Positions 1-64,000 of a DNA stretch of 64,000 nucleotides are shown in pieces. The notes beneath the pieces are model-generated. The model was not told where the DNA came from and did no database searches. It saw nothing but the letters and a program-made list of their open reading frames with translations. The translations under genes were made by a program, and so were the position numbers. Position 1 is the stretch's first letter, and the number at the start of each line of letters is the position of its first letter. This DNA is from Acinetobacter venetianus RAG-1 = CIP 110063 (GTDB taxonomy: Bacteria; Pseudomonadota; Gammaproteobacteria; Pseudomonadales; Moraxellaceae): NCBI RefSeq assembly GCF_000368585.1, contig NZ_KB849558.1, forward strand, positions 248,001 to 312,000. Direction: 5' to 3'.

Positions 1-458
1 CCTGCTTTTGTTGCAAGACGAGCAAGATTTGCAAAAGCATCAATAAATTCAGGGCGGCAATCTGGATATCCTGAATAATCAACAGCATTTACCCCAATTA
101 CAATCGCTTCAGCATCAAAAACCTCTGCTGCTGCTAGGGCATAAGAGAGAAAAATTGTGTTACGAGCTGGAACATAAGTTACAGGAATGCCTTCTTGTAG
201 TTGCTCTGGAACATCAATGTTATGATCTGTAAGTGCTGAGCCACCTAAGTTACCCAAATCAATATTAATTACACGATGTTCAACACCTGCACGTTTCGCA
301 AGTGCTTTAGCTGCATCAAGTTCTGTTGTTGAACGTTGACCGTACATAAAACTTAAAGCTATACACTCATAGTTTGCTTGTGCCCAAGCAAGACAAGTTG
401 TCGAGTCTAAGCCACCAGACAATAATACGATGGCACGAGAACGCATATTATTTTCCAT
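1..458 (-). CDS. queC: 7-cyano-7-deazaguanine synthase QueC (partial)
   Basis: Makes preQ0 from 7-carboxy-7-deazaguanine, ammonia and ATP in the cytoplasmic queuosine pathway. The frame opens at the ATG complementary to 456-458 and runs off the window's left edge, so only about 152 N-terminal residues are present. The ATP-pyrophosphatase loop SGGLDSTT lies near residues 14-21, followed by SFMYGQR and PARNT, which are typical of QueC. It follows queE on the same strand after 63 bp, and QueE makes its substrate, so the two are probably cotranscribed. The zinc-binding C-terminal cysteines are outside the window. Confidence 0.93.
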
Positions 459-521
459 GATTCAACCTAAAATAAATTTGAAAAAAGCTGATCTATTTTG
501 AGAACGAACTTTTAAAGTTTT

Positions 522-1232
522 CTAACGACCAGATTCATCGTTCCACAACAGTTTATGTAACTGTAGTTGGAACCGAACGGGGAGATGGTCTTCTAAAATC
601 CATTGTGCCAAATCACGTGCTAAAGCAGGTAAGGCAACGGCACCTTTTTCAACAGCAAAGGCTGGTGAGAACCACACTGTACTCACTTTTTCCTGTAATT
701 GAAATTGTTCAAGTTGCAGTTTAGACCATTCATAGTCTTCTCGATTACAAATGACGAATTTGATTTGATCGTGCCGCGTGAGGTGATCAATATTACTCAA
801 TAAATTACGATGATCTTCTTTTGAAGTTGGTGTTTTCAAATCAAGCACTTTAGAAACGCGTGAATCAACTTTTGATACATCTAAAGCACCACTGGTTTCG
901 AGAGAAACTTGAAAACCTAGATCGCAAAGACGTTGCAACAAAATCAAGCAATTCGGTTGTGCCAGAGGTTCTCCACCTGTGACACAGATATAAGGTGTTT
1001 TATATTGGCTTGCTGTTTCGATGATATGTTCAAGTGAAAAACGCTCACCACCTTCAAAGGAGTAAGTCGTATCACAATAACTGCAGCGTAGTGGGCAACC
1101 TGTTAAGCGGATAAATACGGTAGGTAAACCAAAGGTATTCGCTTCGCCTTGCAAAGAATAAAAAATCTCAGTAATACGCAGCCCAGCCGCAGGATCAGAG
1201 ACAGGAATTGCAGAAGAACGTAAGGAAGCCAT
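522..1232 (-). CDS. queE: 7-carboxy-7-deazaguanine synthase QueE (radical SAM)
   Basis: A radical-SAM enzyme that contracts the ring of 6-carboxytetrahydropterin to 7-carboxy-7-deazaguanine for queuosine. Of its 236 residues, Cys46, Cys50 and Cys53 form the CX3CX2C iron-sulfur motif seen in this family, and TGGEP at 85-89 is the SAM-contacting motif. The conserved start ITEIFYSLQGE lies about 20 residues in, so the N-terminus is slightly longer than in E. coli. The Shine-Dalgarno sequence is weak. queC lies downstream on the same strand. Confidence 0.93.
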   Translation of the reverse strand: MASLRSSAIPVSDPAAGLRITEIFYSLQGEANTFGLPTVFIRLTGCPLRCSYCDTTYSFEGGERFSLEHIIETASQYKTPYICVTGGEPLAQPNCLILLQRLCDLGFQVSLETSGALDVSKVDSRVSKVLDLKTPTSKEDHRNLLSNIDHLTRHDQIKFVICNREDYEWSKLQLEQFQLQEKVSTVWFSPAFAVEKGAVALPALARDLAQWILEDHLPVRFQLQLHKLLWNDESGR

Positions 1233-1271
1233 AAAGAGTTACCACAAACAGTTATAACAAAAGCAGCATGC

Positions 1272-1314
1272 TATATAAAAACAAAATCTCTACGACCATG
1301 TCTGATCGTAGAGA
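1272..1314 (-). terminator. Rho-independent terminator of dapD
   Basis: Nine-base-pair perfect stem (1287-1295 with 1306-1314) with a 10-nt loop. Read on the minus strand it is followed by a T-rich tract (1272-1286). It lies between dapD and queE and should end dapD transcripts. Confidence 0.75.
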
Positions 1315-1317
1315 CGA

Positions 1318-1354
1318 GGAGCGACTGAAGCTCCAAGGAACGGTTAAGTTCCTT
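1318..1354. repeat. Two further short hairpins after dapD
   Basis: Two adjacent perfect hairpins: 1318-1322 pairs with 1330-1334 (5 bp, 7-nt loop) and 1335-1341 pairs with 1348-1354 (7 bp, 6-nt loop). With the terminator at 1287-1314 they form three consecutive stem-loops within 70 bases directly after the dapD stop. Function unknown; protection of the dapD mRNA 3' end is possible. Confidence 0.55.
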
Positions 1355-1368
1355 AAATAAATGACAGA

Positions 1369-2190
1369 TTAGTCTGCACGTAATAAGTCGTTCAAGCTCG
1401 TTTTAGCACGAGTTTTAGCATCAACTTTTTTCACGATGATTGCAGCATATAAGCTGTATGTGCCACATTTAGAAGGAAGGTTACCTGCAACAACAACAGA
1501 ACCAGCAGGTACACGACCGTAGTGAATTTCACCTGTTTCACGATCAAAGATCTTAGTTGATTGACCGATGAAAACGCCCATTGAAATCACAGAGCCTTCT
1601 TCAACGATTACACCCTCAACGATTTCAGAACGTGCGCCGATGAAGCAGTTGTCTTCAATAATTGTTGGGTTTGCTTGTAATGGTTCTAAAACACCACCAA
1701 TACCAACGCCACCAGACAAGTGAACATTTTTACCAATTTGTGCACATGAACCTACAGTTGCCCATGTATCAACCATTGTTCCTTCATCAACATACGCACC
1801 GATGTTGACATATGATGGCATTAATACAACATTTTTCGCTTGGAAACTTCCACGACGAGCAACAGCAGGCGGTACAACACGCACACCAGCTGCTTTAAAT
1901 TGTTCTTCAGTCCAACCTGCGTGTTTTGTATCAACTTTGTCATAGAAACGAAGATCACAAGACTCGATTGGTTTATTGTCATTAAGTTTGAATGATAATA
2001 AAACTGCTTTTTTTAACCATTGGTGAACAACCCATTCACCATCGATTTTCTCAGCTACACGAAGTGTACCGTTGTCTAAGCCAGTCAAAGCTTCTTCAAC
2101 AGCTTGACGAATTTCAGTAGGGCAGTCCGCTGCGCTATAGTTGGCGCGGTCTTCAAATGCTTGCTCAATGATTGTAGAAAGCTGAGACAT
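1369..2190 (-). CDS. dapD: 2,3,4,5-tetrahydropyridine-2,6-dicarboxylate N-succinyltransferase
   Basis: Transfers succinyl from succinyl-CoA to tetrahydrodipicolinate in the lysine/meso-diaminopimelate pathway. It is 273 residues long, the normal size for DapD. The middle and C-terminal parts show the hexapeptide-repeat pattern of a left-handed beta helix (for example [20 protein letters not shown] and the [16 protein letters not shown] stretch), expected to assemble as a trimer. A Shine-Dalgarno-like GGAAG lies just upstream of the ATG. It is followed by three hairpins and appears to be a single-gene unit, divergent from carO. Confidence 0.96.
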
Positions 2191-2484
2191 GATCTTCCTT
2201 CTTCCAAAAAAATTTTGAAGATTTTACACTAAATTAGATCAATTAGCTTTGAAAAAAGTAGTTACAATAAACTGTTTTAAATTTATGCAACAAAATTGTA
2301 ATAAAAACGGATTTTATTGTTTTTTATTCATTATTTTACAATTCACAATTATTCTGAATTTGTATCAAAAAATAACAAAAAGTAATCATTTTCTGTATAA
2401 AAAGTTAGCGACCATTCTTTTATGCTAATTCCACAAGCAACAATTATACATTTTTAAATAAGAGCATTTTTTGAGGAGACTCCA

Positions 2485-3234
2485 ATGAAAGCTTTGCGTG
2501 TTATGTTAGCAGCAGGTGCATTAACAGCGATTGCAGGTACTGCATTTGCAGCAGATGAACAAGTTGTGAAGGAATCAGTTTATGCTTTCCCTTCATATTT
2601 AGATCCAGTTTCTGTACGTGCTGAAGTAGGTACGACAGGTTATGGTGGTGCAATCTCATATCGTGTCAATCCTTATGTGGCACTAAGCTTAGGTTATAAC
2701 GGCGGAGATATCTCTTGGTCTGATAGCTTGAAAATTGATGGCACTAAGTATGATATGGATATGGATAATAAAAACGCATATTTAAATGCAGAAATTTATC
2801 CATGGGGTGCGAATGAAAATGCGTTTGCTCGTGCATTATATGTAGCAGCGGGTGTTGGTTATTTAGATAATAGCTATGATTTGAAAAAATCAGTATCTAA
2901 CTCGAACGATACGATTAAAATCGATGGTTCTAACTACTATGCACCTGGCGGCAGTGGTTCTGTAAAAGGTCATTTAAACTATGACAACCAGCTTGCTCCA
3001 TACCTAGGTTTCGGTCTTAACACTCCTGTTTATAAAAACATTGGTGTGTTTGGTGAAGTAGGTGCTTACTATACTGGTAACCCAACTGTTGATCTGAAAT
3101 CAGAAGGTCTGGTAAAAGTTGGTGGTGTTGAGTCAGGTCAATCAGCGGCTGATCGTGAAGCAGATAAAATTGCTAACAAGAGCAAATATGAGTGGATGCC
3201 AGTGGCTAAAGTTGGTGTGAACTTCAAGTTCTAA
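2485..3234 (+). CDS. carO: CarO outer-membrane porin (ornithine/basic amino acid channel family)
   Basis: An outer-membrane beta-barrel of 249 residues. A signal peptide is cut after about residue 22 (TAFA-ADE). The body matches my memory of Acinetobacter CarO at many points: RAEVGTTGYGG, LGYNGGDISW, DGTKYD, YLNAEI-PWGA, GVFGEVGAYYTGNP and YEWMPV-KVGVNF, ending in the terminal phenylalanine typical of barrel proteins. In A. baumannii CarO takes up ornithine, and its loss is linked to carbapenem resistance; transfer of that role to this variant is inference. A strong GAGGAG ribosome-binding site precedes the ATG. The loop regions at about 130-165 and 205-235 look like the variable parts of the family. 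Confidence 0.93.
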   Translation: MKALRVMLAAGALTAIAGTAFAADEQVVKESVYAFPSYLDPVSVRAEVGTTGYGGAISYRVNPYVALSLGYNGGDISWSDSLKIDGTKYDMDMDNKNAYLNAEIYPWGANENAFARALYVAAGVGYLDNSYDLKKSVSNSNDTIKIDGSNYYAPGGSGSVKGHLNYDNQLAPYLGFGLNTPVYKNIGVFGEVGAYYTGNPTVDLKSEGLVKVGGVESGQSAADREADKIANKSKYEWMPVAKVGVNFKF

Positions 3235-3245
3235 ACAACTGGATA

Positions 3246-3276
3246 TAAAAAAACGAGCTTTAAGCTCGTTTTTTTA
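3246..3276 (+). terminator. Terminator of carO
   Basis: Near-perfect inverted repeat (3252-3260 with 3262-3270; the real loop is the central few bases) flanked by an A-run and a seven-T run, 12 bp after the carO stop. Confidence 0.88.
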
Positions 3277-3286
3277 TGATCTAAAG

Positions 3287-3320
3287 AAAACAAAAGGCTT
3301 TTTTATGTACCTTTTGTTTT
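3287..3320 (-). terminator. Terminator of cysB
   Basis: Eleven-base-pair perfect stem (3287-3297 with 3310-3320), 12-nt loop, six bases beyond the cysB stop, with T-rich arms on the minus strand. Separate from the carO terminator, so the convergent genes each have their own. Confidence 0.7.
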
Positions 3321-3325
3321 GTTAT

Positions 3326-4249
3326 TTACTCTTCAGGATAAGCTACTTTTTTAAGTGCTTTAATGTCTGTTTTTGGCGAACATAGTGAAATGAACTCATA
3401 GCCGTAACCACGAAGTAAATGTCCTTTACGAACTGCGATCCACGTTGTGTTTGTACCAAAAATACCTGTTTTGATCTGTTGCAAACGATAATCTCGTTCA
3501 GCATCATAAGCAACATCATTGACAATACCGACACCCATATTTAGCTCAACATAGGTTTTAATAACATCGGCATCTAAAGCAGACATGACGATGTCAGCGT
3601 GCAGATGTGCATCTTCAAATGCTTTGTCGATTTTTGAACGACCTGTGAAGCCACCATGATAAGTAATGAGTGGGTATTCAGCTAAAATGTCGAGACTAAT
3701 TTTATCTAGTTTTGCTAAAGGATGATCTTTCGGGGTGATGATACTGTGGTGCCATTCATAGTAAGGTACGCTCGCCAAATTTTCCTCAGTAGTTAATGAC
3801 TCCGTTGCAATACCAATATCTGCTTCACCCTGTAACAACATTTCAGCAATTTCAACGGGGCTAGCTTGTTGTAGAACCAAATGCACTTTGGGAAATAGTT
3901 TTTTAAATTGGTTCACAATAGGAGGTAAAACATAACGTGCTTGGGTATGTGTCGTTGCAATTGTAAGTGTGCCTTCATCGACTTTATTAAAATCATCGGC
4001 AAGACGTTTGATGTTATCAGCATCAACCAACATACGTTCAACGATACTCAAGAGAGATTGACCTGGCTCAGTTAGTCCAAGTAAACGTTTGCCCTTACGC
4101 ACAAAAAGTTGCACGCCTAATTCATCTTCTAAATCTTTAATGTGTTTACTGACACCTGATTGGGAGGTATAAAGTGCCGCTGAAGCTTCAGTTAAATTAA
4201 AGTTTTGACGAACAGTTTCTCGAATAATTCTGAGTTGTTGAAAGTTCAT
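3326..4249 (-). CDS. cysB: LysR-family sulfur regulator CysB
   Basis: Activator of sulfate assimilation genes, with N-acetylserine or O-acetylserine as the usual co-inducer. The start MNFQQLRIIRETVRQNFNLT was chosen because it is the conserved CysB N-terminus; the frame extends 22 residues upstream without support. The protein is 307 residues. The N-terminal helix-turn-helix is LTEASAALYTSQSGVSKHI, and the rest is the periplasmic-binding-protein-like ligand domain. It lies 75 bp after cysA on the same strand, so it probably shares transcripts with the sulfate transporter genes it should control. Confidence 0.94.
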   Translation of the reverse strand: MNFQQLRIIRETVRQNFNLTEASAALYTSQSGVSKHIKDLEDELGVQLFVRKGKRLLGLTEPGQSLLSIVERMLVDADNIKRLADDFNKVDEGTLTIATTHTQARYVLPPIVNQFKKLFPKVHLVLQQASPVEIAEMLLQGEADIGIATESLTTEENLASVPYYEWHHSIITPKDHPLAKLDKISLDILAEYPLITYHGGFTGRSKIDKAFEDAHLHADIVMSALDADVIKTYVELNMGVGIVNDVAYDAERDYRLQQIKTGIFGTNTTWIAVRKGHLLRGYGYEFISLCSPKTDIKALKKVAYPEE

Positions 4250-4324
4250 AATCATTTTCCACATAAAAGGTGAGGAACGGCTAAAGTTCCGCAAGAACAA
4301 TTTAACCACCCTCAAGGTATTATT

Positions 4325-5395
4325 CTAAGCAACTTGCGTCGTTTGATCTGCAAATAAATGAAGTTGAGTTGCACTTATCCAAACAGTTTGATTTGGTTTG
4401 AATTGGTGTACATTTGCCTCTTCTACACTTAATAAAATTTCAATCGTACGTCCACTACGATCTTGTAATTCAGCAATAACTTTCCCAGCTATCCATACTT
4501 CACGTAGGAAAGTAGCCTCAATGGTGTTGTTGTGAGGTTGGGTATGAATATGTAATTCATTTGGCCTTGCAAATGCAATTACTTTTCCTTGTGGTGCTTC
4601 AACAGTATTTGGAAGCTGAATGCGATTTTCATCGATATGGATAATACCGTTGGAGTGTTCACCTTCAAAGCGATTTGCTTGACCTAAGAAATCAAAAACA
4701 AATGGCGTTGCTGGTTTTTCATAAACTTCTCGTGGTGAGCCAATTTGTTCGACATCACCTTTATTCATGACAATGATTTGATCTGCAACTTCTAAAGCTT
4801 CTTCTTGATCGTGCGTTACAAAGATCGAGGTGATATGTAGCTCATCATGTAAAGTACGTAACCAACGGCGTAATTCTTTACGAACTTTTGCATCCAGTGC
4901 GCCAAATGGCTCATCTAGTAATAAAACACGCGGTTCAACGGCGAGTGCACGTGCTAAAGCGATGCGTTGGCGTTGACCACCTGAAAGTTGGGCTGGATAA
5001 CGGTCTGCTAAAAAGCCAAGTTGAACGAGATCAAGTAAGCGAGTCACACGTTTTTTAATTTCAGCTTCTGATGGGCGTGTTGCACGTGGGCGAACGCGTA
5101 AACCAAAGGCAATATTGTCAAAAACAGTCATGTGGCGGAATAAAGCATAATGCTGGAATACAAAACCTACTTGTCGTTCACGGACGTGAATGTCTGTGGC
5201 ATCTTCGCCTTCAAGTAAAACCTGTCCACCGTCGGCAGATTCTAAACCTGCAATGATGCGTAATAATGTTGTTTTACCGCAACCTGAAGGACCAAGTAAG
5301 GCTACCAATTCACCTTCAGGAAAGTCTAAAGAGATATTTTTCAGCGCATGGAATGCACCAAAGTGTTTTTCAATATTTTTAACTTGAATACTCAT
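4325..5395 (-). CDS. cysA: Sulfate/thiosulfate ABC transporter ATP-binding protein CysA
   Basis: ATPase subunit that powers sulfate import with CysT and CysW. It has 356 residues. Walker [10 protein letters not shown] is at 35-43, the ABC signature LSGGQ at 137-141, Walker B with D-loop [11 protein letters not shown] at 158-168, and the H-loop histidine in VTHDQEEA near 195. The C-terminal part from about 240 is the TOBE-like regulatory domain. All catalytic motifs are intact. It starts 11 bp after cysW, inside the sbp-to-cysB cluster. Confidence 0.96.
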
Positions 5396-5406
5396 GTGCT
5401 TATTCC

Positions 5407-6306
5407 TTAGTGGCTAGGTTGATTTTGATTGGATTGATGTTCATTTGCTTGGTCTTGGCGAGCTTCAAGCCAAGTTTTTAAAATTAATGTAATGATTGCT
5501 AGAAATGCCAATAGTGAAGACACAGCAAATGCAGCACTAAAAGTGTATTCGTTATAAAGAATTTCTACATGTAAAGGTAAGGTATTGGTTTGACCACGAA
5601 TATGCCCTGAAACAACTGAGACCGCACCAAATTCACCCATTGCACGGGCATTACACAGAATCACACCGTAGATCAAACCCCATTTGATATTAGGTAAGGT
5701 TACTTTCCAAAAGGTTTGCCAACCTGAAGCACCCAGTACTATCGCTGCCTCTTCCTCCTCTGTGCCTTGAGCTTCCATCAAAGGGATTAATTCACGGGCT
5801 ACAAATGGAACGGTAATGAAAATAGTGGCTAATACAATCGCTGGGATGGCATACAAAATTTTGATGTCATGATCCATTAACCAGCCACCCATCCAACCTT
5901 GTGTGCCAAAGATCAGAACTAACATTAATCCAGCAATCACAGGTGATACCGAGAAAGGCATATCAATGATGGTGGTTAAGATGGCTTTACCGCGGAACTG
6001 AAATTTTGCAACGGCCCATGCTGCTGCAACACCAAACACGACATTAATAGGGACGGCAATTGCAGCCGTAATTAGGGTAAGTTTTACAGCTGATAAAGTA
6101 TCTGAATCGGTTAACGCATTGATATAAACCGCTAAACCTTGTTTAAATGCTTCAACAAAAACCAAAATCAGCGGCAAGATCAAACAACTGAGGAAAAAGA
6201 TTAAGGCAACGCTGATTAGGCTAAGACGAACCCATGTCGGTTCGCGAGTTGCATCTCGACTTTGAAGTTTGAGAACTAAAGCATTGCTGTTGGTATTTAG
6301 ACTCAT
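5407..6306 (-). CDS. cysW: Sulfate ABC transporter permease CysW
   Basis: One of the two membrane permeases of the sulfate importer. The start at 6306 was chosen because its ATG overlaps the cysT stop in an ATGA arrangement, implying translational coupling; the open frame extends 11 residues further without support. The 299-residue protein has about six hydrophobic helices and the cytoplasmic EAA loop ([19 protein letters not shown]) that docks on CysA. Confidence 0.95.
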
Positions 6307-7136
6307 TGTGCAACTCTCCCAGTGCGACGGCTCGCCCATGCTTGTACTAAGTTAATTAAAAATAGAATGGCAAATGACAGAATGAGCATGACTACGGCAA
6401 TGGTCGTTGCACCTGCGTAATCATACTCCTCTAAGCGAGAGATGATCATCAGGGGGGCAATTTCAGTTTTATAGGGTTGATTGCCTGCAATAAAAATCAC
6501 GGAACCGTATTCACCGACACCGCGGGCAAAAGCTAAAGCGAACCCAGTGAGCAATGCAGGGAATAGTATTGGTAAAATGATTTTGGTAATCGTCTGCCAA
6601 CGATTTGCACCTAGGGCAGAAGCGGCTTCTTCCAGTTCAGTTTCAATATCACTGAGTACTGGTTGAACAGTACGAACCACAAAGGGTAGACCAATAAAAA
6701 TTAGAGCAAGGGTAATACCAATTGGTGTATAAGCCACTTCAATCCCAAGCGGAGAAAGATATTGTCCAATCCAGCCTGTTGGTGCATATAAAGAGGTGAG
6801 TGCAATACCTGCAACGGCAGTTGGTAGAGCAAAGGGCAAATCAACTAATGCATCAACAATCCGTTTACCTGGAAAGCTATAACGTACTAAACACCAAGCC
6901 AGTAACAAGCCAAAAATAACGTTAACTAGTGCAGCGATTAATGCAGCACTAAAGCTAAGCTGTAAGGACTTTAAAATTCGTTCTGAAGTTAAAATTTCCC
7001 ATAAGCCATCCCACCCAATTCCAAAAGATTTGATAAAGACAGCAGATAAAGGAATAAGCACAATCAAAGACACGTAAGCGAGGGTAAAGCCTAATGATAG
7101 ACCAAACCCAGGCAGCACTCGGGAACGCTGCGACAT
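6303..7136 (-). CDS. cysT: Sulfate ABC transporter permease CysT (CysU)
   Basis: Second membrane permease of the sulfate importer, 277 residues with about six transmembrane helices. The EAA loop reads [20 protein letters not shown], followed by conserved [21 protein letters not shown]. Its stop overlaps the cysW start by 4 bp. It lies 75 bp after the small hydrolase gene. Confidence 0.95.
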
Positions 7137-7211
7137 GATATTTCCTCAAAGAGAAATGTTTGCTAAAACAAGCAAATAAATAATACGAATACTAAAAACA
7201 CGAGAGTAAAG

Positions 7212-7814
7212 TCAGGCAAATTTCAAATTAAAATTTGCCTGACTCATTCGAGGGATTGGCAGCATCTTTTTTTCAGGCAGCAAGTAGTTCAGGATCTCAG
7301 GGAAAGGGCCAAATCCAGATGCGACATTGATATGACCAACAGCACCTAAATTGATTGGGGTTAGTTTCCAAGCCTGAGCAAGTTGTAGAGCATCGGCATA
7401 ACCTAACCACGGATCATTTTCACTAATCAATAATGTGGTAGGTACGTCAATTTTAAGTTGATGAAAATATCGCTTGTAATCAGTCAAACTATGACGAGCG
7501 AAACCTGATTCACCAAAACGTGCAGGATTTGCAGGCGCAACCAAAATTAGATTTTTCACTTTTGCTCTGAGTTCTGGGTGTTCAGAGAGTGCGGCAACAC
7601 TAGTTAAACAACCAAAACTATGCGCAACAATTTGAATAGGTGCTGGAGCTGCAACAATAGTTTTAATAAATTGAGTAACCCATTCACTTAACACAGGGCG
7701 ATCCCAATGAGTTTGTTCAACGCGAGAACTAGACACGAGCTTATGTTGTAACCAAGACTGCCAATGTTGTGCTTCACTACCGCCAACACCGGGAACAATT
7801 ACAGTATGAATCAT
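7212..7814 (-). CDS. RBBP9/YdeN-type alpha/beta hydrolase
   Basis: A 200-residue serine hydrolase of the RBBP9/YdeN family; the substrate is unknown. The start MIHTVIVPGVGGSE was chosen because a strong AAGGAGAA ribosome-binding site precedes it; the frame extends 25 residues upstream without support. The expected triad is visible: Ser in VAHSFG, Asp in SENDPWLGY, His in GAVGHINVASGFG. It sits between the sulfate-binding protein and the permease genes, on the same strand, which hints at a role in sulfur supply such as ester hydrolysis, but this is only inference from position. Confidence 0.85.
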   Translation of the reverse strand: MIHTVIVPGVGGSEAQHWQSWLQHKLVSSSRVEQTHWDRPVLSEWVTQFIKTIVAAPAPIQIVAHSFGCLTSVAALSEHPELRAKVKNLILVAPANPARFGESGFARHSLTDYKRYFHQLKIDVPTTLLISENDPWLGYADALQLAQAWKLTPINLGAVGHINVASGFGPFPEILNYLLPEKKMLPIPRMSQANFNLKFA

Positions 7815-7841
7815 GTCTATTCTCCTTAGAATCCCTGAAAA

Positions 7842-7899
7842 TCTCTCTTGGGAACTACACGCTAAACGACAAATTGCGTTTGTAGCCATGCAAGAGAGG
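7842..7899 (-). other. Compound intercistronic hairpin between sbp and the hydrolase gene
   Basis: Outer stem 7843-7850 with 7891-7898 (8 bp) encloses inner pairing of 7855-7859 with 7881-7885 and of 7864-7867 with 7877-7880. It starts five bases after the sbp stop. A short ATTTTC follows on the minus strand, so it could be a leaky terminator or a block to 3' exonucleases. Confidence 0.6.
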
Positions 7900-7903
7900 G
7901 ATT

Positions 7904-8911
7904 TTATTTACCTGTACTGTTGAGTTTTACGATCTGGTCAAATACACCACCATTATCAAAGTGAGTTTTTTGTACTTTATTCCAGCCGCCAAACTCTTGA
8001 TCAATTGTCACCAATTTAAGTGGCTTAAAGGTTGTACTGTATTTTTTTAAAATTGCGGCATTACGCGGGCGGTAGAAATTACGAGCAGCGATTTCTTGCC
8101 CAGCTGGAGAGTAAAGATAATTTAAGTAGCCACGAGCGATTTGAGAATTGCCTTTCTTTGCTGCATTTTTTTCTACAATGGCAACTGGTGGTTCTGCAAG
8201 GATGGAAAGAGATGGCGTAATGATCTCGAATTTACCCGGTTGCTCTCGTACTGCGAGATAAGCTTCATTTTCCCAAGCCAATAAGACGTCGCCAATACCA
8301 CGTTCAGCGAATGTAGTAGTTGCACCGCGAGCGCCAGAATCAAGCACTTTGGTTTGTTTATAAATTTGGCGAACAAATTCTTGCGCTTTTGCATCGTTGC
8401 CACCTTTCTGGTGTTTCGCCCATGCCCAAGCTGCCAAATAGTTCCAACGAGCACCGCCTGAGGTTTTTGGATTTGGTGTAATAATTTCTACACCCGGTTT
8501 AATGAGATCACTCCAATCCTTGATTTGTTTAGGATTGTCTTTGCGAACGAGGAACACAATTGTTGAGGTATAAGGTGTCGAATTATTTGGTAATTTCTTT
8601 TGCCAATCGCTTGGTAATAATTTTGCCTTTTCTGCGATTTCATTAATATCAGCGGCAAGCGCTAAGGTCACAACATCTGCATTTAGACCATCTATGACAG
8701 CTCGTGCTTGTTTTCCTGAACCACCATGTGATTGCTTGAAATCAATCTCTTGTCCAGTTCGTTGTTTCCAAAATGCACCAAATTGTTTATTAAAATCCGT
8801 ATATAGCTCACGCGTAGGATCATAAGAAACGTTCAAGAATTCTTGAGCAGCAAACGAGGAAACTGATAATAGTGTGGCAATAATACCAACTTTGATTTGA
8901 GATAAACGCAT
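7904..8911 (-). CDS. sbp: Periplasmic sulfate-binding protein
   Basis: Captures sulfate (or thiosulfate) in the periplasm and delivers it to CysTWA. The start [11 protein letters not shown] was chosen: it gives a clean signal peptide (cut after SSFA, before AQEF) and has an AGGGG site; 22 upstream in-frame residues look non-coding. The 335-residue protein carries family motifs [23 protein letters not shown] and [16 protein letters not shown]. It is the first gene of the sbp-hydrolase-cysTWA-cysB run and is probably CysB-activated. Sbp and CysP cannot be told apart with certainty here. Confidence 0.93.
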
Positions 8912-9165
8912 GAAAACCCCTAAAAATTCAATGTTTGTTTGGAATATGAATGCAGCATAACGCCAGTTTTTTTGCAAAAAAAATAATTAAAATCGAATTT
9001 GATATGAAAAATAGAGAAATATATAAATGAGATAAGCTATGCTGAATTATTGATAAAAAAGAAATTTTTATTTATAAATTTTAAGTTGTTATAATTTTTT
9101 AAAATCAATAGGTTGTTCTGCTATTTAGTGCGACTATATGCAAAATTTTGAAAGGTGTTTGGATC

Positions 9166-9978
9166 ATGCAATGCTATAAAAATGGACAACTGATTGAGTC
9201 TATTCCTTTGCTTGATCGCGCTTTTCATTATGGTGATGGTTGTTTTACAACGGCTCGACTTTTTCAAAACAATTTTGAGTTAAAAGAGCTGCATTTTGCA
9301 CGCTTAGCTTTGGCCTGCAAAAGTTTAAGTTTAGATGCAGATTTATCTTTGATTGAATCCTCACTTGAACAACTGCAAAAACAGAATTCTCAACTAAATG
9401 GCACGTTAAAGGTAGTTATTAGCCGTGGTGAAGGTGATCGTGGTTATAGTCTGCCTTTACATGCAGCGGATATTTATGTGTGGTATTACCCAAGAGTCAT
9501 GCAAGCTTTTCGACCAGAATGGATTGAAAGTGGTTTACTGACACATGCTTTAGGTTTAAATATGCCTCATCTTGTTGGACTGAAAACATTAAATCGCTTA
9601 GAACAAGTGTTATTAAAGCAAGAGGCTGATCAACAAGGCTGGTTAGAGGCTTTGGTGAGTGATGTTCAGGGAAATATTGTTGAAGGGGTGAGCAGTAATT
9701 GTTTCATTCGTATAAATGATCAATGGATTACACCAGAACTTCGTTATAATGGCGTCCGCGGTGTTATGCGAGCAAAAATACTTTCTCTGATGCAACAATA
9801 TCAGGTGAAATGTGAACAGCGTTGTGTCGAAATGCAAGAGCTTGGGCAGATTCAGAGTTTATTTTTCTGTAATGCTTTACATCCTATGAAAGCCGTAATT
9901 CGATTTGATCATCGAGTTTTAGCTCGACAGCCGTATCTTGATTTATTTCATACTTTAAAACTTAACCAGATTGATTAA
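9166..9978 (+). CDS. pabC: Aminodeoxychorismate lyase PabC
   Basis: A PLP enzyme that splits 4-amino-4-deoxychorismate into p-aminobenzoate and pyruvate for folate synthesis. The start MQCYKNGQLIE at 9166 was chosen because it follows GAAAGGTG and matches the family start. The 270-residue protein shows DRAFHYGDGCFTTARL, the PLP-lysine segment GLKTLNRLEQVLLK, and EGVSSNCFIRI. It is divergent from sbp and is followed by mltG one base after its stop, the usual pabC-mltG-tmk arrangement. Confidence 0.94.
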   Translation: MQCYKNGQLIESIPLLDRAFHYGDGCFTTARLFQNNFELKELHFARLALACKSLSLDADLSLIESSLEQLQKQNSQLNGTLKVVISRGEGDRGYSLPLHAADIYVWYYPRVMQAFRPEWIESGLLTHALGLNMPHLVGLKTLNRLEQVLLKQEADQQGWLEALVSDVQGNIVEGVSSNCFIRINDQWITPELRYNGVRGVMRAKILSLMQQYQVKCEQRCVEMQELGQIQSLFFCNALHPMKAVIRFDHRVLARQPYLDLFHTLKLNQID

Positions 9979-9979
9979 T

Positions 9980-11050
9980 ATGCCAAAGTCACCAAACACG
10001 AGCAAAAGCAAGAAAAAGCCAAAAGCTAAACCGAAATCTACTTTCAAAGCCTTTTGGATTGCTATTTTCCTTTTAGGTTTGGTTATATTTGGTATTTTAT
10101 GGGCAAATCTTTTTAAAAATTACCCTGTTGATGGCAAAAAGCAACTTTTAGTGATCTCATCTGGGGATACTTACTCTCGATTTATTGATCGTCTAGCTAA
10201 AGAGGGTAAAGTTAGCTTACCTATTGTGTTAAAGCTTTATCAAAAGTTTTTAATCCATGACAGTATGAAAGCTGGTGTGTATGAAGTCACACAGGGAATG
10301 AGTATTCGCCAAGTTTTATCGATGTTTTCTGATGCAGAAAATGCACAGATGAATCGTATTTTGGTGATAGAAGGGACAACATTTAAGCAGCTTGTTCAAA
10401 ATCTTAAAAAAGATTCGAATGTAACCAAAACAATTTTGGATTTACCCCAAGATCAATTGTTAAAAGCACTCGATATTCCTTATTCACATCCAGAAGGTCT
10501 ATTTGCGCCAGATACTTATTTCTTCGCTAAAGGTGAAACAGATAAAAAAATCTTAACCGATTTATATCATCGCCAAATGAAATCATTAGATGAAGCTTGG
10601 GCAAATAAGGCTTCTAATCTGCCTTATAAAGATAAATATGAAGCATTGATCATGGCTTCTATTATTGAGAAAGAAACCAGTTTGGATAGTGAGCTTCAGC
10701 AAGTTTCAGGTGTGTTTGTACGTCGCTTAAAAATAGGTATGCGCTTGCAAACTGATCCAACAGTGATTTATGGCATGGGCGATAATTATAAAGGAAATAT
10801 CACACGTAATGACTTGCGCACGCCTACATCTTATAACACCTATACTATTAACGGTTTACCGCCAACACCAATAGCATTGCCAAGTAAAAAAGCCATTGAA
10901 GCTGCTATGCATCCTGATGATGCCAAAAATATCTATTTTGTCGCCACTGGCAATGGTGGTCATAAATTTACAGCGTCTTTAGAAGACCATAATCGTGCAG
11001 TTCAAGAATATTTAACTGTTCTACGTTCAAAGAAAAAGCAAGGTGAATGA
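9980..11050 (+). CDS. mltG: Endolytic murein transglycosylase MltG
   Basis: Membrane-anchored lytic transglycosylase that cleaves nascent glycan strands and ends their elongation. ATG 9980 was preferred over an overlapping TTG at 9971. The protein has about 356 residues: a lysine-rich cytosolic start, one transmembrane helix (near 22-43), a LysM-like region, then the YceG domain with the catalytic-glutamate segment SIIEKETSLDSEL, LQTDPTVIYGMG, and the TSYNTYTINGLPPTPI and YFVATGNGGHKF motifs. Its stop overlaps the tmk start (ATGA). Confidence 0.94.
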   Translation: MPKSPNTSKSKKKPKAKPKSTFKAFWIAIFLLGLVIFGILWANLFKNYPVDGKKQLLVISSGDTYSRFIDRLAKEGKVSLPIVLKLYQKFLIHDSMKAGVYEVTQGMSIRQVLSMFSDAENAQMNRILVIEGTTFKQLVQNLKKDSNVTKTILDLPQDQLLKALDIPYSHPEGLFAPDTYFFAKGETDKKILTDLYHRQMKSLDEAWANKASNLPYKDKYEALIMASIIEKETSLDSELQQVSGVFVRRLKIGMRLQTDPTVIYGMGDNYKGNITRNDLRTPTSYNTYTINGLPPTPIALPSKKAIEAAMHPDDAKNIYFVATGNGGHKFTASLEDHNRAVQEYLTVLRSKKKQGE

Positions 11051-11649
11051 TGTTTATTAGTTTTGAAGGTACGGAAGGTGTAGGAAAAACAACACTGATT
11101 CGTAAAATTCATCAGTACTTTGAACAGCAAGGTAAAGAAGTGGTGTTGACTCGTGAACCAGGTGGCACACCACTCGCTGAGCAGATTCGCTCACTTTTAT
11201 TAGCAGTGAATCATGAAGAGCAAATGAGTCATGATACTGAACTGTTATTGATTTATGCGGCACGAGCACAGCATTTAGAACAAGTGATTTTACCTGCATT
11301 AGTGGCGGGTAAGATTGTGTTAAGTGATCGTTTTACCGATGCCAGTTTTGCGTATCAATGTTCTGGACGCGGTTTAAGTCAGGAAAAGTTGCAACTGTTA
11401 AATCAAACTTTTGTGGCGAAAATGCCGAATATTACTTTTTGGTTGGATGCACCGATTGAGTTGGGCATGACCCGTGCGCGAGAGCGTGGTGCCTTGGATC
11501 GTTTTGAGCAAGAGAAATTAAGTTTCTTTGCTAAAGTTCGTGCAGGTTATGAGACTTTATGGCAAGCAGAGCCTGAACGGATCAAGCGTTTAGATGCAAC
11601 ACAGAATGCAGATGTTGTGTTTGAAGATGCTTTGCAATATTTGAAATAG
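11047..11649 (+). CDS. tmk: Thymidylate kinase
   Basis: Phosphorylates dTMP to dTDP. It has 200 residues, with P-loop FEGTEGVGKTT near residues 6-16, the DRX motif DRFTDASFAYQ near 90-100, and a LID segment RARERGALDRFE. The ATG at 11047 overlaps the mltG stop; the adjacent in-frame ATG at 11050 is also possible. An AAGGTGA site lies just upstream. Confidence 0.96.
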   Translation: MMFISFEGTEGVGKTTLIRKIHQYFEQQGKEVVLTREPGGTPLAEQIRSLLLAVNHEEQMSHDTELLLIYAARAQHLEQVILPALVAGKIVLSDRFTDASFAYQCSGRGLSQEKLQLLNQTFVAKMPNITFWLDAPIELGMTRARERGALDRFEQEKLSFFAKVRAGYETLWQAEPERIKRLDATQNADVVFEDALQYLK

Positions 11650-11659
11650 GCCAGTCCTT

Positions 11660-11938
11660 ATGAATAAAGATCATGATAGCTATCATTTAGATAAGGCAAT
11701 TGATGCGATATCGAGTCATATTGAACTCGCGATTTTTATTCAAAAATTACGTCAGAATCTTATAGATGATCCCAATGGTTGGGAGAATATCAATCTGGCT
11801 GATTTTCTTGATGCTTTAGCTTCATGGACTGAAGATATGGACGGATATTATAAAAATACAGATCAGGTTGACCGTTTAGCTCAACCTGATTGGAAAACCT
11901 TTGCAGAAATGCTTATGGCTGCTCGAATTTATGAATAA
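11660..11938 (+). CDS. Small acidic conserved protein (DUF7660-like)
   Basis: A 92-residue acidic protein without signal peptide or membrane segment. The pattern IQKLRQNLIDDPNGWENINLADFLDALASW, then MDGYY, then a C-terminal AARIYE resembles, from memory, the DUF7660 family of unknown function; that match is not verified. It follows tmk by 10 bp on the same strand and ends the pabC-mltG-tmk transcription unit. No function is proposed. Confidence 0.72.
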   Translation: MNKDHDSYHLDKAIDAISSHIELAIFIQKLRQNLIDDPNGWENINLADFLDALASWTEDMDGYYKNTDQVDRLAQPDWKTFAEMLMAARIYE

Positions 11939-11945
11939 TTTTGGA

Positions 11946-11977
11946 GGCTAAAGATATAGAAGGAAGAATCTTTAGCC
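11946..11977. terminator. Hairpin between convergent genes (likely bidirectional terminator)
   Basis: Ten-base-pair perfect stem (11946-11955 with 11968-11977), 12-nt loop, in the 48 bp between the convergent stops of the small acidic gene and nadB. T-tracts are short on both sides, so efficiency is uncertain. Confidence 0.6.
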
Positions 11978-11986
11978 TTAATTTCA

Positions 11987-13618
11987 TCACTCATTCACCA
12001 AAGGCTGTTCTACTTTAAAGTTTGGCGGTGTCAAAACTGTTTTACGAATTTCATTAGAAAGCTCAGGATAATCAAGTGTGTAATGTAAACCACGAGATTC
12101 CTTGCGTTCCATCGCACAACGCACAATCATTTCTGAAACTAGAACGAGGTTACGCAATTCGATCAAGTTTTTGCTGACACGATAATCTTGATAATACTCA
12201 GTGATTTCGCGTTTTAGCATTTCAATACGGTGTAAGGCGCGTTGCAAACGCTTAGTGGTACGAACAATACCGACATAGTTCCACATAGTTGAACGCAACT
12301 CATCCCAATTTTGCAGAATTACTACATCTTCATCCGCATCTGTAACTTGAGACTCGTCCCAAGATGGTACAGTAGGGAATTTAAAGTCCGAATCAAATTT
12401 TTGTTGGATATCGTTAGCTGCACTCATGCCATACACAAAACATTCAAGCAGTGAGTTACTTGCCATACGATTAGCGCCGTGTAAGCCAGTATACGAAGTC
12501 TCACCAATTGCATATAAGCCATCTAAATCGGTTTGACTATTCTCATCAACGACAACACCGCCACAGGTGTAATGTGCAGCTGGAACGACAGGGATCATAT
12601 CTTTGGTGATATCGATACCAAGTTCAATAAGTCGTGCATATAAAGTAGGGAAGTGCTCGGTAATAAATTCTGGTGATTTATGCGTGATATCTAGCCAAAC
12701 ATGGCGAATACCTAGGCGCTTGATTTCATGGTCGATGGTACGTGCCACAATATCACGCGGTGCAAGTTCAGCACGTTCATCAAAACGTAGCATGAAACGC
12801 TCGCCGTCTGGTAAGCGCAAATAAGCACCTTCGCCACGCATTGCTTCGGTAATTAAGAAAGAGCGTGCTTTTGGATGATATAAACAAGTTGGATGGAATT
12901 GATTAAATTCCATATTGGCAACACGGCAACCTGCTCGATAAGCCATTGCAATACCATCGCCTGTTGCGATGTCAGGGTTTGATGTATACAGGTACGCTTT
13001 CATTGCACCGCCACAAGCCAATGCTGTAAATGGCGCTAAGAAAGTATGGACTTGTTCATTTTTCTCATCTAAAGCATATAAGCCAATTGCTCTATTCTTT
13101 TCACCTAAATGACCAAGTTTGTGTTTTGTGATGAGATCAATCGCAATATAGTTTTCAAAAATTGTAATATTTTTTCTTTCTTTTGCACGCTCGACTAAAG
13201 TTGTTGAAATTGCTTTGCCGGTTGCATCGGCTGAGTGAATAATCCGACGCTGCGAGTGACCACCTTCACGCGTTAAGTGGAGTTGCTCATCATCATCTAA
13301 TGTAAATTGAACACCCTGTTCTAATAAAAAATCAACTGAGGGTTTACCACCTTCGACTGTATGCTTTACTGCATCTAGTTCACATAAATGTGCACCTGCA
13401 ATCATCGTGTCATTAATATGTTGTTGAATTGAGTCAGTCTCATCTAATACCGCAGCAACACCACCTTGAGCATAATAGGTACTCGCTTCTGTGAGCGCAG
13501 CCTTTGCTAAAATCGCGATGTTGTAATGACTTGGTAAAGAGAGTGCTAGGCTTAAACCTGCACCGCCACTGCCCACAATAATCATGTCAAAATGATGAAT
13601 TGTTTCTAAATCAGGCAT
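11987..13618 (-). CDS. nadB: L-aspartate oxidase NadB
   Basis: FAD enzyme that oxidises L-aspartate to iminoaspartate, the first step of NAD synthesis. The start [21 protein letters not shown] was chosen so that the dinucleotide-binding GSGGAG falls near the N-terminus; the 20 residues upstream are not supported. The protein has 543 residues and includes [12 protein letters not shown], the [12 protein letters not shown] active-site segment and the [13 protein letters not shown] segment. It is divergent from mucD, in the position it holds next to algU/rpoE in Pseudomonas and E. coli. Confidence 0.96.
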
Positions 13619-13996
13619 GTCGATCTGCTTCAATTTCAAACGTTCGCTAATGACAACGCTTTTTGAACAAAAAGGCAAGAGCTAATCTGCTTAGAATTGA
13701 GCGATTTTTTGGCGAATGAGTCAATAATTTGCTTGTTTTGTTATATTGCTACATACCAATAATCATGCGATTACGTTTAGGAACATTTTTTTAATGTGAG
13801 TTTAAGTTGGTCATTATAAAACCTGTTTTGAACAGTGGTTATATTAATTTTCCTCCACAATTTATTCACATTTTAGGTTTTTATTTCTTTGTATACATTG
13901 AAAATATAAACATTTTTTAACGAAACGTATGAAATGGTTATGATACAACATAACCTTAAATTTTTATTCGATCATCAGTATGTAGGTTCTTGCTTC
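13619..13996. other. nadB-mucD divergent intergenic region
   Basis: AT-rich 378 bp that must carry the promoters of both genes. The clearest structure is a perfect 7-bp inverted repeat (13936-13942 with 13949-13955, 6-nt loop) about 40 bases before the mucD ATG. No coding remnant of an ECF sigma factor or its anti-sigma factor is recognisable in any frame by eye. Confidence 0.5.
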
Positions 13997-15376
13997 ATGA
14001 AAAGTCGATATTTACAACAAGGAATGTTTGCAGCGGTATTTACAGTAGCAGCAGCTCAAGTCGATGCCGCAGCTCCAGTAGATTTTTCAAATCTCGTTGA
14101 GCAGGTTAGTCCAGCTGTAGTGAGTGTGAATGTTGTGAAGAAAATGACTCAGGAAGAGTTATTGCAACAACAGGTTCCTGAAATCTTGCGTCGTTTCTTT
14201 GGTAATCAAGTGATTATCCCTCAACAGCAGGGGCCACAAGAAAAAACAGCTTATGGAAGTGCATTTTTTATCAGTAAAGATGGTTACTTAGTGACTAATC
14301 ATCATGTTATTGAAAATGCATCACGAATCAGTATCACATTGAATGACCGCCGTGAACTAGATGCGACATTGGTTGGTAGTGATGAACGTACTGATGTTGC
14401 TGTACTAAAAGTAAATGGTACGAATTTTCCTGAATTAAAAGTTGGTAATGTCGACCAGTTAAAAGTTGGTGAGCCTGTTTTGGCGATTGGTTCTCCATTT
14501 GGTTTCGATTACTCAGCATCAGCAGGGATTGTGAGTGCTAAATCCCGTAACATGAGTGGCGAAACATCAGTGCCATTTATTCAAACAGATGCTGCTTTAA
14601 ACCCTGGTAATTCTGGTGGGCCACTTTTCAACCAAAAGGGTGAAGTGGTTGGTGTGAACTCTCGTATTTTTAGTGGTACGGGCGGATATATGGGCTTGTC
14701 GTTCTCGATTCCAATTGATGTTGCAATGGATGTTGTTCAGCAGCTTAAAACCAATGGCAAAGTGACACGTTCTTATCTAGGCGTGATGTTGCAGGATATT
14801 GATCGAAATTTAGCGGAAGCCTATAAATTACCAAAACCAGAAGGTTCTCTAGTTAATCAAGTTTCGCCGAAATCACCTGCTGAAAAAGCTGGGCTTAAAT
14901 CAGGTGATGTGATTTTAAAAATCAATGGTACTTCGATTTCTCGTACAGGTGATTTACTCAATGTATTGAACCGTACTGCACCAGATCAAACAATTCAGTT
15001 AGAGATTTTACGTGATGATAAAACACGTACAATTTCAGCGACATTGGGTACGGCACCTGATGATACACCAGCAGCAGAAGATAAAAATAATCCAACAAGT
15101 GGGTTGGGTATGAGTATCCGTACACTGACAGAAGCTGAATTAGCAAGTTTAAATGTTCGTGGTGGAATTTTGGTTCAAGATGTTAAACGTGGTGGATTAG
15201 CATCTCTATCTAATATCGTTGCTGGCGATGTTATTGTTCAAGTAAATGGAACGGCAATTACGAACAGTCAAATGTTTGCAAAAACGGTTGCCGCTTTACC
15301 TAAAAATAGTGTTGCGCGAGTAACGATTATTCGCCAAGGCCAACGTGCAATTTTAGGATTGCGTTTACCGAAGTAA
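13997..15376 (+). CDS. mucD: Periplasmic DegP/MucD-type serine protease
   Basis: A periplasmic quality-control protease and chaperone. The start at 13997 (MKSRYLQQGMFAAVF) was chosen because a signal peptide follows at once, cut near VDAAAP; the longer frame adds 21 implausible residues. The mature part has the trypsin-like triad: His in VTNHHVIEN, Asp in DERTDVAVLKV, Ser in NPGNSGGPL. Two PDZ domains follow (about 255-345 and 365-455). The 459-residue length fits DegQ/MucD. Its place just upstream of the lepA block is that of mucD in Pseudomonas. Confidence 0.9.
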   Translation: MKSRYLQQGMFAAVFTVAAAQVDAAAPVDFSNLVEQVSPAVVSVNVVKKMTQEELLQQQVPEILRRFFGNQVIIPQQQGPQEKTAYGSAFFISKDGYLVTNHHVIENASRISITLNDRRELDATLVGSDERTDVAVLKVNGTNFPELKVGNVDQLKVGEPVLAIGSPFGFDYSASAGIVSAKSRNMSGETSVPFIQTDAALNPGNSGGPLFNQKGEVVGVNSRIFSGTGGYMGLSFSIPIDVAMDVVQQLKTNGKVTRSYLGVMLQDIDRNLAEAYKLPKPEGSLVNQVSPKSPAEKAGLKSGDVILKINGTSISRTGDLLNVLNRTAPDQTIQLEILRDDKTRTISATLGTAPDDTPAAEDKNNPTSGLGMSIRTLTEAELASLNVRGGILVQDVKRGGLASLSNIVAGDVIVQVNGTAITNSQMFAKTVAALPKNSVARVTIIRQGQRAILGLRLPK

Positions 15377-15390
15377 TCAAATAAATGAGA

Positions 15391-15425
15391 AAACCACTCT
15401 ATTGGATAGGGTGGTTTTTTTATTT
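15391..15425 (+). terminator. Terminator of mucD
   Basis: Ten-base stem with one G-T wobble (15391-15400 with 15408-15417), 7-nt loop, then a T-rich tract, 15 bp after the mucD stop. Confidence 0.85.
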
Positions 15426-15490
15426 TGTAATACTGAGTTGTTTAGACTAATGTACGGCACTGAACTTTTGTTGTTGAAGTACGAAAAATT

Positions 15491-15946
15491 ATGAGCACAA
15501 TTTTTGATTTAAAAATACAGGTTCAACCACAACATATTGATATATTGGGTCATGTCAACAATGTGATGTACATCCAATGGATGCAGGATGTTGCAGCAGC
15601 GCATATAGAAATGTTGGGTTTAGGCTTAACCCAATATTTAGAGTTAAAACATGCGATGGTGGCGGTTGAGCATCATGTTCAATATCGTAAAGCTGCACTT
15701 GAGGGTGATGAGATCATTTTACGGACTTGGTTGGATGACATTAATGCACTCTATTCATTCCGTCAGTACGCATTTTATCGACCAAAAGATCAAAGTGTTT
15801 TATTCGTAGGAAATACCAAATGGGCATGTATTGAAATTGCAACTGGTCGACCAAAGCGTATGTCGCCGAGTTTTACTCAGGCTTATCAGCCCATTTCAAA
15901 TGAATTAGATCCAATGGATTTTTCAATTTCCTATGCGGAAAAATGA
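15491..15946 (+). CDS. 4HBT-type acyl-CoA thioesterase (FadM/YbgC-like)
   Basis: A 151-residue hot-dog fold thioesterase. The motif near residues 15-32 (HIDILGHVNNVMYIQWMQ) carries the Asp/His-N-N-Y pattern of the 4-hydroxybenzoyl-CoA thioesterase family, followed by VEHHVQYRKAALEGDEI. The substrate cannot be told from sequence; long-chain or aromatic acyl-CoA are possibilities. It is inserted between mucD and lepA, which are direct neighbours in Pseudomonas, and has its own space on both sides, so it is probably a separate unit. Confidence 0.82.
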   Translation: MSTIFDLKIQVQPQHIDILGHVNNVMYIQWMQDVAAAHIEMLGLGLTQYLELKHAMVAVEHHVQYRKAALEGDEIILRTWLDDINALYSFRQYAFYRPKDQSVLFVGNTKWACIEIATGRPKRMSPSFTQAYQPISNELDPMDFSISYAEK

Positions 15947-16021
15947 GAGTGTTAAGTCACTATTGCTTTGAGTTTGGGTATAAAAGCGCAGAATTATTTT
16001 GAATACTTTAAAATGTCATTC

Positions 16022-16030
16022 TGCTATAAT
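16022..16030 (+). promoter_or_regulatory. Extended -10 promoter ahead of lepA
   Basis: TGCTATAAT is a perfect -10 hexamer (16025-16030) with the TGn extension, 78 bp upstream of the lepA ATG. No good -35 hexamer is seen at normal spacing, which extended -10 promoters tolerate. Confidence 0.6.
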
Positions 16031-16107
16031 CCCCAACAATTTTGTTAAACCATTTTGGCTCATTGCTTTTTATAAGTATAGGGCGCTCTATTTTCTCAAG
16101 GTAACCC

Positions 16108-17925
16108 ATGGCGCAAGCTAAAAAATCCGTAGATATCAAAAATATACGAAATTTCTCGATCATTGCTCATATTGACCATGGTAAGTCGACTTTGGCCGAC
16201 CGTTTTATTCAAATGTGCGGTGGCCTTCAAGATCGTGAAATGCAAGCTCAGGTATTAGACTCTATGGAGCTTGAGCGTGAACGTGGGATTACGATTAAGG
16301 CGGCATCAGTTACGCTTTATTATACGCATCCAAATGGTCAGCAATATCAATTAAACTTTATTGATACGCCTGGACACGTTGATTTCTCTTACGAGGTTTC
16401 GCGTTCTTTAGCTGCGTGTGAAGGAGCTTTGCTTGTTGTTGATGCTGCACAAGGCGTTGAGGCTCAATCTGTTGCGAACTGTTATACAGCAATTGAGCAG
16501 GGCTTAGAAGTACTACCAATTCTCAATAAAATTGATTTACCGCAGGCTGAACCTGAGCGTGTGATTCATGAAATTGAAGAGATTATCGGGATTGAAGCAA
16601 CTGACGCTCCAACATGTTCAGCAAAAACAGGTTTGGGGGTTGAAGGTGTTTTAGAGCGTCTAGTCGATGTTATTCCTGCACCTGAGGGTGATCGTGATGC
16701 ACCTTTACAAGCTTTGATTATCGACTCATGGTTTGATAACTATCTAGGTGTTGTCTCGCTTGTTCGTATTAAACAAGGCCGTATCCGTAAGGGTGATAAA
16801 ATGCTTGTTAAGTCAACAGGACAAGCACATCCTGTGACTTCAGTTGGTGTGTTTAACCCTAAGCATACTGAAACGGATATCCTTGAAGCAGGTGAGGTTG
16901 GTTTCGTTATTGCAGGGATTAAAGATATTTTTGGTGCGCCAGTCGGCGATACGATTACATTGGTATCTACACCAGAAGTTCAAACTTTACCTGGTTTTAA
17001 AAAGGTAAAACCACAGGTATATGCAGGTCTATTTCCGATTGATTCAAGTGACTTTGAACCATTCCGTGAAGCCCTACAAAAACTACAGATTAACGATTCA
17101 GCTTTGTTTTTTGAACCTGAAAGTTCTGATGCTTTAGGCTTTGGTTTCCGTTGTGGTTTCTTAGGTATGCTGCATATGGAAATCGTACAAGAGCGCTTAG
17201 AGCGTGAGTATGATCTCGATTTGATTAGCTCAGCGCCAACAGTGATTTATGAAGCTGTAACTAAAAAGGGTGAAACGATTTATATCGATAGTCCTTCAAA
17301 AATGCCTGATGCTTCAACAGTTGAAGATTTACGTGAACCAATTGCTGAGTGCCATATTCTCGTTCCACAAGAATATCTTGGTAATGTCATGACTTTATGT
17401 ATCGAACGTCGTGGTGTTCAAAAGGATATGAAATTCTTAGGTAATCAGGTTTCAGTTACCTTTGAGATTCCGATGGCTGAAGTGGTGATGGATTTCTTTG
17501 ATAAATTGAAATCTTGCTCGCGTGGTTTTGCTTCGCTGGATTATAACTTTGTACGTTTTGAGAGTTCATCTCTAGTTAAGGTGGATGTGTTAATTAATAG
17601 CGAGAAGGTGGATGCGTTGGCAATGATTTGCCACCGTCAGGATGCGCGTCACCGTGGTATTGCATTAGTTGAGAAGATGAAAGATCTCATCCCTCGTCAA
17701 ATGTTTGATGTTGCAATTCAAGCCGCTATTGGTGCGCAAATTATTGCACGTTCTACTGTAAAGGCGATGCGTAAAAACGTATTGGCTAAATGTTATGGTG
17801 GTGACGTTTCGCGTAAGAAGAAACTTCTTTCTAAACAAAAAGAAGGTAAGAAACGCATGAAACAAGTGGGAAGTGTTGAAATTCCACAAGAAGCGTTCTT
17901 AGCTGTATTGAAAGTAGATCGATAA
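16108..17925 (+). CDS. lepA: Elongation factor 4 (LepA)
   Basis: Ribosome-bound GTPase that back-translocates or acts in late initiation/assembly. It has 605 residues. The G domain starts with [12 protein letters not shown] (G1), has [11 protein letters not shown] (G2), [10 protein letters not shown] (G3) and LNKIDLP (G4). The EF-4-specific C-terminal domain ends with the lysine-rich [26 protein letters not shown] segment region. It begins the run lepA-lepB-DUF4845-rnc-era-recO-pdxJ. Confidence 0.97.
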
Positions 17926-17932
17926 AAAATAA

Positions 17933-17960
17933 GGCTAGAGAGTCTTATCATTCTCTAGCC
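17933..17960 (+). other. lepA-lepB intercistronic hairpin
   Basis: Nine-base-pair perfect stem (17933-17941 with 17952-17960) and 10-nt loop, directly after the lepA stop. No T-run follows, so it is more likely an RNA-processing or stability element than a terminator. A second small stem (CAGC with GCTG) follows around 17971-17981. Confidence 0.6.
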
Positions 17961-17994
17961 GTAAGACGAGCAGCAAGGCTGCGAGTGAGGGTTT

Positions 17995-18858
17995 GTGGAT
18001 TTTGATTTTAATTTGATTCTAGTGCCTGCTACGCTGATTTTTTTCTTGGTGTGGTTGCTTGATAAGTTTGTGTTTAAACAGCGAGCGAATAAAGGGCGTG
18101 ATCAGGAAAATTTTGTTATTACTTGGGCATATGATTTTTGGCCAGTCTTAGCTGTCGTCTTAATTCTTCGATCTTTCTTGTATGAGCCTTTTAACATTCC
18201 CTCGGACTCTATGGTACCGACCTTGGAGACAGGGGATTTTATTTTAGTTAATAAGTTTGACTATGGTGTGCGTTTACCTATTGTCAATACTAAAGTGCTG
18301 AATGTTGGTGAACCTAAACGTGGTGAAGTTATTGTATTCCGTTATCCGCCTCAACCAACAATTAGCTATATCAAGCGAGTAGTTGGTCTACCAGGTGATC
18401 ATATTCAGTTTAATGCAGGGCAGTTGATTATTAATGGTAAACAAATTGCAAAAGTTGCGACTGAGTTTACGCGTGAGAAAGATCAGCTAGAAACACCTAC
18501 GGTTTATTATTTTAAAGAAACTTTAGGGGAACACCAGCATTTGATTCGTTATTTAGATGGACGAAATCCTTTGGCTGAACAATTCCAGTTTGCACAATTA
18601 AAAGGTGCTGAATCTTTAGTTCCTTTTGTTGCGAAAGAAAATGATGTGTTTATTCAAAGTAATGGTCAAGATTGGGAAGTGACAGTTCCTCAAGGACAAT
18701 ACTTTGCAATGGGTGATAATCGAGATCAAAGTGCGGACAGTCGTTTTTGGGGTTTCGTACCAGAAGCGAATTTAACGGGTCGTGCTTTTTATGTATGGAT
18801 GCATAAAGAACCTGGGTTTCATATTCCAAGTTTTAACCGAAATGGTAAGATTGACTAA
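17995..18858 (+). CDS. lepB: Signal peptidase I LepB (GTG start)
   Basis: Inner-membrane protease that removes signal peptides from secreted proteins. The chosen start is GTG 17995, preceded by GAGGG; no ATG lies nearby. The 287 residues hold two membrane helices (about 5-22 and 42-60), the catalytic Ser in NIPSDSMVPTL, the catalytic Lys in SYIKRVVGLPGD, and the late MGDNRDQSADSRFWG motif. It lies in the lepA-pdxJ run. Confidence 0.95.
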   Translation: MDFDFNLILVPATLIFFLVWLLDKFVFKQRANKGRDQENFVITWAYDFWPVLAVVLILRSFLYEPFNIPSDSMVPTLETGDFILVNKFDYGVRLPIVNTKVLNVGEPKRGEVIVFRYPPQPTISYIKRVVGLPGDHIQFNAGQLIINGKQIAKVATEFTREKDQLETPTVYYFKETLGEHQHLIRYLDGRNPLAEQFQFAQLKGAESLVPFVAKENDVFIQSNGQDWEVTVPQGQYFAMGDNRDQSADSRFWGFVPEANLTGRAFYVWMHKEPGFHIPSFNRNGKID

Positions 18859-18881
18859 TAAAAATATAAAGGAAATATCAA

Positions 18882-19259
18882 ATGCGTAAATCTCAACAAG
18901 GGGCTTCGTATATTGCAGTTTTATTTGGGGTGATTTTATTTGCGATTGCAGTTAAGGCTGCTGTAGCAATATGGCCAGTATATTGGGATGATAAAATCAT
19001 TGATACGCAGATCAAAGGTTTACTCAAAGATAGTCCTGAGAATATTTCTCCAACAAAATTTTATAACCAAATGGATCAGCGTTTGGAAATGAATAATGTT
19101 CGTGAGATTCATTTTAAAGATATTGCTTTAGTAACCTATAAGAATGATTTGTTGGTAAAGAAGAAATATGAAGTGCGTAAGCCATTCATGTTTAATGTTA
19201 GTTTAGTTATGACTTTTGAGAAGACTTTTGACCAAAAATCTGCAAAGCAAGCTGAATGA
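18882..19259 (+). CDS. DUF4845 single-pass membrane protein
   Basis: A 125-residue protein with an N-terminal hydrophobic helix (about 8-30) after MRKSQQGASYIAV, resembling a short pilin-like anchor, and a soluble periplasmic remainder. It is the equivalent of the DUF4845 gene found between lepB and rnc in Pseudomonas. Function unknown; association with signal peptidase or RNase III genes is positional only. Its end overlaps the start of rnc by 32 bases if rnc begins at 19228. Confidence 0.85.
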   Translation: MRKSQQGASYIAVLFGVILFAIAVKAAVAIWPVYWDDKIIDTQIKGLLKDSPENISPTKFYNQMDQRLEMNNVREIHFKDIALVTYKNDLLVKKKYEVRKPFMFNVSLVMTFEKTFDQKSAKQAE

Positions 19260-19923
19260 TTCAAGATTACAAGGGCGAATAGGGTACCAGTTTAAGCAGA
19301 TTGATTTGCTAAAACTTGCCTTAACCCATCGTTCCGTGAGTCATAAGCACAATTATGAGCGCCTAGAATTTCTAGGCGATTCATTATTAGGAATGATTGT
19401 CGCCAATTATTTATATTGTACTTACCCGCAAGAAAATGAAGGGCGTTTAACGCGTATGCGTGCGACGTTAGTTCGTCAAGAAGCTTTAGGGAAGATCGCA
19501 AATGATTTACAACTTAGTCAGTCATTAATTTTAAGTACAGGTGAATTAAAATCTGGTGGACATCATCGCGAATCCATTCTTGCGGACACAGTGGAGGCGA
19601 TTATTGGTGCTATTTATTTAGACTGTAATGATCTGAACTTGCTACAAAGCATTGTGCTAAAATGGTATGAACCTTATTTAGATCATATCGAACCAACTGA
19701 TCAACTCAAAGATCCCAAATCACGGTTACAAGAGTATTTACAAGCACGTAAAAAACCTCTCCCAGTTTACGAGGTTGTAGATATTCAGGGTGATGCCCCA
19801 AATCAACATTTTAAAGTGGAATGTTTGATTGAGGGATTGCCAAAAATTCAAGGCGAGGGCTCAAGTCGTCGTTTTGCCGAACAAACGGCAGCGGCAGAAA
19901 TTTTAAAATTATTGGAGCAATAA
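19228..19923 (+). CDS. rnc: Ribonuclease III (probable TTG start)
   Basis: Cleaves double-stranded RNA in rRNA and mRNA processing. No in-frame ATG precedes the conserved start of the fold. TTG 19228 (reading [15 protein letters not shown]) is the best start, with GAGAAG a few bases upstream; TTG 19216 is the alternative. The protein has about 231 residues: the RNase III signature [15 protein letters not shown] near 40-54, catalytic acidic residues also in [16 protein letters not shown], and a C-terminal double-stranded-RNA-binding domain ([11 protein letters not shown] to EILKLLEQ). The overlap with the upstream gene implies coupled translation. Confidence 0.92.
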
Positions 19924-19927
19924 CCTG

Positions 19928-20968
19928 ATGTCTCATTCAAATGAAAATCCTTTACCTCAAAATCCATCTGAAGCTACTGAACAGCAAGATGGTAATGATT
20001 TAATTAATCAATTTTTTAGTTCGCAAGGAACGACAATTCCTTCGGATTTTAAAAGCGGTTTTGTTGCAATTGTTGGTCGACCTAATGTTGGAAAATCAAC
20101 ATTAATGAATCACCTGTTGGGCCAAAAGCTTTCTATTACATCCCGTAAGCCACAAACCACGCGTCATAAGATTGTGGGGATTGATTCGCGCGAAAAATCA
20201 CAAGCAGTATTTGTAGATACGCCAGGTATGCATAAGAAAGAAGTACGTGCGATTAACAAGATGATGAATCGTGCGGCACATTCGGCGTTACGTGATGTGA
20301 ATTTGGTTTTATTTGTTGTTGATGCACAAAAGTGGACTCAAAACGATGAGCTTGTTTTGGAAAAGCTGAAAAATGCAGATATGCCAGTGATTCTTGTAAT
20401 TAATAAGTTAGATACTTTTGAAAACAAAAATGAAGCATTGCCGCTGATTCAAGAACGAGCGAAGTTAATGAATTTTGCTGAAATTGTTCCCGTATCCGCT
20501 TTACGCGGCGCGAATTTAGAACATTTGCGTGACACGATTGAAAAGTATTTACCTTATCAGCCACCTTTGTATTCATTGGATCAAATTACAGATCGTTCTG
20601 AGCGTTTTCTTGCGAGTGAAATTATTCGTGAGAAAATCATGCGTCAGTTGGGTGAAGAGTTACCATATGATTTAACGGTACAAATTGAATCATTTAAAAC
20701 AGAAGAAGCAACTGTAAATGAAAAAACAGGACGCTTAAAACCACCATGTACTTATATCGATGCAACGATCTTTGTTGAGCGTCAAGGACAAAAAGCCATT
20801 GTAATTGGTGATAAAGGTGCAAAGCTGAAAAGTATTGGTATGGATGCACGTACAGACATGGAAAAAATGTTTGAACAAAAAATCATGCTTACGCTTTGGG
20901 TAAAAGTTAAAGGTGGCTGGTCTGACGACGAACGCGCTTTAAAAAGCTTAGGTTATAGCGATATCTAA
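19928..20968 (+). CDS. era: GTPase Era
   Basis: 16S rRNA-binding GTPase for 30S assembly. It has 346 residues, about 40 more than E. coli Era because of a polar N-terminal extension (1-45) ahead of [14 protein letters not shown]. Further G motifs are VDTPGMH and VINKLD. The C-terminal KH domain contains [13 protein letters not shown]. The start follows the rnc stop by 4 bp; whether the extension is fully translated is not certain. Confidence 0.95.
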
Positions 20969-20979
20969 GAGGTTCTGCG

Positions 20980-21165
20980 ATGATTAAAGCTCTTGTAATT
21001 GTTTCTTGTGTCTTTTTGCTACAGGGCTGTATTACTAAAATAGTTACAGTCCCTGTTAAAGTTGCCTATAAAACCACAAAAGGCGTGGTGAAAGGGACTG
21101 CAGCTGTGGTTGGTGCAGTTATTCCTGACGGCGATGATGAAAAGGACGAGAAAGAAAAGGACTAG
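20980..21165 (+). CDS. Small lipoprotein between era and recO
   Basis: A 61-residue predicted lipoprotein. The signal peptide ends in the lipobox LLQGC, with Cys near residue 17. A short lysine/valine/threonine-rich stretch follows (VTVPVKVAYKTTKGVVKGTA) and a very acidic tail of Asp, Glu and Lys. It resembles, from memory, small lipoproteins annotated in Acinetobacter as the NF038104 family. An AAGAGG site precedes the ATG, 11 bp after era. Function unknown. Confidence 0.75.
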   Translation: MIKALVIVSCVFLLQGCITKIVTVPVKVAYKTTKGVVKGTAAVVGAVIPDGDDEKDEKEKD

Positions 21166-21174
21166 TATCGTTTT

Positions 21175-21882
21175 ATGATGCGTAATGAAGTCCTACATGG
21201 CTATTTAATTCATCATCGTAAATATCGTGAAAAAAGCCATATTGTGCATTTATTTACTCAAGAATATGGTCGGGTGGATGGAATTTTAAGACAAATTCCT
21301 CCACCTCAATATCAGCCGATTCGTATTCAAGCGACGGGTAAATCTGAACTTAAAAATTTCACAAAATTAGAAATTCTCAATCAACCTGTATTTTTCCACG
21401 GTGATGCGTTTTTTGCTGGTTTTTATTTGAATGAAATTCTATTGCGTCTTTGTACTTTGGAAGAGGCAATGCCACAAACATTTGAACAATATCAACTGAT
21501 TTTATTGCAGTTACAGCAACTTGCTTTGCATGAGCAAGCCGCTTTATTTCTTCGACAAATTCTTCGACAGTTTGAACATGTTTTATTACAAGAACTAGGT
21601 TATGCAATCGATTTTTCTGTAGATGCAAATCAAACAGCAGTAGAAGCTTTGCAACATTATCAATTCCAACTCAATGATGGATTTTTACCAGTAAGGCAAG
21701 CTTCACGTTCTACACTTTCTGGTGCTCTAATTACTTCAATGCAAAGCTATGAAGATGGTCAAGATTTTTCTTTAGAACAACTGCAATTGTTGGGTAAACT
21801 ATATCGTCAGATGATTAGTGCTTTATTAGGCGATCGGCCATTAAAAAGCCGTCAGCTGTGGATTCAAAGTACACAAACTTAA
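21175..21882 (+). CDS. recO: DNA repair protein RecO
   Basis: Recombination mediator that loads RecA on SSB-coated DNA with RecR. It has 235 residues, beginning with the OB-fold segment EVLHGYLIHHRKYREKSHIVHLFTQEYGRVDGILR; the rest is the helical domain. The zinc-finger cysteines found in some RecO proteins are absent, as in the E. coli type. It sits in the standard era-recO-pdxJ order, 9 bp after the small lipoprotein gene. Confidence 0.92.
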   Translation: MMRNEVLHGYLIHHRKYREKSHIVHLFTQEYGRVDGILRQIPPPQYQPIRIQATGKSELKNFTKLEILNQPVFFHGDAFFAGFYLNEILLRLCTLEEAMPQTFEQYQLILLQLQQLALHEQAALFLRQILRQFEHVLLQELGYAIDFSVDANQTAVEALQHYQFQLNDGFLPVRQASRSTLSGALITSMQSYEDGQDFSLEQLQLLGKLYRQMISALLGDRPLKSRQLWIQSTQT

Positions 21883-21933
21883 TTTTCTTAAAGCATTTTT
21901 AAATGTTTAGAGAGTAAATGTTAGGATATTTTT

Positions 21934-22662
21934 ATGGCTGTAATTTTAGGTGTAAATATTGATCATGTTGCGACATTAAGACAAGCGCGTGGCACGACTT
22001 ACCCTGATCCAGTTCAAGCTGCTTTGGTTTGTGAAGAGGCGGGTGCAGAGGGGATTACTTTACATTTACGCGAAGATCGCCGCCATATACAAGATGATGA
22101 TGTACGTCGTATGCGCCCGTTATTAAAAACGCGTATGAATCTAGAGTTGGCTGTAACAGATGAAATGGTCGCATTTGCAAAAGAGATTCAGCCTCAACAT
22201 GTGTGTTTTGTACCAGAACGTCGACAAGAGGTGACGACAGAAGGTGGCTTGGATGTTGTCGGTCACTTTGAAAAAGTCAAAGCAGCGACTCAAGCACTCA
22301 AAGCAATTGGTAGTGATGTGTCTTTATTTATCGATGCAGATTTGGCACAGATTGATGCCGCTGTGGCATGTGGTGCCCCAACCATTGAAATCCATACGGG
22401 TGCTTATGCAGATGCGGAAACTGATGCAGAACAGCAAATAGAATTAGTCCGTATTATCAAAGGTGCCGAATACGCAGCAGCAAAAGGTTTGGTTGTGAAT
22501 GCAGGGCATGGGTTAAATCTCGATAATGTTGCTGCAATTGCTGCAATTCCGCAAATCCATGAATTAAATATTGGGCATTCGATTATTGCGGATAGCGTGT
22601 TTGTTGGGCTCTCTCAAGCAGTTAAAGATATGAAAGCAGCGATTCAAGCTGCTGTGAGATAA
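21934..22662 (+). CDS. pdxJ: Pyridoxine 5'-phosphate synthase PdxJ
   Basis: Condenses 1-deoxyxylulose 5-phosphate and 3-amino-2-oxopropyl phosphate into pyridoxine 5'-phosphate. It has 242 residues. Family motifs are [17 protein letters not shown] at the N-terminus, [31 protein letters not shown], and [11 protein letters not shown], with the phosphate-binding [12 protein letters not shown] near the end. It ends the lepA-to-pdxJ block; acpS, the E. coli neighbour, is not present and miaE follows instead. Confidence 0.96.
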
Positions 22663-22666
22663 GTTG

Positions 22667-23329
22667 ATGAGTAGTTCGAATTATGATGAGCTAATGCAAC
22701 CCGTTATTGCATTTTTGGGTTGTAAAACGCCACAAGTATGGTTAGATGAGGCGCTGAATAATCTCGACATCTTAATCCAGGATCATGCCAACTGTGAGAA
22801 AAAAGCAGCAAGTACGGCTATGAATTTGATGTTCCGCTATAGTTTTTTTACTGACCTACAAGTGAAATTGGCGCAATTAGTGCGTGAAGAAATGCTGCAT
22901 TATGAGCAGGTTTTGGAATTCATGAACAAACGTGGCCAAGAGTGGAAGGGTTTGAGTGCAGGGCGCTATGCAGGTGGATTACGTAAAGAAATCCGTACCT
23001 ATGAGCCTGAGGCTCTAATTGATGTGATGATTATTGGTGCATTTGTGGAAGCGCGCTCGTGTGAGCGTTTCTATGCGTTGGCACCGATTGTTGATGATGA
23101 ACTGGGGCGTTACTATCGCTATCTACTTAAATCAGAATCTCGTCATTTTGAGGATTATCTGGCACTGGCTTTGGATGTTGCACAAACTGCAAAACTCAAA
23201 GATCCAGAAGAAACGATCCAGCAACGCATTGAGCATATTCGTGAAGTGGAAAAGAACCTGATTTTAAGTCCAGACGATACCTTCCGTTTCCATAGTGGTG
23301 TGCCAGCACAGGTCACTATCTCATCGTAA
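22667..23329 (+). CDS. miaE: tRNA-(ms2io6A37) hydroxylase MiaE
   Basis: Di-iron oxygenase that hydroxylates the isopentenyl group of ms2i6A37 in tRNA. It has 220 residues. The start MSSSNYDEL at 22667 was preferred over TTG 22664. The ferritin-like iron ligands are visible in DHANCEKKAASTAMNLMFRY, REEMLHYEQV, VEARSCERFYALAP and SESRHFEDYL, giving the expected ExxH patterns. It begins 4 bp after pdxJ, so the two are probably cotranscribed. Its stop codon lies inside a 12-bp hairpin. Confidence 0.92.
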   Translation: MSSSNYDELMQPVIAFLGCKTPQVWLDEALNNLDILIQDHANCEKKAASTAMNLMFRYSFFTDLQVKLAQLVREEMLHYEQVLEFMNKRGQEWKGLSAGRYAGGLRKEIRTYEPEALIDVMIIGAFVEARSCERFYALAPIVDDELGRYYRYLLKSESRHFEDYLALALDVAQTAKLKDPEETIQQRIEHIREVEKNLILSPDDTFRFHSGVPAQVTISS

Positions 23330-23340
23330 TGAGATAGTGA
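23313..23340 (+). other. Hairpin spanning the miaE stop codon
   Basis: Perfect 12-bp stem (23313-23324 with 23329-23340) with the four-base loop CGTA. The miaE stop codon (23327-23329) lies in the loop and the first base of the 3' arm. There is no T-run, so it is not a standard terminator. Confidence 0.7.
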
Positions 23341-23376
23341 ATTGGGATATAAAAATAACAACTTTGAGAATTATAA

Positions 23377-24057
23377 ATGAGATTTTTATCAAAAATAGTA
23401 GTTGTATTATTGTGCATTTGGGTAGAGGGTATTCATGCTAAGAGCATTGAATTTATTAATATTGATCTTCATGTCTTAAAATGGAAAAAAATACCGCAAA
23501 TATTAGTTAATCCTTCTTTATTACAAGGTAAAAATAGGGATCTGAATATTTTGGTATATGTAAATGAGAAAGGGGAAGTAGTCGCATCAAAAATTAAGAA
23601 AAGTAGTGGTATTGTTGAGTTAGATGCTTTGGTGGTGGCTGAAATCAAGAAATCTAGTCTTTATCCGTATCAGTTTAATGGTAAATATTATCCTGTTAGA
23701 GTCGAGCAACCCTTCGAATTTTATATTAATGATAATCAGGTGGATGATCCAGCTTTAACAGAAAGTGATAGAAGTAAATCAATAGAAGAGAAAGTTCATA
23801 AAGAAATAATGAGTTTATGGGAAGTTCCTACTGGTAGTGCAAATTTAAGTAATATAGTGAAATTTAATATATCAAGAAATAACGCAATTGATTCTATACA
23901 GGTTCTTCAGAGTAGTGGGAATAGAATTTTTGATCTATCTACGAGACAAGCAGTTCGTCATTCAACAATTGTAAGTAGTTTAACGAATGCTGAGAAGAAT
24001 GATTTCTTTGGTGGGTTAGAGTCAAGGGTGGTAACAATAGTATTTCGATCAAACTAA
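23377..24057 (+). CDS. Secreted protein with two TonB-C/TolA-C-like domains
   Basis: A 226-residue protein with a signal peptide (cut near GIHAKS). Two successive domains look like the TonB/TolA C-terminal fold. The first (about 30-125) has IPQILVNPSLL, then LNILVYVNEKGEVVASKIKKSSGI-ELDALVVAEIKKS. The second (about 140-226) has IMSLWEVPTGS, VKFNISRNNAIDSIQVLQSSGN and DLSTRQAVRHS. No proline-rich spacer or retained membrane anchor is seen, unlike true TonB. It may be a soluble periplasmic adaptor, but the function is unknown. It stands alone between miaE and tRNA-Asn. Confidence 0.68.
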   Translation: MRFLSKIVVVLLCIWVEGIHAKSIEFINIDLHVLKWKKIPQILVNPSLLQGKNRDLNILVYVNEKGEVVASKIKKSSGIVELDALVVAEIKKSSLYPYQFNGKYYPVRVEQPFEFYINDNQVDDPALTESDRSKSIEEKVHKEIMSLWEVPTGSANLSNIVKFNISRNNAIDSIQVLQSSGNRIFDLSTRQAVRHSTIVSSLTNAEKNDFFGGLESRVVTIVFRSN

Positions 24058-24074
24058 ATATTAATTTGTACGTA

Positions 24075-24108
24075 TAAAAAAAGCCCCAATCAATGATCAG
24101 GGCTTTTT
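24075..24108 (+). terminator. Terminator of the TonB-C-like gene
   Basis: Stem 24079-24086 with 24100-24107 (AAAAGCCC with GGGCTTTT), followed by T's, 22 bp after the stop. The A-run on the other side makes it usable for the minus-strand tRNA-Asn transcript as well. Confidence 0.82.
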
Positions 24109-24115
24109 AGAATCT

Positions 24116-24191
24116 TGGCTCTCCCACCTGGGCTCGAACCAGGGACCTGCGGATTAACAGTCCGTCGCTCTACCGACTGAGCTATTGGAGA
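24116..24191 (-). tRNA. tRNA-Asn (anticodon GTT)
   Basis: A 76-nt cloverleaf on the minus strand. The acceptor arms are 24185-24191 and 24120-24126, with an encoded CCA end at 24116-24118. The D-arm is 24167-24182, the anticodon arm 24149-24165 with loop CTGTTAA (anticodon GTT), and the T-arm 24127-24143 with TTCGAGC. An A-C opposition at the base of the anticodon stem and an A-G one in the acceptor were noted. The A-C one is also in Pseudomonas tRNA-Asn as I recall it. Confidence 0.97.
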
Positions 24192-24294
24192 ATCTGATGC
24201 GCATTTTAGGCATGAAAACCTATGTCGTCAACAAGAATAGTAAAGAAAATGAATTGTTTGCTTGATAAATATTCTTTTGAAGCTGTATGCATAA

Positions 24295-24321
24295 AAAAAC
24301 TGCCCGAAGTGGGCAGTTTTT
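24295..24321 (-). terminator. Terminator of sodB
   Basis: Ten-base-pair perfect stem (24296-24305 with 24311-24320) with loop GAAGT, 17 bp after the sodB stop, flanked by A's and T's on the two strands. Confidence 0.88.
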
Positions 24322-24337
24322 ATTCAAGAAATAATAA

Positions 24338-24964
24338 TTATTTCTCAACACCTGCTGGTTGACCTGCAAGTTTTGCATTTGCATAGTCCCAGTTCACTAA
24401 GCTTTCTAAGAAAGTAGCAATGTATTTTGGACGTAAGTTACGGAAGTCGATGTAGTAAGCATGTTCCCAAACGTCGATTGTTAATACTGCAACTTGACCA
24501 TGAGCAAGTGGAGTATCTGCGTTTGCAGTTTTAGTAATTGATAATTTACCATTTACTTCGTCAGCAACTAACCAAGCCCAACCTGAACCAAATTGAGTTG
24601 TTGCAGCAGCAGTAAATTCTTCAGCAAATTTTTCGTAGCTACCAAAAGCTTCATCGATTTTAGCTGCAATCGCGCCAGTAGGCTTTCCACCACCATTTGG
24701 TTTCATGCTGTTCCAATAGAATGTGTGGTTCCATACTTGAGCAGCATTGTTAAAGATACCTGCTTTAGATGCATCACCAGCAGAAGCTTTGATGATTTCT
24801 TCTAAAGATTTACCTTCAAGGTCAGTACCTTTGATTAGGTTGTTTAAGTTAACAACGTAAGTATTGTGATGTTTGTCGTGATGGTATTCTAAAGTTTCGC
24901 GAGTAATGTGCGGAGCTAAATCATCATAGCCATATGGAAGTGCAGGTAAAGTAATGGTTGTCAT
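24338..24964 (-). CDS. sodB: Iron superoxide dismutase SodB
   Basis: Cytoplasmic enzyme that converts superoxide to oxygen and hydrogen peroxide. It has 208 residues. Metal ligands are His28 (EYHHDKHH), His80 (VWNHTFYW), Asp164 and His168 (DVWEHAYY). Gln76 in AAQVWNH, rather than the later Gln of Mn enzymes, marks the iron type. It forms a single-gene unit with its own terminator and lies next to tRNA-Asn. Regulation by iron or RyhB-like RNA is not visible here. Confidence 0.95.
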   Translation of the reverse strand: MTTITLPALPYGYDDLAPHITRETLEYHHDKHHNTYVVNLNNLIKGTDLEGKSLEEIIKASAGDASKAGIFNNAAQVWNHTFYWNSMKPNGGGKPTGAIAAKIDEAFGSYEKFAEEFTAAATTQFGSGWAWLVADEVNGKLSITKTANADTPLAHGQVAVLTIDVWEHAYYIDFRNLRPKYIATFLESLVNWDYANAKLAGQPAGVEK

Positions 24965-25129
24965 GTTTCAATCCTTGCATTTGCTGGGTTTTACATTAAG
25001 TGGCTCTATTGTAAATGATTCTAAAGACAATAGGACAGTCTTTTAAAGAACTATACACAATAAAGACTTAATTTAAATATATAACCCAAATGGAAAAAAG
25101 ATTTAACAAAATCGGATTCTTCAATTCTA

Positions 25130-25888
25130 TTAAATCGGATTATTAAGTTCAAAATAGACCGCTTCAATCATGAATTGATTAGCAAGCGCATTGGCTAATC
25201 GCTGTACCCCATAACGTTCAGTTGCATGGTGACCACATGCAAAATAGTGTACGCCCAGTTCTTTTGCTTCATAAAAAGTACGTTCGCTCACTTCACCTGA
25301 AATATAGGCATCACAGTTTTCCGAAGCTGCTTTTGCTATAAAATCTTGAGCCCCACCTGTACAAAAACCAACTTTTTGAATTGATGTTTTGTCACAAGGT
25401 AAATGGATGATGCCAAAATTAAAGATGCTTTGTAATTTTGCTTTGAACTGTTCTGGACTAAGTGGTTGGTCTAGATAAGCGATATTACCGATTGGGTGCT
25501 TTTCTGATGGGTCTAACGCTTCTAGGTTTTGTAAGCCAATTAAATCAGCAATTGCTACATTATTGCCTAAACTTGGATGTGCATCTAAAGGAAGGTGGTA
25601 GGCAATCAAAGAAATGTTATTTTGAATGAATTTCTTAATACGGTTTCCACGCATACCTGTGATTGGGTAAGCTTCACCTTTCCAAAAATAACCATGATGA
25701 ACGAGCAGCGCATCTGCTTTTTCGGCAATCGCCGCATCAATTGCATCTTCAGATGCGGTGACTGCACAAACAATCTTGTTTACTTCAGCTTTACCTTCGA
25801 TTTGTAAGCCATTTGGTGCGTAATCTTTAAATTCGTTTGCTTTTAAAGTTTGATTACACCATTGCACAATGTCATGCAAATTTGCCAT
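25130..25888 (-). CDS. Nif3-like dinuclear metal center protein (YbgI family)
   Basis: A 252-residue member of the Nif3/YbgI (NIF3-like) family, toroidal proteins with a two-metal site. MANLHDIVQWCN at 25888 was chosen as start because GAGGAA precedes it. Metal-ligand motifs are visible: LLVHHGYFWKG, SLIAYHLPLDAH and, near the C-terminus, YFACGHHATERYGVQRLA. The molecular role is unsettled in the family; GTP cyclohydrolase and cell-envelope roles have been suggested for relatives. It is divergent from the DegS-type protease gene. Confidence 0.9.
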   Translation of the reverse strand: MANLHDIVQWCNQTLKANEFKDYAPNGLQIEGKAEVNKIVCAVTASEDAIDAAIAEKADALLVHHGYFWKGEAYPITGMRGNRIKKFIQNNISLIAYHLPLDAHPSLGNNVAIADLIGLQNLEALDPSEKHPIGNIAYLDQPLSPEQFKAKLQSIFNFGIIHLPCDKTSIQKVGFCTGGAQDFIAKAASENCDAYISGEVSERTFYEAKELGVHYFACGHHATERYGVQRLANALANQFMIEAVYFELNNPI

Positions 25889-26075
25889 GCGATTCCTCAA
25901 ATGTTCAACATTTTATGGGAGTAAATAAAACACATTTTTAAATGTAACTAAAGCTAGACAAAACTTTTTTAACTTTTGCATTGATTTTAAGCTATTTACT
26001 TTACAATGATGGAAATTTCCCGTTCTTCAATATATTACTTATTTATAACTTACATTTGCCAAGAGGATAATAGAC

Positions 26076-27257
26076 GTGCGCCGTGCATTTACATGGTTAC
26101 CTTGGGTATTACTCATTCTGGTTGTATTTAGTTTTCTAGCTTGGCAGAAATCACATCAACCAAAACCAACTGTGGCTTCTGATGGTGTAAAAATGCCTGC
26201 TGAAAAGGTAGAACCATTGGTTGATACAACTCGAACTGGTGGGGTAGTCTCATATAACGCTGCTGTTAAAGTTGCTGCTCCAGCTGTCGTGAATATATTT
26301 ACCACTCAAAAAGTGAAACAGATGAATCATCCATTATTGAATGATCCTGTATTTCGCGAGTTCTTTGGCAATCAAATGCCTCAACAGCAGCAAAATGAAA
26401 ATAGTTTAGGTTCGGGTGTTATTGTTCGTGCCGATGGTTATATTTTAACGAATAATCATGTGATTGCTCAGGCTGAACACATTGTGGTGGCATTGCAAGA
26501 TGGTCGTCGTGCTGAAGCTAAAGTGATTGGCACTGATCCCGATACAGACTTGGCTGTGATCAAAATTGAATTAGATAACCTACCTGTTCTGCCATTTAAG
26601 TTGAGTGGTAATGAAGTGGGTGATGTCGTTCTTGCAATTGGTAATCCATTTGGCGTAGGACAAACTGTAACTCAAGGGATTATTTCAGCAACTGGTCGTT
26701 CAGATTTGGGTATTAATACCTATGAAGACTTTATTCAAACCGATGCAGCCATTAATCCAGGAAACTCTGGTGGTGCATTGATTGATGTTGCGGGTAATTT
26801 AATTGGTGTAAATACGGCAATCTTCTCTCAGTCTGGTGGTTCACTCGGAATTGGTTTTGCGATTCCTGCCAAAGTTTGTCAGCAAGTTTTAAACTCAATT
26901 TTGAAAGATGGCCGTGTAGTACGTGGTTGGTTGGGTATTAGTCTAATTCCAAATACTTTGGATGAAGATGTAATGGCTACTAGACCAATTGGTGTTGTTG
27001 TTGCAGATGTGCTGAAAGGTGGTCCTGCAGACGAAGCAGGTGTTAAGCGTGGTGATAAAATTATTCAAGTGAATAGTGAGCAAATTACTTCGGCTTCACA
27101 TCTGATTAATTATGTTGCATTACAGGCACCTGAAAGTGTGATTAACGTCGTAGTTGAGCGTGAGGGTAAACAAGAAAATGTTCAGGTGAAAGTGGGTGAG
27201 CGCAAAGTTCAACAAAATGCTCAATCACAATACATACCACTACCTAAACGCCAGTAA
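26076..27257 (+). CDS. degS: DegS/AlgW-type membrane-anchored serine protease (GTG start)
   Basis: A periplasmic protease tethered to the inner membrane; relatives sense misfolded porins and cut the anti-sigma factor of the envelope stress sigma factor. Translation starts at GTG 26076, 7 bases after GAGGA. Residues 7-23 form the membrane anchor. The protease domain has His in TNNHVIAQ, Asp in DPDTDLAVIKI and Ser in NPGNSGGAL. There is one PDZ domain (about 280-375), which separates it from the two-PDZ MucD of this window. The C-terminus is slightly extended. Its expected partner RseA/MucA is not seen in the window. Confidence 0.88.
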   Translation: MRRAFTWLPWVLLILVVFSFLAWQKSHQPKPTVASDGVKMPAEKVEPLVDTTRTGGVVSYNAAVKVAAPAVVNIFTTQKVKQMNHPLLNDPVFREFFGNQMPQQQQNENSLGSGVIVRADGYILTNNHVIAQAEHIVVALQDGRRAEAKVIGTDPDTDLAVIKIELDNLPVLPFKLSGNEVGDVVLAIGNPFGVGQTVTQGIISATGRSDLGINTYEDFIQTDAAINPGNSGGALIDVAGNLIGVNTAIFSQSGGSLGIGFAIPAKVCQQVLNSILKDGRVVRGWLGISLIPNTLDEDVMATRPIGVVVADVLKGGPADEAGVKRGDKIIQVNSEQITSASHLINYVALQAPESVINVVVEREGKQENVQVKVGERKVQQNAQSQYIPLPKRQ

Positions 27258-27273
27258 CGTAATCAAAAATGAG

Positions 27274-27302
27274 AAAGGCTATTAATTAATGGCCTTTTTT
27301 CT
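27274..27302 (+). terminator. Terminator of degS
   Basis: Near-perfect 24-base inverted repeat (27274-27297) with a T-G wobble in the middle, followed by T's, 17 bp after the degS stop. Confidence 0.82.
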
Positions 27303-27315
27303 TTTAGTTAAAGAA

Positions 27316-27348
27316 AAAAGCTCACTGACGGTCAATCAGTGAGCTTTT
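27316..27348 (-). terminator. Terminator-like hairpin, probably for the porin gene
   Basis: Thirteen-base-pair perfect stem (27316-27328 with 27336-27348) with a 7-nt loop and T-ended arm. It lies 98 bp beyond the porin stop on the minus strand and could also act as a second terminator for degS. Confidence 0.65.
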
Positions 27349-27445
27349 CATCGTTTTTTTTAGCTGTTTTTATTTTTTATTAAATCATCCAAATTTGATA
27401 TTTTGATGACAGTTTTTTGATAATTAAATGACATTGCTCCTTGAG

Positions 27446-28660
27446 TTAGTATTTATAATCGAGTTGTAGCCACAATTTTTGTGTGTCTACACCGAATTCT
27501 TCAGCTTGATAGTCTGAAAATTTCGCTAAAGCTGAAAGTCCTTTAATTGGTAGAGCTTGTGAGTAAGAAACAGAGTATTCTTGACCATAACCCATATTCT
27601 TTTCGTCACTTCTGTATTGATGCAGCTCAGTGCCTAATTTACCTTTACCAAAGACATTGAAGCTTGAAGAAATGTATAAATCAGTTAAGCCATTGGCTGG
27701 TGTTGCTAGGAATAAATCTGTCCATCCATTAAATTTATGCTTGGTTGCTAAAGGAGTTTGGAAAGCTATTTTTCCATCATCACTGCCAAGTACTTCATAA
27801 CCAATCGCGATTTCACCGAGTGCAACTTCCTTGTTTTTAATGCTGTAACCAAGTTCTAATGCATAGTAATCCGCATCATAGTCTTTGGGTTGGTCAGCAT
27901 ACTCACTTTGTTTGGCATATTCTGCTGCGTATTTAAAATTATCTTTTTTACCTATTAGGCGTAGACCATAGGTTTGATTTGACCATGCTGAAATATCTTC
28001 AAAATCCATTAAATAGCCATACACAGTCGCATTTAGCAGTGGGTTGTAATTCATTTTCGCCTGAATTAAATGAATTTTACTTTCCTGTTTACCATCTTGT
28101 GCTTGAACAAATTTAGGTTCAGGGTCTTCACTACCGAAAATAGTATTCACTTGATCAATATAAGCATAGTACAAACCAAACTCATTGCATGGTTTGATGT
28201 TGAGAGCAATCGCATCAAAAGTTTGATCGTTTTGACGCCAAGCAACGGATCCAACAAAGCGTTGATTATCTAAATTAATGACTTGACGACCAACTGTTAT
28301 GTCAAATTTAGGGTTGTACACATATTTCAAATAGGCTTGATTGAGCTGTAGGTTTTTAGCGTCAGGTATGGTGCTATAGTTTGTTTGATCGTTTCGAGTG
28401 CTATTAAATTCGTCATTGATTTCTACAGTTCCTTCACCTTGCACAAAAGCACTTAGACCATGCCATGAGCCTGTTTGAATTGCAGGGCGGAGTCTTAATG
28501 TCCATGCATCTGCATGATTGAGTTTGTTGTCTTGTTCTACCCATTCATAGCGAAGACGACTATCGAGTGAAAGCTTAGTTTGAGAGAAGAACTCATCTGC
28601 AGCGTTTGTTAGTGTTGAAAAACAAGCGAGCGTGATTAATGAATAGGAGAATTTATTCAT
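27446..28660 (-). CDS. Alginate-export-family outer-membrane porin
   Basis: A 404-residue outer-membrane beta-barrel. MNKFSYSLITLACFSTL at 28660 was chosen as the start: it opens a signal peptide (cut near TNAADE) and follows AAGGA by 7 bases. The N-terminal part of the barrel, RLRYEWVEQDN, LRLRPAIQTGSWHGLSAFVQGEGT and ITVGRQVINLDNQRFVGSVAWRQNDQTFDA, matches my memory of the alginate export (AlgE-like) family. It ends in LDYKY, an aromatic end fit for barrel assembly. It is 75 bp downstream of the nitrate porter and probably in the same operon, which suggests a channel for nitrate; this is inference. Confidence 0.8.
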   Translation of the reverse strand: MNKFSYSLITLACFSTLTNAADEFFSQTKLSLDSRLRYEWVEQDNKLNHADAWTLRLRPAIQTGSWHGLSAFVQGEGTVEINDEFNSTRNDQTNYSTIPDAKNLQLNQAYLKYVYNPKFDITVGRQVINLDNQRFVGSVAWRQNDQTFDAIALNIKPCNEFGLYYAYIDQVNTIFGSEDPEPKFVQAQDGKQESKIHLIQAKMNYNPLLNATVYGYLMDFEDISAWSNQTYGLRLIGKKDNFKYAAEYAKQSEYADQPKDYDADYYALELGYSIKNKEVALGEIAIGYEVLGSDDGKIAFQTPLATKHKFNGWTDLFLATPANGLTDLYISSSFNVFGKGKLGTELHQYRSDEKNMGYGQEYSVSYSQALPIKGLSALAKFSDYQAEEFGVDTQKLWLQLDYKY

Positions 28661-28696
28661 CAGAATATCCTTTATAAAATTTTTTGAAATTTGGGG

Positions 28697-28721
28697 GAGG
28701 ATGAGTGATTTACTCATCCTC
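28697..28721 (-). other. Hairpin between the nitrate porter and porin genes
   Basis: Ten-base-pair perfect stem (28697-28706 with 28712-28721), loop GATTT, with C's rather than T's following on the minus strand. It lies inside the probable operon and may stabilise the upstream mRNA part. Confidence 0.65.
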
Positions 28722-28735
28722 TATATGAGATGGTG

Positions 28736-30082
28736 TTAAGCTGCGGTATTACGCTCTAGTAAAGCTTGTTCAAATAACTCTTGTTCTTTTACTTTGTGTT
28801 CTGTTGTAAAGCGGATAAGAACGACACTAAACGCTGCAATGGTTACGAGAATACCTAAGATAGATAAACATGTTTGCACGTCAAGCAAGCCTTTTAGTAA
28901 GAAACCAGCTGCAACTGCACCCACATTACCACCTGCACCAATGATACCTGCTACACCGCCTAAAGCATCACGATCAATGAATGGTACAAGAGCATAGGTT
29001 GCACCACATGCCATATGGGTAAATAAACCGAAGATTGTCATGGCAATAATTGCGAACATTACAACGTTTACTTGAGAGAATACGAATAAGAAGATGCCTT
29101 CAAGTAGCACGAGGGCAAATAATACTTTGGTACGACCATCTAAGCCTTTTTTAAGTGCAACTTTATCTGAAACGATGCCTCCCAACGCACGTGCAAATAA
29201 TGCTAGTAGACCGAAGATACCAGCAGTCATACCAGCTTCTTTCAATCCCATGTTGAAGTGATCGACGTAGTACATTGCTGCAATGTTATGAATGAAGATT
29301 TCGATACCAAAACAAGCGGCATAAGAAGTGAATAGAATCCAAACGCGATAGTTACGAGCAGCTTGCATTAAAATTGCAGTACCACCTTTTTTAACATTAC
29401 CGACTTCGACTCCTTGTGCACGTAATTCTTTAAAGTTACCTTGTGGGCAATCTTGAGTGAGCTTCCAATACATCACGCCTACAATAAGCATCATTACACC
29501 AGGGACAAGCAGGGCAACTCTCCAGCCCATTGCTTGTTCAACACCGAACATCAAGATCGCACCTAAAATTAAAGGCATAATTGCTTGTGTAGCCCCACCA
29601 CCAGCATTTCCCCATCCCGCAGAAGCAGCATTTGCTGTACCAACTACATTTGGAGCGAACATCACACTTGTATGGTATTGGGTAATCACAAAACTTGCGC
29701 CAATCGCACCAATCAATAAGCGGAAAAATAAGAATGATTCATAGGTATTAGCTGCAGCTACACCAAAAACGGGAATACTGCCGAGTAGTAAAAGTGCGGT
29801 ATAAGTTTTCCGTGGTCCATATTTATCGCATAGTGGACCGACAATAAGCCGAATTAAAATCGTAATTGCTACTGCGGCAATATTGATATTTGCAATTTGA
29901 TCTTTTGTTAAGTTGAACTCGCCTTTGATTACTGGCATAAGTGGAGCACAGGCAAACCAAGCGAAGAAACATACAAAAAACGCTAGCCAAGTCATATGGA
30001 AAGCGCGCATAGCTGGTGTGGAAAAGCTAAATAATTTTATTTCTGTAGCTTTTTTTGCATCTAAATTCATATCTGAGGACAT
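28736..30082 (-). CDS. Nitrate/nitrite porter, NarK/NasA (NNP) family
   Basis: A major-facilitator transporter for nitrate uptake and/or nitrite exchange. It has 448 residues with about 12 membrane helices. Family marks are FFAWFACAPLMPVIKGEFNLT in the first segment, RLIVGPLCDKYGPRKTY (loop 2-3) and the NNP signature AGWGNAGGGATQ near 150-165, repeated later as GIIGAGGNVGAVAAG. The start MSSDMNLD was kept because AGGAGAA lies just upstream. It is preceded by a sigma-54-type promoter and a two-hairpin leader, so an assimilatory role is likely; no nitrate reductase is in the window. Confidence 0.92.
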   Translation of the reverse strand: MSSDMNLDAKKATEIKLFSFSTPAMRAFHMTWLAFFVCFFAWFACAPLMPVIKGEFNLTKDQIANINIAAVAITILIRLIVGPLCDKYGPRKTYTALLLLGSIPVFGVAAANTYESFLFFRLLIGAIGASFVITQYHTSVMFAPNVVGTANAASAGWGNAGGGATQAIMPLILGAILMFGVEQAMGWRVALLVPGVMMLIVGVMYWKLTQDCPQGNFKELRAQGVEVGNVKKGGTAILMQAARNYRVWILFTSYAACFGIEIFIHNIAAMYYVDHFNMGLKEAGMTAGIFGLLALFARALGGIVSDKVALKKGLDGRTKVLFALVLLEGIFLFVFSQVNVVMFAIIAMTIFGLFTHMACGATYALVPFIDRDALGGVAGIIGAGGNVGAVAAGFLLKGLLDVQTCLSILGILVTIAAFSVVLIRFTTEHKVKEQELFEQALLERNTAA

Positions 30083-30151
30083 GGCCTTCTCCTGAACTGT
30101 ACGTCATTATTTATTGCTATGCCATTACTCTGCATAAGCAAGTCGAACAGA

Positions 30152-30202
30152 ACGGACATCGTTGGCCGTCAGAAAAATATTTTGTGAATCATCGTTGATT
30201 CA
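30152..30202 (-). promoter_or_regulatory. Two-hairpin ANTAR-type leader of the nitrate porter
   Basis: On the minus strand two hairpins, each with the same hexaloop AACGAT, are separated by about 15 bases. The first (30202 to 30185) has the 6-bp stem TGAATC/GATTCA. The second (30169 to 30152) has the stem ACGGCC/GTCCGT with one mismatch. Paired hairpins with six-base loops carrying A at position 1 and G at position 4 are the RNA target of ANTAR antiterminators such as NasR and NasT. A third imperfect hairpin (30114-30141) follows, without a good T-run. The regulator gene is not in the window. Confidence 0.72.
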
Positions 30203-30217
30203 TCATAATTGGTATTA

Positions 30218-30233
30218 AGCAAACGTCATGCCA
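30218..30233 (-). promoter_or_regulatory. Sigma-54 (-24/-12) promoter of the nitrate porter
   Basis: Minus-strand TGGCATGACGTTTGCT fits TGGCACGNNNNTTGCW with a single change (C to T at position 6) and exact GG-to-GC spacing. Transcription would start about a dozen bases downstream, just before the first leader hairpin at 30202. The stretch 30234-30443 upstream shows nothing else I can name; a palindromic NtrC site was looked for and not found. Confidence 0.68.
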
Positions 30234-30443
30234 AAAAGATGAATTAACCAAATGTAAAATTTAAGATACTAATTCACATTATTTATTTACATTAAAAAAC
30301 TTAAAGATAAATATGAGTTGAAAAATTGAATTTAAAAATCAAGAAAACTAATGAAGATGATGTCAGACAATCCATAAAAAAGTGCTTAGAGTTGGTGCGC
30401 AAATTTTATGCATGATGACTTAAAACATTGCGTTTTAAACAAG

Positions 30444-30465
30444 AAAAGCAGCCGAAGCTGCTTTT
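30444..30465 (-). terminator. Terminator of ompW-like gene
   Basis: Nine-base-pair stem (30444-30452 with 30457-30465). On the minus strand the loop is TTCG closed by C-G, a very stable tetraloop, and T-rich sequence follows. It is 17 bp beyond the stop. Confidence 0.85.
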
Positions 30466-30482
30466 TAGGATATTTTGTTTAT

Positions 30483-31538
30483 TTAGAAACGATAGCCCAC
30501 ACCAACATATGTAATCAGTGGGTCGATATCAATTTTGGTATTTGCCTGAATTAGTTCTTTTCCTGTATTGCGATCAGTCACATATATTTTTGCTTCGTTA
30601 TTCATTTTTGAATAAGACACTGAACCTACAGCAAACCAGTTTGGATTGAAATCGTAGGTTGCTCCAATGGTTACAATAGGTGCAAAGGTATCAGTTGCTT
30701 TTAACTTCACAACTGGGTCCGCTGAGGATGTTTTTCCATCCAATGCAGCACCTGCTTTTCCATCATGAATATTTTGAATCATATGACCGGCTTTGATTAA
30801 GTCAGCCTCTATTCCAGAATTCATTTCTAAATCATTGAAGTAAGCATACATAACACCAGCACCAACATATGGGCGGAACTTATTGACGCCTGACTTACCA
30901 AATTGATAATGCAGCTCTACAGCTGGTAGCCAAGCACGTGCTGATGCAGCTTTTCCTCCTTGAGTGAGGTCAGTAATATGAATGTCTTGTTTTAACCCTA
31001 AATCACCTAGAGAAGTGCTTGCAGTTCCACTTAAAGGGGCGTAAATATCACCTTTCCCTTTAATATCTACTTTTGGTGGGATACCAGCTTTAATTTCCAA
31101 GGAGAAGTTGTCTGTAAAGTGATAGTTAGCCATGATACCTACAGTATCGACATCATCTGCTTCTAACCCTGTTCCTTGAGCTTGCCAATTCGATAGTCCG
31201 TTAACTGTTGCCGTGCCTGTGAGCAGAGAAGGTAGGGTATCAGTTGGAAGGATTTTAATTGCCTCATACAATAATGGATTTGAATCACGTTCTGCTGCAT
31301 CTAGTACAGCTTGTTTAGATACCTCACCAACTTTTGAAGTTGTACCTTCTGCAACGCTGGTATTAATATTTACAGGATTTGCACTTCCTTGTGGCATGGC
31401 ATGCAACCAGCCAGCAGATATAGAGAAACGTTTAAATCCATCTCCATCTTTCAAACTAAAATAAGGTGAGTTAGCAAAACTCATTGTTGGAAATGTTGTG
31501 GCAAAGCCAACAGCAATATAAAGCGCATGCTTCTTCAT
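30483..31538 (-). CDS. OmpW-family outer-membrane protein (long form)
   Basis: An eight-stranded-barrel OmpW-type protein that forms a channel for small hydrophobic molecules in relatives. MKKHALYIAVGF at 31538 opens a signal peptide (cut near MSFANS). Family features are FSISAGWLHAMPQGSA, VGIMANYHFTDNFSLEIKAGIPP, RPYVGAGVMYAYFND and the terminal VGVGYRF. The protein has 351 residues, far longer than the about 200 of E. coli OmpW, owing to inserted loops around 50-125 and 160-200. It is a single-gene unit. Confidence 0.85.
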   Translation of the reverse strand: MKKHALYIAVGFATTFPTMSFANSPYFSLKDGDGFKRFSISAGWLHAMPQGSANPVNINTSVAEGTTSKVGEVSKQAVLDAAERDSNPLLYEAIKILPTDTLPSLLTGTATVNGLSNWQAQGTGLEADDVDTVGIMANYHFTDNFSLEIKAGIPPKVDIKGKGDIYAPLSGTASTSLGDLGLKQDIHITDLTQGGKAASARAWLPAVELHYQFGKSGVNKFRPYVGAGVMYAYFNDLEMNSGIEADLIKAGHMIQNIHDGKAGAALDGKTSSADPVVKLKATDTFAPIVTIGATYDFNPNWFAVGSVSYSKMNNEAKIYVTDRNTGKELIQANTKIDIDPLITYVGVGYRF

Positions 31539-31692
31539 GATGGGGGACTCCATGTCCGATTTTGTAAACTTTTTATCCTGCTCAAAATAACGGTTTTTTT
31601 TAAATTGTTTGTTTAGTTAGAATTTATAATTGTTCTGCTTATGAAAACTTTTGTTTGATTTAGATAAATTGATGAAGAAAATATGAAGAAAT

Positions 31693-31716
31693 AAAAAAAG
31701 CCACCAAAGTGACTTC
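31693..31716 (-). terminator. Terminator of map
   Basis: Seven-base stem with one mismatch (31698-31704 with 31709-31715) followed by seven T's on the minus strand, 26 bp past the map stop. Confidence 0.6.
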
Positions 31717-31741
31717 TTTAGAATAATCTAAATAGAATAAA

Positions 31742-32566
31742 TTACATAAAGCGAGATAAGTCTTCTTCAGGGCGAGCTGTTAAAACTTCGATGCCTGTTT
31801 GAGTTACTAAAATAGTATGTTCGTATTGAGCTGATAATTTATGATCTTTAGTTACTACTGTCCATTTGTCACCTAAAAGCTTAGTTTGCCAAACACCAGC
31901 ATTGACCATTGGTTCGATTGTAAATGTCATTCCAGCTTCTAAGCGCATACCTGTGCCTTTTTGACCATAGTGAAGCACTTGAGGTTCATCATGAAAAACA
32001 TTACCAATTCCGTGACCGCAATATTCACGAACAACACTAAATCTCTCAGATTCAACATATTGTTGAATAGCATGGCCAATGTCACCAAGATATGAACCAT
32101 CTTTCACTGTTGCCATACCGCGATACATCGCTTCTTGAGCCACAGAACATAAACGATTTGCAAGAATTGACGTTTCACCACCCACGACATACATCATATT
32201 CGTATCGCCGTGATAACCATCCTTAATGACAGTAACATCGATATTAAGAATGTCACCATTTTTTAAAATTTTGTTTTCAGAAGGAATGCCGTGGCAAACC
32301 ACATGGTTAACCGAAGTACAAATAGAGTGTTGGAAAGCAGGGCGGCCTGGAGCAGCACCATAACCCACACAGGCAGGAATTGCTTGTTGTACATTTTCAA
32401 TATGGTTGCGACAGATTGTATCGAGTTCTAAAGTACTCACACCCGCTTTAATATGCGGTTTAATCATGTCTAAAACTTCAGCCGCCAATTTCCCTGCAAC
32501 ACGCATCTTCTGAATTTCTTCAGGTGTTTTGATTAATCGACGAGGAGCTGTATAAGTCGTATTCAT
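31742..32566 (-). CDS. map: Type I methionine aminopeptidase
   Basis: Removes N-terminal methionine from new proteins. It has 274 residues. Metal ligands appear in the family order: Asp in LNIDVTVIKDGYHGDTN (two Asp), His in CGHGIGNVFHDEP, Glu in TFTIEPMVN and Glu in SAQYEHTILV. The segment HSICTSVNHVVCHGIP is the substrate-pocket motif. It is divergent from rpsB, the usual map-rpsB neighbourhood. Confidence 0.96.
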   Translation of the reverse strand: MNTTYTAPRRLIKTPEEIQKMRVAGKLAAEVLDMIKPHIKAGVSTLELDTICRNHIENVQQAIPACVGYGAAPGRPAFQHSICTSVNHVVCHGIPSENKILKNGDILNIDVTVIKDGYHGDTNMMYVVGGETSILANRLCSVAQEAMYRGMATVKDGSYLGDIGHAIQQYVESERFSVVREYCGHGIGNVFHDEPQVLHYGQKGTGMRLEAGMTFTIEPMVNAGVWQTKLLGDKWTVVTKDHKLSAQYEHTILVTQTGIEVLTARPEEDLSRFM

Positions 32567-32684
32567 GATCTCTAAAAACTTTTGGTAATTTGCAAGCGTC
32601 TATGGTATAAATAGCCGCCTATTTTATCAAATGCTTTTCGTGAATATATTTTACGAAAATATCTGATAATAATAGTCGTAAAAA

Positions 32685-32743
32685 ATCCGCACATATATCG
32701 ACACATTACTCTGGGTGCCTAGCAATAGGTGGAGAATGCGGAT
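32685..32743 (+). ncRNA. rpsB leader RNA (t44/S2 autoregulatory type)
   Basis: A structured 5' leader between map and rpsB. A closing stem ATCCGCA (32685-32691) with TGCGGAT (32737-32743) encloses a small hairpin CCTA-GCAA-TAGG (32718-32729, GNRA-type loop). Position and shape match the t44 element known between map and rpsB in E. coli, where S2 represses its own operon. The assignment is by position and hand folding, not by covariance search. Confidence 0.65.
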
Positions 32744-32779
32744 ATATGGAGGCCTAACCCAAACTTTAAGGTAAAGAAA

Positions 32780-33532
32780 ATGGCAGATTACAACGTAAGC
32801 ATGCGCGACCTTCTTCAAGCAGGCGCTCACTTCGGTCACCAAACACGTTTCTGGAACCCAAAGATGCGTCAATACATCTTTGGTGCGCGTAACAAAATTC
32901 ACATCATCAACCTTGAGCACACTGTTCCTGCGTTAAATGATGCTTTGAACTTTGTTAACAACCTTGCTAGCAAAAAGAATAAAGTATTATTTGTTGGTAC
33001 AAAACGTGCTGCTTCTAACATCATCCGTGAACAAGCTCAACGCGCTGGTCAACCATATGTAGATCACCGTTGGTTAGGTGGTATGTTGACGAACTGGAAA
33101 ACACTTCGCCAATCTATCAACCGTTTAAAAGATCTTCAAACTCAATCTCAAGACGGTACTTTTGCTAAGCTTACTAAACGTGAAGCTTTAGAGCGTACTC
33201 GTGAGATGGACAAACTTGAACGTGCTTTAGGCGGCGTTAAGAACATGGGTGGTTTACCTGACGCATTATTTGTAATCGACGTTGATCACGAAGCGATTGC
33301 AATCAAAGAAGCGAAAAACTTAGGTATTCCTGTAATCGGTATCGTTGATACAAACTCTAACCCTGACAACGTTGATTACGTTATTCCAGGTAACGACGAT
33401 GCGATCCGTGCAGTAACTTTATATGCTTCTGCTATGGCTGATGCGATTCTTGCTGGTAAAGAATATGCTCAATCACAAGCAAATGCACAAGCGAAAGGCG
33501 ACGACGCTGCTAAAGACGCTTCTGAGGCTTAA
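32780..33532 (+). CDS. rpsB: 30S ribosomal protein S2
   Basis: Structural protein of the small ribosomal subunit. The start [23 protein letters not shown] at 32780 follows TAAGG; the frame extends 17 residues into the structured leader, which is not coding. It has 250 residues with the signatures [12 protein letters not shown] and [19 protein letters not shown]. It is followed by an attenuator and tsf, the standard rpsB-tsf operon. Confidence 0.97.
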
Positions 33533-33600
33533 TGCGTTTTGACGCAAGCTTGTCATTTTTGCGACATGTAATGGTGGCAAATTAAAGCGTCGAGATTGCA

Positions 33601-33630
33601 AACGGCCCAGAGATTCTTTGGGCCGTTTTT
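33601..33630 (+). terminator. rpsB-tsf intercistronic attenuator
   Basis: Nine-base-pair perfect GC-rich stem (33601-33609 with 33619-33627) followed by five T's. It lies between cotranscribed genes, so it should let only part of the transcripts reach tsf. Confidence 0.82.
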
Positions 33631-33670
33631 GTTGAACAGATTTATTTTCTACCGATTTTAGGAGATCAAC

Positions 33671-34552
33671 ATGACTGCAGTTACTGCGAGCATGGTAAAA
33701 GAATTACGTGACCGTACTGGTCTTGCAATGATGGAATGCAAAAAAGCATTAACAGAAGCAGGCGGTGACATCGAACTTGCAATTGATAACCTTCGTAAAT
33801 CAGGTCAAGCAAAAGCTGCTAAAAAAGCAGGTAACATTGCTGCTGATGGCGCGATCACTATTATTCAAAACGGTAACAAAGCAATTCTTGTTGAAGTTAA
33901 CTGTCAAACTGACTTCGTTGCTAAAGACGAAAACTTCAAAAGCTTCTCTGATAAAGTTGCTACTGCTGCACTTGCTGCAAATGAAACTGATGCTGCGAAA
34001 ATTGCTGAACTTAAGCTTGAAGACGGCGCAACTGTAGAAGAAGCTCGTGTTGCATTGGTTCAAAAAATTGGTGAAAACATTCAAGTTCGTCGTGCTCAAA
34101 TCGTTGAAGGCGAAAACTTGGCTGTTTACAAGCACGGTTTAAAAATCGGTGTTGTTGTTTCTTACACAGGTGATGCTGACACTGGTAAAGGCATTGCAAT
34201 GCACGTTGCTGCGTTCAACCCAGTTGCAGTAAATGCTGAAGCTGTTCCAGCTGACTTAATCGCTAAAGAGAAAGAAATTGCTGAAGCGAAAGCATTAGAA
34301 TCTGGTAAGCCAGCGAACATCGTTGAGAAAATGGTTACTGGTTCAGTTGAAAAATACTTGAACGAAGTTGCTCTTGATCGTCAAATGTATGTTATCGATA
34401 ACGACAAGAAAGTTGCTGATGTATTAAAAGCAACTGGTACTGTTGTAGCTCAATTCGTTCGCTTCGAAGTGGGTGAAGGTATTGAGAAAAAAGCTGAAAT
34501 GAGCTTTGCTGATGAAGTTGCTGCTGCTCAAGCCGCTGCTGCTGCACAATAA
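33671..34552 (+). CDS. tsf: Elongation factor Ts
   Basis: Nucleotide-exchange factor for EF-Tu. It has 293 residues. The N-terminal domain [31 protein letters not shown] and the TDFVAK-ENF segment ([10 protein letters not shown]) are the family marks that contact EF-Tu. The C-terminus is alanine-rich. A strong AGGAGA site lies 7 bases before the ATG. Confidence 0.97.
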
Positions 34553-34577
34553 TTTTTACTGATTTAGTAAAAGTTAA

Positions 34578-34606
34578 AAAAACCCAGTCTTTGACTGGGT
34601 TTTTTA
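34578..34606. terminator. Bidirectional terminator between tsf and cca
   Basis: Perfect 9-bp stem AACCCAGTC (34581-34589) with GACTGGGTT (34593-34601), T-run on the plus strand and on the minus strand. Confidence 0.9.
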
Positions 34607-34629
34607 TTTCAATAAGATCAAAAAGAAAA

Positions 34630-35856
34630 TTATTCGCCGTATTGTTCTTTGTATTTAGCCAAAGCTTCAATTCGATATTGAATCAGCATTTCACCTATTT
34701 CAGCACCTTGAATGTCAGATGGTAGATCTTGTGCACGAATATTTCTGACGATTTCCATTGCATCAAGAATGTATTTAGCCTGAGGATAGGGGCGAGTCTC
34801 CAATCCTAAGCGACCTCTTGCATCACATTCACATGCTTGCACAAAAGCTTCAACTTTCTCAGGTTTACGAAGAACATCCAAACGTTGTAGTAGCCGCCAT
34901 AGTGTACCCGGTTTTAGATTTTTAGCTTGGTGACATTTTAGATGTTCTTTACACACAATTAGTGCAAGATTTTTTAACAGAGTTGGAACTTTCAAGCGAT
35001 CACATACATCTGTAACTGGCTTTAAGCCGCGTTCTTCATGCATGATATGTCTTGGTAATTCATCAACAGGAGTAAGAGCTTTCCCTAAATCATGTACAAG
35101 TACTGCAAAGCGGACTTCTAACGCATAGTTTGCTTTACATGCTTCTTTCAATGCCATCAAAGTGTGTATACCACAATCAATCTCAGGGTGATATTCAGGG
35201 CGCTGTGGAACGCCAAACAGGGCATCAATTTCAGGAAATAATATTTTTAAGGCATCGCATTCTTTTAGCGTTTGAAAATAGACATCAGCTTGGTCTTCCA
35301 TCAATGCACGAGATGTTTCTTTCCATACACGTTCAGGAGTAAGTGCGTCTAGCTCACCAGTCTTTGCAATATTCTTCATCAACTGGATAGTCTCATCAGC
35401 AATTTTGAAGCCATAAGCTGCATAGCGTGCTGCAAAACGTGCAACACGAAGCACGCGCAATGGATCTTCTATAAAGGCATCAGAGACATGGCGTAAGATT
35501 TTCCGTTCAAGGTCTTGTTGACCACCGTAAGGGTCATAGACAGTGCCATTTTCATCCATCGCCATTGCATTAATCGTGAGATCTCGACGAATCAGATCCT
35601 CTTCAAGTTTAACAGTGGTATCTGTAAAAAATTGAAAACCATGATAACCCACACCTGACTTACGCTCAGTGCGGGCAAGTGCGTATTCTTCTTTTGTTTT
35701 GGGATGTAAGAAAACGGGAAAATCTTTTCCAACAGGTTGGTAGCCTTCAGCTAATAATTGTTCTGGGGTAGCACCAACAACTACATAATCTTTTTCGTGA
35801 TAGGGATGGCCGAGTAAATGATCTCGAACAGCACCGCCTACTAAATAAACTTGCAT
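34630..35856 (-). CDS. cca: CCA-adding tRNA nucleotidyltransferase with HD domain
   Basis: Adds or repairs the 3' CCA of tRNAs. The start MQVYLVGGAVRDHLLG at 35856 is the conserved N-terminus; the frame upstream adds 7 residues that fall within a hairpin. It has 408 residues. The nucleotidyltransferase motif GGAVRD is at 7-12; the flexible loop and RRDLTINAMAMD follow, and an HD phosphohydrolase domain (VLVHDLGKALTP) occupies about 225-330, as in E. coli. The ribosome-binding site is buried in the hairpin at 35860-35904. Confidence 0.95.
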   Translation of the reverse strand: MQVYLVGGAVRDHLLGHPYHEKDYVVVGATPEQLLAEGYQPVGKDFPVFLHPKTKEEYALARTERKSGVGYHGFQFFTDTTVKLEEDLIRRDLTINAMAMDENGTVYDPYGGQQDLERKILRHVSDAFIEDPLRVLRVARFAARYAAYGFKIADETIQLMKNIAKTGELDALTPERVWKETSRALMEDQADVYFQTLKECDALKILFPEIDALFGVPQRPEYHPEIDCGIHTLMALKEACKANYALEVRFAVLVHDLGKALTPVDELPRHIMHEERGLKPVTDVCDRLKVPTLLKNLALIVCKEHLKCHQAKNLKPGTLWRLLQRLDVLRKPEKVEAFVQACECDARGRLGLETRPYPQAKYILDAMEIVRNIRAQDLPSDIQGAEIGEMLIQYRIEALAKYKEQYGE

Positions 35857-35859
35857 GAA

Positions 35860-35904
35860 AAAACCTCTATTCTTCACACAATCATGCTACAGAATAGAGG
35901 TTTT
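35860..35904 (-). terminator. maeB terminator that contains the cca ribosome-binding site
   Basis: Fourteen-base-pair perfect stem (35860-35873 with 35891-35904) with a 17-nt loop. On the minus strand its 3' arm reads AGAATAGAGGTTTT and runs on through T's to the cca ATG at 35856. The arm thus holds both the U-run of a Rho-independent terminator and the only Shine-Dalgarno-like sequence of cca (TAGAGGT). Confidence 0.8.
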
Positions 35905-35912
35905 CTCAAGCA

Positions 35913-35946
35913 TTAAGCGAGGCTTTTCTCGAAAAGCTTCGCTTAA
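35913..35946 (-). other. Long hairpin directly after maeB
   Basis: Fifteen-base-pair stem with a single G-T wobble (35913-35927 with 35932-35946) and the four-base loop CTCG, five bases past the maeB stop. Stable 3' structure, followed by the second hairpin at 35860-35904. Confidence 0.72.
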
Positions 35947-35951
35947 GATAA

Positions 35952-38222
35952 TTAGTTTTGACTTTGTTGGATTTCAGCAACAGTCAACGCAGTCATATTC
36001 ACTAAACGACGTGTTGTTGTCGTTGGTGTAAGGATATGAACAGGTTTTGCTGCGCCTAAAAGGATTGGACCGATTGTTACGTTATTACCAGATGTTGCTT
36101 TCAACAAGTTGAATGAAATGTTTGCAGCATCTAAGTTAGGCATAATCAATAGGTTTGCAGAACCTTTGAAGCGTGAATTAGGGAAGGCAAAGTGACGAAT
36201 GCTTTCATCTAATGCTGCATCACCATGCATTTCACCTTCAACTTCAAGTTCTGGAGCTTGTTCAGTAAGAAGGCGGTGAACTTCACGCATTTTCTGAGCG
36301 CTTGGATCAAATTGATCACTACCAAAGCTAGAGTGAGAAAGTAGCGCAACGCGCGGTGTAATACCGAAACGACGAACTTCTTCAGCAGCTAAGATAGTCA
36401 TTTCAGCAAGCTGCTCAGCAGTTGGATTCGTATTTACATAGGTGTCTGCAATGAATAAATTACGATCTTCAAGCATCAATGCATTCAGAGTGAAGAAAGT
36501 GCTACGACCTTCTTTTAAACCAATTACATTACGTACGAAATCTAAATGAATGTCATAACTACTGTACGTACCACAAAGCATACCGTCAGCTTTGCCGAAT
36601 TTTACCAATAAAGCAGCAATCAGTGTTGAACGACGACGAGCTTCACGTTGAGCGTATTCGACAGTTACACCTTTGCGTTGCATTGTTTGATAATAGTCTT
36701 TCCAGAACTCTTCGTATAACGGATTTTGTTCTTGATCAACGATTTCAATATTCACACCGTGTTGCAAACGTAAGCCTAATTTTTTGATATTGGCTTCAAT
36801 TACCGTTGTGCGACCTACTAAGATTGGTTTAGCAAGACCTTCATCAACTGCAATTTGCACAGCACGTAATACACGCTCATCTTCACCTTCAGCATAAGCG
36901 ATACGTTTAGGATCAGTTTTTGCTTGAGAGAAAATAGGCTTCATTAAGAATGCAGAGTTATAAACAAACTCTGAAAGTCTTTGACGATATGCTGCAAAAT
37001 CTTCGATTGGACGTGATGCAACACCAGAATCCATGGCTGCTTTAGCAACTGCTGGTGCAATTTCTAAAATCAAGCGTTGATCAAGTGGACGTGGAATTAA
37101 GTAATCACGTCCAAATGAAGCAGATTTCTCACCATATGTTGCTGCATCAGCTTCAACGTGCGCCATACGTGCAATTGCGTGAACACAAGCAATTTTCATT
37201 TCTTCGTTAATCGTTGTTGCACCCACATCAAGTGCACCACGGAAGATGTATGGGAAGCAAAGTGCATTGTTTACTTGGTTCGGGTAATCTGAACGACCTG
37301 TTGCCATAATTACATCAGGGCGAACTTCATGTGCATGCTCAGGAAGAATTTCTGGATCTGGGTTTGCAAGAGCAAAAATGATTGGATTTTCTGCCATTTC
37401 TTTAACCATTTCTTTGGTTAAGATACCTGCAGCAGATAAGCCTAAGAACATATCAGCACCAGCCATTACTTCGTGTAATTGCTTCGCTTGAATATCTTGA
37501 ACATAACGTTTTTTAGAGTCGTCAAGTCCTTCGCGTGAAGTTGTAAGTAGACCACGAGAGTCCGCAACCACGATGTTCTTTTTGTTAACACCCAAAGCAC
37601 AAAGTAAATCTAAACAAGAAAGGGCAGCAGCACCTGCACCAGAAGCAACGATTTTGATTTCGTCAATTTTCTTGTTCACGATTTGTAAAGCATTTAATAA
37701 CGCAGAACCTACAATGATACTTGTACCGTGTTGGTCATCATGGAACACAGGAATTTTCATGCGTTCACGTAATTTTTTCTCAATGTAGAAACATTCAGGT
37801 GCTTTGATATCTTCAAGGTTGATACCACCAAAAGTTGGTTCTAACGAAGCAACGATATCAACAATTTTATCTGGATCATTTTCAGCAATTTCGATATCAA
37901 AAACATCTACGCCAGCAAATTTCTTGAAAAGTACACCTTTTCCTTCCATTACAGGTTTAGATGCTAGTGGACCAATATTTCCTAAACCAAGCACAGCAGT
38001 ACCATTACTTACGACGGCGACCAGATTGCCACGTGCTGTATATTTCGCAGCAGTTGAAGGGTCACGTTCGATTTCCAAACATGGAGCAGCAACACCAGGG
38101 GAATATGCAAGCGCTAAATCTCGTTGGTTAACGAGCTGCTTGCTAGGTGTCACACTGATTTTTCCTGGAGTTGGAAATTCATGGTAATACAAAGCGGCTT
38201 GTTTTAAAGATTGATCGTCCAT
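35952..38222 (-). CDS. maeB: NADP-dependent malic enzyme MaeB (malic enzyme-PTA fusion)
   Basis: Oxidatively decarboxylates malate to pyruvate, making NADPH. It has 756 residues. The malic enzyme domain (about 1-425) shows [44 protein letters not shown] and the nucleotide-binding [14 protein letters not shown]. The C-terminal phosphotransacetylase-like domain (about 430-756) usually has a regulatory rather than catalytic role in this family. It is a single-gene unit ended by two hairpins. Confidence 0.95.
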
Positions 38223-38413
38223 CTGAGTCTCGATTGTTCCGATAATAATCAGGCATATATATGTCTAATTATTATATTAAGATAAGTGCACAAGAATATA
38301 GCACTAGTTCATGCTTTCGCACAGTCAAAAAAGCTTATTTTCAGTGAACTAGATGCGTATTGACAATCTATAATCAGCTTAAAATAAACTGTCAAAATGC
38401 TCTAAATTTACTT

Positions 38414-41290
38414 TTAAATGGAATATCTTGCGGTTGACAATTGCATATGTTTTTGAAGAAATTCTGTTGCATGTGCAGCCGTTAATGGCTTCGCAAATAA
38501 GTAACCCTGTAATATGTCACAATTTTGTCGTTTCAGATAATCTCTTTGTTGCTCAGTTTCAACACCTTCCGCTACGACTTTTAAGCCAATCGTTCTTCCC
38601 ATTGCAATCATGGCATTAACTATCGCATCTTGTTTTGGATTGCCAATTTTTGAAATAAACGCACGGTCAATTTTTAAAATGTCAATTGGATATTCGGTTA
38701 AGTAGGCGAGTGATGAATAGCCTGTACCGAAGTCATCTAGTGCAATCGAAATATGACGTTCTTTGATGGCACATAAAACTGTTTTAACACTTTCAGTATT
38801 TTCTAAAAACGCTGACTCAGTGATTTCTAGTTCTAAGTTTTCACCAGATATTGCATATTGTTCGAGTACGTCATCAATATCATGTAGTAATTGGCCACGT
38901 AAAATCTGTTGTGCAACGATATTTACTGCAACGTGAATATCTGCAAAACCTAAGTTTTTCCATATCTGAAGTTGCTTAGCCGCTTCATATAAGACAAATC
39001 GACCAATATCAGAAATTAAACTGGTACTTTCTGCTAATGGGATGAAAATATCAGGCATGATCAAACCTTTAGTTGGATGGTTCCAACGAATTAAGGCTTC
39101 AAAACCACTGATATGAGAGGATTGCGCTGTAATTTTTGGCTGATAATAGACAACTAACTCATTATTCTGAATTGCTTTTCTAAGGTCTAACTCTAAATCT
39201 GTATGTTTAGCAACAAAATTGGTTCGTTCAGTTGAATAGTATCTAATCGTGTTGCCACCTAAACGCTTTGCCTCCGTGAGTGCTTGTTCTGCATGAGTAT
39301 TTAAATTATCAACTTGTCTACCATGTTCTGGATAGATTGCAACACCAATAGAGATACTTACTACGTATTCTTGATCAGCAATATAAAACGGTTTGCTGAA
39401 CGCCTCGACAATATTGTTGCAGAGTTGGTGAATTGGCGGATGAATCGGCGACATTTCATAAATGATGGCAAAGTCATCTGCACTTAAATGTGCAACCAGT
39501 AATGCATCAATATTACTGATACGCAAACGCTGTGCCACTTGTTTTAATAGCTCGTTACCTGCTTGATTGCTTAGCAATTCATTCAGTGCTCTGAAGCGGT
39601 CAATATTGAGACGAATGACCGCAAGATGTTGAATCGAAGCTTCATTTACCAAGTATTGATGCAGTTGTTGGTGATAATAAAAACGATTTGGTAGATCGGT
39701 GAGAGTATCGTAATTGGTTAAATAAGATAAGCGTTGTTCTTGATGCTTACGTTCAGTTTGATCTGAAACAATACCGATATAATTAATAACACGATCTGCC
39801 TCATCTTTAACCGCGTTGATATGCATCCACAAGAAACATGATTTTTCTGAAACATAGGTTTCTTGATATTCACCTTCGTACTCATGCTCTTCAAATAATG
39901 TATCAAGGATCGAAAGATGAAAATTAAGGTGGTGCTGCTTACTTTGCTTAGTAATTTCAAAAATATGTTTATTTAAAATAAATTGTTTATCTAAACCAGT
40001 CAGTTGTTCGTATTTGGGGTTGATTTCTAAATAGTGGAAGTTGTCATCTAAAATGAAAATACCTTCAGAGGCTTGTTCAAATACACTTGCTGCAAGTTTA
40101 AGTCTTTCTTGATCTTTTTTCTCTTGATTAATATCACGATGAATACCAACCATACGAAGTGGAGTCCCATCTTTAGGGTTTCTTTGGATGACTTGTCCTA
40201 CATCATGAATCCAAGACCATTCACCATTCGGACGCTTGATACGAAAGGTTTCCTCATAACGATCATTTAAACCGCATAAGTGATTGTAGAGCGTATTTTT
40301 AACACGATCTGCATCATCAGGATGAACAATTTTTTCGAGTAGTGAATAATGATTTTCTGAATTTCGAGTTACTTCTTTGAGATGTGAGTTGGTAATGCCG
40401 ACAGTGTGGTTTTCTAAATTCCAATCCCACGGGCGGATGCCCGCTGTTTCATGGGCAAAAGCTAAGTTTTGTCGATGTTCTTGCAAGCTCTCGTTCATTT
40501 CAGTGAGATCAAATGTCCGCTCACGTACCTTTTGTTCTAATAGGTGATTATTAAATTGTAATTGCGCTTCGATGTCTTTGGATTTGTTAACTTCACGTTG
40601 CAACTGCTGACATAACTCTTCTGTCCATTGATTGTGCTGTTCTGCTACATCAATCAGTTGTTTATTTTTCTCTAGAACTTGGAATAGACGTTTATGAATT
40701 TTGAATGTCGCTTGAGCGCATAGCAAAGTTGCGAAAAATGAGAGGTAATAAGCAATATAAAAAAGCGTGTGTTCTTGATCTTTATGCAATAGTTGCGAAA
40801 TAACTAAAGGGCTAATACTTGGAATGAAAAATAAGAAGAAATAGCGAATATGCTGCGTTAAAAAAGTAAGTGCAATAATATGCGACGATGTCAGTAGAAA
40901 GGCGGTTAACGTTAAAATATGCGGGCTTGAAATGTTTGGAACATCTCTGGCTAAAAAGTAATTAATGATGATTGCGCCCAAGCCTAGAAGTAAGCCTGTT
41001 ACGAAACAAATGACCTGAAAAATTAAATTGGTTTTTTTTGCATAGCGGACAGAAGAATATTGTTTTAAAGAAACATGGCAGACAGTGTAAAAAATAAGTA
41101 GAACAACAAGCGTTAGAACTGTCCAAATTGAAAAAACGTTTAGATCAAATGAGTAGAAAAAGCCAAATAAAACATAATCTAATAGAGTGAGGCAAAACAC
41201 GCTTATGACAAATAAACGTACATGATTAGGATAGTTAATTTGATCCGTATAGATAAATTGTGGCAAATTTTTTTCCTGAGCCCCTAACAT
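38414..41290 (-). CDS. Membrane PAS-GGDEF-EAL protein with degenerate GGDEF
   Basis: A cyclic-di-GMP signalling protein of 958 residues. Six or seven membrane helices (about 25-215) precede a coiled coil (about 220-290). Two PAS domains follow (about 290-410 and 410-530; the first has FRIKRPNGEWSWIHDVGQV). The GGDEF domain (about 535-690) has LSADDF in place of GGDEF, so cyclase activity is unlikely. The EAL domain keeps its catalytic signature: GFEALIRWNHP, LEITESAF, LDDFGTGYSSLAYL, KIDRAFI, VVAEGVET and QGYLFAKPL. It is therefore probably a phosphodiesterase tuned by the membrane, PAS and degenerate GGDEF parts. It stands alone. Confidence 0.9.
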   Translation of the reverse strand: MLGAQEKNLPQFIYTDQINYPNHVRLFVISVFCLTLLDYVLFGFFYSFDLNVFSIWTVLTLVVLLIFYTVCHVSLKQYSSVRYAKKTNLIFQVICFVTGLLLGLGAIIINYFLARDVPNISSPHILTLTAFLLTSSHIIALTFLTQHIRYFFLFFIPSISPLVISQLLHKDQEHTLFYIAYYLSFFATLLCAQATFKIHKRLFQVLEKNKQLIDVAEQHNQWTEELCQQLQREVNKSKDIEAQLQFNNHLLEQKVRERTFDLTEMNESLQEHRQNLAFAHETAGIRPWDWNLENHTVGITNSHLKEVTRNSENHYSLLEKIVHPDDADRVKNTLYNHLCGLNDRYEETFRIKRPNGEWSWIHDVGQVIQRNPKDGTPLRMVGIHRDINQEKKDQERLKLAASVFEQASEGIFILDDNFHYLEINPKYEQLTGLDKQFILNKHIFEITKQSKQHHLNFHLSILDTLFEEHEYEGEYQETYVSEKSCFLWMHINAVKDEADRVINYIGIVSDQTERKHQEQRLSYLTNYDTLTDLPNRFYYHQQLHQYLVNEASIQHLAVIRLNIDRFRALNELLSNQAGNELLKQVAQRLRISNIDALLVAHLSADDFAIIYEMSPIHPPIHQLCNNIVEAFSKPFYIADQEYVVSISIGVAIYPEHGRQVDNLNTHAEQALTEAKRLGGNTIRYYSTERTNFVAKHTDLELDLRKAIQNNELVVYYQPKITAQSSHISGFEALIRWNHPTKGLIMPDIFIPLAESTSLISDIGRFVLYEAAKQLQIWKNLGFADIHVAVNIVAQQILRGQLLHDIDDVLEQYAISGENLELEITESAFLENTESVKTVLCAIKERHISIALDDFGTGYSSLAYLTEYPIDILKIDRAFISKIGNPKQDAIVNAMIAMGRTIGLKVVAEGVETEQQRDYLKRQNCDILQGYLFAKPLTAAHATEFLQKHMQLSTARYSI

Positions 41291-41402
41291 ATAAAGAATA
41301 GTCCTTTTAATTTTTTATCTATGTTCACAGTCTATGTTTTTTTGTAAACACAATAGCGTTTTATTTTAAATTACAGCTAAACCAAATCGAAAGCAATGCC
41401 AA

Positions 41403-42125
41403 TCATGCTTTGATGCTGAAGTGATAATTTAAAATAGACAAAGCAACGACTGGAGCGGTTTCAGTCCTTAAAACACGATCTCCAATACACCAGTTTTGAA
41501 AATTGTTTTGGTTGGCAGTTTCAATTTCTACTTCACTTAAACCGCCTTCTGGACCAATAAGTAAAGCAAGATGATTGTCACTTTTTAGCAAGACATTTTC
41601 TTGATTTTTATTTGGTGCAAGCACAAAACGAGATGTAGGTAATTCAGATTTTACCCAATCATTCAGCGCAATCGGCGGAAGAATTTGGGGAACTTTATTT
41701 AATCCACATTGTTCGCAGGCCGCGATAGCAACAGATTGCCAATGGTCTAATTTTTTTTGATCTCGATCATATTTTAGACGCATTTCGCAGCGGTCACTGG
41801 TTAAGAGTTGAATCGTCGTAACACCAAGTTCAGTTGCTTTCTGAATCGCATAATCCATGCGATCACCTTTGCTCATGACTTGACCTAAAATTACGTTAAA
41901 TGGTGCAGTTCGATCTAACTCATTAAATTGATCAACCGAAACAAAGGCATTTTTCTTATTAATTTCAGTGAGTGTTACGAGGTATTCACCACCTTTTCCA
42001 TTGAAAAAGATGGCTTGTTCTTGCTCTTTTGCTCGAAGCACACGTACCCAATGATGAAATACTGATTCTGTTAATTCGATTGTATTTCCAGTATTTAATT
42101 CAGTTTCGATATAAAAACGATTCAT
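41403..42125 (-). CDS. rsmE: 16S rRNA m3U1498 methyltransferase RsmE
   Basis: SPOUT-class enzyme that methylates U1498 of 16S rRNA. It has 240 residues. The N-terminal PUA-like domain begins MNRFYIETEL; the knot contains LLIGPEGGLSEVEIE and the C-terminal LGDRVLR-type segment (IGDRVLRTETAPVVALSILNYHF). It follows metF by 22 bp on the same strand and is probably cotranscribed with it. Confidence 0.94.
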   Translation of the reverse strand: MNRFYIETELNTGNTIELTESVFHHWVRVLRAKEQEQAIFFNGKGGEYLVTLTEINKKNAFVSVDQFNELDRTAPFNVILGQVMSKGDRMDYAIQKATELGVTTIQLLTSDRCEMRLKYDRDQKKLDHWQSVAIAACEQCGLNKVPQILPPIALNDWVKSELPTSRFVLAPNKNQENVLLKSDNHLALLIGPEGGLSEVEIETANQNNFQNWCIGDRVLRTETAPVVALSILNYHFSIKA

Positions 42126-42147
42126 GCTTAGGTACGGCTCTTACAAA

Positions 42148-42984
42148 TTAGTTCAAACCAAGATCAACAACGAGTTGTCGAGTTGGTTCTGTTTGGTTCA
42201 TTGAGTAGAAGTGAAGTGTTGGTGCACCACCAGCAATTAAACGTTCACAAAGCTTAACAATCACTTCATGACCGAAAGCCTTAATGCTTGCGCTGTCATC
42301 ACCATAGGCTGCAAGTTGCTTACGAATCCAGCGTGGGATCTCTGCACCTGTACCATCAGCAAAGCGAATTAAGTTGCTTGCATTTGTAATTGGCATGATG
42401 CCTGGTGCAACTGGAATATTCACTCCAGCTTTTTCTAGACGGTCAATGAAATAGAAATAAGCATCTGGATTGAAGAAGAATTGAGTAATTCCCGCATTTG
42501 CACCAGCTTGAACTTTTTCTACAAAACGCTTGATGTCTGCATCGAAGCTTTCTGCTTGTGGATGCATTTCTGGATAAGCTGCCACTTCGATATGGAAGTG
42601 ATCGCCAGAATGCTCACGAATAAAACGTACCAGGTCTTGTGCATAAGGGAGTTCGCCAAGACCAACTTGTCCTGATGGTAAATCACCACGCAACGCAACG
42701 ATACGGTCAATACCTTGAGATTTATACAAATCGAGTAACTCAGCGATACGAGCTTTATCATCACCGATACAAGACAAGTGAGGTGCAACAGGCGTGCCTT
42801 TACCATTAAAGTCATCAATTGCTGCTAAAGTTCGTTCACGAGTAGAACCACCAGCACCATAAGTGATCGAGAAGAACTCAGGGTTGAGTAATTGTAGCTC
42901 TTGATGAACGACTCGTAATTTTTCTGCACCAGCGTCAGTTTTTGGTGGGAAAAATTCAAAAGAAATAGGAACACGTTTCGTCAT
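42148..42984 (-). CDS. metF: 5,10-methylenetetrahydrofolate reductase MetF
   Basis: FAD enzyme that makes 5-methyltetrahydrofolate for methionine synthesis. It has 278 residues, starting PISFEFFPPKTDAGAEKL, with SITYGAGGSTRERTLAA, HLSCIGDD, RGDLPSG and the segment GITQFFFNPDAYFYFIDRL. It is separated from ahcY by a terminator but shares its direction, so readthrough would join the activated-methyl cycle genes. Confidence 0.96.
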   Translation of the reverse strand: MTKRVPISFEFFPPKTDAGAEKLRVVHQELQLLNPEFFSITYGAGGSTRERTLAAIDDFNGKGTPVAPHLSCIGDDKARIAELLDLYKSQGIDRIVALRGDLPSGQVGLGELPYAQDLVRFIREHSGDHFHIEVAAYPEMHPQAESFDADIKRFVEKVQAGANAGITQFFFNPDAYFYFIDRLEKAGVNIPVAPGIMPITNASNLIRFADGTGAEIPRWIRKQLAAYGDDSASIKAFGHEVIVKLCERLIAGGAPTLHFYSMNQTEPTRQLVVDLGLN

Positions 42985-43019
42985 TTCAAATCCTTTTTAA
43001 AATTGCTTAGAAATTTTAG

Positions 43020-43050
43020 AAAAAAGGGCAGTCCGTAAAACGTCTGCCCT
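43020..43050 (-). terminator. Terminator between ahcY and metF
   Basis: Seven-base-pair perfect stem (43025-43031 with 43044-43050) followed by six T's on the minus strand, eight bases after the ahcY stop. Confidence 0.78.
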
Positions 43051-43057
43051 CTATTTC

Positions 43058-44440
43058 TTAGTACTTGTAAGCGTCAGATTTGAATGGACCTTCTACAGGA
43101 ACACCGAGGTAATCTGCTTGAACTTGAGTTAATTGTGTCAACACACCGCCAAAACCAACAACCATTGCAGCAGCAACTTCTTCATCTAATTTCTTAGGAA
43201 GAACTTCTACGCGAATCGCAGCTTGTTTTTGGTCAGCAGGCAAATCAGCAAATTTTTCAGCGAACAAATGCATTTGACCTAAGACTTGGTTCGCAAAAGA
43301 ACCATCCATAATACGAGATGGATGACCTGTTGCATTACCGAGATTCACTAAACGCCCTTCAGAAAGAAGGATTAGATAATTGCTTTCATCTTCTGAACGA
43401 TACACTTGGTGTACTTGAGGTTTTACTTCAACCCATTTGTAACCACGTAAATATGCTGTGTCAATTTCAGTGTCAAAGTGACCGATGTTACAAACAACTG
43501 CACCAGCTTTTAAGCTATCCAACATTGCTGAGTCACAAACATGGTAGTTACCTGTTGTGGTCACAACAAGATCAGTGTTACCTAATAGATCATGGTTGAT
43601 GTCTTCTTTCTTACCAGTTTGTACGCCATTTTTGTATGGAGATACAACTTCGTAACCATCCATACATGCTTGCATTGCACAGATTGGATCAACTTCAGTC
43701 ACACGAACGATCATGCCTTCTTGGCGTAAAGATTGAGCAGAACCTTTACCAACGTCACCGTAACCAATCACAAGCGCACGACGACCAGAAAGCAACATAT
43801 CAGTCGCGCGTTTGATTGCATCATTTAATGAATGACGGCAGCCGTATTTGTTGTCGTTCTTAGATTTTGTGATTGAATCGTTGACATTGATTGCTGGAAC
43901 TTTAAGTGAACCATCTTTCCACATTTCTAACAGACGTTGAACACCTGTCGTTGTTTCTTCAGTAATACCGTGAATACGTTCTAAAAGCGCAGGGTATTTT
44001 TCATGAACAAGTGCAGTTAAGTCACCGCCATCATCCAAGATCATGTTGGCATCCCAAGGCTGACCATTAACATTGATCTGTTGTTCTAAACACCAAACGT
44101 ATTCTTCTTCAGTTTCGCCTTTCCAAGCAAATACTGGAACACCACTTGCAGCGATCGCAGCAGCAGCATGATCTTGAGTAGAGAAGATGTTGCAAGATGT
44201 CCAACGAACTTCTGCACCAAGCTCAACTAATGTTTCAATTAAAACAGCAGTTTGGATTGTCATGTGGATACAACCCAAGATTTTTGCGCCCGCAAGAGGT
44301 TTAGCAGCTGAATAACGCTTACGTAAGCCGATCAAAGCTGGCATTTCTGCTTCAGCAAGTTTGATCTCTTTACGACCGTAGTCAGCAAGGGAAATATCAG
44401 CAACTTTATAATCTGTAAATGAAGCATTCACCGCGTTCAT
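43058..44440 (-). CDS. ahcY: S-adenosylhomocysteine hydrolase
   Basis: Splits S-adenosylhomocysteine into adenosine and homocysteine and so removes the inhibitor of methyltransferases. It has 460 residues. Signatures are [23 protein letters not shown], the NAD-binding [30 protein letters not shown] and the C-terminal [21 protein letters not shown] site precedes the ATG. An SAH riboswitch lies in its leader (44478-44577), so it should be turned on when SAH builds up. Confidence 0.97.
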
Positions 44441-44477
44441 CAGGATCTCCTAGAAAAAATAGTATGGATCATTCTGT

Positions 44478-44577
44478 TCGCGGATGCCGTTGTTGGTTAA
44501 AGCGAATGTTCAACCGATCGTCGAGCCTGGCAAATTGATCTTTAGTGCCGATCACTTGTCGCAGCATCCCTCGACTA
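44478..44577 (-). ncRNA. S-adenosylhomocysteine (SAH) riboswitch of ahcY
   Basis: On the minus strand the leader reads, in order, the consensus blocks of the SAH riboswitch: GAGGGATGCTGCGAC, then GCCAGGCTCG, then AACGGCATCCGCG. Stem P1 pairs 44570-44575 (GTCGAG) with 44520-44525 (CTCGAC). A pseudoknot pairs GGATGC (44564-44569) with GCATCC (44482-44487). The element ends about 38 bases before the ahcY ATG. The known class activates ahcY on binding SAH. Recognised by hand. Confidence 0.9.
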
Positions 44578-44691
44578 GGGCAATATAATACTTGGAAATC
44601 ACTTTTGTTCCAATGTTATTTTTATGACAGATGGTCAGAAAATGAAAGATTGAGGAGGGGGAAAGATAAAAGAAAAATTGTTAATCGTATT

Positions 44692-44721
44692 TTAGGGTTT
44701 CTTATCCTTTTGAAACCCTAA
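44692..44721 (-). terminator. Hairpin after the 68-residue gene
   Basis: Ten-base-pair perfect stem (44692-44701 with 44712-44721) with a 10-nt loop, 16 bp past the stop of the small gene and upstream of the ahcY riboswitch. The T-tract is poor, so termination is probable but not certain. Confidence 0.6.
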
Positions 44722-44737
44722 TCAGCAAAATTTACCA

Positions 44738-44944
44738 TTATGCTTTTAAATGATCTTCGAATTCTTCGCCAAGTTGCATGGCTAAAGCATTACCAGAAAG
44801 ATCACAAGTCACCAAACCATATTCTTTTTTAAAACTAAAAGTAAAGCCACGATTGTCTGCTAAGTTTTTAACTGAATATCCTAATTTCTCTAACCAAATA
44901 CGAAAAGCGACTAAATTCTTTGCTTTAACAACTCTGTTTTTCAT
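44738..44944 (-). CDS. 68-residue conserved small protein, unknown function
   Basis: MKNRVVKAKNLVAFRIWLEKLG at 44944 was chosen as start because AAGGAG lies 8 bases upstream; the frame runs 23 residues further without support. The 68 residues are basic at the N-terminus and acidic at the end (EEFEDHLKA), with no signal peptide or membrane helix. RIWLEKLGYSVKNLADNRGFTFSFKKEYGLVTC suggests a compact alpha/beta fold. I do not recognise the family. Confidence 0.62.
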   Translation of the reverse strand: MKNRVVKAKNLVAFRIWLEKLGYSVKNLADNRGFTFSFKKEYGLVTCDLSGNALAMQLGEEFEDHLKA

Positions 44945-45240
44945 AGCAGAACTCCTTGTGAACTTGTAATTATTAATAAGGGTGTCTTGAAAATTTTTAA
45001 AGGGGTGATGCATATATTTATTTTTCGGCTTGTAAATATTGTAAAACTGAAGTAATCAAAAAAGATTGGTTTAAAAATTAGATTTTATATGTACTTGTAT
45101 TTTAATTATAAAATTAACGTTGGTCGCAAAATAAGCAATTGCTATTGTTAAGTTTTTCGTATTTTAAGATGTAAAAAATAATTTCATTTTTCACTTTATT
45201 GCTAAAGTGAAAAATGAGTACCCAGCGAGGAAGTTCTTGT

Positions 45241-45972
45241 TTAGAGCTGATCTTTTAAACTGCGAATTCGAGCAAAGTCTTCAGCACTTTCTGTACGCAG
45301 GAAAGGGTTAGTTTCTAGCTCTAATTCAATTGTACTTGGCAGTGTGATTTGCCCCGCATCTCTCAGTGCTTGAACTTCTCTAAAGCGTTCTTGCAACGCG
45401 ACATTATGTGGTTCAACGGTTAAGGCAAACTCGGCATTCGCTAATGTATATTCATGTGTACAGTACACTTTGGTTTGAATAGGCAAAGCTGCGAGCCGAT
45501 TGAGTGAATGATACATTTGCTCGGCAGTCCCTTCGAATAAACGACCACAACCCATCGCAAATAGTGTATCTCCACAGAATAAGCTGTCGATTTCTTCAAT
45601 AAAATAGGTGATATGACCGAGAGTATGACCAGGGGTTGCAATAATCTCAATTTTGAGATGATTAAAGTGGAAATGATCATTGTTTTGCAATGGATTTGAA
45701 ATTAAAGATATTTTACTTAGCTCATCACGAGGGCCATAAACGGGAATATTTTGATCTGCCAATAAGCCTGAAACTCCATCCGTATGATCGCGATGCCAAT
45801 GTGTCAGCCATATTTGCTTTAACTGTAATTGCTGTTCGGCGCAGAACTGTGTCACAAGATGTGCCTCAGTAGGATCAATGACGACAACTTCTTTGGTATG
45901 CGTATCTTCCAATAACCAAATATAATTTTTTAAGGCGTTTTTAACGTCAATTGCATGAATTTTATAATGCAT
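45241..45972 (-). CDS. gloB: Hydroxyacylglutathione hydrolase (glyoxalase II)
   Basis: Zinc enzyme that hydrolyses S-lactoylglutathione in methylglyoxal detoxification. It has 243 residues. The metallo-beta-lactamase motif THWHRDHTDG is near residues 54-63, further ligands lie in ATPGHTLGHI and FCGDTLFAMGCGRLFEG, and the glyoxalase II C-terminal domain includes CTHEYTLANAEFAL. Downstream an AT-rich stem (45188-45197 with 45204-45213) may act as terminator. Confidence 0.94.
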   Translation of the reverse strand: MHYKIHAIDVKNALKNYIWLLEDTHTKEVVVIDPTEAHLVTQFCAEQQLQLKQIWLTHWHRDHTDGVSGLLADQNIPVYGPRDELSKISLISNPLQNNDHFHFNHLKIEIIATPGHTLGHITYFIEEIDSLFCGDTLFAMGCGRLFEGTAEQMYHSLNRLAALPIQTKVYCTHEYTLANAEFALTVEPHNVALQERFREVQALRDAGQITLPSTIELELETNPFLRTESAEDFARIRSLKDQL

Positions 45973-46148
45973 AGCCGAATCCTAAATCTTTGTTTCAAGA
46001 GGTTATTGTGCGGCCAATTGTGAAATTTAACCGATTGTATTAGTTTAAGTGTAAAAGATTCATAGTGCAAAAGCTGTAGGAGTTCGATGTGTTTTACTGA
46101 CTTTTTAGGGCAGTATATGACGACTGAAATCAGCCATTATCTTTATGG

Positions 46149-46176
46149 TTGACAAGTGTAGTATTTTGAATAAAGA
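46149..46176 (+). promoter_or_regulatory. Candidate sigma-70 promoter of the 46342-48188 operon
   Basis: Perfect -35 TTGACA (46149-46154), 16-bp spacer, and TAAAGA as -10 (46171-46176). It lies in the 369-bp gap between gloB and the operon; a second TTGACT lies at about 46217. The rest of the gap, which is AT-rich, shows nothing else I can name. Confidence 0.45.
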
Positions 46177-46341
46177 TGATATAAAAGGTTTATAAGTTAA
46201 TGATTTACATTCACCTTGACTCGAATAACAGATATTTAATTTAAGCTAAATAATTTAAAAGATTACAGTGAATAAGATAAGTATAGAGTGAATGCATAAG
46301 ATCGAATGTAGGGAAATCATAAGAAGAAAGCGAGGGAAGTT

Positions 46342-47328
46342 ATGTCTGATTTGGTAGATCATGAAGTTGTTGTTATCTTCAAAAAATATTTACACCCTTT
46401 GTCTGCCAAGCTTACCGAAATGTTGAATGAGCACTTTAGTCACCAAACTGAGCGTCGGGGCTGTGGTTATACTCAAGCAACACGGGTGATTGCAGAATTT
46501 GTTTCTCAACCGCGTGATCTGATCGGTTTTCAAGACTTTAGAATTTTTGAAGAATATGAAACCAAGGGTTTAAAGAATATTTTAAATCAAGCTTCTTTAT
46601 ATGGTTTGGAGCTAGGAACTTGGCGCAATTTGGACACCAATCCAGAGGTGAAAACTTGCCTAGGAAAACTCAATTCGCAAGAAACGTTTGCACAAAATTT
46701 AAAGCAGGAAGTTGATTTTCAAGCGACTTTAAGAACCTTGTATCAACATGCTGAACTTGAAGAAAGTATTTTAATTTGTCAGTTACTCGCGGATATTATT
46801 CTCCCGCAAGATGCTAAAAATTTAGAAATGATTGAGTGTGAGTCTTTGGAGGAAAAGCCAAAAGTAGGCTCATGTCCAATGGCGGAAAAATTCTTCTTAC
46901 GTATTGCACATCATCGGTTACTCAGACAAGGTGAAATCAATATCTTTGTAGATGAGCAAGACCAGCCTATTATGATGGAAAAGATGAATATGGGTGACAA
47001 TCACTCCTGTATCAGCTTAGTGCCGTTAATGATGAATGGGGTAAGGTTACCTGCAGGGAGTCTATTTTCTGCAAATTATGATTTAGATCACTTGGACAAA
47101 CATCAGAATCAGCAATACAAAGGTTATGTCATTCCTATTTCACAAATGAACGGTTTTTGGTTTTTACGGTTAACCACTTTAGCTGTTTCTCCGCAAAATC
47201 GTGCGCGTGCATTTGGTTATCATTTTAAACAGCAAGTGGATAATGGGTTGTTCCGACCAGATACAACTGAGTTGAGCCAACTCATGGAAATTGCTCAAGA
47301 TCAAATATGCGTAGGACATCCATGCTAA
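46342..47328 (+). CDS. Unrecognised 328-residue protein coupled to a deacetylase-family gene
   Basis: I do not recognise this family. The protein is soluble, with no signal peptide or membrane helix, and is rich in Leu, Glu and Gln. It starts MSDLVDHEVVVIFKKYLHPL after GAGGGAAG. The first half (to about 165) looks largely helical. The second half, from GSCPMAEKFFLRIAHHRLLRQG on, looks more beta-rich, with clustered cysteines (CPM, NHSCISL and a C-terminal CVGHPC). Its last 7 bases overlap the deacetylase-family gene, so the two are translationally coupled and probably act together. Confidence 0.7.
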   Translation: MSDLVDHEVVVIFKKYLHPLSAKLTEMLNEHFSHQTERRGCGYTQATRVIAEFVSQPRDLIGFQDFRIFEEYETKGLKNILNQASLYGLELGTWRNLDTNPEVKTCLGKLNSQETFAQNLKQEVDFQATLRTLYQHAELEESILICQLLADIILPQDAKNLEMIECESLEEKPKVGSCPMAEKFFLRIAHHRLLRQGEINIFVDEQDQPIMMEKMNMGDNHSCISLVPLMMNGVRLPAGSLFSANYDLDHLDKHQNQQYKGYVIPISQMNGFWFLRLTTLAVSPQNRARAFGYHFKQQVDNGLFRPDTTELSQLMEIAQDQICVGHPC

Positions 47329-48188
47329 AAGCTTGTTATTCTCCGCGCTATTATGCCCAAACGCATACCAACAGCATGGAAAAATTGACCGCAGTTGCGG
47401 ATGTACTGTATGAAAATAAAATGGTTGAGCTCATTGATCCTGGAATGATTGATGTAGAAATTTTAAAGAAATTGCACAATCCGCAATATGTTGAAGCTTT
47501 TATCTCAGGTGAATCTGCTTTTGCCACGGTGCAAGGATTTAAACCTTGGAATACGCAATTACGTGATGCGATTTTATCCGTTCAGGCGGGGCAGTTATTG
47601 GGAGCGGAAATCGCATTAAAAGAGGGTATTGCTGCAAATATTGCACAGGGCTTTCATCATGCAAGTTATGAGTCAGGCGCTGCATATTGCACATTCAATG
47701 GTTTAGCGCTGGTAGCAAAGCAACTCCCTGAAAAAAGAATCTTTATTTTGGATTGCGATCAGCATGGTGGCGATGGTACAGCAATATTTACCAACCGAAT
47801 GACCAATCTAGTCAACTTTGGGATTTTTGGTATCCGTTTCGGCTGTAAAGCGAATGAACGCAGTCTGACCCGATATATTCATCCAAAACAAGGTAATTTT
47901 GATCTCTATCGAGAAGCGATCTTTGAAGCGTTTAATTATGCTTCCCGTTGGGAGGCGGATCTTATAATTTATCAAGCAGGAATGGATTGTCATCAACTGG
48001 ATAAATATGGTTCTAAATGGTTTACAACAGAGTTGTTGTTTGAACGAGATCGATTGGTTTTTGAAATGGCAAAAAAAATGAAAATTCCGATGTTGTTTGT
48101 ATTGGCGGGGGGATATCAGGAGCTTGAGGATTTAGTTCCATTGCATGTCAATACATTCAAGGCTGCGAACGAAATCTACTTTCCATAG
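47322..48188 (+). CDS. Histone-deacetylase-family zinc hydrolase
   Basis: Member of the arginase/HDAC fold family that removes acyl groups from lysine, acetylpolyamines or similar amides. It has 288 residues. The catalytic pieces are present: His-His 112-113 (GFHHASYESGAAYCTFN), Asp144 and the zinc ligands Asp146 and His148 (DCDQHGGDGT), Asp222 (AGMDCHQLD) and Tyr265 (LAGGYQ). ATG 47322 with AGGA was chosen; ATG 47307 is possible. The substrate cannot be told. It overlaps the upstream unknown gene. Confidence 0.87.
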   Translation: MLKACYSPRYYAQTHTNSMEKLTAVADVLYENKMVELIDPGMIDVEILKKLHNPQYVEAFISGESAFATVQGFKPWNTQLRDAILSVQAGQLLGAEIALKEGIAANIAQGFHHASYESGAAYCTFNGLALVAKQLPEKRIFILDCDQHGGDGTAIFTNRMTNLVNFGIFGIRFGCKANERSLTRYIHPKQGNFDLYREAIFEAFNYASRWEADLIIYQAGMDCHQLDKYGSKWFTTELLFERDRLVFEMAKKMKIPMLFVLAGGYQELEDLVPLHVNTFKAANEIYFP

Positions 48189-48201
48189 GAAATTAAAATG
48201 T

Positions 48202-48229
48202 AAAAAGCACTCAAACAAGAGTGCTTTTT
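48202..48229. terminator. Bidirectional terminator between the deacetylase gene and metI
   Basis: Eleven-base-pair perfect stem AAAAAGCACTC (48202-48212) with GAGTGCTTTTT (48219-48229), loop of six, between convergent genes. Confidence 0.92.
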
Positions 48230-48241
48230 GATTGAGCTTGG

Positions 48242-48937
48242 TTAACGTAATTTGGCTAACCAATCTCCAAGCATTTGAACCATTTGTACCAAAAGTAATA
48301 AAACAATAACTGTTAAAATCACAACACTAGTATCGAAGCGTTGATAGCCATAAGAAATTGCCAAATCACCAATACCACCTGCACCGACTGCTCCCGCCAT
48401 CGCTGTTGCACCGATAAGAGAAATCGTACCAGTCGTTAAGTTCAGGATCAGAGAACTACGAGCTTCGGGGATAATAAACTTAAAAATGATTTGCCAAGGC
48501 GATGCACCCATTGCTTGAGCGGATTCAACAATACCTTCATTTACTTCAAGTAAAGAAGTTTCAATCAAACGACCGAGATAAGGACCAACATAAATCGTTA
48601 ACGGTACAATCGCGGCCCATGTTCCAATCGATGTGCCTACGATCATTTTGGTTAATGGAATGACTGCAATCAGTAAAATAATGAAAGGCAATGAACGCAG
48701 CGCATTCACAATTGGATTGAGAAAATAATAAACCGCGCGATTCTGTAAAATACCACCACTGCGTGTTACGACTAATGTAATGCCTTGGATCATTCCCCAA
48801 ATACAACCAAACAACAATGAGAAGAACACCATTTGAAATGTTTCTTGTAAAGCTGTTACGAATTGATCTATTGACAGTGAGCTATGCCAAAATGGTGCTG
48901 TGACTTCTGTTAGCCATTGTACGATGAAGTCTCTCAT
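48242..48937 (-). CDS. metI: Methionine ABC transporter permease MetI
   Basis: Membrane subunit of the methionine importer. It has 231 residues with about five membrane helices. The ATPase-docking loop reads EGIVESAQAMGASPWQIIFKFIIPEARSSL. It overlaps the metN stop by 4 bp (ATGA), so it is translationally coupled to it. Confidence 0.94.
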   Translation of the reverse strand: MRDFIVQWLTEVTAPFWHSSLSIDQFVTALQETFQMVFFSLLFGCIWGMIQGITLVVTRSGGILQNRAVYYFLNPIVNALRSLPFIILLIAVIPLTKMIVGTSIGTWAAIVPLTIYVGPYLGRLIETSLLEVNEGIVESAQAMGASPWQIIFKFIIPEARSSLILNLTTGTISLIGATAMAGAVGAGGIGDLAISYGYQRFDTSVVILTVIVLLLLVQMVQMLGDWLAKLR

Positions 48938-49959
48938 TGGCTTACTCCAGATTGTTCAACTTTAACGCCTTGCTGTTCAAGGAATTTAATTGCTTCCTGA
49001 ATAATATTTGGATCACCTAAGAGCTGAATAAACATCTGGCCAATAACAGTTCCGTTAATTTCAGTCATATTGGCAAAAAGAATATTGAGGCTTAAATCAA
49101 ATTGTTTAATCACCGCTTGAATAACGGTTTCTTGAGCTGAAGTTCCTAAGAACTGGAGGTTATAGATACTCTTATGATGCTTATGCTCAAGGTTATTTAG
49201 AATATTGACAGGGAGTTGTTGCTGTAACACAGTCTGAATAAATGTTTTAGTCGTTGGATGTTGGGGCTGGCTAAAGATATCGAGTGTTGAACCTGTTTCA
49301 ATCACATGACCTGATTCCATTACTGCGACATAATCACACACTGACTCGATTACATCCATTTCATGTGTCACCATCACAATGGTGATGTTTTGCTCTTGGT
49401 TGATTTTTTTTAATAAGGCTAAAACAGATTTGGTCGTTTGTGGGTCAAGCGCAGACGTTGCTTCATCACAGAGTAGAATTTTAGGATGATTGGCAAGCGC
49501 ACGAGCAATACCTACACGTTGCTTTTGACCTCCTGATAATTCATCAGGGTAGGCATCTTTCTTATGTTTTAAATCGATAAAATCTAATAATTCTGCTAAG
49601 CGCTTTTCACGCTCAATCTTACTATGCCCAAGTAATTTAAGCGGCATTTCAATATTTTCAGAGACAGTCTTTGTTTGCAATAAATTGAAGTGCTGAAAGA
49701 TCATGCCGATATTTGCACGTTCTTGACGAAGTGTACGCGCATCCATAGCAGTAAAGTCTTTTTGATTAATAATGACTTGTCCCTGTGATGGACGCTCTAG
49801 CAAATTAATCAAACGAATTAACGTACTTTTACCTGCACCACTATAGCCAATAATCCCAAAGATACTACCTTCAGGAATTTTTAAATTAATTTGGTCTAAC
49901 GCATTAATCGTCTGACCCTTTAGCTGATAGTGTTTCGAAATGTTTTTAAATTGGATCAT
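48934..49959 (-). CDS. metN: Methionine ABC transporter ATP-binding protein MetN
   Basis: ATPase of the methionine importer. ATG 49959 (MIQFKNISKHYQLKG) was chosen over an upstream TTG; the ribosome-binding site is weak. It has 341 residues. Walker A is GYSGAGKST, the signature LSGGQKQR, Walker B ILLCDEATSALD, and the C-terminal NIL domain (from about 255) is the ligand-binding part through which methionine inhibits transport in relatives. It follows metQ after an intercistronic terminator. Confidence 0.95.
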   Translation of the reverse strand: MIQFKNISKHYQLKGQTINALDQINLKIPEGSIFGIIGYSGAGKSTLIRLINLLERPSQGQVIINQKDFTAMDARTLRQERANIGMIFQHFNLLQTKTVSENIEMPLKLLGHSKIEREKRLAELLDFIDLKHKKDAYPDELSGGQKQRVGIARALANHPKILLCDEATSALDPQTTKSVLALLKKINQEQNITIVMVTHEMDVIESVCDYVAVMESGHVIETGSTLDIFSQPQHPTTKTFIQTVLQQQLPVNILNNLEHKHHKSIYNLQFLGTSAQETVIQAVIKQFDLSLNILFANMTEINGTVIGQMFIQLLGDPNIIQEAIKFLEQQGVKVEQSGVSQ

Positions 49960-49986
49960 GTTCGTCAATACTAAGCAAAAAAGAAA

Positions 49987-50013
49987 AAACAGGCAAAGTC
50001 ACTTTGCCTGTTT
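49987..50013 (-). terminator. Strong terminator between metQ and metN
   Basis: Twelve-base-pair perfect stem (49987-49998 with 50002-50013), 3-nt loop, then TTTTTTC with more T's on the minus strand, 16 bp past the metQ stop. It should keep metNI expression far below metQ. Confidence 0.9.
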
Positions 50014-50029
50014 CGTTGAGAAGATTATA

Positions 50030-50905
50030 TTACGAATTTGCTTCTGTGAGATAGCTTGTTGGTTTGTTCACGTCAACCTTAGTACCAGCAAAATGTTCTT
50101 GTACATATTGCTTAACAGCTTCGGTGTGATACAACGCACCAACCTTTTGCAATACAGCATCATCTTTACGTGATTCTGCCGTTGCTAAAACGTTCACATT
50201 TAATTTTGTGCTTTGATCGATTGGTTCGTAGAAGATTGCATCTTTAAGAACGTTTAAACCACCTTCCATTGCAAGCGTATTACCTAACAAGATTGCATCC
50301 ACTTCGTCTTTAACACGAACAGCAGTTGCCATTTGAATTGGCTTAATTACGATTTTCTTGCTGTTTTCAATGATGTCAGCAGGTGTGCCTTTTACAGGGT
50401 CGAAATCAGCTTTTAATTTGATTAAGCCAGCACTTTGTAAAAGTAATAAAGCACGTGATTCATTTGCACCATCATTTGGAATCGCAATCGTTGCGCCTTC
50501 AGCAAACTCTTCAACTTTTTTCACTTTGCTTGAGTAGATACCCATTGGCTCTAAGTAAGTTGTTGAAACAGGTGCAATCTTATCTTTATTTGCCGCATTG
50601 AAAGCAACAAGATATGCATATGATTGGAATGCATTTAAATCAACTTCTTTGTTTGCAACCGCGGTATTCATTGCAACATAGTCTGTGAAGTTTTTAATTT
50701 CTAATTTAACGCCAGCAGCTTTGGTTTCAGGTAATGTTGCGATATAGCGCCAAATGTCTGCATCAGAACCAGTAGAAGCAATTACAACAGTTTGCAACGC
50801 GCCAGCATCACCTTTTTGTTCACTCGATGCTGTATCTGGTTGTTTGCTGCACGCTGCAAGCAATAACACAGATACACTTAAAAAAAGACCAATCAGCTTT
50901 TTCAT
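50030..50905 (-). CDS. metQ: Methionine-binding lipoprotein MetQ
   Basis: Lipid-anchored periplasmic receptor of the methionine importer (NlpA family). It has 291 residues. The signal peptide ends in the lipobox LLAAC with Cys19. The mature part contains VVIASTGSDADIWRYIA, VDLNAFQSYAYL, LEPMGIYSSKVK and IAIPNDGANESRALLLLQ, typical of the family. It opens the metQ-metN-metI cluster. No SAM riboswitch or MetJ-like site was seen upstream. Confidence 0.93.
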   Translation of the reverse strand: MKKLIGLFLSVSVLLLAACSKQPDTASSEQKGDAGALQTVVIASTGSDADIWRYIATLPETKAAGVKLEIKNFTDYVAMNTAVANKEVDLNAFQSYAYLVAFNAANKDKIAPVSTTYLEPMGIYSSKVKKVEEFAEGATIAIPNDGANESRALLLLQSAGLIKLKADFDPVKGTPADIIENSKKIVIKPIQMATAVRVKDEVDAILLGNTLAMEGGLNVLKDAIFYEPIDQSTKLNVNVLATAESRKDDAVLQKVGALYHTEAVKQYVQEHFAGTKVDVNKPTSYLTEANS

Positions 50906-51504
50906 GTATAAATCCTAATCGAAATAATGTTGAGAATGTTCGTATTTCTCTAGCATTAGTGATTGCAATAATTTTGTATGTTGCAAATTAGCATCATGCA
51001 TAAACATTCATGTGAATTGCTTTTAAAATCTGCGTCTTGCAACATTATAAAAATAGATGAATATTCATGTTCAAATTTAATACAATTTATTTGAACAATG
51101 AAACCTTCATATTATTTTCATCATCAAATTTGGATCTAGCTGTAATTCAATCCCTAAACTACAATGTCTTAATTATTTGAAATAAATGAAAAAGATCATT
51201 GGTTTAACAAAAAAACAACATCTAAAATTTGGGCAATCATACCAATAATTTACATAAGGTTATAGGGGCGTAAATTGAACTAAAGCGTATAAGAGTATGA
51301 TTATTTGAGGGAAATTGCATTCATAGTAAATATAAATGGATGATAGTTTTATAAATTTTTCAGAAAAGATATTGAGCTGAATCAGTGGAATAATGAATAT
51401 ATATTTTTCTGAATTTTATATCTAAATAATGAATATAGAATTTATTTTTATGCATTTTCAGGAATAAAAAAAGCCTTCCGTAGAAGGCCTCTTTAGAGAA
51501 TGGC
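50906..51504. other. AT-rich region between purD and metQ
   Basis: About 600 bp with no convincing open frame. The right 200 or so bases should hold the metQ promoter. An 8-bp inverted repeat (51069-51076 with 51089-51096) lies about 165 bp ahead of the metQ ATG. The purD terminator lies at 51467-51492. I saw no riboswitch or RNA gene. Confidence 0.5.
51467..51492 (-). terminator. Terminator of purD
   Basis: Stem GCCTTC/GAAGGC (51473-51478 with 51483-51488) extended by A-T pairs, loop CGTA, and a T-run on the minus strand, 14 bp beyond the purD stop. Confidence 0.8.
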
Positions 51505-52791
51505 TTATTCAGCTTTTTCACGTGCAATTGCACGATAGCCGATGTCGCTACGGTATTGCATACCCGTGAATGTCACTTGACCACATACTTCTAGCGCATT
51601 AATTTGGGCTTCGAGCACAGTATCACCTAATGCTGTGACGCAAAGTACACGTCCACCCGCAGTAATGATATGACCATCTTCGGTGGTTGCTGTGCCAGCA
51701 TGGAAGATTTTTGTATCTTCAGGAGATTGTCCGATACCAGAAATCACATCACCTTTACGTACAGTTTCAGGATAACCTTCAGCCGCAAGTACGATCCCAA
51801 TTGATTTGCGTTCATCCCATTCAGCTTCGCTCGGTAAGTTACCATCAATACCAGCTTCAACTAAATCAACAAGAGATGATTTTAAACGCATCATAATCGG
51901 TTGGGTTTCAGGATCACCAAAACGACAGTTAAACTCGATCACACGAGGTTGACCTTGTTCATCAATCATTAAGCCTGCGTATAAGAAACCAGTGTAAACA
52001 TGACCATCAGCAGCCATGCCTTCAACAGTTGGACGCATAACTTCATTCATGACACGCTCGAAAACGTCAGCAGTTACAACAGGAGCAGGGGAATAAGCAC
52101 CCATACCACCTGTATTTGGACCCTGATCACCTTCAAAGATACGCTTGTGATCTTGTGAGGTTGCCATTGGAAGAATATTTTTACCATCAATCATGCAGAT
52201 AAAACTTGCTTCTTCACCAGCAAGGAACTGTTCGATCACAACACGAGAACCTGCATCACCAAACTTGTTACCTGCAAGCATGTCATCAATTGCAGCAAAA
52301 GCTTCTTCGTTGGTCATTGCAACGATAACGCCTTTACCTGCCGCGAGACCATCAGCTTTAATAACAATTGGCGCGCCATTTTGTTCTACATAGGCTTTAG
52401 CTGCATCTACTTCTGTAAATACATCATAAAAAGCGGTTGGAATGTTATGGCGTTTTAAGAAATGCTTAGCAAATGCTTTTGAACCCTCAAGCTGCGCAGC
52501 ATATTGAGTTGGACCCCAAATTTTAACACCCGCTACACGAGCAGCATCAACAACGCCATTGACTAACGGTGCTTCTGGACCAACAATCACCAGTGCAACA
52601 TCATTGGCTTTAGCAAAATCAATGATCGCTGGGTTGTTTAAAATATCAAGGTCAACATTTTCACATTTGTCTTCTGTTGCTGTGCCTGCATTACCCGGCG
52701 CAACAAAAATTTTAGCCACTTTCTGATCTTGTGCGATTTTCCATGCAAGTGCATGTTCACGGCCACCGCTACCCAAAACTAAAATATTCAT
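51505..52791 (-). CDS. purD: Phosphoribosylamine-glycine ligase PurD
   Basis: ATP-grasp enzyme of purine synthesis that joins phosphoribosylamine and glycine. It has 428 residues, beginning MNILVLGSGGREHALAWKIAQ. The ATP-grasp core includes VIKADGLAAGKGVIVA, EEASFICMIDGKN, QGPNTGGMGAYSP and EFNCRFGDPETQPIM. It is downstream of purH on the same strand after a terminator, the common purH-purD pairing. Confidence 0.97.
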   Translation of the reverse strand: MNILVLGSGGREHALAWKIAQDQKVAKIFVAPGNAGTATEDKCENVDLDILNNPAIIDFAKANDVALVIVGPEAPLVNGVVDAARVAGVKIWGPTQYAAQLEGSKAFAKHFLKRHNIPTAFYDVFTEVDAAKAYVEQNGAPIVIKADGLAAGKGVIVAMTNEEAFAAIDDMLAGNKFGDAGSRVVIEQFLAGEEASFICMIDGKNILPMATSQDHKRIFEGDQGPNTGGMGAYSPAPVVTADVFERVMNEVMRPTVEGMAADGHVYTGFLYAGLMIDEQGQPRVIEFNCRFGDPETQPIMMRLKSSLVDLVEAGIDGNLPSEAEWDERKSIGIVLAAEGYPETVRKGDVISGIGQSPEDTKIFHAGTATTEDGHIITAGGRVLCVTALGDTVLEAQINALEVCGQVTFTGMQYRSDIGYRAIAREKAE

Positions 52792-52844
52792 TATTAAGTT
52801 ATTTCCCTTTTCCGTATTTAAGAATATACCTGTTAAGAATAAAA

Positions 52845-52888
52845 AAGTCCCTCTAATGCGACTAAGGCATCGCAGAAAAGAGGGACTT
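52845..52888 (-). terminator. Nested terminator between purH and purD
   Basis: Outer perfect stem of 10 bp (52845-52854 with 52879-52888) enclosing an inner 5-bp hairpin TGCGA/TCGCA (52857-52861 with 52870-52874). A six-T run follows on the minus strand, 7 bp past the purH stop. It would attenuate purD. Confidence 0.82.
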
Positions 52889-52895
52889 CGGGGTA

Positions 52896-54470
52896 TTAAT
52901 GACGGAAGTGACGCATACCCGTGAATACCATTGCAATACCAGCTTCGTCAGCTGCTGCAATTGTTTCTTCGTCACGCATAGAACCACCCGGTTGGATGAT
53001 ACATTTGATACCTGCTTTTGCAGCATTATCAATACCATCACGGAATGGGAAGAATGCGTCAGATGCCATTACTGCGCCTTCAACCACTAAACCAGCATGT
53101 TCTGCTTTGATTGCGGCAATACGAGCAGAGTTCACGCGGCTCATTTGACCTGCACCAACACCGATTGTTTGACGGTTTTTCGCATAAACAATTGCATTTG
53201 ATTTCACGTATTTTGCAACTTTCCAAGCAAAGATAAGGTCATCAATTTCTTGTTCAGTTGGCGCACGCTTAGTTACAACCTTAAGGTCGTCTTTCGTGAT
53301 CATGCCTAAGTCTTGGTCTTGAACCAACAAACCGCCATTTACACGTTTATAGTCAAGTTGTGGAGCACGAGCGTCAATTGCTGGAAGGTCGCCACACACC
53401 ATCACACGGACATTCTTTTTCGCGCCTGTGATTTCAAGTACGCCATCAGCAATGCTTGGTGCGATGATCACTTCAACGAATTGACGATCGACAATGGCTT
53501 GTGCAGTTGCAGTATCTAATTCGCGGTTAAATGCAATGATGCCACCAAATGCAGATTCTGGATCAGTTGCATAAGCAAGATCGTAAGCGGCTTTAATGCC
53601 GTCTAATGAAACTGCAACACCACATGGGTTTGCATGTTTTACAATCACACACGCAGGCTTCGCAAATGATTTCACACATTCAAGTGCTGCATCAGTATCT
53701 GCAATATTGTTATAAGAGAGTTCTTTACCTTGTAATTGCTTCGCAGTAGAAACAGATGCTTCTTTTGCATTTTCTTCTACATAGAATGCTGCATTTTGGT
53801 GAGGATTTTCACCGTAACGTAAATCTTGTGCTTTATTCAATTGAGTATTGAAAGTACGAGGGAATAAGTCAGCTTCACCTTCAACTTTACCAACACGTGC
53901 ACCTAGGTAAGACGCAATCATGCCATCGTATTGAGCAGTGTGTTCAAATGCTTTAACAGCTAAATCGAAACGCGTTTCGTATGACAATGAACCATTTGCT
54001 TTTAATTCAGCAATGACGCTGTCATAGTCAGATGCATTTACGATAATACCCACAGAAGCATGGTTTTTCGCGGCTGCACGAACCATTGTTGGGCCACCGA
54101 TATCAATATTTTCGATTGCATCAGCAAGAGAGCAGTTTGGTTTTGCAACAGTTGCAGCAAATGGATAAAGATTCACAATCACAAGATCAATCGGATCAAT
54201 GTTGTGTTCTTGCATCACAGCTTCGTCCAGACCACGACGAGCTAAGATGCCACCATGAATTTTGGGATGAAGTGTTTTTACACGACCATCCATCATTTCT
54301 GGGAAACCTGTATGTTCTGAAACTTCTACTACGGCGATGTTGTTGTCTTTAAGCAACTTATATGTGCCGCCTGTAGATAGGATTTCCACCCCAAGAGCTA
54401 CAAGGTTTTGAGCAAATTCAACGATTCCAGTTTTGTCGGAGACAGAGATTAAAGCACGTTTGATAGTCAT
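52896..54470 (-). CDS. purH: Bifunctional PurH (AICAR formyltransferase/IMP cyclohydrolase)
   Basis: Performs the last two steps of IMP synthesis. ATG 54470 ([19 protein letters not shown]) is the conserved start; an in-frame TTG lies 15 bases upstream. It has 524 residues. The N-terminal cyclohydrolase domain has [10 protein letters not shown] and [16 protein letters not shown]. The C-terminal transformylase domain has the [10 protein letters not shown] region, [11 protein letters not shown] and [12 protein letters not shown]. It follows fis on the same strand. Confidence 0.97.
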
Positions 54471-54510
54471 GATTTTAGTCAACAATTTGAAGTCTACAGA
54501 TTAAGCATAA

Positions 54511-54540
54511 AAAAATGCCCACGAGAACGTGAGCATTTTA
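54511..54540 (-). terminator. Terminator of fis
   Basis: Stem AAAATGC/GCATTTT extended by CACG/CGTG with one opposed mismatch, loop AGAA, between fis and purH. T-rich on the minus strand. Confidence 0.78.
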
Positions 54541-54544
54541 TCAA

Positions 54545-54814
54545 TTATTCACTCATTAAACCGTGAGCTTTTAACTTTTTACGTAAAGTTCCACGGTTAA
54601 GGCCTAAAATCTCAGCGGCACGTGTTTGGTTGCCACGAGTATATTCTAAGACCACAGATAAAAGAGGTTTCTCCATTTCTGCTAAAACCATGTCATAAAC
54701 TTGAGATGGTTGCTCACCTTGCAATTGTGCAAAATAATGACGAACTGCGCGATCTACATGGATGCGAAGAGCGACATCAGATTGAGCCGTAAAAATAGGA
54801 GATTTGCTATTCAT
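54545..54814 (-). CDS. fis: Nucleoid protein Fis
   Basis: DNA-bending protein that activates rRNA promoters and shapes the nucleoid. It has 89 residues. The N-terminal beta-hairpin region is followed by the dimer core [12 protein letters not shown] and the C-terminal helix-turn-helix [25 protein letters not shown], the best conserved part of Fis. It has its own hairpin-rich leader and terminator. dusB, normally upstream of fis, is not there. Confidence 0.94.
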
Positions 54815-55189
54815 GCGTGTTAATCCGAAAAATCAAATATCGCTTGGGTAAAGCGATATATAAATGTGGTCTAAATTACTGAGCCCTGTTTTAGATCCTA
54901 AAACAGTGACTCTAAAACAAAAGGACTATTAGCTTGCCACAATTCCTCGATTTGTGTAAAAAATAAGCGTAACAATAGTTAAATATTTGTTACCGCCTAC
55001 TTTCAAAAACAAAAAAACCAACAATGCGCTTATGGGATAGAAGCACAGTTCGTTTAACGATTTTATTGTCTATAAATAACGAGGAGTATGTAGGTCAAAG
55101 CATTCGTGGCGCGTATCATACCACTGTCTGTGAAAAAGTGAGCAAATTAACTGCACTTTTTTTTGTTTTTTTGTCACTTTTTTATGCTT
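54815..55189. other. Non-coding region upstream of fis where dusB would be
   Basis: A 375-bp stretch between the DUF3426 gene and fis. It holds the two leader hairpins of fis and, farther up, closely spaced A-tracts on the minus strand (about 55156-55187, three runs of 6-8 A's) that could serve as a bent UP-type element. No dusB remnant was recognised. The 75-codon plus-strand frame at 55024 has no support. Confidence 0.5.
54837..54906 (-). promoter_or_regulatory. Two perfect hairpins in the fis leader
   Basis: Hairpin 1: 9-bp stem 54886-54894 with 54898-54906 and a 3-nt loop. Hairpin 2: 9-bp stem 54837-54845 with 54851-54859 and a 5-nt loop, followed on the minus strand by TTGATTTTT, so it resembles a terminator or attenuator 22 bases before the fis ATG. 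Confidence 0.6.
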
Positions 55190-56053
55190 TTAGGGCTGTA
55201 CAATTTCTAAACTATAGTCATCAAAGCTATTTTTGCTTTTTGGAATGGTAAATTCGAATCTAAAAGGACTGTTTGATGGAATACGTTGAATCATTTTTAG
55301 ACTGTCTACAAGATAGTCTTGTGGCTTCAATGTGATGTCGGTGATGGTTTCACCCTTTTCTTTTAGAACAACTTTAATAGAAGGAATCAAAATGCTGTTT
55401 TCATGGTGATTGATTAGCACGCCAGAAAACTTGGTTTCATCTTTGCTGATACGTTTTACTTTCACTTTTTCAAAACTGAGATACTTATATTGTTCATCTA
55501 AAGTTTTGCAGGTCAAAATACCGCATGCATAATTGAAAATTCGATTCAATGCTGGGCTTTCATGCATAAGCTTTGGATTGAACCACAATATTTGAAAAGC
55601 AAATACAAGAATTAAAACAATATTGCCGATTCCCCATAAAGAGTAATAAAGCCATCCGTGTTGTTTGGTATTTGGCTCGTGCTCTATTAATAAGGCATCT
55701 TCCGAAAGATTTAGGTTAGGAAGGGCTGTAACGGGTTCGGTATTAAAGTAATTTAAGTTATTTAAATAAGTCAGTAAGTCGATATTTGAGTTTTCAATTT
55801 TTTGATCAAAAATACTCAAGATCTGCATTTGCTTTTCTGCAAATGAGCTGTCTGGTTGTATTGATGAAAAGAGTGAACGGTTCGTAGTGCTAGGAACCGT
55901 TTCATTCGCCTCTGAATCTAAAAGATTGGTCAATGCATTGAAGTTGATCATGCATTTTGGGCAACAAACCATACCCTGAGCAACGCTGAGTTGTGAAAGG
56001 GTCACTTTGTACACAGTTGAACATTTGGGGCAGCGGGTCTGTTTTTCACTCAT
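55190..56053 (-). CDS. Zinc-ribbon/DUF3426 single-pass membrane protein
   Basis: MSEKQTRCPKCSTVYKVT at 56053 was chosen as start: it is the MJ0042-type zinc-ribbon opening (CPKC, then CCPKC). The frame extends 17 residues into prmA without support. Of 287 residues, the zinc ribbon is 1-40, a linker follows, one membrane helix lies at about 133-155, and a DUF3426 beta-rich domain (VKVKRISKDETKFSGVLINH) occupies the remainder. Function unknown. It lies 14 bp after prmA, the arrangement found in Pseudomonas upstream of dus-fis. Confidence 0.85.
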   Translation of the reverse strand: MSEKQTRCPKCSTVYKVTLSQLSVAQGMVCCPKCMINFNALTNLLDSEANETVPSTTNRSLFSSIQPDSSFAEKQMQILSIFDQKIENSNIDLLTYLNNLNYFNTEPVTALPNLNLSEDALLIEHEPNTKQHGWLYYSLWGIGNIVLILVFAFQILWFNPKLMHESPALNRIFNYACGILTCKTLDEQYKYLSFEKVKVKRISKDETKFSGVLINHHENSILIPSIKVVLKEKGETITDITLKPQDYLVDSLKMIQRIPSNSPFRFEFTIPKSKNSFDDYSLEIVQP

Positions 56054-56067
56054 AAGAAAAAGTATTC

Positions 56068-56973
56068 TCAAATTGTTGTTTTGCGTTTTCCTGAAATGCG
56101 ACACCAGTTTTCTTCACGCTTTTCGATGTCTAATATATCAAAAAACTCAGAGTAAACACTAGAAACATCAGCAACTTGCTCTTCGATTACACCTGCAAGT
56201 GCGAACTCTCCCTCACTTTTGATTAAAGTTGAGAATTCAGGCGCTAGTGCCATTAGTGGTGCAGCTAAAATATTTGCTACTAACACATCAGCTTGTTGTT
56301 GATTAAACTCCTGATCAAACTCTTCAGGTAGACCAACGTAAAGGCGATCAAGTACGCCATTTAATTCTGCATTTTGTTTTGTTGCCAACACAGCTTGTGG
56401 ATCAATATCGGTTGCATAAACTTTTTTAGCACCAAGTAACAATGCTGCAACACCCAAAATACCTGAACCACAACCATAATCGATGACAATTTTGTCTTTA
56501 ACATCGGTTTTGCCTAACCATTGTAAGCATAAGAAGGTGCTTGCATGGTTACCTGTACCAAATGCTAAACCTGGATCAAGTTTGATGTTTGTCGCGTCTG
56601 CTTCAGGTGGTTCTAACCATTCTGGCACGATCCAGTATTTCTCACCGATTTGGATTGGCTCGTAATAATCCATCCAAGCACGTTCCCATACTTGGTTTTC
56701 CAAATACTCATGGCGCATTGGAACATCTGGAAGTTGAGCTTTTAAGAAAGCTTCTAATGTATCAACGTCGATTGGATCTTCTTCGTCTTGTTGGTAGATC
56801 CCTGTAACGATAACTTTATTCCAAAGAGGGGTTTCGCCTGGTAGTGGTTCAAGTAAAGCCTGATCTTCTGCATCGTCTAAAGTCACACTGACAGCACCTA
56901 AAGAAAGAAGCAATGTTTCGGTGAGTTCAACTTGATTTTGATCAATAGTAATATGAATTTGTAGCCAGTTCAC
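56068..56973 (-). CDS. prmA: Ribosomal protein L11 methyltransferase PrmA
   Basis: Trimethylates several amino groups of ribosomal protein L11. It has 301 residues. The N-terminal L11-recognition domain ([12 protein letters not shown]) precedes the SAM domain with [42 protein letters not shown] and [10 protein letters not shown]. It is the first gene of the prmA-DUF3426 pair. Confidence 0.95.
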
Positions 56974-57106
56974 AGGAAAACCTAAGAAAATATATTTGCG
57001 ATTATTGTAATAGATTCATGACCATGAAAGGGACAATAAAATAAGCTGATTACAATTTTAAGGCTATTTTTTTAGAAATTAAGCTATCTATGTATTCAAA
57101 ATCCAT

Positions 57107-57136
57107 AAAAAAGGATGCATTTAAGCATCCTTTTTT
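57107..57136 (-). terminator. Terminator of the small secreted-protein gene
   Basis: Twelve-base-pair perfect stem (57107-57118 with 57125-57136), 6-nt loop, 12 bp beyond the stop. Confidence 0.9.
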
Positions 57137-57148
57137 GAAAATATAAGT

Positions 57149-57538
57149 TTATGGAGCAGTTTGATCCATATCACCAGATGGTGCCATCATTGCTGGTGGT
57201 TGCTGCATCATTTGATGTTGCATTGGTGCCTGCATCGGCGCACTTACTGGGCGAGGTGCGGATTGTGTTTCTGAAATCTTGCTTTGCGTTTCAGGCATTG
57301 CATTACTTGCGGGCATTGGTGGTTGGAATACTAATTTACCAGCGTCATTTGGTTGACAAACACCATTGAAAATCACACCTTTTTGAGCAAAAGAAACCAT
57401 ATCACCTTGTTTCTTGCTCTTACATACTTGCACATACTTTTGAGCGAGTTGGTCTGTGTTTGATTTGGTATTTGCATGTGCCGCTACTGTGAAACATAAG
57501 CCACAAATTAGCGATGATAATAAAAGCTTAGTGTTCAT
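57149..57538 (-). CDS. Small secreted protein with Met/Pro/Gln-rich tail
   Basis: A 129-residue predicted periplasmic or exported protein. The signal peptide is cut near AHANT. The central part has two cysteines (VQVCKSKKQGD and NGVCQPN) that may form a disulfide. From about residue 85 the tail is low complexity, rich in Pro, Met and Gln (for example APMQAPMQHQMMQQPPAMM). Such a tail might bind copper through methionines, but this is a guess. I do not recognise the family. Single-gene unit. Confidence 0.7.
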   Translation of the reverse strand: MNTKLLLSSLICGLCFTVAAHANTKSNTDQLAQKYVQVCKSKKQGDMVSFAQKGVIFNGVCQPNDAGKLVFQPPMPASNAMPETQSKISETQSAPRPVSAPMQAPMQHQMMQQPPAMMAPSGDMDQTAP

Positions 57539-57726
57539 ATCATTTTCCTAAAGTATTTGTTATGCATTATCTAGAATAAGAAATTCCTTAAATAAAACAG
57601 TGGTGTTCAAGTTACCGATTATGGGGCGCTATGTTAACAGTAGGGTTGAATTGCAACATAACGTTACTTTTTGTGTATTTTGCAGCCATTTCAACGGATT
57701 GCTAAAAACAAGAATATTGACCATTT

Positions 57727-57757
57727 TTGTCAATTTAATGCAAAACTCCTGTATAAT
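57727..57757 (+). promoter_or_regulatory. Candidate promoter of mnmG
   Basis: Perfect -10 TATAAT at 57752-57757, 34 bp upstream of the mnmG ATG. A TTGTCA (57727-57732) is the best -35 but at a long 19-bp spacing, so the -35 part is unsure. Confidence 0.55.
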
Positions 57758-57790
57758 ACTCTGTCATTTTTTGAATACACATTTACCACT

Positions 57791-59671
57791 ATGCACTATC
57801 CTAAGGTTTACGACGTTATTGTAATTGGTGGCGGTCACGCTGGTACGGAAGCGGCACTTGCTGCTGCACGTATGGGAAGACAAACATTATTGTTAACGCA
57901 TAATATTGAAACTTTGGGGCAGATGAGCTGTAACCCAGCGATCGGTGGTATTGGTAAGTCACATTTAGTACGTGAAATTGATGCATTGGGCGGCGCAATG
58001 GCGTTGGCTGCTGATAAAGGTGGTATTCAGTTTCGTATCCTAAATTCACGTAAGGGTGCTGCTGTACGTGCAACACGTGCACAAGCAGACCGTGTCCGTT
58101 ATAAAGCCGCGATTCGTGAAACCTTAGAAAATCAAGCAAACTTGGATATTTTTCAACAAGCGGCTGATGACCTGATTGTTGAAGGCGATACTGTTAAAGG
58201 TGTCGTAACACAAATGGGTATTCGTTTTGATACCAAAACAGTTGTGTTGACGACCGGTACGTTCTTGGGTGGTGTGATTCATATTGGTTTACAAAACTCA
58301 AGTGGTGGTCGTGCAGGTGATCCGCCTTCGATTGCGCTTGCTCACCGTTTACGTGAACTCAAACTTCCTGTGGGACGTTTGAAAACTGGTACACCACCAC
58401 GTATTGATGCACGTTCAGTTGATTTTTCAGTCATGACTCCACAGCCAGGTGATTTTCCATCGCCGGTGATGTCATTTATGGGTGATGTCTCTATGCACCC
58501 AGAACAAGTCAATTGCTATATTACCCATACAAGTGAAAAAACCCATGAAATCATTCGTGGTGGTTTAGATCGTTCACCAATGTACACAGGCGTGATCGAA
58601 GGTGTTGGCCCTCGTTATTGCCCATCGATTGAAGATAAAATTCATCGTTTTGCTGACAAAGATTCACATCAGGTATTTCTTGAGCCAGAAGGCTTAGATA
58701 CCCATGAGCTTTATCCAAACGGAATTTCGACTTCTTTACCATTTGACGTACAGTTTAATTTAGTTCGTTCGATCCGTGGTATGGAAAATGCGCATATCCT
58801 ACGTCCCGGCTATGCGATTGAATACGATTATTTTAACCCACAAGCATTAAAATTCACGCTCGAAACTAAAGCCATTCAAAACTTATATTTCGCTGGCCAG
58901 ATTAATGGTACGACGGGTTATGAAGAAGCGGGTGCACAAGGTTTACTTGCTGGTTTAAATGCTGCGCGCCGTGCGTGGGAGCAAGAAGAATGGACGCCGA
59001 AACGTGATCAAGCTTATATGGGCGTACTCGTTGATGACTTGATTACATTAGGAACGAAAGAACCATATCGTATGTTCACCTCACGCGCGGAATATCGTTT
59101 GATGTTGCGTGAAGACAATGCAGATCAGCGTTTAACTGAAATTGGTCGTGAGCTTGGTTTAGTTGATGACGAACGTTGGGCTGCTTATAGTGAAAAAATG
59201 GAAGCAGTTGAGCGTGAAACTTCGCGTCTACAACATTTATGGGCAGCACCAAACAACCCAATGGGTAAAAAGTTTGTTGAAATGACAGGTGCTGATTTAA
59301 GTAAAGAATGTAGTGCAATTGATTTGCTTAAGCGTCCAAACATTAACTTCACTCAAATTGCTGAATTAACAGGCTCTGAGGTATCTCAGCAAGTTGGTGA
59401 GCAGATTGAGATTGCTGTGAAATATGAAGGGTATATCAACCGTCAGCACGAAGATGTCGCTCAATTAAAGCGTCTTGAGGAAACCCGAATCCCTGCTGAT
59501 TTTGAATATGATGGTATTTCAGGTTTGTCTCGTGAAATCACATTGAAACTAAAAACAGTACGTCCAGAAACGTTAGCACAAGCAAGCCGTATTCCTGGTG
59601 TGACGCCAGCAGCAGTTCAATTGCTGATGATTACGATTCGTAAAAATAATATGGCGAAGAAAACAGCTTAA
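57791..59671 (+). CDS. mnmG: tRNA uridine-5-carboxymethylaminomethyl synthase subunit MnmG
   Basis: With MnmE modifies U34 of tRNAs to (c)mnm5U. The start [23 protein letters not shown] at 57791 is conserved; the frame extends 40 residues upstream through the promoter and is not coding there. It has 626 residues: FAD-binding [27 protein letters not shown] with its conserved Cys, [15 protein letters not shown], and [22 protein letters not shown]. The C-terminal domain ends in lysines. The Shine-Dalgarno is weak. Confidence 0.97.
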
Positions 59672-59697
59672 TTTTTATTGAATAAGTTGGTTTTGCT

Positions 59698-59731
59698 AAA
59701 AAGCCTAATCTTTATGATTAGGCTTTTTTAT
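59698..59731. terminator. Terminator of mnmG
   Basis: Twelve-base-pair stem (59699-59710 with 59716-59727), 5-nt loop, T-run after; usable in both directions between convergent genes. Confidence 0.9.
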
Positions 59732-59744
59732 AGCTTAAACTTCT

Positions 59745-60368
59745 CTAAAGTGCGACTTCAATGCCTTGGCTTAAATTGAATTGATCTGTTTGTGTATTCT
59801 TATCAATTTTAGCAAATGCTTTCGGAAGTAGACGTCGTGCAGTGCGATTTACTCTTTTTTCTAACCATAATGGCATTTTAATCGCTAAAGGATTTGTTTC
59901 GGTATCCGATACATCAGTTAAAACACGAGTCCCCATGATGTAATCAAACCAAGGCTTAGTTACACACCAGTTTGCATTTTGATTGCTAGTCATGTGGTGA
60001 TCATAATGCCATGGGATGCGCTTTTTGGCATATTCTGGATCAAGATGAGATTTGGCATGAACTTTCCAATAATTCCAAATTCCATAGTACAGACCCGCTG
60101 TAAAAAAAGGCGCTACTGGTAAAAACACTGTTGATGCAATGGTTAAGCCAATTAAAGCTGATTTTTCATTATACATTTCTGAATTTTTAAACATAGATTC
60201 AGCATAGCCTTCATCATGAAAGTCATTTAGACGAGCACGTTTGTGATGGGCAATATGGGTGAAGAAAGGGCTATTTCTATTTTTGCTTGGGAACTCATGT
60301 AACCACACTTTATGAAAATACCATTCCATGCCATTTGCAACGAATATACCTACTGGAAAACCAATCAT
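59745..60368 (-). CDS. Fatty-acid-hydroxylase/sterol-desaturase-family membrane protein
   Basis: A 207-residue integral membrane protein of the di-iron hydroxylase superfamily. Histidine clusters that would bind the two irons are visible: HKVWLH (about 19-24), HIAHH (38-42), HAKSH and HYDHH (about 110-135). Two hydrophobic stretches lie at about 75-105. It may hydroxylate a lipid or carotenoid-type substrate, which cannot be told. It is 86 bp downstream of the AraC regulator on the same strand, which suggests the regulator controls it. It is on the short side for the family. Confidence 0.82.
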   Translation of the reverse strand: MIGFPVGIFVANGMEWYFHKVWLHEFPSKNRNSPFFTHIAHHKRARLNDFHDEGYAESMFKNSEMYNEKSALIGLTIASTVFLPVAPFFTAGLYYGIWNYWKVHAKSHLDPEYAKKRIPWHYDHHMTSNQNANWCVTKPWFDYIMGTRVLTDVSDTETNPLAIKMPLWLEKRVNRTARRLLPKAFAKIDKNTQTDQFNLSQGIEVAL

Positions 60369-60454
60369 GTAAAAAATCTCTTAAAACATGAGTTGGATTT
60401 TAGAAAAATAATTAGGTTTCCTTTTGACTGAACTGACAGCTTTATATTGCCGAC

Positions 60455-61465
60455 TTAATCAAATGCAGATTGCTTACGTTGTCTATATGCAGTAGGTGTT
60501 TCTCCCGTCCAGCGCTTGAATGCTCTAGAAAAGGCAGAGGGTTCAGAAAATCCTGTTAAATATACGATTTGATCAATTGTTTCTTGGGTTTGTGATAAAA
60601 GTCGTCGAGAAAGGCGTTCTCTATATTGTGCAATCACTTTTTCATAGCTGGTATTAATCAGTTGTAAATCTGCTCTGAGGCTTCTAGCACTTCGATTTAA
60701 ATGTTGAGCTACACAATTTTGATCGAATTCACCTGACTCCAATAAGCCACTTGCTAAAATTCTTTCTATTTCGGTAATTAGTTGATGTTTATCTAAAAGC
60801 TCAAGTTGTGATTTAGCATGATGCTCATGAATTTTTAATAATTCAGGTTCGTAAGCGGGTGAGGGTTGATCCAATAGTTTTCGATCAAAACAGATTGCAC
60901 CCTCAGTTTGTGCCAGTTGAACCTTACATTTCCATATTTTTTGATATTCTTCAGAACAAGCACCCTCATTGTAGGGCAGCCAAATTTCTAAAGGCGAAAA
61001 AGCATCTTGACTAATATATTTGAAAAAATTTAAAAAAATTCCAATCGCACATTCAAGGTAATGTCTTACAGGGTGTGTTAAACCTGAGATGATCATATAG
61101 TCGCTATTCGATTCATCCAGTTTGAAGGACATTGCATCCGTAAGTAAGGCTTGATAACGAACAGTTCGTTTTAATCCCTCACCAAATGTTGGGCTGCTCA
61201 AAAAAAGATATTCAATTACTTGACCGCGAAAGGCGGGGACATTCGCGCCGACATGTAACCCAATATCTTGATCATGGCTGATTTGTTCAGCCGCTTGCCA
61301 AAAACGTTGTTGGGTTGAATTGTCACGTCGAACAAATTTATCTGGGGGTTGGTCAGGTAAATGCACATTAGCAAAAATTGCTGCTGCATCTAAATCCATC
61401 TTTTGCATGGTTTGATACACCATCCACAAAAAGATGCCTGCATCGCTGGTTTTTCTTGAGTGCAT
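60455..61465 (-). CDS. AraC-family transcriptional regulator
   Basis: A 336-residue regulator. The N-terminal 200 or so residues fit the arabinose-binding-like domain of the OruR/ArgR-type subgroup (VRRDNSTQQRFWQAAEQIS, DIGLHVG, GVIEYLF-like GQVIEYLFLSSPTFGEGL). The C-terminal 90 residues hold two helix-turn-helix motifs (CVAQHLNRSARSLRADLQ and IDQIVYLTGFSEPSAFSRAFKRWTG in part). A perfect palindrome GGAAAT-GA-ATTTCC at 61519-61532 lies about 55 bp upstream and may be an operator. The ligand is unknown. Confidence 0.9.
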   Translation of the reverse strand: MHSRKTSDAGIFLWMVYQTMQKMDLDAAAIFANVHLPDQPPDKFVRRDNSTQQRFWQAAEQISHDQDIGLHVGANVPAFRGQVIEYLFLSSPTFGEGLKRTVRYQALLTDAMSFKLDESNSDYMIISGLTHPVRHYLECAIGIFLNFFKYISQDAFSPLEIWLPYNEGACSEEYQKIWKCKVQLAQTEGAICFDRKLLDQPSPAYEPELLKIHEHHAKSQLELLDKHQLITEIERILASGLLESGEFDQNCVAQHLNRSARSLRADLQLINTSYEKVIAQYRERLSRRLLSQTQETIDQIVYLTGFSEPSAFSRAFKRWTGETPTAYRQRKQSAFD

Positions 61466-61625
61466 AAAAGAACATAAATACGAGTTTTAAAATCAATATA
61501 CTATGCTCTTTTCATAATGGAAATGAATTTCCTTTTACTTAAATATGGATATTAAGCTATTCATTGGAAATATTTTTGTTTGAGTTCAAGCAACACGAGT
61601 TAAAGCAATCAGTCTTTATTAGGAG

Positions 61626-61847
61626 TCAGTTTGATTGTTCCAAGATGAGTGTTTTAATTTTAGTTGCTTTTTCAAAATGATCTAATCGATGTTCCATAAT
61701 CCACCAATGTGCTGCTTCCATAAGCTGCTCAGGATCATCATTTTTATTGGCAAAAAATGCATAAAAAGATAAACCAACATTACTGCCTTTTTTAGCAATT
61801 TTATCATCACATACTTCTATGATTTTAGTTCTCAGTTCTGTACGCAT
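61626..61847 (-). CDS. 73-residue conserved small protein, unknown function
   Basis: A short soluble protein: MRTELRTKIIEVCDDKIAKK, then GLSFYAFFANKNDDPEQLMEAAHWWIMEH, ending with a basic helix. It looks entirely helical, with no signal peptide. Codon use and the absence of frame breaks support coding, but I see no strong ribosome-binding site and do not recognise the family. Confidence 0.58.
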   Translation of the reverse strand: MRTELRTKIIEVCDDKIAKKGSNVGLSFYAFFANKNDDPEQLMEAAHWWIMEHRLDHFEKATKIKTLILEQSN

Positions 61848-62446
61848 CTAACTCTTCAAATCTTCATTGATGGATAATTGCATCATAATATACATAAAGC
61901 GGAACATGAATGAATGTGAAGTTTAGGGAGGGAAGTATTTCGTATAAGTGATGATTTAACCGTTAAATTGTAGTAGCTAACCGATCATACATAATATTTA
62001 AGTCTCTAAAATTAGAGTTTCTTTTCTAGCGTTAACTCCAACGATGGAATCCCCTCATTCATTACTTTGGAAGTTGGAGAAGGGGAAGGTCAATCGTCTT
62101 GTCAGCGGCTAGGGGTAGAAAATTTATGCTGAGCGATAAGGAACTAAGAACACTCAATCTTCCATATTAGAATGGATGTTTATTAGAACCCTAAAAAAGA
62201 TTGAATTATTTTGTGCGTAGCCGAATGTAAAATTGTTTAAAAAGAATAACACATGGATGTTAAAAATATTTTTGGCAATTTTTTACTCACTGTATCCGCT
62301 CTATCTATCTCATCTGGGCGATAAATAAGCACTAAAAGCAAAAAATAGACTTAAAGATGATGAAAATGAGAATTATTTTTATTAAAATTGTATCGTTTTT
62401 ATATTTTTAAGCTTTTTTTAATTTTTATTTGAGTTTGGATATTTTT
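61848..62446. other. Region between the 73-residue gene and the TonB receptor
   Basis: About 600 bp without a convincing gene. It holds a CTCCAAC/GTTGGAG long-distance inverted repeat (62036-62042 with 62073-62079), with CCCCT/AGGGG inside or overlapping it, a short CTCTA/TAGAG hairpin with T's (about 62004-62025), and the Fur box at 62362-62380. The left part may contain decayed sequence. Confidence 0.45.
62362..62380 (+). promoter_or_regulatory. Fur box upstream of the TonB-dependent receptor
   Basis: The 19 bases starting GAAAATGAGAATTATT match the Fur consensus GATAATGATAATCATTATC at 14 of 19 positions by my count. It lies about 65 bp upstream of the receptor ATG, a normal place for iron-dependent repression. 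Confidence 0.7.
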
Positions 62447-64000
62447 ATGAGTCTCTCGATACCTAGTGCACATACTAAGCCTGTTTTTAAGTTCAGTTTA
62501 CTTACGGTGATGCTGATCCAAGCGCAATATGCGATTGCGAACGAAGAAAATACGCAAACAGCTGTTATGCCTACAATTAAAATCGAGGCGATGAGTGAGC
62601 TTGATCCAATCAAAAGTTATATTGATTATGAACAGGCAAGTGTGACTCGTAACGGTCTCAAGAAAAAAGATATTCCCCAGACAATTGATACCATTGATGT
62701 TCAAAAATATAAAATCTATGGAGCCAATGATCTGAGCGTCATGTTGCAAGGAACACCGGGTGTTTCTACGAGTTATGACATGCGTGGAGATGGGATTAGC
62801 CTAAGAGGATTTAATGCAGATACTGGTGATATCTATCGTGATGGTATTCGCGAAAGTGGGCAGGTGCGCCGTAGTACTGCTAATGTTCAGCGAATTGAGA
62901 TTTTAAAAGGTCCTGCCTCAGTACTTTATGGACGTAGTTCTGGTGGCGGTGTAATCAATATGGTCAGTAAAGTTGCCAATTTTGATTCTAAAAGTTCTGT
63001 TGGTATTTATGGTGGATCATATGATAACTATGGTTCAACAGTTGATCTAAACCAAGTATTAACGGATAACGTGGCTGTACGTTTGACTGGCGAATATGGA
63101 GAATCTAATAGTTTCCGTTCAGGCATTGAAAATAAAATCGAAATGTTGTCTCCAAGTTTTACTTATAAGAATGATGATGGTCTAACTTGGACGATGCAAT
63201 ACACCTATGACAAATTGCATCGCGTTCCAGATCGAGGACCTGAATTTTCTGAGCTTCCAAAAGGAACTTCGATCAAAACAGGATTTGCGCAAAAAGGTGA
63301 TTATGTCAATGACGTATTACAGATAGCCCGTTCAGACTTGAATTATGAATTTGCGCCAAATTGGAACTTTCACTGGGCTTTAAGTCATCGTCAAGCTGAA
63401 CAAAACTTTGATCACTTTTATTCTGGTACGTATTGTCAGACTGATCAGACGGTAGCTAAAAACATTGGTTCTTGTGATGGGCATGCAGGGGAAATCTCTC
63501 AAATTTATTATTGGCAACAAACAAGTAATAAGACGACCAGTAATAGTTTTGATATTCGTGGTGAATTTGATACAGGTCGCTTAAAGCATAACCTTCTAGT
63601 GGGTGCAGATTGGACCTATGAGCAACGTGAACCAAAACTCGCAAATAAAAATCAAGATGGTTCAATTCTGTGGGGATATGTCAATCCATTGACAGGTGAA
63701 CGTTCTAACTCACGAGACGGCAGTGATTTAAAGCTTAATACGCATAACTATAATCAGAGTGAAGCTTATGGCTTATTTATTCAGGATTTAATTAGCTTTA
63801 ATGATTATTTCAAAGTTATGCTCGGTGGGCGTTATGATTATTTCCATTCGAAGACAACCAACCGTTTGAAAGACAGTAATGATCCTGATTATCAACGTAG
63901 CATTGATGGTGAAAGCTTTAGCCCGAACATCGGTTTAATTTGGCAACCAATTGAAAGTCAAAGTTTCTATGCGTCTTATAGTAAAAGTTTTGCACCATTT
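62447..64000 (+). CDS. TonB-dependent siderophore receptor (partial)
   Basis: Outer-membrane receptor for a ferric siderophore. The first 518 residues are present and the frame runs off the window. A signal peptide (cut near QYAIAN) is followed by the plug domain (about 55-165) with TPGVSTSYDMRGDGISLRGF, YRDGIRESGQVRR and VQRIEILKGPASVLYGRSSGGG, typical of the hydroxamate/catecholate siderophore-receptor class. Barrel strands follow, for example VMLGGRYDYFHSKTT. The ligand cannot be told from sequence. A Fur box lies upstream, so iron starvation should induce it. Confidence 0.93.
   Translation, partial: MSLSIPSAHTKPVFKFSLLTVMLIQAQYAIANEENTQTAVMPTIKIEAMSELDPIKSYIDYEQASVTRNGLKKKDIPQTIDTIDVQKYKIYGANDLSVMLQGTPGVSTSYDMRGDGISLRGFNADTGDIYRDGIRESGQVRRSTANVQRIEILKGPASVLYGRSSGGGVINMVSKVANFDSKSSVGIYGGSYDNYGSTVDLNQVLTDNVAVRLTGEYGESNSFRSGIENKIEMLSPSFTYKNDDGLTWTMQYTYDKLHRVPDRGPEFSELPKGTSIKTGFAQKGDYVNDVLQIARSDLNYEFAPNWNFHWALSHRQAEQNFDHFYSGTYCQTDQTVAKNIGSCDGHAGEISQIYYWQQTSNKTTSNSFDIRGEFDTGRLKHNLLVGADWTYEQREPKLANKNQDGSILWGYVNPLTGERSNSRDGSDLKLNTHNYNQSEAYGLFIQDLISFNDYFKVMLGGRYDYFHSKTTNRLKDSNDPDYQRSIDGESFSPNIGLIWQPIESQSFYASYSKSFAPF

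Follow-up and report, generated by a model that had tools for sequence, protein, structure and literature searches.

To our knowledge, most of what is known about Group 3 MglA systems comes from genome surveys. They have been described as beta/gamma-proteobacterial systems comprising MglA, one or two MglB proteins, and an unknown protein with a receiver-like N-terminus and a wHTH-like C-terminus, and their MglA carries GTPGQ in G3, a G4 that often lacks Lys, and DAR in G5 (Wuichet and Sogaard-Andersen 2014, PMC4316618). The available text of that paper mentions no HDAC or ORF1-like partner (see below) for Group 3 systems, and the words “deacetylase” and “Acinetobacter” are absent from its main text. 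The actinobacterial conservons (CvnA-D; Group 2 MglA) resemble the genes studied here in that small GTPase, roadblock, and unknown protein genes are grouped (PMC4316618). Among deacylases, the lysine de-decanoylase VcHdaH of sub-cluster 5b favours a negatively charged residue at position -1 (PMC11532494), and AcuA/AcuC, which control acetyl-CoA synthetase through lysine acylation, include an HDAC-family eraser encoded with a partner (PMC11532494, PMC13121692).

We analyzed a stretch of 64,000 nucleotides from Acinetobacter venetianus (the window) and found a two-gene pair, ORF1 and HDAC, that is constantly together and tracks a GTPase module; the pair therefore looks like an undescribed enzymatic arm of a Ras-like GTPase switch. 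The module consists of a Ras-like small GTPase, the two roadblock/LC7 proteins RB1 and RB2, and a protein that we call X. The tie to this module, which is encoded elsewhere in the genome, lies beyond the view of the window alone. Among the literature titles and abstract openings listed, mainly of open-access papers, none reported an association between ORF1/HDAC and the module.

Both genes of the pair lie on the forward strand. ORF1 (46342-47328, 328 aa) represents a family without annotation whose constant neighbour is the HDAC gene (47322-48188, 288 aa), which encodes a putative Zn-dependent deacylase of the HDAC family (PF00850). The ORF1 stop and the HDAC start overlap by 7 bp in ATGCTAA (47322-47328, +), and a Shine-Dalgarno-like AGGA (47313-47316, +) lies 5 nt 5' of the HDAC ATG. 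The ATG at this start opens ML[KQN] in 69 of 71 loci; starting from an alternative ATG in the same frame, at 47307, the protein would have 293 aa. Of the 69 Acinetobacter genomes with the pair, 25 show the exact 7-bp overlap, 42 have a gap of 2-17 nt between the genes, and 2 have both genes broken. Compared with six relatives, ORF1 gave pS values of 0.745-0.786 and dN values of 0.077-0.125, and HDAC gave dN/dS values of 0.03-0.04 wherever dS could be computed (four of the six comparisons). Purifying selection is strong on both ORF1 and HDAC.

The HDAC protein matched PF00850 over a span covering the domain (E 9.4e-29, 101.1 bits; cut-off 27.9). The His112-His113 pair (47655-47660, +), the predicted zinc ligands Asp146-x-His148 (47757-47765, +) and Asp222 (47985-47987, +), and Tyr265 of the GGY motif (48114-48116, +) were kept in all 11 aligned pair-associated HDACs. 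Judged by the residue roles given for HDAC-family deacylases (PMC11532494, section 6), the active site is complete in sequence and deacylase activity is predicted. The best PDB sequence match was chain 9gkv_B (E 4.8e-31), which belongs to VcHdaH (PDB 9GKV/9GKY). Both proteins have the HDAC domain, His-His, the zinc ligands, and GGY; unlike VcHdaH, the window HDAC has HGG rather than HHG after the zinc His, NGL rather than NDL, and ORF1 as a partner. DCD[QE]HGG and NGL are common to the 11 aligned pair-associated HDACs, which come from two orders, whereas DLDVHQG and NDL stand in their place in four HDACs whose records or genomes lack ORF1. Because of this difference, the pair-associated HDACs appear to form a recognisable subfamily within this small sample. 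Two Novosphingobium records with HDAC relatives (32-34% identity) had no annotated ORF1-like neighbour, and no ORF1 was found in them by search. An alignment-free AF2 model of HDAC was of low quality (pLDDT 40).

Full-length ORF1 was present in 69 of 149 Acinetobacter genomes, and HDAC was present in the same 69, adjacent and on the same strand in every one. Raw tallies in the 149 genomes were 71 for ORF1 and 76 for HDAC, from which weak or fragmentary matches were left uncounted (ORF1 in G042 and G074; HDAC in G007, G032, G040, G075, G097, G103, and G140). Weak ORF1 matches in G042 and G044 were rejected, as they lay inside other ORFs, which presumably encode MocR-like regulators; G063 gave a similar weak match. 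Both genes were encoded at all 71 loci collected, some of which represent one genome from two sources. A second ORF1-HDAC copy was observed in one genome (L078, G142:C1:2503000-2511000, 3205-5076), with ORF1 split over two frames and HDAC open.

The initial annotation had described a 328-residue protein overlapping by 7 bases a complete HDAC gene with zinc and catalytic residues, and had taken this coupling to imply a joint role. The overlap and the completeness of the enzyme were confirmed as described above, and co-occurrence across genomes speaks in the same direction: the two genes were never apart in the 69 Acinetobacter genomes that have them and also stay paired in a different order of bacteria, so the two genes are not routinely separate elsewhere. 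A joint role is thus strongly supported.

The surroundings of the pair varied. Among 41 named loci (38 from Acinetobacter and 3 from MAGs), the window neighbours were kept at 23, with eight or nine of nine genes probed, and not at the other 18; 17 of these have none of them (one, L065, spans just 4.7 kb), and metN alone is retained at L068. We therefore rejected the glyoxalase II and metNIQ genes on the flanks as partners. The three MAG loci (L065, L067, and L068) lie outside named Acinetobacter. On the A. wuhouensis conjugative plasmid p1_010062 (L091, NZ_CP033119.1, 8996-15327), the pair lies between IS3-type and IS1595 transposase genes, and RB2-X-RB1 is found approximately 2 kb from it. 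The varied neighbourhoods and the plasmid copy indicate that the pair moved, or its surroundings were rearranged, as a unit. In the window, a 91-aa ORF between ahcY and gloB (44738-45013, -) had a homologue in 23 of the 41 named loci and no Pfam match at E<=1.

ORF1 relatives were found in 1 of 72,556 plasmid records, and IMG/VR viral contigs contained no ORF1 relative. Outside the genus, the pair was rare: no relative was found in a further 243 genomes from the window's order, of which nine belong to its family. When 299 genomes of the phylum were searched with a profile, a single strong but distant ORF1 relative emerged, in a genome of another order (G747, E 1.2e-64); six further matches at E<=1 all had E >0.05. 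When the G747 ORF1 was used as a query against 200 genomes of its order, 8 genomes matched, 7 of them with full-length ORF1 (G747 included). A partial match in G1041 (E 6.2e-5), with no module gene or HDAC nearby, was not counted.

In the window genome, the module lies on another contig than the pair (G000:C2), in the order RB2-X-GTPase-RB1. The GTPase scored above the ATP_bind_1 and Ras cut-offs. RB1 passed the PF03259 (Robl_LC7) cut-off of 23 with 23.4 bits, and RB2, with 18.0 bits, was below it. X gave a weak C-terminal HTH_40 match at 250-283 (E 0.0083), and X of G915 had no HTH_40 match in Pfam. The GTPase carries GTPGQ in G3, a non-canonical THVD in G4, and DAR in G5; the corresponding motifs were GLPGQ and DAR in G747 and GTPGQ and DVR in G915, and therefore not all GTPase members are canonical. 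The module thus fits a Group 3-like MglA system when assigned by motifs and gene content: it shares the GTPase, the roadblock proteins, the presence of an unknown protein, the G3/G4/G5 motifs, and the beta/gamma-proteobacterial setting. It differs in the addition of the two-gene ORF1-HDAC pair, which may sit at another locus. Conservons carry a histidine kinase; the labelled module genes here include none, and the ORF1-HDAC pair comes in addition. A second X-GTPase pair was found in the window genome (L220, G000:C3:1794000-1808500, 6078-7618), with no roadblock neighbours detected.

RB2 matches were found in 95 of the 149 Acinetobacter genomes. The pair and RB2 occurred together in 68 genomes (G106, with a stop in its RB2, among them), the pair alone in one (G015), RB2 alone in 27 (including G060 and G114, in which RB2 is broken or partial), and neither in 53. 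In the other order, 42 of 200 genomes contained RB2, comprising 7/7 genomes with full pairs vs 35/193 of the others. Fisher tests of pair against RB2 gave p values of 1e-18 (Acinetobacter) and 1e-5 (other order), with the kinship of these related genomes ignored. The pair-bearing genomes are therefore nested in the RB2-positive ones (68/69 in Acinetobacter and 7/7 in the other order), and the 27 RB2-positive genomes without the pair indicate that the pair is optional. A GTPase search in 27 chosen genomes found the GTPase in 7/7 RB2-positive genomes (in G115 as two pieces) and not in G015; in RB2-negative genomes it gave 2/19 matches, a short fragment (G018) and a 36% relative (G022). The module GTPase of G115 (L160, G115:C10, 4134-5996) is split by a 402-aa ORF, which we take to be transposase-like.

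The pair and the module are also physically linked in both groups. In the other order, all six genes (RB1, RB2, X, GTPase, ORF1, and HDAC) lie together at five of seven loci (G747, G982, G929, G915, and G893, where X was detected by protein comparison), and G883 has five of the six, with RB1 not detected. In G922, the pair contig starts just before ORF1, and a separate contig carries RB1, GTPase, X, and, at its end, RB2; the locus is thus cut by contig ends, which may hide a linkage. Two gene orders were seen: RB1-RB2-X-GTPase-ORF1-HDAC in G747, G982, and G893, and RB2-ORF1-HDAC-X-GTPase-RB1 in G915 and G929. Within Acinetobacter, the pair lies beside the module in at least 9 of 69 genomes, RB1 being undetected in three of them (G011, G107, and G052) and in pieces in G120. 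Module and pair are arranged tail-to-tail, with RB2 within approximately 80 nt of HDAC, in G016, G034, G011, G107, G120, G052, G065, and G066; in G088, all four module genes are on the strand of the pair and start 1.7 kb downstream. Among the matches listed, no RB2 lies beside the pair in 60 of the 69 genomes.

The internal integrity of the reading frames was checked in all 69 Acinetobacter pairs. ORF1 was broken in two genomes (G015 and G106), and HDAC was broken in these two and in G117. The genomes in which both pair genes are broken are exactly the two of 69 in which RB2 is absent (G015) or broken (G106); in the other 67, the best RB2 match had no stop. G015 had neither an RB2 nor a GTPase match, and since its assembly consists of 210 contigs, the absence of RB2 may be an assembly gap. 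In G106, the locus with stops in RB2 and X lies approximately 360 kb away from ORF1-HDAC; its GTPase and RB1 are open, as is a further GTPase-RB1 copy, which is accompanied by a partial X. In contrast, G117 has a broken HDAC with ORF1 and the module intact, and in G115 the pair is intact although the GTPase is interrupted and a search of the genome revealed no further one; both count against a tight dependence of the pair on the module.

We consider it somewhat probable that ORF1 and HDAC serve as an accessory enzymatic arm to a module of the Group 3 MglA type, which they would place under reversible covalent control. This proposal is based on the constant pairing, the varied neighbourhoods, the co-occurrence with RB2, and the clustering in two orders with differing gene orders, together with the joint loss of pair and RB2 function in two genomes and the completeness of the HDAC active site. 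As expected from its enzyme family, HDAC would remove an acyl group from an amide, probably on a lysine of a module component, and the genomic context points to a module protein as the substrate. Given the link to the module, a protein seems a more likely substrate than a free polyamine. The initial annotation had envisaged an acyl-lysine or acetylpolyamine processing pair in which ORF1 would supply or recognise the substrate, and as a whole its interpretation is partly supported.

RB2 would be the leading candidate substrate, because its presence tracks the pair and because it is highly conserved. RB2 shares 73-82% identity with that of G747 at the five remaining linked loci of the same order. 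Lysines K53, K75, and K114 are near-invariant (kept in 98-100% of an alignment of the reference and 42 distinct sequences), and K114 is preceded by an acidic residue. This count includes RB2 copies unlinked to a pair, and the conservation of the lysines may therefore have other causes. The net outcome of the proposed mechanism would be a GTPase switch under reversible covalent control.

The pair might instead be a stand-alone small-molecule amidohydrolase acting on an N-acylated polyamine or amino-acid metabolite, with its link to the module reflecting co-inherited accessory islands. Polyamine deacylases do occur among bacterial HDAC-family enzymes (PMC11532494); moreover, the pair is not beside the module in most Acinetobacter genomes, among the matches listed, and G115 retains it despite the interrupted GTPase. 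Such a reading is unlikely, however, as the pair clusters with the module in two orders in which the gene orders differ, and as pair and RB2 are broken at separate loci in G106.

In an alignment of 22 ORF1 sequences drawn from the two orders, the invariant positions are His34, ERRGCG (37-42), TQATR (44-48), Trp94, Cys178, Glu182, Glu213, Lys214, and His221. The Cys41 codon (46462-46464, +) lies within the motif ERRGCGxTQATR, directly before a predicted helix; the Cys178 codon (46873-46875, +) lies in GSC; and the His221 codon (47002-47004, +) specifies a candidate catalytic or metal-binding His. The initial annotation had recognised nothing in this protein, and this holds for NCBIfam, PHROGs, and PADLOC, in which no match was found at E<=1, but Pfam gave a sub-threshold match to phytochelatin synthase (PF05023; E 0.0059, 16.3 bits, curated cut-off 24.9). 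The structure and profile searches that it had suggested yielded no confident fold match. The AF2 model of ORF1 (pLDDT 85) had no Foldseek match at E<=0.001 and no VIA match above Z 3.4; a Nudix-like fold at approximately 193-326 was considered and rejected, since it appeared in weak rows only (Z 2.0-3.2). PDB sequence searches with ORF1 and with the A1 profile returned nothing at E<=10, and the A5 profile returned one row (E 1.5).

ORF1 could also be read as a non-enzymatic metal- or ligand-binding regulator that gates HDAC or tethers it to RB1 and RB2. The invariance of His34, Cys41, Cys178, and His221 in 22/22 sequences would suit such a role, as would the lack of a confident match to a solved fold; however, ERRGCGxTQATR with Cys41 before a predicted helix also suits a catalytic Cys, and we give the regulatory role a low probability.

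In the preferred reading, an enzymatic arm of the GTPase switch, ORF1 would be a dedicated partner of HDAC that either installs the acyl group by means of Cys41/His221 or presents the substrate. AcuA/AcuC would be a parallel, although no GNAT model was found among the Pfam matches of ORF1, and the target here would be the GTPase module, not AcsA. The boldest form of this proposal is a writer/eraser pair in which ORF1, as a new Cys-His acyltransferase family, would acylate RB2 at K53/K75/K114, or the GTPase, with a long-chain group that the translationally coupled HDAC would remove; we regard this specific form as doubtful. Lysine fatty acylation is known for small GTPases in animal cells, and the writer/eraser pair, if real, would be a bacterial parallel to it.

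The resemblance concerns the N-terminal half of phytochelatin synthase. Phytochelatin synthase has a catalytic Cys-His-Asp triad in a papain-like fold, and enzymes of its type are presumably peptidase C83. PF05023 matched 11 of the 24 ORF1 members of alignment A1 at E<=1; in a further scan, 7 of 22 members matched, and the ORF1 members of G747 and G915 gave no match. Among ten members scanned singly, three matched at E<=0.01, and L058 alone exceeded the cut-off (27.0 vs 24.9 bits); one other member matched an unrelated model (E 0.0046). In hhalign comparisons, Cys41 fell on a conserved Cys column of phytochelatin synthase with P 0.0072 and 0.006 at a probability of 5-6%; with distant ORF1 members added, the probability was about 1% (P 0.056), and an HDAC control gave P 0.72. 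The likeness is weak and lies around Cys41 (CGxxxAxxV-I). The second half of phytochelatin synthase, with its conserved His/Asp, found no match in the ORF1 profile alignment, the C-terminal region of ORF1 differs, and although Cys41 aligns, there is no Asp at the phytochelatin synthase spacing after His221. PF05023 also matched an ORF elsewhere in the window genome (L085, G000:C3:1541270-1541476, E 4.8e-4), which we take to encode a MerR-like regulator, a warning about weak PF05023 matches of similar strength. We thus treat the resemblance as a weak lead rather than as family membership, and given the unmatched His/Asp half, the missing matches in G747 and G915, and the lack of a confident fold match, the notion that ORF1 is a genuine enzyme of the phytochelatin-synthase type, using glutathione-like thiols as substrates while HDAC trims the product, is very improbable despite the Cys41 alignment and the score of L058.

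If confirmed, our proposal would mean that a Ras-like switch in bacteria is controlled through covalently attached acyl groups, and ORF1 would gain a role in it that can be tested. A deacylase of known chemistry and inhibitor class, encoded with an unannotated family, may also provide an experimental handle on Group 3 MglA systems, with four candidate protein substrates.
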